A stretch of DNA of 29,965 nt. Origin: a virus. Shown here one piece after another: positions 1 through 29,965 of the stretch. The first letter of the stretch is position 1; each line of letters starts with the position of its first letter. Under the pieces are notes generated by a model. The model made no database searches and was not told the origin of the DNA. It was given only the letters and a program-made list of their open reading frames with translations. Where the stretch lies: the IMG/VR virus record IMGVR_UViG_3300035183_001000, positions 1 to 29,965 of that record. One strand, 5' to 3'. A program made the position numbers and the translations under genes.

Positions 1-747
1 CGCGATGATGGTGTCGCTGCCGCTGCCGCCCTTGATGTCGAACTTGTCGCTCAGTGCTACACCCACGGTGACGTCGCCAGTGGCAGCCGAAGCGTCGATC
101 GTGAGCTTGCTGGCGGCGGTGTCGAATCCCGTGACACTGGAGAGCGTGGTCGCACCGGCGCCGGCGATTTCGAGCTTGGTCATCTTGCTGTTGGCAGCAT
201 CGAGTGTGCTCACACTGCTCGTGCCTGTGCCGGTGACTTTGACGGTCTCAAAGTTGCCATTGACGGTAACTGTATCCACCTTGGCGCCATCGACAGCCAG
301 CGCAGCGACATCGCTCGTACCGCTGTCTTCGCCAGTTTTGTAGGTGAGATCAACGTCGAGGTCGCTATCGGCCGACTTGATGGTGACGTTTTGCGACTTG
401 GCAAGGCCGGTGAACGCCACTTTGTCATTGCTGCTTGCCGTCGCCGAGACGATGGTGAAGTTCTTCGCGCCCGTCAGCGTCGAGGCGTCGACGGTGAGGG
501 TATGGGGGCTGCCAGTGCTGTCGTCGGCAAAGGTGATGTTGAAGTTTTCGATGCCGCTGGTCGCCCGGCCAGCGGTCGACAGGTTACTACCCACCACCGC
601 AGTGAGGTTAAGCGTGCTGCCGGCGGTGCCGCCGCTGATCTGGTCGGCCACTTGCCAGGTGACGTCACTGTTTGTTGAGGAGATCACGGCGTTGACCGTG
701 CCGCTGCCCACGTTGGTGAAGCTGTCCAGCTTGTCAGTGAGCGTAAC
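1..747 (-). pseudogene. Adhesin / S-layer-like protein fragment, 5' truncated, runs off left edge
   Basis: The minus strand is open without a stop from base 906 down to base 1. From about base 747 onward it reads as a Ser/Thr/Ala/Gly/Val/Asp-rich, cysteine-free sequence: VTLTDKLDSFTNVGSG near the start, then alternating stretches such as SGIENFNITF and TLDAANSKMTKLEIAG, and GGSGSDTIIA at the window edge. The last motif resembles the glycine/aspartate nonapeptides of RTX-type calcium-binding surface proteins. Large secreted adhesins and S-layer proteins are built this way. No start codon with a good ribosome binding site precedes it in frame. The roughly 50 codons upstream are Arg/Lys/Cys-rich and look non-homologous, so the N-terminal half appears to be missing. 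I infer that this is a host gene cut at the end of the mobile element. A separate in-phage protein cannot be excluded. The C-terminus lies outside the window. Confidence 0.6.
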
Positions 748-890
748 AGCGCGGCACTCACCATCTTCTCGATATATCAATGAGTTACACGCATTTTGAA
801 GCTCGCTGCGGCTCGACTTCCGACCAGTTTCATACCACGAAAGGCATATTTTCACTCCTAACGGATATTTCCTTCGCCTTTTCAAAGACT

Positions 891-956
891 TAGGCGCATT
901 CCATATCTATATAGGCGCAATTTGAATCCAATCCGACCTACCAACTTCCTACCAAC
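891..956. repeat. Two pairs of short direct repeats, candidate integrase arm sites
   Basis: TAGGCGCA occurs at 891-898 and again at 912-919, a spacing of 21 bases or two helical turns. CCTACCAAC occurs at 937-945 and 948-956, a spacing of 11 bases or one turn. Repeats phased to the helix beside a tyrosine integrase gene are what integrase or excisionase arm sites look like. That role is inferred; the repeats themselves are plain in the sequence. Confidence 0.4.
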
Positions 957-971
957 CGAGGCCATCGAGAG

Positions 972-1008
972 CAAAGGCCACCCAATGCGTCTCATCAGGT
1001 GGCCTTTG
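972..1008. terminator. Perfect 11-bp inverted repeat, possible terminator
   Basis: CAAAGGCCACC at 972-982 pairs perfectly with GGTGGCCTTTG at 998-1008 around a 15-nt loop. It lies 30 bases past the stop of the minus-strand HTH gene. Neither side has a long T run, so it is a weak intrinsic terminator at best. Its position suits insulation between the element and the adhesin fragment; it could also be a protein-binding palindrome. Confidence 0.4.
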
Positions 1009-1037
1009 TGCCTCTTGGGTGGCTCGGGATGCCGCGC

Positions 1038-1289
1038 TCATCGGGGCGGTTGAGGCGGGTTTTGTGCCTTGAGCATGACGCCAATGGCACCGTCATCGCG
1101 CGTGACGAATTCGATGCCGGCCTGGGTCAGGGCCTTGACCACTTTGTTGAGGGTCGAGGCGCGACTGTCGGCCAGCGCCCTTTCCATGCGCAGCAGGGCC
1201 GACATCGAGACGCCCGAGGCGTCGAGTAGCTCTTCCCGGCTCCAGCCGAGCAGCGCGCGCGCGGCGCGGATTTGTCTGCCGTCAATCAC
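1038..1289 (-). CDS. Small XRE-family HTH regulator
   Basis: This 83-residue protein is essentially one Cro/CI-type helix-turn-helix. Residues 4-58 read as IRAARALLGWSREELLDASG, then VSMSALLRMER in the recognition-helix region. The C-terminal 20 residues carry an IEFVTRDDGAIGV segment, common in short transcriptional regulators whose tail forms a beta strand or dimer contact. The start is GTG at 1289, chosen because AAGGAG sits six bases upstream. The gene is divergent from the integrase and shares a roughly 120-base control region with it, so it probably regulates the integrase, itself, or both. It could be a repressor or an excisionase-like control protein. It is short for a classical CI repressor and has no peptidase domain of its own. 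Confidence 0.8.
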   Translation of the reverse strand: MIDGRQIRAARALLGWSREELLDASGVSMSALLRMERALADSRASTLNKVVKALTQAGIEFVTRDDGAIGVMLKAQNPPQPPR

Positions 1290-1409
1290 GGTCGGCTCCT
1301 TCTCTTGGCTCGCTTCAGATTGGATTATTTACGCCTCTTTGGATGTTTTTTGTATCCATTCGACCGCATTGTATCGTATCATGGCCTCGTCATTCAGAGG
1401 AGGTTGACG
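1290..1409. promoter_or_regulatory. Divergent control region between HTH regulator and integrase
   Basis: This 120-base gap is clearly richer in A+T than its surroundings. TTGGAT is repeated at 1320-1325 and 1339-1344, one repeat every 19 bases. TGGAT at 1340-1344 also faces ATCCA at 1354-1358 as an inverted repeat. GTATC occurs at 1352, 1371 and 1376. On the minus strand TACAAT near 1366-1371 is a possible -10 box for the HTH gene. The integrase has a strong AGGAGG at 1398-1403. The repeats are candidate operators for the HTH protein; this is inference. Confidence 0.45.
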
Positions 1410-2639
1410 ATGCCTGCACAAGCGTTGACGACGGCGTTTTTGGCTTCGCTGCCCGGTCGTGAGCCCGCCAGCGGGGCGGTGTCTTACTTCGACACCGAGA
1501 TCAAGGGCTTTTTGTTGGAGCATCGCGCCAGTGGCGGGGCGACGTTTTACTTTCGCTACCGCGATGCGGCGGGCAAGGTGCGGCTGAACCGGATTGGCCG
1601 GGTCGATGAGATTTCGTTGTCGGACGCCCGGGCCAAGGCGCACAAAATGAGGCAGATGGTCGCCGAGGGGGGCGACCCGAAGGTGGAGAGCCATCGCTTC
1701 ACGGATGTGCCGACCTTTGCTGAGTTCGTCACGGAGCGCTATCTGCCCTACGCCAAGACGAGAAAGCGCAGCTGGCAAACGGATGAGACGATGCTGCGCC
1801 ACCACCTGCTGCCCGTATTCGGCTCGTATCGGATGAACCGCATCACGCGCTCGGATGTGGTGGCCTTCCACCACGCGGTGTTCGAGAAGGGCTACGCGGC
1901 TGGCACCTGCAACCGGATGATCGTGCTGATGAAGTTCATCTACAACTGCGCGATCCGCTGGGATGTCCTGCCGCCCAAGAGCAATCCTTGCGATGGCGTG
2001 GAGCCGTTTGAGGATCACGGCGCCAGAGAGCGTTACTTGACCCCCGAGGAGGTGCAGCGGCTGTTTGATGAGCTCGATGCCAACCGCAATGTGCAGGTGG
2101 GCCAGGTGATCCGGCTGCTGCTCTACACCGGGGCGAGAAAGCGCGAGATTTTGGATGCCCGGTGGGATGAGATCGATTTCAACCGCCGGCTGCTGACGGT
2201 GCCGGCGGCGCGGTCGAAGTCGAAGAAGCCGCGCCACATCCCGCTGTCGGATGCGGCCATCGCGTTGTTGCAGTCGCTGCCGCGCCGCGACGATATCCCG
2301 TATGTGTTCTTCAATCCGAAGACGAAGAAGCCGCCGGTGTCGATCTTCTACGCTTGGGACTCGATCAGGAAGAAGGTGGGCCTGAGCGATGTGCGACTGC
2401 ACGACCTGCGCCACAGTTACGCGAGTTTCCTGGTCAACGCCGGGCGGTCGCTGTACGAGGTGCAAAAGCTCCTGGGCCACCACGATCCGAAGGTGACGAT
2501 GCGCTACGCGCACCTGTCGCCGCAGGCGATGTTGGAGGCGGCCAATGTGGTGGGGAATGTGATCTACAGTGCCAGAGCGGGTCGGGCTGCGGCGGCGGCG
2601 AATCAAGGACGGGTCGGCACGGCGACGGCAATGGCGTGA
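1410..2639 (+). CDS. int: P4-type tyrosine integrase
   Basis: This 409-residue site-specific recombinase inserts and excises the element. The N-terminus (about 20-90) has the arm-binding domain of P4-like integrases, with FDTEIKGFLLEHRASGGATFYFRYRD split by the usual beta turns and then LSDARAKAHKM. A core-binding SAM-like domain covers about 100-195. The catalytic domain shows every key residue: R243 in TGARKREIL, a basic SKSKKPRHIPL strand, H331 and R334 in HDLRHSYASF, H357 in LLGHHDP, and the nucleophile Y366 in TMRYAHLS. ATG at 1410 is preferred over the upstream in-frame start at 1272, because AGGAGG lies six bases before it and conserved sequence begins there. The last 25 residues are Ala/Gly-rich and probably unstructured. 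Its stop codon abuts that of the convergent PIN gene. Confidence 0.95.
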   Translation: MPAQALTTAFLASLPGREPASGAVSYFDTEIKGFLLEHRASGGATFYFRYRDAAGKVRLNRIGRVDEISLSDARAKAHKMRQMVAEGGDPKVESHRFTDVPTFAEFVTERYLPYAKTRKRSWQTDETMLRHHLLPVFGSYRMNRITRSDVVAFHHAVFEKGYAAGTCNRMIVLMKFIYNCAIRWDVLPPKSNPCDGVEPFEDHGARERYLTPEEVQRLFDELDANRNVQVGQVIRLLLYTGARKREILDARWDEIDFNRRLLTVPAARSKSKKPRHIPLSDAAIALLQSLPRRDDIPYVFFNPKTKKPPVSIFYAWDSIRKKVGLSDVRLHDLRHSYASFLVNAGRSLYEVQKLLGHHDPKVTMRYAHLSPQAMLEAANVVGNVIYSARAGRAAAAANQGRVGTATAMA

Positions 2640-3149
2640 TCAACGCAAGGCGTTGAGACTGCTTTCAGCTTTGGCCCAGGGCAAGCGACGCTTGCCCTCT
2701 TTCATTTTGTGCAAGGCCTTGAGCGCATCGTCCACAGTCAGCAGCTGGTTTTCGACCATGGTGCGCAGCAGACCGATGGTGCCCATCACGACGACCTGCT
2801 CCTTTTCAGCAACAATCCGAAGGTTGGCATCGCCCGTCAGAAGCGTGCAGGACTCTTGTTTCGCCAACGCCAGCGCCAAGTAGTCATTATGGCTGGGCTT
2901 GGCGCCATTATTGGCGGGCAGTGCGCTGTTGTACCGACCAGGTAAGCTCGCAGCGTATTTGACGAAGTCGCCACGGACCTCCATGATCTGCAGGCCCAGC
3001 TGCTCAAGGCCCGGCCTGCCCTCTTCAATCTCTTCGTAGTACAGCAGATCAGGGATACCGATCTGCATGGGAAGCCGGAACAGTATCTCCAACAACCCAC
3101 CGGCCTCCATGTCGATCAAGACATTGGCATCACTGATGAGCAACCGCAT
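2640..3149 (-). CDS. PIN-domain ribonuclease, probable toxin
   Basis: This 169-residue protein has the acidic core of a PIN nuclease: D7 in LLISDANVLIDM, E39/E40 in LLYYEEIEEG, D89 in SHNDYLALALA and D107 in LLTGDANLR. PIN proteins of this size are usually RNA-cutting toxins of VapC-like systems. After the core (about 1-125) comes a helical tail with LTVDDALKALHKMKEGKRRLP, typical of the longer PIN proteins of the DUF3368-like kind. The gene starts at ATG 3149, inside the last codons of the HTH-ImmA gene, giving a 20-nt overlap that implies translational coupling, with the presumed antitoxin first. It converges on the integrase without any gap. The nuclease fold is well supported; toxicity and target are inferred. 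Confidence 0.8.
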   Translation of the reverse strand: MRLLISDANVLIDMEAGGLLEILFRLPMQIGIPDLLYYEEIEEGRPGLEQLGLQIMEVRGDFVKYAASLPGRYNSALPANNGAKPSHNDYLALALAKQESCTLLTGDANLRIVAEKEQVVVMGTIGLLRTMVENQLLTVDDALKALHKMKEGKRRLPWAKAESSLNALR

Positions 3150-4209
3150 CCGATGACTCCAGCTGGCGCTCTTTATAGAAACGCATCATCGGAATGCCCA
3201 AGAGTTCTGCAGCCTTGCCTTCAGAGATGTATTGCTCGGCCAAGGCGCGGTAAACCCACTGCTCGAACAGACGCGGATGCTCTTGTGGCAACGGAGCGCC
3301 CGGCTCGTTCTTGCGCCAGCCCTTGGCAGAAAAACGCTTGAGCATCGACAGGTAGATGGACTCGCTGATCACGCCACACTGCTTGGCCCGCTGCAGCCAT
3401 CCCGCCATCGACAGCCCAAACTCGTGCTTGAGCGCGTAGAGCTCTTGCCACTCCAGCGCGTGGCGCTGCTGCCCCAATAAGTGAAGCACTGCGACGCGCG
3501 GGGCCAGGAAAGCACCGGCAAAACGGTCACACGCTTTCTCTTCATCTAAACCCTCGGCCAGCCGCCCCTTCAGGAGCAAGTGCCCCAGCTCGTGCGCCAA
3601 AGTGAACCGCTGCCGGTCCCCTGGCCAGCGTTTGGAGACGGCCACCACGGGATATTCTCGACCATCATTGGTACGAGCCCTGGCGGTCAATCCCGAGAAC
3701 TTCGGGTTATCTTCGTCGACCGCGATGACCAGCAAGCCGGCCGCTTCGAGGGTGTCGGTGAGATCAGCGATGGGGTTCATGCCCAGTTGCCAGGCATTGC
3801 GCACCCGGTCCGAGAAGTCCTCGATCTCATCGAGCGACTCGACGCGCTCTGGCAAACCATCAGGCGGCGCAAACGCCAGCAGCGGCGACTCGGGAAAGGC
3901 GCCGAGCAACTCGATGCGCTTTTCCACCAACTCCACCACCTTGAGCTTGAGTGCATCCTGCGCCGTCTTGCCAAAGGAGGAGAGCTTGCGGAACTCCGGT
4001 TGGAGCAGCTCTATTCTGTGCGCGCGAAAAAAATATTCGGTGCGGATGCCGCACGCACGCGCCAGCTTGAGCAGCTGCGACGAGGATGGCGTCAGCAGGC
4101 CCTTCTCGTACTTCTGGATGGCGGTGTGCGACACGCCGACCTTTTTGCCCAGAGCAGCCAGCGTCAGACCAGCCATCAGTCTAGCTTGACGAATGCGATC
4201 TGCAATCAT
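3130..4209 (-). CDS. HTH plus ImmA/IrrE-type metallopeptidase, probable antitoxin/regulator
   Basis: This 359-residue protein has an XRE-type helix-turn-helix at 4-58 (IRQARLMAGLTLAALGKKVG, SHTAIQKYEKG). After a linker comes an ImmA/IrrE (DUF955) zinc peptidase domain at about 140-290, with the zinc site HELGH at 206-210 and a downstream DEEKACDRFAGAFLAP helix supplying the third ligand (E223 or E224). The last 50 residues contain ISEGKAAELLGIPMMRFYKE, which resembles the short helix-turn-helix tail of UPF0175-type antitoxins that pair with PIN toxins. ATG 4209 is chosen because the HTH begins at once and AAGGGCGTC precedes it; a longer frame to 4386 encodes only low-complexity sequence. The domain order, overlap with the PIN gene and phage-edge position suggest an autoregulated antitoxin that may be switched off by proteolysis. 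The function is inferred. Confidence 0.8.
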   Translation of the reverse strand: MIADRIRQARLMAGLTLAALGKKVGVSHTAIQKYEKGLLTPSSSQLLKLARACGIRTEYFFRAHRIELLQPEFRKLSSFGKTAQDALKLKVVELVEKRIELLGAFPESPLLAFAPPDGLPERVESLDEIEDFSDRVRNAWQLGMNPIADLTDTLEAAGLLVIAVDEDNPKFSGLTARARTNDGREYPVVAVSKRWPGDRQRFTLAHELGHLLLKGRLAEGLDEEKACDRFAGAFLAPRVAVLHLLGQQRHALEWQELYALKHEFGLSMAGWLQRAKQCGVISESIYLSMLKRFSAKGWRKNEPGAPLPQEHPRLFEQWVYRALAEQYISEGKAAELLGIPMMRFYKERQLESSDAVAHQ

Positions 4210-4243
4210 GACGCCCTTGTGGCTTAGGTTTAAAGTACGGCCT

Positions 4244-4272
4244 ATTGTAGCGGATTTATAAACTCGACGGAA
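4244..4272 (-). promoter_or_regulatory. Candidate promoter of the HTH-ImmA/PIN operon
   Basis: On the minus strand TACAAT (4249-4244) is a good -10 box; TTCCGT (4272-4267) lies 17 bases upstream as a weak -35. The spacing to the start codon at 4209 leaves a short leader. Imperfect inverted half-sites (GTTTAAAG near 4228 and TTATAAAC near 4256) bracket the -10 box and could be the operator for the HTH domain. Prediction by eye only. Confidence 0.4.
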
Positions 4273-4363
4273 GCCACAACGCCCGCCCCCACCGCCCACG
4301 ACGAGACAGTGAGGCTTGGGGATCGAAGCCTGAAGCAGTCGCGTGCGGCACCCGCCTCTTGGC

Positions 4364-4825
4364 TCACGTGTTGCGCAGGAAGGCACACTCAGCCTCTCTG
4401 CGCGCCACCAGCCCCGGCAGCACTCTCCCGCCGCCGTAGACCCAGCGCCGCAGCTCGTGCGCGGCGGCTTGCCAGTCGCGCTGGTTGATCCGCCGCCGCA
4501 GGGTTGATGTCTGCAGCCGCCCCGCGCCGAGGTTGAAGGTGAAGTCCACGATGGCCGCGAGCCGCCCTTCCGGCTCGGTCGCCAGCACAGGGCAGTAGCG
4601 CAGCGTGGCGGCGAGCGCCACCTTCAGATCCTGGGCGAGGTAGGCCTCGGCCTCTGCTTCGGTGATCGGCGGGTGTTTGGGGTCGCAGAGATGTCCGTAG
4701 CCGATCGTCCAGTAGCCGGCCGGACAGATGTAGGGATGCGCGCGACCGGGGTCGTGCTTGGGCACGCGATGGAAGCCTTCGAAGCGCTTGGCCAGATCGA
4801 TGGCCGCCTGGGGTACCGCGATCAT
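4364..4825 (-). CDS. Endolysin, GH24 lysozyme family
   Basis: This 153-residue muramidase degrades peptidoglycan at lysis. The catalytic Glu is E16 in AKRFEGFHR, and the T4-lysozyme-type signature PAGYWTIGYGH covers 36-45. T40 holds the usual threonine position. The position normally filled by the catalytic Asp, six residues before that Thr, is Cys34 (ICPAGYWT), and about nine extra residues lie between Glu and this Cys. Later conserved parts are VDFTFNLGAGRLQTSTLRR and a C-terminal VYGGGRVLPGLVARREAE. There is no signal peptide or N-terminal membrane anchor, so it should need a holin to reach the wall. ATG 4825 overlaps the holin stop by four bases (ATGA); a longer frame to 4882 just re-reads the holin gene. 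Confidence 0.92.
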   Translation of the reverse strand: MIAVPQAAIDLAKRFEGFHRVPKHDPGRAHPYICPAGYWTIGYGHLCDPKHPPITEAEAEAYLAQDLKVALAATLRYCPVLATEPEGRLAAIVDFTFNLGAGRLQTSTLRRRINQRDWQAAAHELRRWVYGGGRVLPGLVARREAECAFLRNT

Positions 4826-5298
4826 GGCCGCACTCGGTCGAATACCCGCCCCAGGAACCAGAAGTTGAGCACCCCGGCCCACAGGGCTTGGTCAGCTTCA
4901 GTCCACGCGGCCTGGATGGCGGCGATCCAGTCTGCTCCGGCCTGGATAGCGCCCACAAAGGCAGCGGTCTTGGCCGCGCAATAAAGCGCCATGAACCAGT
5001 AGGTGATGACAGGGCGCACGCTGCTGGACAGCGCATCGGCCCACTTCACGCCCGAGGTTCGGCCCTGCGCCGCCACCGCCTCGCGCAAGGTCTCGAGGGC
5101 CCCCACGTTCCAGGCGGCATCGGCCCCGGCGCCGATCTCGGCCATGCGGCTTGCCCCGCGCAGCTTCTCGAACTCCAAGGCCTTGTCCTGCATGGCGAGC
5201 TCGTGAGCACGCTCGCCCTTGCGGTCGAGCCACTTGAGGATTTCGGGCGCGAGCCGGAAAGCGCCGCCCAGCAATCCGCCCAACAGGGTTTCGATCAT
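4822..5298 (-). CDS. Holin, three-TM (GTA-holin-like) family
   Basis: This 158-residue protein is likely the pore former that releases the endolysin. An amphipathic or weakly hydrophobic N-terminus (LLGGLLGGAFRLAPEILKWL) is followed by a long charged helix (RKGERAHELAMQDKALEFEK). Clear membrane segments come next: about 98-118 (VITYWFMALYCAAKTAAFVG) and about 138-152 (ALWAGVLNFWFLGRVF). This layout matches the 3TM holin family also found in gene transfer agents. The gene sits between a small membrane protein and the endolysin with four-base overlaps on both sides, as expected for a lysis cassette. The holin assignment rests on this layout and context, not on an invariant motif. Confidence 0.75.
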   Translation of the reverse strand: MIETLLGGLLGGAFRLAPEILKWLDRKGERAHELAMQDKALEFEKLRGASRMAEIGAGADAAWNVGALETLREAVAAQGRTSGVKWADALSSSVRPVITYWFMALYCAAKTAAFVGAIQAGADWIAAIQAAWTEADQALWAGVLNFWFLGRVFDRVRP

Positions 5299-5579
5299 GA
5301 GCCGCCTCCTGTCAGTTTGAGCTTGACTGCAATGCCGACCAGCAGCGCAGCCAGGATGCTAGTCGTGGTGACTTTGACGATGGTCTGCCAGGCGGCGCGG
5401 CGCGCCTCGCGCCAAGCGGCCAGCAGGTCGCGCAGCTCGCGGATGTCGCGCGCGGCGTGGCCGTTTTCAATGCCGAGGCGGGCCAGGCATTGCTCAGCGC
5501 CGCGCTCGGCAGCCTGCTCCAGCATCGCCTTGAGCTCGTTGGCTGTGATCGTGATCGGCTGGGTGTCATGGGGTGTCAT
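5295..5579 (-). CDS. Small membrane-anchored lysis-cassette protein
   Basis: This 94-residue protein has a polar, helical N-terminal two thirds (ANELKAMLEQAAERGAEQCL, then RDIRELRDLLAAWREARRAA) and one C-terminal membrane segment at about 68-90 (VTTTSILAALLVGIAVKLKL). It resembles small proteins of unknown function (DUF6127-like) that sit before holins in related prophages. ATG 5579 is chosen over a longer frame to 5639, because the extra residues just re-read gene D; a GAGG lies seven bases upstream. It overlaps gene D by 14 bases and the holin by four. It could be an antiholin or second holin, but nothing in the sequence decides this. Confidence 0.65.
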   Translation of the reverse strand: MTPHDTQPITITANELKAMLEQAAERGAEQCLARLGIENGHAARDIRELRDLLAAWREARRAAWQTIVKVTTTSILAALLVGIAVKLKLTGGGS

Positions 5580-6633
5580 CGTTGACCTCGCTTTGCGTGA
5601 TCGATATCGGATCGGTGACGTCGCGCTCGCACTCGACACTGGTGCTGTACCCCTGAGCGCTCAAGCGGTGCTCGACGCGCGTGATGCGCCATCGAGTCGG
5701 GATGGCCGGTCGCAGCGCAATGGATAGCCGAGCCTCGGCGGCCAGGCGCGGGTCTCCGGGCATCCGAAAGCTCAGCTCGGCCTGCGAGCGCTCGCCGCGG
5801 TTTTTGCGGGTGGCGGCAGCGGCTCGGGCCTCAGCCTCGGTGGCGTGCACGTAGCGCAGCTCCTCGTAAGGCGGGTTTCCGACGACGACTTCGCGCCGCT
5901 CGCCCTTTTGGTAGTCCCACCAGTAGGCCTTGACTCCGCCGTGGCTCTCGTCACCGTTGTCGGCGAGACCGGATCCGCCTTTGCCCGCTATCCGGCGGGC
6001 GCTGTACTGATAGCGCCACTCGCTGATCTGATCCGGCCGCAGCGTGATCGTCGGCAGCGCTTGGCCGGTGACGCTCTTGGCCGCCCCGCGCTTGGCCAGC
6101 ACCAGGTGGCCGGCCACCGGCTTGGATACGGCATCGTGCTTGGACGCCAGCCGGGTGAGCAGCGCCATGTCAGACTCCTCGGTCTGGTCGACGTGCGGGA
6201 TGGCGATTGCGCCCAGTTCGTGGTCGATCTTGGGCGTGTAGCCGTGCTCGGCGGCGATGGCTTCGACGATGCGTCCCAGCGTCGTGTCGTGCCACGATCG
6301 CGTCTTGGGGCTGCGAAATGGCCCGACCATGTCGGCGGCCTTGCCCGAGACCGTCAGCGTGGCCGGCGGCGCGCTGATTTCGACCTCATCGATGATGTAG
6401 CGACCCATCGGCACCCACACGCCGTCGGCGTATGACAAGGCAACCTCGAGCTGCGTGCCAATGCGCGGCAGCTGCGCGATTGCGCCGTCGGCGCGACGGC
6501 GGTCATCGAGCGTCAAGCGCACCACGTCGGACGCCAGCCCCGCCTCGTCGGTGATGACGAGCTCGATGAGCCGATCGGCGACGGCGCGCGTGACGTCGTG
6601 GCGGTCGGCGATGATTCGAAAGCGCGGCTGCAT
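5566..6633 (-). CDS. D: Tail hub / late control protein D (P2 gpD-like)
   Basis: This 355-residue protein belongs to the P2 gpD / Mu gp44 / T4 gp27 hub family, which joins the tail tube to the spike at the baseplate centre. Recognisable parts are the N-terminal barrel (LIELVITDEAGLASDVVRLT and GRYIIDEVEIS), the middle segment SWHDTTLGRIVEAIAAEHGY followed by DQTEESDMALLTRLASKHDA, which is highly typical of gpD, and the last barrel WRITRVEHRLSAQGYSTSVE. The length is normal for the family. It is the last virion gene before the lysis cassette, as in P2, and follows X after three bases. The older name late control refers to P2 history and does not imply regulation here. Confidence 0.93.
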   Translation of the reverse strand: MQPRFRIIADRHDVTRAVADRLIELVITDEAGLASDVVRLTLDDRRRADGAIAQLPRIGTQLEVALSYADGVWVPMGRYIIDEVEISAPPATLTVSGKAADMVGPFRSPKTRSWHDTTLGRIVEAIAAEHGYTPKIDHELGAIAIPHVDQTEESDMALLTRLASKHDAVSKPVAGHLVLAKRGAAKSVTGQALPTITLRPDQISEWRYQYSARRIAGKGGSGLADNGDESHGGVKAYWWDYQKGERREVVVGNPPYEELRYVHATEAEARAAAATRKNRGERSQAELSFRMPGDPRLAAEARLSIALRPAIPTRWRITRVEHRLSAQGYSTSVECERDVTDPISITQSEVNDDTP

Positions 6634-6636
6634 GGC

Positions 6637-6867
6637 TTACGACCACAGACGCACCAGCCGCAGTTGCGGCTCATCGACAAGCGCTGGCATGCGCACCGGC
6701 GTGCTGTCTGGCAAGCGCAGCATGTCGCGCGCACTCAGGCGCGCCAGCGCCCGGTTGTGCTGCAGCACCAGCGGCAGCACGTCCAGTCGCCCGTAGTGCC
6801 TCCATACAAGGTAGTCGATCATGTCCCCCTCGCGGGCCATGACCACGATGTCGTCTTGCGTCAGCAT
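6637..6867 (-). CDS. X: Tail protein X (LysM-like)
   Basis: This 76-residue protein is a P2 gpX homologue. It contains one LysM-like unit: a thin beta-alpha-alpha-beta pattern from REGDMIDYLVWRHYGR through VLQHNRALARL to MRLPDSTPVRMPAL. These proteins are thought to act in tail assembly near the hub. ATG 6867 shares a base with the stop of U (TGATG), showing translational coupling. Size and order (U-X-D) match P2-like phages. Its exact role is unknown. Confidence 0.85.
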   Translation of the reverse strand: MLTQDDIVVMAREGDMIDYLVWRHYGRLDVLPLVLQHNRALARLSARDMLRLPDSTPVRMPALVDEPQLRLVRLWS

Positions 6868-7736
6868 CAGGCAGTCTCCTGCTCGGCGGGCATCAGGCCT
6901 TGCAAGGCGCGCTCGGCGCTGTCCAGCACCTCGTGCAGTTCGGCGGCCTGTGGATGGCGCTCGGCTTCGCGGCGGGCGCGATCGATGTCGTCGCGCAGCG
7001 CCGCGATCTGTGCGGCCATCACGTCATACGACGACAGCGGCGCGGCGCTGGCGCGCGCCACGCGCGTGAGCAGCGCATCGACGGCGGGCAACACCAAGCC
7101 CGACTCGCGCAGGCGGCTGACTGCGCCGTTGAGCGCGGTGCGCAGCGGCTGCATGACATCGCGCATGACGTCCTGCAGCACGGATGCGCGCTGTATGACG
7201 CTGCCGCCCATCGACCCTGCAATTCGTTGCACCACATCGCCGACCACGGTATTGAGCGCGCCCAGCGGGTCGGTCGCCACCTCATCGATGATCGGCAGCA
7301 GCACGGCAAACGGGCTCCAGCCGCCGCTGATATCGGTGACGATGTTGTCTTCGCCGTACGACTTGAGCTTGAGTTCGAACGCAATTCGGCGCGGCTGGCC
7401 ATCGTCCATCAGCACGCTGCGGGTGTCGCCGACCTCGACGATGGCCCATGCGCCCCACACGCGCCCGAGACCGTCGACGAGCTGCAGCGGCTCGCCCTTG
7501 TCAGCGAGCTCGCGCATCTGCTCGACCTGCGCGAGTCCGCCATCGAAACTGGGGTAGAGCGTGCCGGACAGCGTGACTTCGATGGGCTCGCGCCCGGTGT
7601 ACTGCAGCGCCGGCTCGCGCCCGATGCGCGCCTGCTCGGGCCAGCGCCACGACTGGCGCATCGCCAGACTTTGATACGTCGCCTGCCCCACTTCAAAGCG
7701 AAAGGGGCCCAGCGCCATCATCACTCGCTCGGCCAT
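6867..7736 (-). CDS. U: Tail protein U with long C-terminal extension (P2 gpU-like)
   Basis: The first 150 or so residues match P2 gpU, a minor tail protein made after the tape measure. It shows MALGPFRFEVGQATYQSLAM, WRWPEQARIGREPALQYTG, IEVTLSGTLYP and ELKLKSYGED. P2 gpU is about 159 residues; this one has 289. The extra part is mostly helical, with a hydrophobic-glycine stretch (GDVVQRIAGSMGGSVIQRA) and a charged C-terminal helix (IDRARREAERHPQAAEL). The extension is in frame and runs to a stop that overlaps X, so it is real. It may carry a function found elsewhere as a separate protein. Confidence 0.88.
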   Translation of the reverse strand: MAERVMMALGPFRFEVGQATYQSLAMRQSWRWPEQARIGREPALQYTGREPIEVTLSGTLYPSFDGGLAQVEQMRELADKGEPLQLVDGLGRVWGAWAIVEVGDTRSVLMDDGQPRRIAFELKLKSYGEDNIVTDISGGWSPFAVLLPIIDEVATDPLGALNTVVGDVVQRIAGSMGGSVIQRASVLQDVMRDVMQPLRTALNGAVSRLRESGLVLPAVDALLTRVARASAAPLSSYDVMAAQIAALRDDIDRARREAERHPQAAELHEVLDSAERALQGLMPAEQETA

Positions 7737-7747
7737 GCGATTTCCTC

Positions 7748-10700
7748 TTAGTCGTGCAGCGCCGCGCGGCTGCCGCGCAGCGCGTCGTGGATGAGGCGGC
7801 GCAGACGCTGTTCGACGTCGGACGCCATCGACTGCGCATCACTGCCCGGCGGGGCGTAGATGGTGATCTGCGGCGCGAAGTGGATCGAGTGCGTAGCGGT
7901 TGCTGCGGCAGCCGTTGACGTCGTGGTCATCAATGGCCGGCCAGCGCCCCAATTTGTCGGCATGGCAGATTCCGCCGAGGGGTGATTGGGCGACGGCAGC
8001 GTCAGTGCCGCAGCCTGCGGCAGTTGCACCTCGGGCGATGGGATCGTGAGCGGCACCGCCTGCAGTGATTTCGCCAGCCGCCCGACCTCTTCCACCGCCT
8101 GCGGCCCGGCGGCCGCCACGCCCTGCGCCAGGCCGAGTGACAGCGCGCCGCCCAGCGCGGCAAACACGCGCGATGGGCTGCGAATACCCAGCATCGCTTT
8201 GAAGCGATCGCGCACTTTGGCGGCGACCTCGCCCACGGCGGCCACGGCCTGCTGCGCCGCCTCGCGGAGGCCGCGCGCCAGGCCTTGCAGCAGGGCGCGG
8301 CCCACGTCGGCGAACTGCGCGGCCATCTGGCGCAGATGGCTGAGCATCGACCCCAGCGACGCTTGCAAGGCGAGCAGCGGATCGGGCGACGCGAAGATCG
8401 AGGCGATAGATCGCCATACGCCTGACAGCGCCGCAAAACCGTCGCGCACCCACGTGACCAGCGCGCCGATGGCGCGCAGCGGCGCGGTGATCGCCAGCAG
8501 CGCCGTGCTCAACACGCTGCCGATCACTGCGCCCAGCGACCGGCCCGAGCTGGCCAAGCCGTTGAACTCGTCCTGGGTGAGCGTCACCGGCGCGAGCAGC
8601 TGACCGATCCAGCCGACCACCCGGCTCACGCCATCGGCGATGAATCCGAACACCGACGCGACCGCCTGACCGATGGGTGCCAGTGGCGCCAGCGCCGTGG
8701 TCAAGCTGGTGATCGCTGGCTGCACTGCGGCGCGAATGCCTTGGAACACGCCACCCACATAGGCGGCAATGGGGTCCCAGTATTTGCGGATCACCAGCGC
8801 CAGACCCGCGACCGCCGCGCCGATGCCCGCCACGATCCACGTGATCGGGTTGGCGAGCAAGGCGGCGGTGGTCGCGCCGATGGCGGGCAGCATCGACCAG
8901 AACGCCATCGCCGCTGATTTGATTGGCGTGATGAGCCCCAGCGCACCGACCTTGAGCCGGCTCCAGGCCAGCGCCAGCAGGCCCGAGCTGGCCGCTGCGC
9001 CCTGTGCCTGCACCTGCAGCAGCGCCAGCCCCGCGCGCACCGATGCGATGGCCGTGTTGACCGCCAGAAACGCCCCCTTGACGAACGTCCAGGCGTAGCC
9101 CAGCCCGATGGTGGCAATCTTGAACCCCACGACGGCGGCCGTTGCGCCCACCACCACTTGAGTGACGACGGGGAACCGCTCGGCCAGCTGCGCCAAGGCC
9201 CCGATGGGGGCCATCAGCGCACCCAAGAGGCTGTTCAGGGGCGGCAGCAGCGCGTTGCCGATGGTGATGCCAAGGCGGGATATCTGGTTTTTGAGCAGCT
9301 GCAGGTTGTTGGCCGTGGTGGCCGCGCGCGCCTCGTACTCACGCTGCATCGAGCCGGCATAGGCGGTCTCGTCGGCCACCAGGCCGATAGCCTGCCGGTA
9401 GGTGTCCAGCGAGCCGACCAGCTTGGCGATGTCGTCGGAGTACTCCGCGCCAAACAGGTCGGAGAGCGTGCCCATGACATCCGGCGCGCCCTTGACGGCT
9501 TCCAAGAAGTTGATGAGCGTGCCTTGGGCGTCCCGCGCGATGTCCTTCTTTAGCTCTTTCGCGCTCAGGCCCAGCTGCGCCAATGCCTGCTGGAATTCAC
9601 CGCTTTGCTTGTCGGCGGTGGCGAGCTTGAGCAGCAGCGCATTGATACCGGTGGCGGCGACTTCGGGGGGCGTCTTGAGCGCCAGGAAGGTGGCACCCAG
9701 GGCATTCAACTGCGCGCCGGATAGCCCGAAGAGCTTCGCCGTCGATCCGGCGCGGTTGGCGATGTTCAACAAGTCGGATGCCTTGGCATCCATGTTGTTG
9801 GACAGGTGGTTGATGGCGTCGCCGAGCTTCACCACCTCGTCCTGGGTGAGGCCGAAGATCGAGCGCAGACCCGTCATGGCGGCGCCGGCCTGCTGGCCCG
9901 ATAGGTCAAACGCCACGCCCATCTTGGCGGCGTCCTCGGCAAAGCGCAGCAACTCCTCGCGGGCGATGCCGGCCTGACCGGCCGCCGCCACAATGGCGCC
10001 GATGCCGTCGGCCGCCATCGGTATCCGCGTGGACAGTTCCAGAATGTCTTTCGACATCTGCGCAAACTGCTGCGGCGTGTCGAAGTCCACCACCTTCTTG
10101 ACATCCGCCATCACCGACTCGAACTGAACCGCCGGCTTTACCAGGCCATAGAGCGCGCCGCCCAAGGCCACCGCATCCATCAGCTGGGCGCGGTAGGCGC
10201 TGCGCTGCTCCAGATTGCTGGCCTGGGCTTGTTGGGCGCGGGTGAGCGCCTCGGTGCGCTCGCGCAGCTTCTCAAGCTGGCTGCCGAGACGCGCGCTTTC
10301 TGCGCCAAGCTTTGCCGTAGCAACGCCGGACTTTTGCAATTCGGCCGTCTGCTGCGCAAGAGACGCCTTGACGGCGTCCAGCGCAGACTTCGCCTTGCCG
10401 GCCTTGGCGATGAGCGCGTCAAGCTGGGCCTGGTAGCGCGCGTCCGCCTTGGCCTGCTGCGCGGCCAGCGACTCGCGCGCCTTGGCCAGCGCCGCCTCTG
10501 CCCGGGCGCGCGCTTTCTCGGATAGGGCCGGATCGGCAGCGCGCGCTTCCGCCGCCGCCACCCGTGCACGCGCCTTGTCCAAGGCGGGCGTTGACCACTG
10601 CCCGGAGGCCTTGGCCTGCTGCAGCTGCCTGATCTTGTCCTGCGCCTCTTGCCAGGCCTTGCCAGCTTCAATCGCCTGCTGCCGCAAAGACTCCAGCTGC

Positions 10701-10843
10701 TTGATGCCGGCCTGCCTGTTGCCCAGCTCGGCCATCGTCGAGCCCAGCCGGTTGAGCTGGTCTTGCGCGCTGCGCACCGCGGAGCCGAGTGACGTGGCAA
10801 GGGCTGCGCCGATGGTGATGGTGACGGGATGCGATGCGGCCAT
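7748..10843 (-). CDS. T: Tail tape measure protein T
   Basis: This 1031-residue protein sets tail length and is probably passed into the host during DNA entry. The N-terminal 230 residues form long coiled coils rich in Ala, Gln, Lys and Glu (ARARAEAALAKARESLAAQQ). The conserved tape-measure core covers about 260-475, with ELSTRIPMAADGIGAIVAAA, GLRSIFGLTQDEVVKLGDAI and DLFGAEYSDDIAKLVGSL. Hydrophobic, membrane-like stretches follow at about 560-590 and 650-685 (NPITWIVAGIGAAVAGLALV). The C-terminal part has KVRDRFKAMLGIRSPSRVFA, a common tape-measure ending motif. The gene sits directly after the E/E' frameshift pair, the usual place. ATG 10843 lies six bases past the E' stop. Confidence 0.95.
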   Translation of the reverse strand: MAASHPVTITIGAALATSLGSAVRSAQDQLNRLGSTMAELGNRQAGIKQLESLRQQAIEAGKAWQEAQDKIRQLQQAKASGQWSTPALDKARARVAAAEARAADPALSEKARARAEAALAKARESLAAQQAKADARYQAQLDALIAKAGKAKSALDAVKASLAQQTAELQKSGVATAKLGAESARLGSQLEKLRERTEALTRAQQAQASNLEQRSAYRAQLMDAVALGGALYGLVKPAVQFESVMADVKKVVDFDTPQQFAQMSKDILELSTRIPMAADGIGAIVAAAGQAGIAREELLRFAEDAAKMGVAFDLSGQQAGAAMTGLRSIFGLTQDEVVKLGDAINHLSNNMDAKASDLLNIANRAGSTAKLFGLSGAQLNALGATFLALKTPPEVAATGINALLLKLATADKQSGEFQQALAQLGLSAKELKKDIARDAQGTLINFLEAVKGAPDVMGTLSDLFGAEYSDDIAKLVGSLDTYRQAIGLVADETAYAGSMQREYEARAATTANNLQLLKNQISRLGITIGNALLPPLNSLLGALMAPIGALAQLAERFPVVTQVVVGATAAVVGFKIATIGLGYAWTFVKGAFLAVNTAIASVRAGLALLQVQAQGAAASSGLLALAWSRLKVGALGLITPIKSAAMAFWSMLPAIGATTAALLANPITWIVAGIGAAVAGLALVIRKYWDPIAAYVGGVFQGIRAAVQPAITSLTTALAPLAPIGQAVASVFGFIADGVSRVVGWIGQLLAPVTLTQDEFNGLASSGRSLGAVIGSVLSTALLAITAPLRAIGALVTWVRDGFAALSGVWRSIASIFASPDPLLALQASLGSMLSHLRQMAAQFADVGRALLQGLARGLREAAQQAVAAVGEVAAKVRDRFKAMLGIRSPSRVFAALGGALSLGLAQGVAAAGPQAVEEVGRLAKSLQAVPLTIPSPEVQLPQAAALTLPSPNHPSAESAMPTNWGAGRPLMTTTSTAAAATATHSIHFAPQITIYAPPGSDAQSMASDVEQRLRRLIHDALRGSRAALHD

Positions 10844-10849
10844 GGTGAT

Positions 10850-10993
10850 TCAACGCGGGACGGCGAGCAGTTGCCGCGCAATCGACAAGGCCTCGACCAG
10901 CTCGCTCACCTCCAGGGCGAGCAGCTCGGATCGAGGCCAGTGGGTGTAGAGGGCAAGCTCCACCACGAGGGCGGCAAGCTCGCCCGGATTCAC
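10850..10993 (-). CDS. E': E' frameshift extension (GpE-type tail chaperone domain)
   Basis: This 47-codon frame lies between E and the tape measure. Read from GTG 10993 it begins NPGELAALVVELALYTHWPR and continues SELLALEVSELVEALSIARQ. The HWPRSELLALEVSELVEAL core is the hallmark of P2 GpE-type chaperone extensions. Such extensions are normally made only by a -1 ribosomal frameshift near the end of gene E. The slippery heptamer is present in the right frame, so the product should be an E-E' fusion of about 129 residues rather than a free protein. The weak GTG and lack of a clear ribosome binding site support this. Both forms act as tape-measure chaperones in tail assembly. Confidence 0.85.
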   Translation of the reverse strand: MNPGELAALVVELALYTHWPRSELLALEVSELVEALSIARQLLAVPR

Positions 10994-11238
10994 TGCAAAA
11001 AACCGCCCAGCACCTTCTGCAACTGGGCGTAGTCCTTCATGTCGAGCTTGAGGATGGCCTCAGGCGGCAGCTCAGCCAGGTTGGCGATGAGCCGGATTTC
11101 GCGCTCGGCGTCGGTACCAGCCGCCTTCTGCGCGGCCAAATGGTCGCCGACGGTGGGGCGGCGCAGGGCGATCTCCTTGATCGGCAGACCGTCGTGCTCG
11201 ATGGGGAAGTTCAGGGTGATGCGTTCAGGGGTGTGCAT
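10990..11238 (-). CDS. E: Tail assembly chaperone E
   Basis: This 82-residue protein is a P2 gpE-like tail assembly chaperone. It begins MHTPERITLNFPIEHDGLPI and has the typical LRRPTVGDHLAAQKAAGTDA and LAELPPEAILKLDMKDYAQL segments. It lies between tube gene FII and the tape measure, as in other contractile-tailed phages. The last codons are GGT TTT TTG CAG TGA; the run of Ts is a -1 slip site that adds E'. Start ATG 11238 follows the FII stop after 12 bases with GGAGACTGAACC just upstream. Confidence 0.9.
   Translation of the reverse strand: MHTPERITLNFPIEHDGLPIKEIALRRPTVGDHLAAQKAAGTDAEREIRLIANLAELPPEAILKLDMKDYAQLQKVLGGFLQ
10996..11002 (-). other. Programmed -1 frameshift slip site
   Basis: On the minus strand the end of gene E reads GGT TTT TTG, giving the heptamer T TTT TTG in the correct X XXY YYZ phase. 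Slipping back one base after TTG continues as GCA GTG AAT CCG, exactly the E' frame. The zero-frame stop follows one codon later. P2-type phages use such a T-rich slip site at the same place. Confidence 0.85.
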
Positions 11239-11250
11239 GGTTCAGTCTCC

Positions 11251-11718
11251 TCACAATCCAATCGCCGTGCGAATGGCTGCCATCTGATCGACGCCGCCGA
11301 CCTTGCGCACCAGGTTGTAGTAGCTCGCAGCCACCGAGACCTTCAGCGTGCTCTTGTCACCGGGCTTCCAGGTGCCAGCGTCGATCTCGCGCCAGCCACC
11401 GCGCAGGTTGACGACCACCGGCTTGGCATCCTCGCCCTGCGCCTGGATCGCGCCGCGGATTGTGATCTGCACCGGCTTGAGGTCAAGCAGGCCAAACAGC
11501 TTGTACACCTCGGGATCGTAGTCCGAGATGGTCAGCTCGGCTTCGAGCTTGTCCATGCCGAGGTCAATTTCGACCGGCACATCCATGCCGCCAGCGCGGT
11601 GCTCCTCGGTCTTGAGCGTGAGCTTGGGCAGCTGGATTTCGTCGATGCGCCCGGCGTAGCCGCGGCCATCGACAAAGAGGTTCATATTCTTGAGCACGCG
11701 GGGCAGTTGAATGGGCAT
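11251..11718 (-). CDS. FII: Tail tube protein FII
   Basis: This 155-residue protein is the major tail tube subunit, forming the hollow inner tube inside the sheath. It begins MPIQLPRVLKNMNLFVDGRG and has the P2 FII pattern YAGRIDEIQLPKLTLKTEEH, GMDVPVEIDLGMDKLEAELT and KPVQITIRGAIQAQ. The C-terminus VAASYYNLVRKVGGVDQMAA is also typical. Its length is close to P2 FII (about 172). ATG 11718 is chosen by the conserved N-terminus; a longer open frame to 12234 re-reads the sheath gene in the wrong frame. It follows the sheath gene by 11 bases with an AAGGAG-type binding site. Confidence 0.94.
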   Translation of the reverse strand: MPIQLPRVLKNMNLFVDGRGYAGRIDEIQLPKLTLKTEEHRAGGMDVPVEIDLGMDKLEAELTISDYDPEVYKLFGLLDLKPVQITIRGAIQAQGEDAKPVVVNLRGGWREIDAGTWKPGDKSTLKVSVAASYYNLVRKVGGVDQMAAIRTAIGL

Positions 11719-11729
11719 GGCCTTGCTCC

Positions 11730-13226
11730 TTACTTGAAGATTTCCTCGAGGTAGTCGCCGACCATGCGCGAGCGGAAGGTGATGTGCTCGGCCGGGTATG
11801 TCGGCGTGAAGTCGAAGTCGAAGTACACGCGCCCATCGGCAATGGCTTCGGGTGTGTTGAGGTCGGGGTCGGCCCAGCATTTGCCGCCCAGAATCGCGCC
11901 CTTGGCCTTGAGCTGGCGCAGATATGCATTGACGCCCTCGGTGACCTCGTCGACGTAGGTCTTGGTGATGTTGCGGTCCACCGCCCACAGATGCGCGTAC
12001 AGCAGGCTTTCGTTGATCATGTCGGCGGTGCGGCGCACACAGAGAAAGCTCCAGCGCGGATCGGTGGCGCAGCTGCGGTTGCCCCACAGACGCACTCCGT
12101 CGTGCACGATGAAGGTCGCCACGCCAAACTCGTTGAGGTAGTTTGCCTGCGTGTTGGGGTCGTCGATCGCCCACGACAGCGAGCGCGCCGGGCGCAGCAC
12201 ACCGCGGACGACCTGGTTGGAGGGGCTCGCCCAAAAGCCGTTGATCTCATCGGACAGCGCGATCAGCCCGGCGACGCGCGCCGACGCCGGCTCGGGCGCT
12301 TGCGAGCCGTCCGGGCGACGCACCATCAGCCACGGATCGACAAGATAGGCCCGCTCCGAGCCAAACTGCGCTCGATAGTCGATTGCAGCTTCGTCGCTGG
12401 TATTGGGCCCGTCGATGACGGCGATGGCGCGCAGCTTGTGCGCCACCGATATCAGTGCGTCCGCCACCGGCTTGTTGTGCGAAAACCCCGGCGCGATCAG
12501 GATGCGCGGCTTGATCTCTGCGCGGGTCGTCAGCAAAGCATTGATGCCCGTGAGCTGCCCGGCGGCGTCGCGGCCGCCGATGACGTGGCTGATCGTCTCG
12601 CTCATCGTGCTGCCTTCGGCAACGCGCACGACGTAGATCATGGGCGCGGACTGGTCGTAGATGCCGGCGATGGCCCACGGCAGCGTGCCGGACTGGCCCA
12701 GATGCGGGATCAGGCGACGATTCGTGATCAGCACCGGGGTATTGAGCGGGAACGGCTCGTCCATGCCGCCATCCAGCGCTTTCGGTCCCAGCGTCGGCTG
12801 CATGATGCCGGATCCGTCGCCCAAAACGGAGGCCTCGATGAGGGTCTTGGTGTCATCGTCCGCATTCAACGCGGCGGCGACATCGCTTGCCGTGCTGATG
12901 CGCTGGCCATCGGCATCGCTGGCCAGCGTGACCAAAATCAGGATCAGGCCGGGCGCACGCCCATCGACCGCGATGGCCAACGGCTGGTTGGGCTCGGTGG
13001 CTGCACGCAACTCAAGGCGGAGCGCGTTGCCGACGACACCAGCCTGTTTGGCGACGACGCGCAGCGCCGCGTTGCCGCTGCCGACCGTCAGTTCGGCGCG
13101 CTGCGCGCCGGCGGCGTCGGGCGCTGTGCCGACCAGCCCGATGACGGAGGATTTGACGGTGCGCACGCTGCGCGTGCCCTCGTTGATCTCGACGATCTCG
13201 ATGCCGTGTAAAAAGCGTTCGGTCAT
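11730..13226 (-). CDS. FI: Contractile tail sheath protein FI
   Basis: This 498-residue protein polymerises around the tube and contracts to drive injection. It begins MTERFLHGIEIVEINEGTRS and has the P2 FI segments VLITNRRLIPHLGQSGTLPW, ARILIAPGFS-like KPRILIAPGFSHNKPVADAL and RAYLVDPWLMVRRPDGSQAP. The C-terminal sheath domain follows, with NEFGVATFIVHDGVRLWGNR and DPRWSFLCVRRTADMINESL. P2 FI is about 396 residues. The surplus here is an inserted domain at about 41-154. ATG 13226 has GGAG six bases upstream, right behind the second of two terminators. It should be the first gene of the FI-FII-E-T-U-X-D transcription unit. Confidence 0.95.
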   Translation of the reverse strand: MTERFLHGIEIVEINEGTRSVRTVKSSVIGLVGTAPDAAGAQRAELTVGSGNAALRVVAKQAGVVGNALRLELRAATEPNQPLAIAVDGRAPGLILILVTLASDADGQRISTASDVAAALNADDDTKTLIEASVLGDGSGIMQPTLGPKALDGGMDEPFPLNTPVLITNRRLIPHLGQSGTLPWAIAGIYDQSAPMIYVVRVAEGSTMSETISHVIGGRDAAGQLTGINALLTTRAEIKPRILIAPGFSHNKPVADALISVAHKLRAIAVIDGPNTSDEAAIDYRAQFGSERAYLVDPWLMVRRPDGSQAPEPASARVAGLIALSDEINGFWASPSNQVVRGVLRPARSLSWAIDDPNTQANYLNEFGVATFIVHDGVRLWGNRSCATDPRWSFLCVRRTADMINESLLYAHLWAVDRNITKTYVDEVTEGVNAYLRQLKAKGAILGGKCWADPDLNTPEAIADGRVYFDFDFTPTYPAEHITFRSRMVGDYLEEIFK

Positions 13227-13236
13227 GGGGGTTCTC

Positions 13237-13261
13237 CAAAAAAATCCGCCAAGCTGCGGAT
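13237..13261 (-). terminator. Second of two tandem hairpins before the sheath gene
   Basis: On the minus strand a 6-bp stem ATCCGC/GCGGAT (13261-13256 with 13249-13244, six-base loop) is followed by a run of seven Ts that includes its last base, then directly by the GGAG of the sheath gene. It shares the 14-nt CAAAAAAATCCGCC (plus strand) with the hairpin 41 bases upstream. It has terminator form but sits inside the sheath leader, so it could instead be a regulated attenuator or an mRNA 5' end structure. Confidence 0.6.
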
Positions 13262-13277
13262 GTCAGGGGCGAATGCG

Positions 13278-13304
13278 CAAAAAAATCCGCCCATTGGCGG
13301 ATTT
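13278..13304 (-). terminator. Intrinsic terminator at end of the fibre cassette
   Basis: AAATCCGCC (13283-13291) pairs with GGCGGATTT (13296-13304) over nine bases with a four-base loop. On the minus strand the stem runs into seven Ts, a textbook Rho-independent terminator. It lies just past the last gene of the fibre cassette and upstream of the sheath gene, where P2-like phages change transcription unit. Confidence 0.85.
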
Positions 13305-13336
13305 CTGCGGCCGTGAGGCGAGGTCAGACTGGGCGA

Positions 13337-13666
13337 TCACCGCATCGCTTTACCCCGATCCGGCTCGATCGATTTCTCACAATGCCCTGGATCGAGCCGA
13401 TCGAGTAGCCGGCACAGCACGCAGGCCCAGCGCTTGCCTTCACGAGCGGCTTTGCCGGCGCGGCTGGAGATCGTCTCGTCCTCGTGCCCGCCAAACGCAG
13501 CGTTGGCGAGCTGGTCGTAGGACACCGCCAGCGTCCAGGCGCGGCTGGAACCGGTGACGATGGCCAGCAGCATCCACGCGGATGCCACCGCTGCGGCGAC
13601 CTGACACAGCAGCCAGATCGCAAACAGCGACAGACGCTGTCCGATGGCGCGCTGCAGCGTCCGCAT
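13337..13666 (-). CDS. Small membrane protein with CxxC and GHC motifs
   Basis: This 109-residue protein has one long hydrophobic segment, about 13-40 (SLFAIWLLCQVAAAVASAWM), then a soluble part with AFGGHEDETISSRAGKAARE and WACVLCRLLDRLDPGHCEKS. C82, C85, H95 and C96 could bind a metal or form disulfides. I have the impression of similar small proteins in other prophages, but I know no function for them. It starts at ATG 13666 in a TAATG overlap with the gene before it, so it is translated with the fibre cassette, and it ends just ahead of the terminator. A role in lysis, superinfection exclusion or tail-fibre handling are all possible; none is shown. Confidence 0.65.
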   Translation of the reverse strand: MRTLQRAIGQRLSLFAIWLLCQVAAAVASAWMLLAIVTGSSRAWTLAVSYDQLANAAFGGHEDETISSRAGKAAREGKRWACVLCRLLDRLDPGHCEKSIEPDRGKAMR

Positions 13667-14118
13667 TACGCCAACACCTCCTGCACGCGGGCCTCCGACA
13701 GCAATCCAGCCGCCGCCAGCGCCTGCAAGCCGCCCACGGTCTGCGGGTCGTCCAGGTTGATTTCCTGCGCGAGCTTTAGCTTGTCCATGAACACCTCAAT
13801 CAACACGTTGGTCTTGGCCGCCGTGTACACAGCGGCCAGTTCCTCGTTCGTAAAGCGGTTGAGGAATTGCAACTTGGTCAGGACGCGCGGTGCAGAGGCT
13901 GTCGGCTGCGCCTGCGCCGCCTGCTGCTCGGCAATCGCGGCCAGCACTTCTTCGTCGGTTTTGCCCGGGAAGGCGTCAATGACCTTGCCATCCTCGTCGA
14001 GGCGATAACGCGCAGCCAGACGCGACTGCTTGGAAGTCAGCTTGATCCAGCCAGGCTCGGGGGTATCGGTCTCGACGATGGCGATGTGGCCGTTGCGGAT
14101 GTCAAAGTAGGCATTCAT
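13666..14118 (-). CDS. Tail-fibre-associated protein, possible fibre chaperone
   Basis: This 150-residue protein has two parts. The N-terminus (AYFDIRNGHIAIVETDTPEP, GWIKLTSKQSRLAARYRLDE) looks like a short beta domain with proline-rich turns, common in fibre assembly proteins. The C-terminus (VLTKLQFLNRFTNEELAAVY, then AQEINLDDPQTVGGLQALAA) is an all-helical domain of a kind often seen next to phage tail fibre genes. ATG 14118 overlaps the fibre stop (TGATG); a GTG one codon upstream is also possible. Sitting directly after the large fibre gene, it is a good candidate for its assembly partner. I recognise the style, not a named family. Confidence 0.6.
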   Translation of the reverse strand: MNAYFDIRNGHIAIVETDTPEPGWIKLTSKQSRLAARYRLDEDGKVIDAFPGKTDEEVLAAIAEQQAAQAQPTASAPRVLTKLQFLNRFTNEELAAVYTAAKTNVLIEVFMDKLKLAQEINLDDPQTVGGLQALAAAGLLSEARVQEVLA

Positions 14119-15521
14119 CACAGGTTCACCTCCACGAAGAATGGATGCGGGGCGGCGCTGGTGTAGCCGTTCGGAATCGAGAGCGTGAACTGCGTCGGCG
14201 ACACGGTGGCCGTCTGCACCGAGCAGTCGTAGCCATAGACCGCACCGTTGCCGTGCGCGCTGTAGCTGCTCGACGAATTGAACGCCACCGCAAAACCAGC
14301 CTCTCCCCAGTGCAGCAGGCTGCGACCGTACGATGTATCACTGTCGGAGTACATCACTCGGGCGCTGTTGGAGCGCTTGTTGACGGTGATGACCCCAAGG
14401 CCCGCGCCGTAGTAGTAATACTGGCTGTAGAAGGCCACCGTGCTGCCATCGCGGGTCTGCATCACCTGCATCCCGGAGCCCCGGGCGTTGTTCCGGCCAT
14501 AGCTGGTCGTCACGCCATACGACACGTGGTTGGATGGCGTGCCAAACGTCGTGTCGCCAGTGCGCTGGAATCGCACCACATACAGCGCCGAACCAGCGTT
14601 GAAGAAGCCGACGAACACGTCTCCGTTGTCGGTGAGCACGGGCGTGGCCCCACCGACCGCCTCGGCATCGGCCGCCGGCGTCCAGCCAGACCAACTGATG
14701 CTAAGCTGCGTTGGCGTAATGGCCGACAGAATCGCGTTCAGGTCGCTGGTCGCGTCGAGCGTCGGCAGATTGCGGTACAGCCGCAGCCACATCCCACTGC
14801 TGGAGGTGGCGGAACTGCCGCCCAGGATGACGAGCTCGTTGCGGGTGCGGTTGTAGGACGCCGTACCGTAGAAGCCGTTCGGCAAGCTGGGGACAGTGAA
14901 CTTGCTGATAAAGCCGCGTGTGCCGTTAGAGACGACGATCGCCTCGGCTTCGGCGCGGCGCGCCAGATACAGCACCCCATTCCACAACAGTAGCGTCAAG
15001 CTACGGTCAGACAAATCGCCATTGACGAACGCATCGTTGAGTTCCGTCTTGGTCTCAACGCCGTACGACGGGCTGCGACGCGGCAGCAGCAGCGCCCCCT
15101 TCGCGTCTAGATTCCAGTGGTCATGCCCAAATTCGCCGCAGCGGCCCGTGTAGTTCGAATAGCCGTTGCCGTTTGTACTGGGCGCCGCATGCGCCCCACC
15201 ATAACCGAACGCCTGCTGGATGGCCCCATCGTAGTAGGTGTTGTTTGTGGTGTTGTTGGGATACCCATGGTACGCGCCGCCCAGGGTGAACACCGGGTCC
15301 ATCGCCAGTCCGTAGCCGGATGGCGACACTGTGCCGTAGCTGCCGTATTGGCTAATCGCAGACGGCAGCGGCACCGGGTTGACGCCGGGGATGTTGCGCG
15401 CCGGCAAAAACTCTTCGTTGAGCAGCCGGTACGTGACGGCGGCCGCATTGCCACCGAAGTTGCACAGCGCGTATTTGACATCGCTGCGCGTCGATTGTTG
15501 GCTAGAAATGTACCGCCCCAT
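14118..15521 (-). CDS. Probable tail fibre / receptor-binding protein
   Basis: This 467-residue protein is rich in Gly, Ser, Asn, Thr and Tyr, with few charged residues and no membrane segment. It contains dense aromatic-glycine stretches such as NGNGYSNYTGRCGEFGHDHW, GYPNNTTNNTYYDG and FYSQYYYYGAGLGVITVN. Several blocks resemble one another loosely: a short beta run, then Gly-Ser-Asn turns, then a Trp or Tyr strand. That suggests a beta-propeller or similar repeated beta fold. No catalytic motif is visible. It sits at the end of the fibre cassette, upstream of a probable chaperone, where receptor-binding proteins usually are. I do not recognise a family. The start ATG 15521 shares bases with the previous stop; GTG 15524 is an alternative. 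Confidence 0.65.
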   Translation of the reverse strand: MGRYISSQQSTRSDVKYALCNFGGNAAAVTYRLLNEEFLPARNIPGVNPVPLPSAISQYGSYGTVSPSGYGLAMDPVFTLGGAYHGYPNNTTNNTYYDGAIQQAFGYGGAHAAPSTNGNGYSNYTGRCGEFGHDHWNLDAKGALLLPRRSPSYGVETKTELNDAFVNGDLSDRSLTLLLWNGVLYLARRAEAEAIVVSNGTRGFISKFTVPSLPNGFYGTASYNRTRNELVILGGSSATSSSGMWLRLYRNLPTLDATSDLNAILSAITPTQLSISWSGWTPAADAEAVGGATPVLTDNGDVFVGFFNAGSALYVVRFQRTGDTTFGTPSNHVSYGVTTSYGRNNARGSGMQVMQTRDGSTVAFYSQYYYYGAGLGVITVNKRSNSARVMYSDSDTSYGRSLLHWGEAGFAVAFNSSSSYSAHGNGAVYGYDCSVQTATVSPTQFTLSIPNGYTSAAPHPFFVEVNL

Positions 15522-15832
15522 CACGCCACCTCTTCAATGCCCCAAACGTTGAAACAAACATCCGCCGTGCTCGCCTGCACGAACAAACGCTCACCAGCGG
15601 CCAGCGCAATCGCCGTGCGCTCGAGCACACTCGACGACGCCAGCGTCGCATCAAACTCGATCCAGCCGCTCCCAGGCGGTGCATCGCCGGTGCCGACAGC
15701 CACGCGCACACGCGCGTCCGCCTGCCCCGCATTGCAAGCAGACAGATTGACCGTAGCCGACCGCCCGGTCGGTACGGTGTAGAGCACAGCCGCCGTACCG
15801 GCAGCGGGTTTGAGGGTTGCTAACAAGCCCAT
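15521..15832 (-). CDS. Small beta-sandwich structural protein of the fibre cassette
   Basis: This 103-residue protein has a clear alternating beta pattern: AAVLYTVPTGRSATVNLSAC, ARVRVAVGTGDAPPGSGWIE, LERTAIALAAGERLFVQAST and VCFNVWGIEE. Short proteins of this pattern (YTVPxGrxatv...v.a.Ge.lfv.as) occur beside tail fibres in many phages and may cap or decorate them. ATG 15832 is preceded by GGAG. It overlaps the large fibre gene at the TGATG. Its exact role is not known. Confidence 0.65.
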   Translation of the reverse strand: MGLLATLKPAAGTAAVLYTVPTGRSATVNLSACNAGQADARVRVAVGTGDAPPGSGWIEFDATLASSSVLERTAIALAAGERLFVQASTADVCFNVWGIEEVA

Positions 15833-15853
15833 GGGTTGACTCCTTCAAGAGGG

Positions 15854-16381
15854 TTACATCTGCGCGTAGAAAAACGCCCGCGCGCCAAAGACAAGCTGCT
15901 GCGTCACGCTGCCGGCGGCGGCTGCTACATCTGCCAAGGCCGCTTCCTTGAAGGCATTGACCTCGGCGATGACGGCATCACGGTTGGTGTTGGCGGTACT
16001 GACCGCTGCGTCGCGCGCGGCATTGACCGTGTTGACGGCGCTGACCTTGGTGGCGTCGATCTCGGCCTGCGCGGCATTGCGCGTCGCCACGATGTAGCCC
16101 TCAGCCGCCTCCTTGGTGGCGGTCACCGACGCCTCGGCTGCCTCCTTGGTGGCGGTGATGCTGGCAATCGTCTGCGACTCGACCGATGCCGCGTGCTCGG
16201 TGATCTCGGCGATCTTGATGTCACCCATCTCCTCGACTTCGAGGACGGTGGCACGACCGCCGATGCGGTCAATCGCCGTGCCGAGATAGGCCAGCTCCTC
16301 CGGTGTGGCGGTCTCCGCCGCCACCCCGATCTTGGTCTTGATCGCGCGCACTGCGTCGCGCAACAGGGGATCACGTGCCAT
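15854..16381 (-). CDS. Coiled-coil fibre protein with 11-residue repeats
   Basis: This 175-residue protein opens with a helical domain (ARDPLLRDAVRAIKTKIGVA, ELAYLGTAIDRIGGRATVLE). Residues 75-162 are eight tandem 11-residue units: ITATKEAAEAS, VTATKEAAEGY, IVATRNAAQAE, IDATKVSAVNT and so on. The hendecad spacing predicts a long straight right-handed or unwound coiled coil, as in fibre shafts. A short hydrophobic end (LVFGARAFFYAQM) may be an assembly patch. ATG 16381 is preferred because GAGGAG lies six bases upstream; the TTG at 16399 overlapping the previous stop is weaker. It is probably a structural shaft or linker of the tail fibre; the family is not recognised. Confidence 0.7.
   Translation of the reverse strand: MARDPLLRDAVRAIKTKIGVAAETATPEELAYLGTAIDRIGGRATVLEVEEMGDIKIAEITEHAASVESQTIASITATKEAAEASVTATKEAAEGYIVATRNAAQAEIDATKVSAVNTVNAARDAAVSTANTNRDAVIAEVNAFKEAALADVAAAAGSVTQQLVFGARAFFYAQM
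15896..16159 (-). repeat. Tandem 33-bp (11-codon) repeat array inside the coiled-coil gene
   Basis: Eight consecutive 33-bp units encode the hendecads. The first two are nearly identical at DNA level: GCCGCCTCCTTGGTGGCGGT (16104-16123) and the same with one change at 16137-16156, exactly 33 bases apart. The other units have drifted. This indicates growth by tandem duplication. Confidence 0.75.
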
Positions 16382-16395
16382 GTGGGGCTCCTCGC

Positions 16396-16644
16396 TCAAA
16401 AGTCATACCCGTGTAAAGCGCGCAGCCGCAGCCGATGCACGTAGCGGTCGGCGGCCGACTGCTCGGCCGCCAGGCCATCGATCGCACCAGACAAAAAGGT
16501 GCTCACACTCGAGTGCTGCTGCGCCGCCTCGGTGATGTCGGCGTCGATGCGGGTGATCGCCTCGCGCAGTCGATGCACGTCGTCCGACAGAAGATGTGTC
16601 GGGTGCGGCAGTGGATAGCCGCGCGGTGTGCTCTCAGACGGCAT
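16396..16644 (-). CDS. Small helical protein of the fibre cassette
   Basis: This 82-residue protein is not recognised. It has a proline-rich start (ESTPRGYPLPHPTHLLSDDV) and then mostly helix (HRLREAITRIDADITEAAQQ, AIDGLAAEQSAADRYVHRLR). ATG 16644 follows the large DUF4815-like gene after 14 bases. It ends where the coiled-coil gene begins. Its shape suggests a small oligomeric adaptor between fibre parts, but this is a guess from context. Confidence 0.6.
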   Translation of the reverse strand: MPSESTPRGYPLPHPTHLLSDDVHRLREAITRIDADITEAAQQHSSVSTFLSGAIDGLAAEQSAADRYVHRLRLRALHGYDF

Positions 16645-16658
16645 GTTCTCCCCCCCCG

Positions 16659-19600
16659 TCAGACGATGACGGCGCGAAGATTGCGCACCAGCGCGCGGTG
16701 TGCTGCGCTGTTGCTGATCTCAAGACGCACGCGCGTGAGCTTGTCGGCACCGACGCCTTGCAGGCTGCTCGCACGCCACTCGATCTCGACCCAGCCGTCG
16801 CCCACCGGCTCGGCATTGACCGCCGACAGCGTCGCATAGCTGCCTGCCGACCCCGCCTCAGCTTTGGCGGTGACGCTGGCGGTGCCGGGGGCGAACACCT
16901 CGGCGATGACGCGCGCGGTAAAGCTGGCCTTGGCCGGGATGGCACGGCTGACGTAGTCCGCGCTCTCGGCAAGCGTGCCCACCACCAGCTGCACGCCAGG
17001 CGCCAGGATCGGTGTGGCGTCCGGCAGGCCCGTCAGGTCCACCGCCACCTGCACCTTGCCGCTGTAGGGCGCTTGCAGAGACACCGTGCCGCCCAACACG
17101 GTCGACAGCACACGCCCGTCATCCAGCGTCAAGCGCACGCGCGCACCGCAGCCGCTCTTGGGCAGATCCACTGCGCCAAGCACAAGCAGGTCAGTCGCAT
17201 CGGTCACCGACACATCCTGCGCCACGGTGACCGAGCGCGTGGTGGCGCCGGTCGAGACCGACAGCAGGCGGAAGGCCAGGTCTTTGTCCTGGTGTGCCGT
17301 CCACGTGCTGGCGTTGGATGAGGACAGCAGCACGCCGACCTGGTACGGCTGGCTGGTGACCCAGCGGCCATTGGCTGCGTCCCATTTGCCCAGCTCGGCG
17401 ATGGCGACCGAAGTGTCCGCATCGTCGGTGAGCACCACCAACGCATACTCAACGCCCGCCTGCAGCCACGCCGGCAGGTCAAAGGCGATGCGCGTTGCGC
17501 CCGTGGTCTGGATGGCGGATGCATCGATGCGCCCTTCGGCGAGCACCGCGCGGGTTGGCATGCCGACGCTGGTCTCGCGGATTTGCACCGTGACGGGCCG
17601 CGCGCCGCGCACGGTAAACCACAGATCGACCGCCGCCACCTGCTGCGACTCGGGCAAGGTGAATGTCTGCGCCAGCGGATCCCACCGCCAGATGGTGGTC
17701 GTGATGCGCTCGCGGGTCGTCCGCGACACCAGCGTGCCGCGCCCCTCAAAGGTGGCCTCGCCATGACTGCCGCCCGCGCCGTCGATCTCGAAGCGCTTGA
17801 CGCCCGCCGCGATGCCGGTGGGGATGGTAAAGCTCGTCTCCACCACCCCCTGTGCGTTGGCCTTCAGGCCCGTGGGCACCGACAGTGCGACACCGTCAAA
17901 GCGCATCGCCGACACCGCCTCGTTCGGCCCAAAGCCCACGGCGCGCACAGCCACTGCAATCGGTCGCAGGGTCGGGATGGCGGTCTCGACGCGCGAGACG
18001 ACCTCGGTGCTGCGCGACACCGTCCTGCTCTCCAGAAAGCCCCAGCCGCGCACGATGGTCTCTGTGATCGCCGCCGCACGCGACTCCTGAAACTCCGTCC
18101 AGAAGTCGCGCGCCGGGTTGAGCGTGACCGTCGCCGGCGCGGGCAGGATCGCCTGATATGGGTTGACCTTCATCGCGCCGGTGCGCGCGGTCTGCTCCAG
18201 CGCCGTGGTGAGGCCAAATGGCAGCATCTGCGGTTGCGTCAGATACGGCCCGAGCACGGTGGCCGCTATCGGCGCGCGCAGCGCACCGTCCACGATCACC
18301 GCCGATTGCGCTATGCCGGCGTCGCGCAGGTCGTCGTCGCGGAAGGGGTCGGCAAAGACGCCGGCCTTGGCCGCCGGCTCGCGCAGCGTGATGTCCTGCG
18401 TCAGGCGATCGCGCGCCATCATGCCGTACAGCCGCGCGATGTCGTCGCGCATCGACTGCAGCTCGTATGTCGGCACCGCGCGCACCGCGCTGTCGATGAC
18501 GCGCACGGGTTGATCGGCTCGCCAGGTCAAGTGCAGGTCGCACAGGCGCAACAGGTCGGCAGGCACAGCGGGCGGGTTGGGGTTGCGCTCAACAGACACC
18601 CCCTTGATGCGCTGCACCAGGCCGTCGCGGTCGATGACGAGCGCATCCATGCGCGGCAGCATCCAGTCGTAGTCCACCTGCACCAAGGTGCCAGCGACGA
18701 ACCCCTCGACCGTGAAGCCATCTTCGTCGATGTCGGTGGCTGCGACTTGGGCGATGTAGTCGTAGGTGACCTCATACGCCGACCCCGGCGCAGGCTCCGC
18801 GCCCGCAGGAGCCCAGTTGATGACGTTGCCGGCCACGGTGTAGTCCTGCCCGGCTTGGTAAGTCGTGCTGCCCTGCTTGACAGAGAGCACCTGCACCACC
18901 GTCGCATCGGGCAGGGTGTCGGCCGCCCCGGAGAACACTCCGTGGGTGATGGTCGCGGTCTTGCGCCGCGTGCCCTGCACGCGCACGACCTGCGACAGCG
19001 GCGCGTAGTTGACGTTGATGCGCATGCGGCCGTTGGCATCCGGAGCAAACACGGTCGGCTCGGCGAGCACCCGCTGGATGTCGGGGTCGAAATCCAGCGC
19101 CAGGCGGTCGTCGTGCGGCCGCTCGACCTTGAAGCCAGCCACGTTGCACACGCCGGCGGCCAGCGCAAAGGTCAGCTTGCCGTCTTCGCTGCGCCGCCCC
19201 AGGTAACTCACACCCAAGCCGGAGACCAGGTAGTGGCCGTTGGCGTCGTAGTCGTAGCGGGCGAGCATCTGCTTGACGCCGTCGAAGGCCGGCGGGCGCT
19301 CGCGGTTTTGCAGCACGCCATCGACGACGCTCGCCACCGGGTAAAACGGCAGCGTGCTGTTGTCATCGGCTCCGCCGTCGCTCACCCACCCCCACAGCGC
19401 CTCGACCTTCAATCGCCCAGCGCCCGGCTCTTGGTAGTTGCGCACGCCCACCGCGGGCTCGCGCAGACTCGGGTCTTCCAGCTCGGTGATGACGGTCTCT
19501 TTCAGGCGCACGCCCAGCGTCACCTCGCCGGTCGTGGGGATGGTGAACTCGGCCGCCGGCACCTCATGCACCGCGCCCTTGATGTAGATGCGCGCTGCGG

Positions 19601-19817
19601 CCAGAAGCGCGCGCCCGGCGTCGGCGTCGATGACGATCTCGCCGCCGGCGACGATGTTGCCGTCCTTGAGCACGGCATCGGCCACGCCGCGCAGACGGTG
19701 GATCAGCGTGCTCTGGATCTCGTTGAGTTCGCGCGATTGCAAGCCGTCACCCGCGCGAAACAGCAGCTCGGCGTAGCGCTTGGACGGGTCGAACAGGTTG
19801 TAGTAACGCTCAAGCAT
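16659..19817 (-). CDS. DUF4815-like large baseplate/fibre protein
   Basis: This 1052-residue protein begins MLERYYNLFDPSKRYAELLF, RAGDGLQSRELNEIQSTLIH, the hallmark of DUF4815 proteins found in contractile phages. Next come beta-rich parts (AARIYIKGAVHEVPAAEFTI, VTLGVRLKETVITELEDPSL) and helical stretches (YELQSMRDDIARLYGMMARD). The C-terminal 400 residues are beta domains with Ig-like or lectin-like character (LYARALIV-type strands are absent; QTFTLPESQQVAAVDLWFTV and ARVRLTLDDGRVLSTVLGG are seen). It is by far the largest gene of the cassette. The place after gpI and the small collar-like gene suggests that it joins the baseplate to the fibres. The family has no assigned function. Confidence 0.8.
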   Translation of the reverse strand: MLERYYNLFDPSKRYAELLFRAGDGLQSRELNEIQSTLIHRLRGVADAVLKDGNIVAGGEIVIDADAGRALLAAARIYIKGAVHEVPAAEFTIPTTGEVTLGVRLKETVITELEDPSLREPAVGVRNYQEPGAGRLKVEALWGWVSDGGADDNSTLPFYPVASVVDGVLQNRERPPAFDGVKQMLARYDYDANGHYLVSGLGVSYLGRRSEDGKLTFALAAGVCNVAGFKVERPHDDRLALDFDPDIQRVLAEPTVFAPDANGRMRINVNYAPLSQVVRVQGTRRKTATITHGVFSGAADTLPDATVVQVLSVKQGSTTYQAGQDYTVAGNVINWAPAGAEPAPGSAYEVTYDYIAQVAATDIDEDGFTVEGFVAGTLVQVDYDWMLPRMDALVIDRDGLVQRIKGVSVERNPNPPAVPADLLRLCDLHLTWRADQPVRVIDSAVRAVPTYELQSMRDDIARLYGMMARDRLTQDITLREPAAKAGVFADPFRDDDLRDAGIAQSAVIVDGALRAPIAATVLGPYLTQPQMLPFGLTTALEQTARTGAMKVNPYQAILPAPATVTLNPARDFWTEFQESRAAAITETIVRGWGFLESRTVSRSTEVVSRVETAIPTLRPIAVAVRAVGFGPNEAVSAMRFDGVALSVPTGLKANAQGVVETSFTIPTGIAAGVKRFEIDGAGGSHGEATFEGRGTLVSRTTRERITTTIWRWDPLAQTFTLPESQQVAAVDLWFTVRGARPVTVQIRETSVGMPTRAVLAEGRIDASAIQTTGATRIAFDLPAWLQAGVEYALVVLTDDADTSVAIAELGKWDAANGRWVTSQPYQVGVLLSSSNASTWTAHQDKDLAFRLLSVSTGATTRSVTVAQDVSVTDATDLLVLGAVDLPKSGCGARVRLTLDDGRVLSTVLGGTVSLQAPYSGKVQVAVDLTGLPDATPILAPGVQLVVGTLAESADYVSRAIPAKASFTARVIAEVFAPGTASVTAKAEAGSAGSYATLSAVNAEPVGDGWVEIEWRASSLQGVGADKLTRVRLEISNSAAHRALVRNLRAVIV

Positions 19818-19829
19818 GGGGTGGCCTCA

Positions 19830-20522
19830 TCAGAAGGTGACGACGAATTCGAAGGTCTCGCGCGTGGATGGCTGGCGCACGATCGGCACCGAGTGCTGCA
19901 GCAGCAGCAAGATGCCGGGCTCAACGACTTGGCTCGGCACGAAATACTTTTGTCCGGGCGGCAGGCTGGGATCGGTCTGCGTGCCGACGAAAAGGCCCTG
20001 CTCGCGGATGGTGCTGGTGGCGGCGTCTTCGAAGTCGAAGCGCACGCGGATGAAGAGGTGATTGGTGGGGGTCGTGGACAGCCGATAGCGCCCGGTGGGC
20101 ACGACGATCTCGCCTTGCGCGTCGGCAGCGACGAAGTGCACCTCATCCACCACCCGGCGGCCGACTTCGCGCAGCAGTGCGGTCTGGTCAATGGGCTCGG
20201 GCGGGTGGCCGACCTTGAAGTGCACCGTCACATCGCCCTGCTCAGGGATAGCGCTACCGGACAAACGCCGGATCAGGCCCTCGCGCGCATCGACGCTGTA
20301 GTCCACGTCGCGCGTGTAGGTGGTGCCCTCATCGAGCGAGGTCACGATCACCTCATCGATGTGGGTAAAGCCCAGCGCGATGAGATCGTCGGCATCAAAC
20401 GCGGTGCTCACGGCCCGCGTGGTATCCCACACCGGATCGCCCTCGCCGATGGCCAGGTGCAGCGTCTGCTGCTTGATGGCTGCGGCCAGGGCGGCGCGGC
20501 CGCTGGTGGTCAGAATGGCCAT
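19830..20522 (-). CDS. Tail fibre / collar-type protein after gpI
   Basis: This 230-residue protein begins MAILTTSGRAALAAAIKQQT, LHLAIGEGDP, a pattern shared by N-terminal domains of phage proteins that dock fibres on the baseplate. Residues 60-120 are beta strands with DEGTTYTRDVDYSVDAREGL and GDVTVHFKVGHPPEP. Later segments are RVVDEVHFVAADAQGEIVVP, TNHLFIRVRFDFEDAATSTI and PSLPPGQKYFVPSQVVEPGI, typical of proteins that describe fibre attachment. It follows gpI with an AAGGAG-preceded ATG and comes before the DUF4815-like gene. Its exact partner is not known. Confidence 0.7.
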   Translation of the reverse strand: MAILTTSGRAALAAAIKQQTLHLAIGEGDPVWDTTRAVSTAFDADDLIALGFTHIDEVIVTSLDEGTTYTRDVDYSVDAREGLIRRLSGSAIPEQGDVTVHFKVGHPPEPIDQTALLREVGRRVVDEVHFVAADAQGEIVVPTGRYRLSTTPTNHLFIRVRFDFEDAATSTIREQGLFVGTQTDPSLPPGQKYFVPSQVVEPGILLLLQHSVPIVRQPSTRETFEFVVTF

Positions 20523-20533
20523 AAATCAACTCC

Positions 20534-22093
20534 TTACGATGTGAAGTGGTGGGTCTGAATGAGCTCGCGCACATCAAGCCAGCTTCCCGCCGGCCAAGGC
20601 GCGTCGGTCCAGATCTGCCCGCGCCAGGCGGCTGCCGCGCGCGCGAGCGCCTCACGACTGGCTGCGCCGGCAACAGACGGCGCGCTGGCGCGACGGCTGT
20701 GGCGACGGCGCAGCGATGGGGCAGACGCCACCTGCCAACTTGACGCCGCCGTGACGGCGTGCGAGCGCGGCACGACGGCATCGATCGGCCGCCAGACGAC
20801 CTCGGGGCCGTCGCCAAGCGTCATCGCGCCCAAGCGCGGCAACTCGCGCACGCGCCACAGGCCACGTCGCGGTGTGCGCGCTTGCGCGTCGCCCAGCGGC
20901 GCGCTGTCGGACAAGACGATGAGCGCGCGCGCATACAAGCGCGCCCGCCAGGGGGCGGAATTGAGCAGCGGCGCGTTGGCAAGCGTCACGGTGCGCGCCA
21001 GCGCCAAAACGTCAAAGGCGCGCCGCGCCTCGCCCAACCGCAGCCAGCCCAGCGTGCCCGCGCGTGTGCTGACGACGCGCGCATCGGCGCGCGTGCGCGC
21101 CGCCGCCAGCGCGGGCTCGCGACAGCGGGCAGCGGCCCCGTGCACGGCATCGATGCGCTCGAGCACCGGCACGCGGATGAGCCGGTGCGGGGTGTCCGAC
21201 AGCGCGCTCGCCCCCAAGACGATGGGGCCGCCCTCTTCACGCACCCAAAACCGGGGCAGGCAGGCGTTGGTGTCGCCCAGCGGGGTGCTGTCGGATGGCA
21301 CCACCATGGCCCGGCAGAACTTGCGCTCCGGCAGCAGCGTCTGCGCCACCCTCACCCCGCGCGCATTGACTACGGTGAAGAGGTGCGAGTGCAGAATCTC
21401 CTCATTTGGCGTGTGCCCTGGCTCGCCCAGTCGCGCGTAGTCGAGCAAATAGCGGTCGATCAAGCGCGCCGACGCAAACCGCGCGGGCGCATACACGGCC
21501 GCAAGCGTCGCCGCCGGCCACGACTGCGCGAGCGGGTGCACGCGGCCAAAGGACAGCTTGGTCTGCCCATCGCGCCAGAAGACGCCGCTGTGATCCGACA
21601 GCAGCGCCTCGCCCAGCCGGCTTTCGTCGAGCACCAGGCGGCGCACATCCCAGCCGTGGTAGATGCGCGAGAGCCGACTGCGCACCGGGGCCGACAGCCG
21701 GGCGATGGCCACCAGCGCGGCGATGTCGGCATCGTCCTCGAGCACGCGCCCGGGGTCGATCATGAACTCGGCAAAGTGCAGCCCAGGCGTCTCCTGCTCT
21801 ACCTGCACGCGCCATCCGACCCAGGACAGGGCGGTGGCCAGCGCCGCTGGCGTGCCACGCAGGCGCTGCCAGCGGATGCCCTCGGCGATAGCCCGGCGCG
21901 GCTCGGGCAGATACGGCAAAAGCTCGCCCAGCCCGTATTCCCAGATCAGCCACGGCAGCAGCGGATCAGCTGGGTTGACTTTGAAGGTGCGCAGCGCCTC
22001 CGTCGGCTCAGCCAGGCGCGTGAGCGTGTCGGTGGACAGCGACAGCGCGCGCTCCAGCGGCGACGCGTTGGGCGGCAGCAGATGATCAGACAC
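20534..22093 (-). CDS. I: Baseplate protein I (P2 gpI-like) with long C-terminal extension
   Basis: Residues 1-160 match P2 gpI, a wedge protein that also anchors fibres: LLPPNASPLERALSLSTDTL, PWLIWEYGLGELLPYLPEPR, IRWQRLRGTPAALATALSWV and RLSRIYHGWDVRRLVLDESR. P2 gpI is about 176 residues; this protein has 519. The extra 340 residues are rich in Arg and Ala and hold a repeated block of about 50 residues (267-315 and 395-443), each opening SDS(T/A)PLGD and carrying LG..(S/T)LSD/GD and RPV/RPI. The start is GTG 22093 with AGGAGG five bases upstream. The extension probably binds the fibre cassette that follows. Confidence 0.85.
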   Translation of the reverse strand: MSDHLLPPNASPLERALSLSTDTLTRLAEPTEALRTFKVNPADPLLPWLIWEYGLGELLPYLPEPRRAIAEGIRWQRLRGTPAALATALSWVGWRVQVEQETPGLHFAEFMIDPGRVLEDDADIAALVAIARLSAPVRSRLSRIYHGWDVRRLVLDESRLGEALLSDHSGVFWRDGQTKLSFGRVHPLAQSWPAATLAAVYAPARFASARLIDRYLLDYARLGEPGHTPNEEILHSHLFTVVNARGVRVAQTLLPERKFCRAMVVPSDSTPLGDTNACLPRFWVREEGGPIVLGASALSDTPHRLIRVPVLERIDAVHGAAARCREPALAAARTRADARVVSTRAGTLGWLRLGEARRAFDVLALARTVTLANAPLLNSAPWRARLYARALIVLSDSAPLGDAQARTPRRGLWRVRELPRLGAMTLGDGPEVVWRPIDAVVPRSHAVTAASSWQVASAPSLRRRHSRRASAPSVAGAASREALARAAAAWRGQIWTDAPWPAGSWLDVRELIQTHHFTS

Positions 22094-22104
22094 GCTCGCC
22101 TCCT

Positions 22105-22968
22105 CTATCGGTCGCGGCCGGCAAAGATCAGCTCATCGCTGATCAGGCGCACCGCTTGCGTGCTGCTGACCCGCACATCGCTGGCGGGCTCGATGAGATC
22201 GACCTTGTGCACGCCGGGCTGATGCAGATGCGCGATCAGCCACGAGCGCGTCAAATCCCAGCCCAGCCCCGCCGCTTGCGCCATGGCGCGGCGCAGACCA
22301 GGACTCAGCGCATCAAACACCGACAATGGCGTATCCGGATACAGCCAGATGCGCGCGCGCACCGTCACCGGGATCAACTCCACCGGCACGACCTCCACGG
22401 TGTCGGTGAGCACGCGCACATCGTCGCGCAGCACCACATCCCGCACCGCTTGCAGCAGGGCCTCGGGCACGGTGTCGCCATGACCAGCAGGCAGCACGCT
22501 AATGCGCACCCGACCGGGGCCAGGGCTGTCGACCGCAACGTCGGCCACTTCCGGCGACGCCGACAGAGCCCAGTAGCGGTAATGCGCAGCGCCGCCGGCG
22601 CTCGACCAGCCCATGATGCGCTCGCGCACGCGCCGGCGCATGGCATCGTCGCCCTCGCCCGCCAGGCGCGTCACGCCATAGAATGCCGCCAGGTGGTCGA
22701 GGTCGGCACCATCGGCAAATGCCAGCAGGCTGGCGCGTGCCGCGTCATTGATGCGCGCGCGCAGCAGCAGCTCGCGGTAGGCCGCCACCTCCAGCAGCTT
22801 GATCGCCGGGTCGGAGGCCAGCAGCGCGCTGTACTGCGGATAGCGCGCCCGAAAGTCCTGCAGCATCTCGGCAAAGATGCGCTCAAAGCTCAACTCCTCG
22901 ATGGACTGCGGCGGCGGCAGGCTCGCCAAGTCGGCGACAGTGACGGCAGTGACGGGATACGTGCTCAC
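22105..22968 (-). CDS. J: Baseplate protein J
   Basis: This 287-residue protein is a P2 gpJ-like wedge protein. It has TVADLASLPPPQSIEELSFE, RYPQYSALLASDPAIKLLEV, AADGADLDHL-type LAFADGADLDHLAAFYGVTR and RERIMGWSSAGGAAHYRYWA, all standard in this family. The GTG start at 22968 overlaps the W stop as GTGA and has AGGAG seven bases upstream; a longer frame to 23118 only re-reads W. The C-terminus (HKVDLIEPASDVRVSSTQAV) carries the usual final beta strands. The length is close to P2 gpJ (about 302). Confidence 0.93.
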   Translation of the reverse strand: MSTYPVTAVTVADLASLPPPQSIEELSFERIFAEMLQDFRARYPQYSALLASDPAIKLLEVAAYRELLLRARINDAARASLLAFADGADLDHLAAFYGVTRLAGEGDDAMRRRVRERIMGWSSAGGAAHYRYWALSASPEVADVAVDSPGPGRVRISVLPAGHGDTVPEALLQAVRDVVLRDDVRVLTDTVEVVPVELIPVTVRARIWLYPDTPLSVFDALSPGLRRAMAQAAGLGWDLTRSWLIAHLHQPGVHKVDLIEPASDVRVSSTQAVRLISDELIFAGRDR

Positions 22969-23324
22969 GACCGATCTCCTGCGATGTCGATGCCAGACAA
23001 TGTGACCAGACGGTCGGCGAAGCCCTGCAGCCGCACTTCGCCCTCCAGCGTGAGCTCGACCCACCCTGCGCGCGCATCCGTCATGCGCACGCGCGTCAGC
23101 CGAAAGCGCGGCTCCCAACGCGCCAACGCCTCGGCCACCGCCGCATACAGCTCCACAGCCAGCCGCGGCGTGATGGGGCGGTCGATGAGGTCGGGCACGC
23201 GCGAGCCGTAGTCACGGCGCATCACGCGCGTGCCGATGCGGGTGGTCAGGATGTCGCGGATGCTCTGGCGCAGGTGATCCAGACCAGCCATCAGTCGGCC
23301 AGTTTCTGCATCGAATCCGATCAT
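22965..23324 (-). CDS. W: Baseplate protein W (gp25-like)
   Basis: This 119-residue protein belongs to the GPW/gp25 family, which starts sheath assembly at the baseplate. It shows MIGFDAETGRLMAGLDHLRQ, SIRDILTTRIGTRVMRRDYG, SRVPDLIDRPITPRLAVELY and a C-terminal TLEGEVRLQGF. The motif RVMRRDYGSRVPDLID is highly characteristic. It lies between PAAR and J as in P2-like phages (V-PAAR-W-J-I). Its stop codon overlaps the GTG start of J by four bases. Confidence 0.94.
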   Translation of the reverse strand: MIGFDAETGRLMAGLDHLRQSIRDILTTRIGTRVMRRDYGSRVPDLIDRPITPRLAVELYAAVAEALARWEPRFRLTRVRMTDARAGWVELTLEGEVRLQGFADRLVTLSGIDIAGDRS

Positions 23325-23328
23325 CTAT

Positions 23329-23628
23329 CTACCCTGCAAATACATTTGGCGACCCATGGGCCACGTATGAGCCGCAGTCCACCGGATCGCCGATGCGGCC
23401 GATGGCGCGGCCCTCGGCAAACACCGTCGAGCTGCCGCGCGCCAGCGTGCCGCCGTGTGCCGGGCACCTGGCGCAGCCGTGCGCAGCCCATGCGTCGCTC
23501 ACCCGATGCGCCGGCAGGCCGTTGACGTACACCGTCGAGGCCGCCGAGATGCTCGGCCGCGGCGGATAGCAGCCGTGCCCAGTGCACAGATCCCCCAATC
23601 GCGTCACGGCAGGCATGTCCCACTCCAT
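23329..23628 (-). CDS. PAAR-domain spike tip protein
   Basis: This 99-residue protein forms the pointed tip on the central spike. It has the PAAR layout: MPAVTRLGDLCTGHGCYPPR, PSISAASTVYVNGLPAHRVS, DAWAAHGCARCPAHGGTLAR and GSSTVFAEGRAIGRIGDPVD. Several His and Cys residues (GHGC, HGCARCPAHGG, DPVDCG) are positioned to hold a metal ion at the apex. ATG 23628 shares a base with the V stop (TGATG). A second in-frame ATG four codons on (MPAVTR) could also be the start. Its place between V and W is usual. Confidence 0.92.
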   Translation of the reverse strand: MEWDMPAVTRLGDLCTGHGCYPPRPSISAASTVYVNGLPAHRVSDAWAAHGCARCPAHGGTLARGSSTVFAEGRAIGRIGDPVDCGSYVAHGSPNVFAG

Positions 23629-24104
23629 CAGTTCAGATCGATGCGCGGCGCAGTGATGCGGACGCCCGAGTCGTCCATCTCGATGCGGCTGGGGCCCACC
23701 TCGATGACGATGCGCCCGCCGGATGGCACCGACAGGTGCCAGTGGTGCTGGCGGCGGTCGTACCGCACGAACGCGCCGTCGTTCCACACCGTGCAGCTGA
23801 TGTCGGGGTCGTCCGCCGGCGGCGGATAGGCGTCGCGGTAGATCGACCCCACCACCACCGCCTGGTTGATGTCGCCGCCGGGCGCGACCAGCACCACCTG
23901 CTCGCCCGGCTCGGGCGCGTGCCAGGTGCGGTCAGGCCCGGCGCGCACCGTGGCAAACGGCAGCCAGCCGGTCAGGATCGGCCCGGCGCGCACCCGCACC
24001 CGGGCCTTCTTCGCATCGAGCTCGGCCACCTGCCCGATAAGCACGACATTGCTCAGCCGTCGCTCGTCTTCGGTGAGGTCGTGATGCAGATGGCGTTCGC
24101 TCAT
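23628..24104 (-). CDS. V: Baseplate spike protein V
   Basis: This 158-residue protein is the P2 gpV-type trimeric spike that punctures the outer membrane. It has an OB-fold part with IGQVAELDAKKARVRVRAGP, ILTGWLPFATVRAGPDRTWH, PGEQVVLVAPGGDINQAVVV and GSIYRDAYPPP. The beta-helix end reads GGRIVIEVGPSRIEMDDSGV, RITAPRIDLN. P2 gpV is about 211 residues, so the helix is short here; the sharp tip is supplied by the separate PAAR protein. ATG 24104 overlaps the previous stop by four bases. Confidence 0.93.
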   Translation of the reverse strand: MSERHLHHDLTEDERRLSNVVLIGQVAELDAKKARVRVRAGPILTGWLPFATVRAGPDRTWHAPEPGEQVVLVAPGGDINQAVVVGSIYRDAYPPPADDPDISCTVWNDGAFVRYDRRQHHWHLSVPSGGRIVIEVGPSRIEMDDSGVRITAPRIDLN

Positions 24105-24652
24105 GGCGTCGGCGGCGGATCGGTCAGCGGCACATAGTCCGGCTCATGCGGGATGCCGATCTTGGGCACCCAGCTGTAGAGCACGTGCAGCGGCAGGCGG
24201 CCTTCTTCTTCGATGGGCTTGGTCCAGTAGCTGACCTCAAAGGTCAGGCGCGCCGCCAGCACCGGTGTTTCGCCTTCGCCGTCTTGGTCGATCTCGATGC
24301 GCAACAGCCGCGTGCCTTCGACCAGGCGGCCCAGCGTCTCGTCCTGATCGAGGATCGCTTCGACCGCCTGCGCCAGCGTGTCCACATCGTCGGCGGCGGT
24401 CGCGCCACCGGCGACGATGTCGACCGCCACGTCCAACTTGCGGTAGCGCAAGCCCGGATCAGCGTGCGGCTGCTCTTCGATGCGCTCCTGCTGCGCGTAG
24501 ATGAGGATCGCCGGCAAGCGGCCAGATGCCAGCGGCGTGGCGCGATGCACGTGGATGCGCTGCGGCGTGATGCGCGCATCGACCGCCGGCAAATGCGCTG
24601 CCAGGCGCTGCGCCACCGCTTCGCGGATCACAGTGCGTGGTGGCTTGCTCAC
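24101..24652 (-). CDS. Tail terminator-like protein (lambda gpU-like fold)
   Basis: This 183-residue protein follows the head-tail joiner. Its pattern resembles lambda gpU and related tail terminators: LPAILIYAQQERIEEQPHAD, YRKLDVAVDIVAGGATAADD, VDTLAQAVEAIL and AARLTFEVSYWTKP. Such proteins form the ring that ends the tail and meets the head. GTG 24652 overlaps the previous stop (GTGA). The C-terminal 30 residues (LYSWVPKIGIPHEPDYVPLT) are proline-rich and variable. The fold call is by pattern only; a tail completion protein of the P2 R/S kind is an alternative. Confidence 0.6.
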   Translation of the reverse strand: MSKPPRTVIREAVAQRLAAHLPAVDARITPQRIHVHRATPLASGRLPAILIYAQQERIEEQPHADPGLRYRKLDVAVDIVAGGATAADDVDTLAQAVEAILDQDETLGRLVEGTRLLRIEIDQDGEGETPVLAARLTFEVSYWTKPIEEEGRLPLHVLYSWVPKIGIPHEPDYVPLTDPPPTP

Positions 24653-24984
24653 GGCGACGCCCCGTCAAGATGCAGCAGCAGCCGCAAAAAGCCGCACCCG
24701 TCCGGGCGCACATCGACGATCAGATAGCGCTGCCCGCGCACCGTCACCGCATCGCCCTCGACCGGCGGCGGCGTGCAGTCGTCCTTCCAGACCTCCAGCA
24801 GCGGCTGCACCATCGACACCGGCTGCCCGCTGCTGACATCCACCGCCTCGTGCGCGGCGCTGAAAATGCCGCGCAGCGGCTGCGGATCGCCGGTTTCGCG
24901 GTGCAGCAGCACCGGCTCGGCAAATGTCGACCGCACGGCGTCGGCGACCAGCCGCTGCGCGCGCGCAAACGGCGTCATCACCAT
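24649..24984 (-). CDS. Head-tail joining protein (lambda gpFII-like)
   Basis: This 111-residue protein follows the major capsid gene, as gpFII does in lambda. It has an N-terminal helix (FARAQRLVADAVRSTFAEPV) and a beta part with LLHRETGDPQPLRGIFSAAH, EVWKDDCTPPPVEGDAVTVR and GQRYLIVDVRPDGCGFLRLL. The phrase GDAVTVRGQRYLIVDVRPDG is typical of joiners that complete the head before tail attachment. It overlaps the capsid gene; ATG 24984 or the in-frame ATG 24978 (TGATG with the capsid stop) may be the start. Confidence 0.75.
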   Translation of the reverse strand: MVMTPFARAQRLVADAVRSTFAEPVLLHRETGDPQPLRGIFSAAHEAVDVSSGQPVSMVQPLLEVWKDDCTPPPVEGDAVTVRGQRYLIVDVRPDGCGFLRLLLHLDGASP

Positions 24985-26006
24985 CCGCTGCTGGAAAAGA
25001 GCCGCACGGTCAAGGCCGGGCGCTTGACGATCGGCAGCGGGTTGGACTGGGTGTAGATGTCGATGCCGCTGCCGTCCTGCCGCGGCACCTGGTACGCATA
25101 AAGCTCCTGACCGTAGGTGCCCACGGCTTCCATCAGGTTGGCCGGCGCGAAGTAGGTGCGGAAGGTGTCCAGCGTGCCGAGCGGGAACGCCACGCCCTCG
25201 CGCGCCGGGATCAGGCGCTCGGTCGTGCCGTTGGCCAGCGTCACGGTGCCGAAGTACTCCTCGAAGACGATGGAGCCAAAGCGAAAGCCCCGGCGCACAT
25301 CGTCTCTGAGCGGGTTGGCGCCGGCCGTGCCCTGGTGGAAGGCGTAGGCATCCTTGACGCTCTTGTGCTTGACCAAGGCGTCGAAGAACTCGGGGCTCAC
25401 AAGCGCATGGATGCCGCTCATGGTCTCGCCTTTGAGATGCTCTTCGATGTGGCGCGCCACCTGGGTGCAGCGGGTGATGATGTCTTCGTTGCCGCCAAAG
25501 GTGAAGTCGAACTGCGCGCGCGCGATGCCGAACTCGGCGTGCCAGTCGTAGATCGTCTGGCCCGCGCCGTCCTTGGTCACGCCCAGCAGCGCGTTGACGC
25601 GCATGTACTCCAGCGTCTGCGCGTGCTTGGCGCGCATGCGCGCGAGCTTGCGCGTCATCACGGTCACCAGCGGGTCTTCATTGGCTGCCGCGCCAAAGCC
25701 GCGCACGCCTTGCACTTCCGCCGGAAGAATCACGTCGTTGTGCGGGATGTGCGGTACGACAAACGAACGCAGCGTGCGCTGCTCGCTCGTGCCCACGGTG
25801 GCCGGCGCGCCGGGCTGCACAGACGGCAGCAAGCGAAGCTCGCCGTCGACCGACTCGATGACCACGGTGCGCTGCGAGATTGGCTCGGGCGCAAACAAAC
25901 CCAGCTCGCCCACGCGGCCGTAGCGATTGGGCAGCTGCTGGATGGCCGCCGTCATCTCGGCCAGGGTAAAGCCGCTCCCAGCAAACGGATTGACGATCAC
26001 AGTCAT
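24978..26006 (-). CDS. Major capsid protein (lambda gpE family)
   Basis: This 342-residue protein is the shell subunit of the head, lambda gpE / HK97-fold family (lambda gpE is 341). It begins MTVIVNPFAGSGFTLAEMTA and shows AIQQLPNRYGRVGELGLFAP, QRTLRSFVVPHIPHNDVILP, RMRAKHAQTLEYMRVNALLG and TYGQELYAYQVPRQDGSGID. ATG 26006 has GAGGAG upstream; the longer frame to 26087 re-reads the end of the decoration gene. It lies after the decoration protein, the same order as lambda (C-Nu3-D-E-FII). Confidence 0.96.
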   Translation of the reverse strand: MTVIVNPFAGSGFTLAEMTAAIQQLPNRYGRVGELGLFAPEPISQRTVVIESVDGELRLLPSVQPGAPATVGTSEQRTLRSFVVPHIPHNDVILPAEVQGVRGFGAAANEDPLVTVMTRKLARMRAKHAQTLEYMRVNALLGVTKDGAGQTIYDWHAEFGIARAQFDFTFGGNEDIITRCTQVARHIEEHLKGETMSGIHALVSPEFFDALVKHKSVKDAYAFHQGTAGANPLRDDVRRGFRFGSIVFEEYFGTVTLANGTTERLIPAREGVAFPLGTLDTFRTYFAPANLMEAVGTYGQELYAYQVPRQDGSGIDIYTQSNPLPIVKRPALTVRLFSSSGW

Positions 26007-26019
26007 GGAAAATCTCCTC

Positions 26020-26409
26020 TCAAACGGCTGTACGCACCACGATGCCGTAGGCAGCCAGCTGCTCGCGCTTGGCGGCGCGCTGCGCATCGGTGTTCACCGA
26101 CGCATCAAAGACTAGGGCTTGATCGGCCACGATGGCTGGGCCGCGCACCAGGGCCAGGGCCTTGGTGTCCGTCGTGCTCTCAGCGACCGGCTCCAGCAGC
26201 ACGGCGCAGGCGATCTCCGCGCCTTCAAGGCCGGTGGTCGATGCCGCGGGCGAGCGGGCATAGACGCCGCTGGCGGTGATGCGGCCCAGCACCGCGCCGA
26301 TGGGGTAGGCGCTGCCGGCCTTGACGGTGACGGTCTCGCGGGTGTAGTCCGGGTCGTACTCGCGCTTGAGCACATCGCCCAGCGTCGGCTCAGATGTCAG
26401 CGTGCTCAT
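26020..26409 (-). CDS. Head decoration protein (lambda gpD family)
   Basis: This 129-residue protein belongs to the lambda gpD family, which trimerises on the expanded head and stabilises it. It shows TLGDVLKREYDPDYTRETVT, VKAGSAYPIGAVLGRITASG, EIACAVLLEPVAESTTDTKA and ALVRGPAIVADQALVFDASV. The N-terminus is longer and more charged than a bare gpD barrel. ATG 26409 overlaps the protease stop by four bases. It precedes the capsid gene by 13 bases with GAGGAG. Confidence 0.94.
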   Translation of the reverse strand: MSTLTSEPTLGDVLKREYDPDYTRETVTVKAGSAYPIGAVLGRITASGVYARSPAASTTGLEGAEIACAVLLEPVAESTTDTKALALVRGPAIVADQALVFDASVNTDAQRAAKREQLAAYGIVVRTAV

Positions 26410-26774
26410 TGATTACCTCCGTAAGCTTTGGCCGCCTTGACCAGTGGGCTGTCGGCGACGGATGGGGACGATGCCGACGCGGGGGCGACGGCGACGATGT
26501 CGGCTGCCGCATCGCGCGCGGCCGCCTGCTCCAGCACCGTGCGGCGCAGCGCATCGGGCTTGATGCCTTGGGCCAGCGCCTGCGCCGGATCGACCGTCAC
26601 GCCAAGGCGCTTGGCCTGGGCGGCGATCTCGTTCAGTTCGGCCAGTTCGGCGCGCAGCCGCTGCTCGATCTGCGCAGCCAGCGCAGCTGTATCGGGCGCG
26701 GCCGCCTGCGCGGCCGCAGCGTTTTGGTCAACGCTGACCTCGGCGGCCAGCGCATCGGGGGCGTCATCGTGCAT
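26406..26774 (-). CDS. Nested scaffold protein (Nu3-like) inside the protease gene
   Basis: This in-frame internal start within the protease gene would give the last 122 residues as a separate protein. AAGGAG (26786-26781) lies six bases before ATG 26774 (MHDDAPDALAAEVS). The product is acidic and helical (LAAQIEQRLRAELAELNEIA, LVKAAKAYGGNQ), typical of scaffolds. In lambda, Nu3 is made in the same way inside gene C. The C-terminal GGNQ ending and the Ala-rich linker are also scaffold-like. Expression is inferred from the strong ribosome binding site. Confidence 0.7.
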   Translation of the reverse strand: MHDDAPDALAAEVSVDQNAAAAQAAAPDTAALAAQIEQRLRAELAELNEIAAQAKRLGVTVDPAQALAQGIKPDALRRTVLEQAAARDAAADIVAVAPASASSPSVADSPLVKAAKAYGGNQ

Positions 26775-27668
26775 GGTCATCTCCTTGCAAGAGTGGGAAA
26801 GTCGGGGCGCAGAGCGATCGGCGCTCGCGCGCCGCGCCAGGCGCTGCTGCAGCGCAGCCAGCGCGCCATCGAGCGTGCCGATGCGATCCGCCAGACCCGC
26901 GCGCAGCGCCGCCTCACCGCGGTAGATGCGCGCTTGCGTGGCGCGCACCGCCTGCGCATCGATCCGCCGGTGCGCTGCCACCAGCTCGACAAACTGGTCG
27001 TAGAGGCGGTCAAGGTCGGCCTGGATGTCGGCTGCCACCTCTGCGGGCAGCGGCGCGTGCTGGTGGCCGTCGATCTTGTGCTCGCCTGCGTGCAGCAGGG
27101 TGTACGACAGCCCGGCCTGGGCGTCCGCGCCCGACTGATCCACATGCACCGCCACCACGCCGATGGAGCCCGCCTCGGCGGTGCGGGTCAGCCACAGCTG
27201 CTCGGCGGCGCTGGCAATCGCATAGGCGGCGGACAGTGCCGCCTCGTCGGCAATCGCCCACAGCGGCTTGCCGGACGCTTTGGACAAGGCACGCAGACGC
27301 AGCGCCAGGTCAAAGACGCCGCCCGCCTCGCCGCCGCTGGAATCCACCTCCAGCAGCACCGCGCGCACCTGCGGGTCGGCAAAGGCGCCTTCGGCCATCG
27401 CCTGGATCGCGTGGTAACTCATCAGGCCGCTGGCCGCGTCCAGGTACGCCGAGCGCCGCACCAGCGTGCCCAGCACCGGCACGATGGCGATACCGTCGAC
27501 GATTTGCAGCGCGGGCGGCCTCGGCTGCGCCGACTCGGTCGTCGGCATCGCCAGCGGCTGCCCGGCGAACTTGCGCGCCATCACGCCCAGGATCACATCG
27601 AGCTTGGGGCGCGCGATCAGAAGCGGCGTCCCGTACAGGCGGGACGCCAGGTGGGGCAGATCGGTCAT
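26406..27668 (-). CDS. S49 family head maturation protease (lambda gpC-like), fused to scaffold
   Basis: This 420-residue protein is a SppA/ClpP-fold serine protease that matures the head. The catalytic serine is S146 in DEAALSAAYAIASAA; SGGEAGGVFDLALRLRALSK (111-130) is the oxyanion region; K198 in GEHKIDGHQH suits the general-base lysine of S49 enzymes. The substrate loop TAEAGSIGVVAVHVDQSGAD is also typical. The C-terminal 120 residues are a scaffold that can also be made separately from an internal start. The order portal-protease-decoration-capsid is that of lambda. ATG 27668 follows the portal stop by two bases. Confidence 0.94.
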   Translation of the reverse strand: MTDLPHLASRLYGTPLLIARPKLDVILGVMARKFAGQPLAMPTTESAQPRPPALQIVDGIAIVPVLGTLVRRSAYLDAASGLMSYHAIQAMAEGAFADPQVRAVLLEVDSSGGEAGGVFDLALRLRALSKASGKPLWAIADEAALSAAYAIASAAEQLWLTRTAEAGSIGVVAVHVDQSGADAQAGLSYTLLHAGEHKIDGHQHAPLPAEVAADIQADLDRLYDQFVELVAAHRRIDAQAVRATQARIYRGEAALRAGLADRIGTLDGALAALQQRLARRASADRSAPRLSHSCKEMTMHDDAPDALAAEVSVDQNAAAAQAAAPDTAALAAQIEQRLRAELAELNEIAAQAKRLGVTVDPAQALAQGIKPDALRRTVLEQAAARDAAADIVAVAPASASSPSVADSPLVKAAKAYGGNQ

Positions 27669-27670
27669 GG

Positions 27671-29125
27671 TCAGTCAGACTCGGGTTGATCGACAGGGAC
27701 TGGCGCAGCCCGACGCTGAAACCACAGTCCAAGGTCGCGCTCGCGCTGCCGATCGGCGGCGATCTCGGCGTCGACCTGCGAGGCGTCATAGCCGCGCTCG
27801 GCAATCGCCTGCGTGCGGGACTTGAGCCCCGCCTCGATGGCCTCGATCTCGGCGCGGATGTCTTTGAGCGGATCGACCCAGTCCCAGCGCGGCGGCAGCC
27901 AGTTGCACGCCAGATACTCGGCGCGCCGGCGCTCGTAGTCCGGCAGCGTCAGCGCGCCAGACAGCACCGCCGTGTCCATCCAGCGCGCCCACACCGCGCG
28001 GCACAGCTGGTACACCAGCACCGAGTGCTGGAAGGCCTCGATGCGGCGGCGAAACTCCAGCAGCGCCGCTCGGGTGTTGGAGTAGTTGGCCTTGAGCATG
28101 TCCGCCGACAGGTTGGCGTAGGGCAGCCCCAAGGCGGCGGCCACCTGCAAGAGCGTTCGGTATTGGAATGCCTCGTAGTTGCCGCCCACATCAGCCGGGT
28201 TGGAAAAGGTGATGTCTTCGCCCTCATCCAGGATTTGCAATTGGCCCGGCTCCAGCGGCAACAGCGGCTCGTCTTGCGCGTCGCGCTCGCCGCTGTTGTC
28301 AAAGTCCCGCTCGGGTCGGCGCACGAAGCCCACGAACATCGCCGCGACCTTCTTGCGGTCAAGCTCGGCGTCGTCGTACTGGTCGAGCAAAAACAGCTTG
28401 ACCAAAGCCGGCGCGAAGCGCGAGACCCCGCGCAGCTGCCCGGCGTCCACCGGGTCGATGATGTGCAGCACCATCTCGGCGGGCACGCGCACCGTCTCGC
28501 CGGCCAAGCCTGGATCGGTGATGTCTCCAGGGTGGCGGCGCAGAAAGTGATACGCCACGCGACGGCCGATGCGGTCGAACTCGATGCCCTGCCGCACCAC
28601 GTGGCCGTTGTCGAGCACGCGGTTGTCGGTCAGCGGCAGCATCTCGGATGGCAGCATCTGCAGCTGCAGCGGCACGCTCAGGCCATCTTCGGGCCGGCGC
28701 TGCCGTAGCCGGAAAAACACTTCGCCAGCGATAAACAGCTCGCGCGCAGCACGGCGCTGCTGGCCGTAGAAGTCGGTCAGCCATTCGGCATCCGACTCGT
28801 CCGTCCAGCGCAGCCACAGCTGCTGCACCCGATCCTTGAGCGCGGCATCGGCGATGGCCGACGAGGGCTTGATGCCGGTGCCCACGGCATTGCTCGCCCA
28901 CGACTCCACCGCATTGGCCGCGTAGCCGTTGTTGCGGATGAGGTAGCGCGCGCGGGCGGTCATGTCCGCGCCGGAGGACTGGATCAGGGTGTTGACGTGC
29001 GCGCGGCTGGCCTGAAACATCTTCAGGCGGCGCGACGACAAGCCGCCCTCAAAGCCGCCCACCATCGCGCCGACGCGCAACACCTGCCGCCCCAGCCGCT
29101 GACGCCACTGTTGCCACACGCCCAT
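27671..29125 (-). CDS. Portal protein (lambda gpB family)
   Basis: This 484-residue protein forms the dodecameric ring through which DNA enters the head. It has SRAHVNTLIQSSGADMTARA, RYLIRNNGYAANAVESWASN, LFIAGEVFFRLRQRRPEDGL, HIIDPVDAGQLRGVSRFAPA and PYANLSADMLKANYSNTRAA, all standard for lambda-type portals. ATG 29125 is chosen because it makes a TGATG-like overlap with the gpW-like stop and the conserved N-terminus begins there; a longer frame to 29251 re-reads the gpW gene. The length is close to lambda gpB (533). Confidence 0.95.
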   Translation of the reverse strand: MGVWQQWRQRLGRQVLRVGAMVGGFEGGLSSRRLKMFQASRAHVNTLIQSSGADMTARARYLIRNNGYAANAVESWASNAVGTGIKPSSAIADAALKDRVQQLWLRWTDESDAEWLTDFYGQQRRAARELFIAGEVFFRLRQRRPEDGLSVPLQLQMLPSEMLPLTDNRVLDNGHVVRQGIEFDRIGRRVAYHFLRRHPGDITDPGLAGETVRVPAEMVLHIIDPVDAGQLRGVSRFAPALVKLFLLDQYDDAELDRKKVAAMFVGFVRRPERDFDNSGERDAQDEPLLPLEPGQLQILDEGEDITFSNPADVGGNYEAFQYRTLLQVAAALGLPYANLSADMLKANYSNTRAALLEFRRRIEAFQHSVLVYQLCRAVWARWMDTAVLSGALTLPDYERRRAEYLACNWLPPRWDWVDPLKDIRAEIEAIEAGLKSRTQAIAERGYDASQVDAEIAADRQRERDLGLWFQRRAAPVPVDQPESD

Positions 29126-29337
29126 CACAACCCCTTGCTCGCGTAGACGCGGATACGCCGCGCCGGGCGGCGGCCTTCGGCGTTGGCGACCTCGCGCTCC
29201 AAATCTTGGAGCGCCGCCTGCAGCTCGGCGTCCGACTTGTAGGTCAGCCACTTGTCGCCGGCTTTGACGGTCAGCATCCCGCTGTAGCGCGCTGCTCGCA
29301 GCGCATCAAGCTGTGCCTTGAGCTCTTCTATGGTCAT
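29125..29337 (-). CDS. Head-tail connector gpW-like protein
   Basis: This 70-residue protein sits between terminase and portal, where lambda has gpW (68 residues). It has MTIEELKAQLDALRAARYSG, MLTVKAGDKWLTYKSDAELQ and AALQDLEREVANAEGRRPAR, a helix, beta hairpin and helix as in gpW. It plugs the filled head before tail joining. It overlaps the terminase stop as ATGA and the portal start by one base. The small size and location match well. Confidence 0.85.
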   Translation of the reverse strand: MTIEELKAQLDALRAARYSGMLTVKAGDKWLTYKSDAELQAALQDLEREVANAEGRRPARRIRVYASKGL

Positions 29338-29965
29338 CTCACATAACCCGACGAAATCGCCATGCGCCGACGGCGCGGCGTCGGCACCGATGGAATCGAC
29401 ACAACGCTTTGGCCAGCATCCTGACGAGCCACCGACTGCTTCGGCAGCGCCTCCACCCGCCGGTTCAGGTTGAGCCCCATCGACAGCAGCCCATGCAGCG
29501 CCGCGTAGGCGTACACCCGGCAGTCCAGCGCCTCGTTGCGCCGCCCATCCGGCTTCCACCAGAAACGCTGCGGGAAACCCTTGACGTAGCGGGTGCGAAT
29601 CCGCTCGGCCGTCAGCTGCTCGAAATACTGCGCATCCCGATCCATCGGAAAGTGCATCGCCCCTGGGCCTGAGCCTGTCTTCTTCAACCGGGCGTAGATC
29701 GCTTCCTTGGCGGCATCCACCCCGATGGTGAACAAGCTGACCCGGCCCTTGTTGGCCTTGCTCGGGCGCTTGGGCCAGATCGGCCGCTTGCCGGCTCCAC
29801 CCTTGATCGCCCAGATGCGCCGCCGCTCTTTGCCGCGGCAGAAGGCGTAGGCAGAGAGCGTGTGGTGGCCGCCGGTGTCGATGCAGGCCGCCTCGATCGC
29901 AAGCCCCTGCGCCAGCGTCTCGTGCGCAAAGCGCTGGCTGAGATAAGCATCCAGCTCGTCCCACA
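29334..29965 (-). CDS. Terminase large subunit (GpA family), C-terminal part, runs off right edge
   Basis: The open frame enters from the right edge as WDELDAYLSQRFAHETLAQG and runs 209 codons to TGA at 29334. It encodes the nuclease end of a lambda gpA-type packaging terminase. ACIDTGGHHTLSAYAFCRGK carries the metal-binding Asp and RRIWAIKGGAGKRPIWPKRP the following strand. Later come VDAAKEAIYARLKKTGSGPG, MHFPMDRDAQYFEQLTAERI and the typical FWWKPDGRRNEALDCRVYAY. The ATPase half and the start lie outside the window. It overlaps the gpW-like gene by four bases. A small terminase subunit would be expected further upstream. Confidence 0.93.
   Translation of the reverse strand, partial: WDELDAYLSQRFAHETLAQGLAIEAACIDTGGHHTLSAYAFCRGKERRRIWAIKGGAGKRPIWPKRPSKANKGRVSLFTIGVDAAKEAIYARLKKTGSGPGAMHFPMDRDAQYFEQLTAERIRTRYVKGFPQRFWWKPDGRRNEALDCRVYAYAALHGLLSMGLNLNRRVEALPKQSVARQDAGQSVVSIPSVPTPRRRRMAISSGYVR

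Follow-up and report, generated by a model that had tools for sequence, protein, structure and literature searches.

Sequence comparison shows that a gene for a 467-residue protein occupies an allelic slot flanked by conserved tail genes in the prophage DNA analysed here (29,965 nucleotides in all, termed the window). The exchanged unit, delimited by the same alignments, is this gene together with just one part of the 151-residue protein encoded next to it, the N-terminal domain. The 467-residue protein is very probably a receptor-binding tip, a putative role drawn from this exchange and from a structure model in which residues ~157-417 are predicted to form a β-propeller.

The prophage type that carries the locus is of a kind found in heat-loving bacteria. 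Five minus-strand genes, for proteins of 82, 181, 103, 467, and 151 residues, span positions 13666-16644 (Table 1). The original prediction described them as a linked set, and they are indeed real and placed as described, joined by overlaps or a 21-base gap; all five have counterparts among the annotated ORFs of phage AcaML1, at the equivalent position (Gp49-Gp53) and with 72-98% protein identity, and therefore are not chance ORFs. The borders given to the set are arbitrary: the DUF4815 gene ends 14 bases upstream of the 82-residue gene, and the 109-residue gene, part of the conserved flank, overlaps the 151-residue gene downstream. Among the upstream genes, the BW3TFN protein scores 154.5 bits against a family cut-off of 27, and this family is described as a connector from the baseplate wedge to the tail-fibre network (PMC10811340). 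The DUF4815 protein is probably the baseplate or fibre base. Its PDB relatives carry the name 'ORF65'.

Table 1. Features of the tail locus in the window
Feature	Position	Strand	Evidence and remarks
109-aa protein, hydrophobic N-terminus, between chaperone and sheath	13337..13666	-	phrog_34710 E 8.5e-57, unknown function
151-aa protein, linker and conserved C-terminal domain	13666..13941	-	phrog_25252 E 3.2e-14, residues 53-150
151-aa protein, N-terminal domain	13942..14121	-	75% DNA identity to AcaML1 vs 93% for remainder of gene; covaries with slot class
467-aa protein, predicted β-propeller	14118..15521	-	ATG at 15521 gives 467 aa; GTG (14118-15524) gives 468 aa
103-aa protein	15521..15832	-	21-base gap to 181-aa gene; PHROG tail fiber proteins E 2.8e-11, 2.2e-10
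181-aa hendecad coiled coil	15854..16399	-	4-base overlap with 82-aa gene
82-aa protein	16396..16644	-	phrog_20381 E 1.2e-37, unknown function
DUF4815 protein, 1052 aa	16659..19817	-	Pfam E 1.2e-176; PDB chain 9euf E 7.7e-69
BW3TFN family protein, 230 aa	19830..20522	-	Pfam PF25691, E 3.5e-45
gpI-like baseplate wedge protein, 519 aa	20534..22093	-	Tail_P2_I at residues 6-101, Pfam E 3.6e-15; context

The first three genes of the set are conserved. The 82-residue protein shares 95% identity with its AcaML1 counterpart. The 181-residue protein is a hendecad coiled coil, as proposed from the sequence: residue identity is 37% at lag 11 and 26% at lag 22, against 7-21% at the remaining lags from 3 to 23, and its period-11 hydrophobicity power was attained in 57 of 2000 shuffles. 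Heptad periodicity was dropped for this protein, 11-residue repeats fitting instead. The coiled coil is probably a stalk; its PHROG matches are weak and include a tail fiber protein (E 0.014). The 103-residue protein, probably a fibre connector, has a relative in P-SSM2 encoded directly after a tail fiber-like gene, and its gene forms the left border of the exchanged segment.

AcaML1 (JX507079; Gp47-Gp54) carries the same genes in the same order, annotated as hypothetical except Gp51, the 103-residue homologue ('phage tail fiber-like protein'); Gp52, the homologue of the 467-residue protein, has no assigned role. Capsid, portal, and sheath are 98-99.6% identical between the two phages. At the DNA level, identity is 96-98% for the 82-, 181-, and 103-residue genes and 98.6% for the sheath, but the 467-residue gene is 64% identical over its first 150 codons and 82% over the rest, and the low identity in the 151-residue gene lies in its first 60 codons.

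The slot was defined as the gene between the conserved 103- and 151-residue genes. Among 35 related records it is occupied by class A in 10, class B in 10, class C in 13, and class E in two; this survey admitted records with the 103-residue gene and the next gene visible, thus leaving out truncated loci lacking either and 103-residue matches below about 50% identity, while L058, L064, and L067, which end at the contig edge, were retained for class assignment. Class A is the propeller of the window, as in AcaML1, and classes B and E are two distantly related propellers. The A and B profiles match with E 5.8e-8; kinship of A with E, for which the profile signal is weak (probability 46, E 2e-4), is suggested mainly by a common motif and by alignment. 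Class C is a glycine-rich tail-fibre protein that matches Gly_rich_2 in Pfam (E 2.8e-7) and, in PHROG, tail fiber assembly (E 1.3e-25) as well as three tail fiber families; it was considered as a homologue of class A, and no shared homology was found.

The flanking genes are constant across the four classes. In locus L056 the slot holds class E while the upstream genes are 79-97% identical to the window, and sibling prophages of one genome differ in class: A and E in Tepidimonas ignava, A and B in T. thermarum. DNA identity spans the end of the 103-residue gene and about 8-11 bases of the slot gene and then ends. The start MGR is common to the slot proteins, the glycine-rich class included, and may be merely the recombination joint. 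The nearest relatives of the window type are in Tepidimonas; its class A protein is 72% identical to that of AcaML1 from Acidithiobacillus, and because these hosts belong to different classes of bacteria, slot class A does not follow how closely the hosts are related. Among class A proteins the propeller is more conserved than the first 120-150 residues, opposite to the usual hypervariable tip. Both points count against the proposed tip role.

The right border of the exchanged segment is the C-terminal part of the 151-residue gene. Comparison of this protein in 30 loci covered 433 of the 435 pairs, two pairs of identical sequences being skipped; L063 (no frame found), L030 (slot gene identical to that of L018), and the truncated L056, L058, L064, and L067 were left out, and L008 was added. 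N-domain identity averages 80% in the 125 same-class pairs and 19% in the 308 different-class pairs (never above 40%), the latter having a mean C-domain identity of 75%; these pair counts are not independent, since same-class loci share descent. Where the C-domains are at least 80% identical, the N-domains average 90% in 74 same-class pairs and 17% (maximum 35%) in 138 different-class pairs; two such proteins may combine 100% identity of the C-domain with 29% of the N-domain. Exchange between prophages, which the original prediction expected of all five genes as one cassette, was thus seen, but with a smaller unit: the fourth gene and the N-domain of the fifth. Exchange of the slot gene, its replacement by a glycine-rich fibre, and its co-inheritance with the N-domain argue well for the 467-residue protein as a candidate receptor binder and the 151-residue protein as its probable chaperone, both roles that had been proposed.

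The 467-residue protein, described earlier as rich in Asn, Tyr, and Gly, contains 11.6% G, 7.1% N, and 6.9% Y, with 12.4% aromatic residues; at 10.9% S, serine is enriched as well. No useful match was found in Pfam, PHROGs, NCBIfam, or PDB sequences, and Pfam gave no collagen-like or DUF3751 fibre domain, as had been noted. Based on 10 close relatives, a first structure model had low quality (pLDDT 50). It was superseded, once distant relatives had been collected, by a second from a 43-sequence alignment (pLDDT 75.5, pTM 0.82), so the structure prediction proposed earlier as a check yields a putative β-propeller. Repeated strands run across residues 165-465 of the second model, residues 48-122 being mostly unmodelled or of low confidence, and its structural matches are overwhelmingly propellers, a prediction with moderate scores (Z 8-10, rmsd 4-7 for the two models); the propellers matched include sugar-binding lectins and the receptor binder of phage phi11.

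Members of the propeller family also occur in distant phages, where up to four propeller reading frames lie near one another. Of 68 further loci, 49 encode the chaperone N-domain immediately after a propeller frame, and the domain had no match elsewhere in these loci. The set is redundant, with four class B loci in it; clustering at 50% identity gives 13 groups, nine with the N-domain downstream and four with the 103-residue gene upstream. One joint reading, which we favour slightly, is that an unnamed superfamily of chaperone-paired β-propeller adhesins, with the signature TTSYG...YG.R...DG..VA.Y..YYYYG.G, serves as a plug-in tail tip across widely differing tailed phages, ranging from thermophile and acidophile prophages to phages whose neck genes are T4-like; here it would trade with an unrelated glycine-rich tip behind the common MGR start, each swap bringing a matching chaperone N-domain by crossover inside the chaperone gene.

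The model that we consider likely is an exchangeable propeller tip on a baseplate arm, served by a modular chaperone. The arm would comprise the gpI wedge, the BW3TFN connector, the DUF4815 protein, the hendecad stalk, and the 103-residue connector, with the propeller at its end binding a receptor on the cell surface, which may be a sugar. The N-domain of the 151-residue protein would fit a particular tip, presumably by contacting the fibre, and the constant C-domain would drive assembly, the chaperone departing before the virion is complete; tip and fitting domain would be swapped as one unit via recombination in the conserved flanks. It is unlikely that the 151-residue protein is instead a permanent two-domain clamp tying the tip to the tail. 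Such a clamp would look identical, with a variable partner-fitting N-domain and a constant C-domain, and in several distant phages the propeller genes are followed only by an N-domain homologue; however, directly following the fibre gene and split into variable N- and conserved C-domains, the 151-residue protein matches in architecture and gene order the modular chaperone Pam3 gp25, a protein not detected in virions (PMC9608196), and gp25 can be aligned with the class C N-domain (32% across 66 columns; E 2e-4 for this single comparison). The 151-residue protein of the window itself has no detectable similarity to gp25 (profile probability 0.2; no PDB match).

Quite improbable is a propeller that acts as a tail-tip enzyme (depolymerase, lyase, or sialidase-like), clipping a surface polymer and not only holding it. 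Sialidases, GH43, other glycoside hydrolases, and lyases occur among the structural matches, three charged residues (R189, E287, and D358) hardly vary across the 43 aligned sequences, and conservation around TTSYG and YYYYG goes far beyond the needs of a plain adhesin surface; but the matches mix lectins, WD40, kelch, and enzymes, so the fold points to no particular catalytic site, and the protein has no sequence match to any enzyme family. It is very doubtful that the true receptor-binding fibre is the large DUF4815 protein, only 50% identical to AcaML1 where capsid, portal, and sheath are nearly invariant, with the 467-residue protein an accessory or decoration: DUF4815 is homologous in every relative showing it, no relative had an unrelated protein in its place, and its divergence forms one block with that of gpI (59%) and of the BW3TFN protein (78%), the pattern anticipated for a baseplate component.

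The exchangeable propeller tip would give a probable function to a family without a name in Pfam, PHROGs, or NCBIfam that is present in many environmental viruses. It also predicts a natural crossover point where the two chaperone domains join, so that a tip should function only with the chaperone N-domain that matches it. Receptor binders with a propeller fold are already known, as are modular chaperones; no chaperone-paired propeller tip trading places with a glycine-rich tip was found in the openly accessible literature, and this combination appears to be a new variant. Calling the cassette unrecognised holds for the 467-residue protein, which lacks a family match, but not for the 103-residue protein, whose AcaML1 homologue bears a tail fiber-like annotation.

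In phage P2, the tail fibre gene H and the assembly gene G lie between I and FI. The locus in the window is in the same place and likewise has a probable chaperone gene after a fibre-like one, but unlike P2 has six genes between I and the 151-residue gene, and in Pfam the window genes match neither the P2 fibre nor its chaperone; replacement of H and G, as claimed, therefore holds for position and not for homology.

In Staphylococcus phage phi11, a β-propeller of the tail-tip protein Gp45 is responsible for recognising the receptor (PDB 5EFV; PMC4901313), and the earlier suggestion of a new type of binder is therefore not supported in full. Gp45 aligns to the first model with Z 8.2 and rmsd 5.3 over 210 residues and to the second with Foldseek E 2.3e-4 and TM 0.26, 5EFV not being among the 50 matches listed for the latter; no sequence similarity was found between the two proteins. 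Gp45 combines stem, propeller, and tower in one chain, whereas the 467-residue model has neither a long helical stem nor a domain after the propeller, and the hendecad coiled coil of the window is a separate gene.

In the modular fibre chaperones Pam3 gp25 and Mu Tfa a variable fibre-fitting N-domain precedes a conserved C-domain, and the N-domain of gp25 grips the fibre tip (PMC9608196). Like Pam3 gp24/gp25 and Mu Tfa, the window has a small gene after the fibre gene with the same domain split. The class C siblings resemble Pam3 further in pairing a glycine-rich tip with a gp25-like N-domain; class C matches Pam3 gp24 with probability 90, which may reflect composition because both are glycine-rich. 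Unlike in Pam3, the client of the window's probable chaperone would be a propeller rather than a glycine-rich trimer.

The window carries a contractile-tailed temperate phage, its record 29,965 bases long, in which genes for an integrase, portal, S49 protease, capsid, gpV, gpW, gpJ, gpI, sheath, tube, tape measure, gpU, and gpD are recognised. Among named phages, the Acidithiobacillus caldus phage AcaML1 is closest; within the genome collection searched, the closest relatives are Tepidimonas prophages, from T. thermarum and T. ignava. The five genes of the originally predicted receptor-binding cassette lie where they were placed, and AcaML1 has counterparts of all five in the same order. Coordinates are collected in the table.

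Features of the window (minus strand throughout)
Feature	Position	Observations
RmrA-matching and PIN/DUF3368-like genes	2640-4386 (-)	Adjoins integrase; helix-turn-helix/ImmA-IrrE protein matches PADLOC RmrA (E 5.6e-46); overlaps PIN/DUF3368-like protein; possible phage-carried defence or toxin-antitoxin pair
109-aa gene	13337-13666 (-)	phrog_34710; hydrophobic N-terminus; in most relatives, lies between the putative chaperone gene and the sheath gene
Five-gene cassette	13666-16644 (-)	
467-aa gene	14118-15521 (-)	Motif TTSYG...YYYYG.G (residues 338-374) near-invariant in 43 diverse propellers; may be structural, a binding site, or catalytic
gpI-BW3TFN-DUF4815	16659-22093 (-)	A further mosaic block; identity to AcaML1 is 59, 78, and 50%, versus 98-99.6% for capsid, portal, and sheath
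gpI	20534-22093 (-)	519 aa; P2 gpI domain confined to residues 6-101; residues 3-410 match PHROG tail protein

Relatives were collected with the 467-, 151-, and 103-aa proteins as queries, together with one divergent T. thermarum prophage. In the 35 records where the 103-aa gene and its next gene are visible, that next gene, occupying the slot before the 151-aa putative chaperone gene, belongs to one of four classes. Class A, the type seen in the window, accounts for 10 records; class B (448-451 aa) for 10; class C (glycine-rich, about 405-415 aa where complete) for 13; and class E (about 473 aa) for 2. The flanking genes are homologous across all records; the cleanest exchange is the locus L056, with class E in the slot and upstream genes 79-97% identical to those of the window. 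Class C matches a Pfam glycine-rich domain (E 2.8e-7) and PHROG tail-fibre families (best E 1.3e-25); therefore, a recognised fibre protein fills the same slot in sibling phages. Both Tepidimonas genomes (L197, L201, and L202, from which L003 and L004 come) hold two sibling prophages each that differ in slot class (A and E; A and B).

Exchange of the whole cassette among prophages had been anticipated; swapping is seen at the slot, but the exchanged unit is the 467-aa gene plus the N-domain of the 151-aa protein. DNA identity between the window and AcaML1 is 96-98% as far as the end of the 103-aa gene. It drops to 64% early in the 467-aa gene and is 82% further on. For the 151-aa gene, the opening 60 codons give 75% and the remainder 93%; the 109-aa gene also gives 93%, and the sheath gene 98.6%. 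The locus L006 is the converse: the N-part of its 151-aa gene (84%) resembles the propeller (85%) in identity, and the C-part (65%) the 103-aa gene (63%). Across 30 loci, chaperone N-domain identity tells the slot classes apart almost completely (4-40% in 308 different-class pairs; 40-100%, mean 80, in 125 same-class pairs), and two loci of classes A and B (L007, L018) have C-domains 100% identical and N-domains 29% identical. In the 11 class A loci, the N-domain tracks the slot protein (partial r 0.63, reached by 0 of 2000 permutations, a test that does not correct for the shared descent of the loci), and the C-domain hardly does (0.26).

The close sequence family of the 467-aa protein is narrow: in 50,697 phage records, it is represented by AcaML1 alone (three records). 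A wider profile combining class A with classes B and E and the contig L053, which we take from its gene order to be T4-like, reached 79 viral loci; profile comparison backs the homology of A and B (E 5.8e-8) and weakly that of A and E. A model built from 43 diverse sequences (mean pLDDT 75.5, pTM 0.82) is mostly above 85 pLDDT at about residues 157-417. Among the matches listed, beta-propellers make up the overwhelming majority of structural neighbours; they include fucose lectins of Photorhabdus, lectins of Aspergillus, WD40 and kelch proteins, sialidases, and phi11 Gp45. The best Z-scores are 8-10, so the beta-propeller fold class is likely.

On the simplest reading, the 467-aa protein would be the receptor-binding tip and the N-domain of the 151-aa protein its tip-specific chaperone part, swapped as one unit; recombination in the conserved flanks would exchange the two jointly. 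Counted against a tip are the presence of class A in phages of two host classes and, within that class, stronger conservation of the propeller than of the initial 120-150 residues; the propeller may instead be an enzyme. The variable Tyr/Gly/Asn-rich stretch at about residues 46-125, mostly unmodelled, may be the contact surface.

The pairing of propeller and putative chaperone N-domain extends to other viruses. Of 68 viral loci retrieved with the propeller profile, which together have 97 propeller frames (one to four per locus), 49 have the N-domain directly 3' of a propeller, with no match to it elsewhere in any of the 68, and 17 have the 103-aa domain directly 5' of one; clustering at 50% identity gives 13 groups, nine with the N-domain and four with the 103-aa domain. 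In some phages the partner is only N-domain-sized, such as the 86-aa protein of L052, which is followed by what we take to be neck-like genes. Five viral contigs (L126, L128, L139, L183, and L193) have two to four propeller-family frames, consecutive or near each other, possibly multi-adhesin arrays. Homologues of the 103-aa protein occur in P-SSM2, directly 3' of a gene annotated tail fiber-like, and in S-CAM1, 3' of one annotated polymorphic membrane protein.

Receptor binders with a propeller are already known, and so, separately, are chaperones of modular design. No chaperone-paired propeller tip that trades with a glycine-rich one came up in the literature listings searched or in passages of PMC4901313, PMC10966104, PMC10811340, PMC10579305, PMC3826726, and PMC9382816. 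BW3TFN proteins are described as linking receptor-binding proteins to the baseplate (PMC10811340), which fits the 230-aa protein upstream. A parallel is Pam3 gp25, in which a variable N-terminal beta-sandwich holds the tip of the fibre and the helical C-domain, which is conserved, forms trimers; the protein was not found in virions (PMC9608196). The 151-aa protein has the same split into variable N- and conserved C-domains, the class C chaperone N-domain aligns to gp25 (32%, E 2e-4), and the class C client is glycine-rich, as the Pam3 fibre is.
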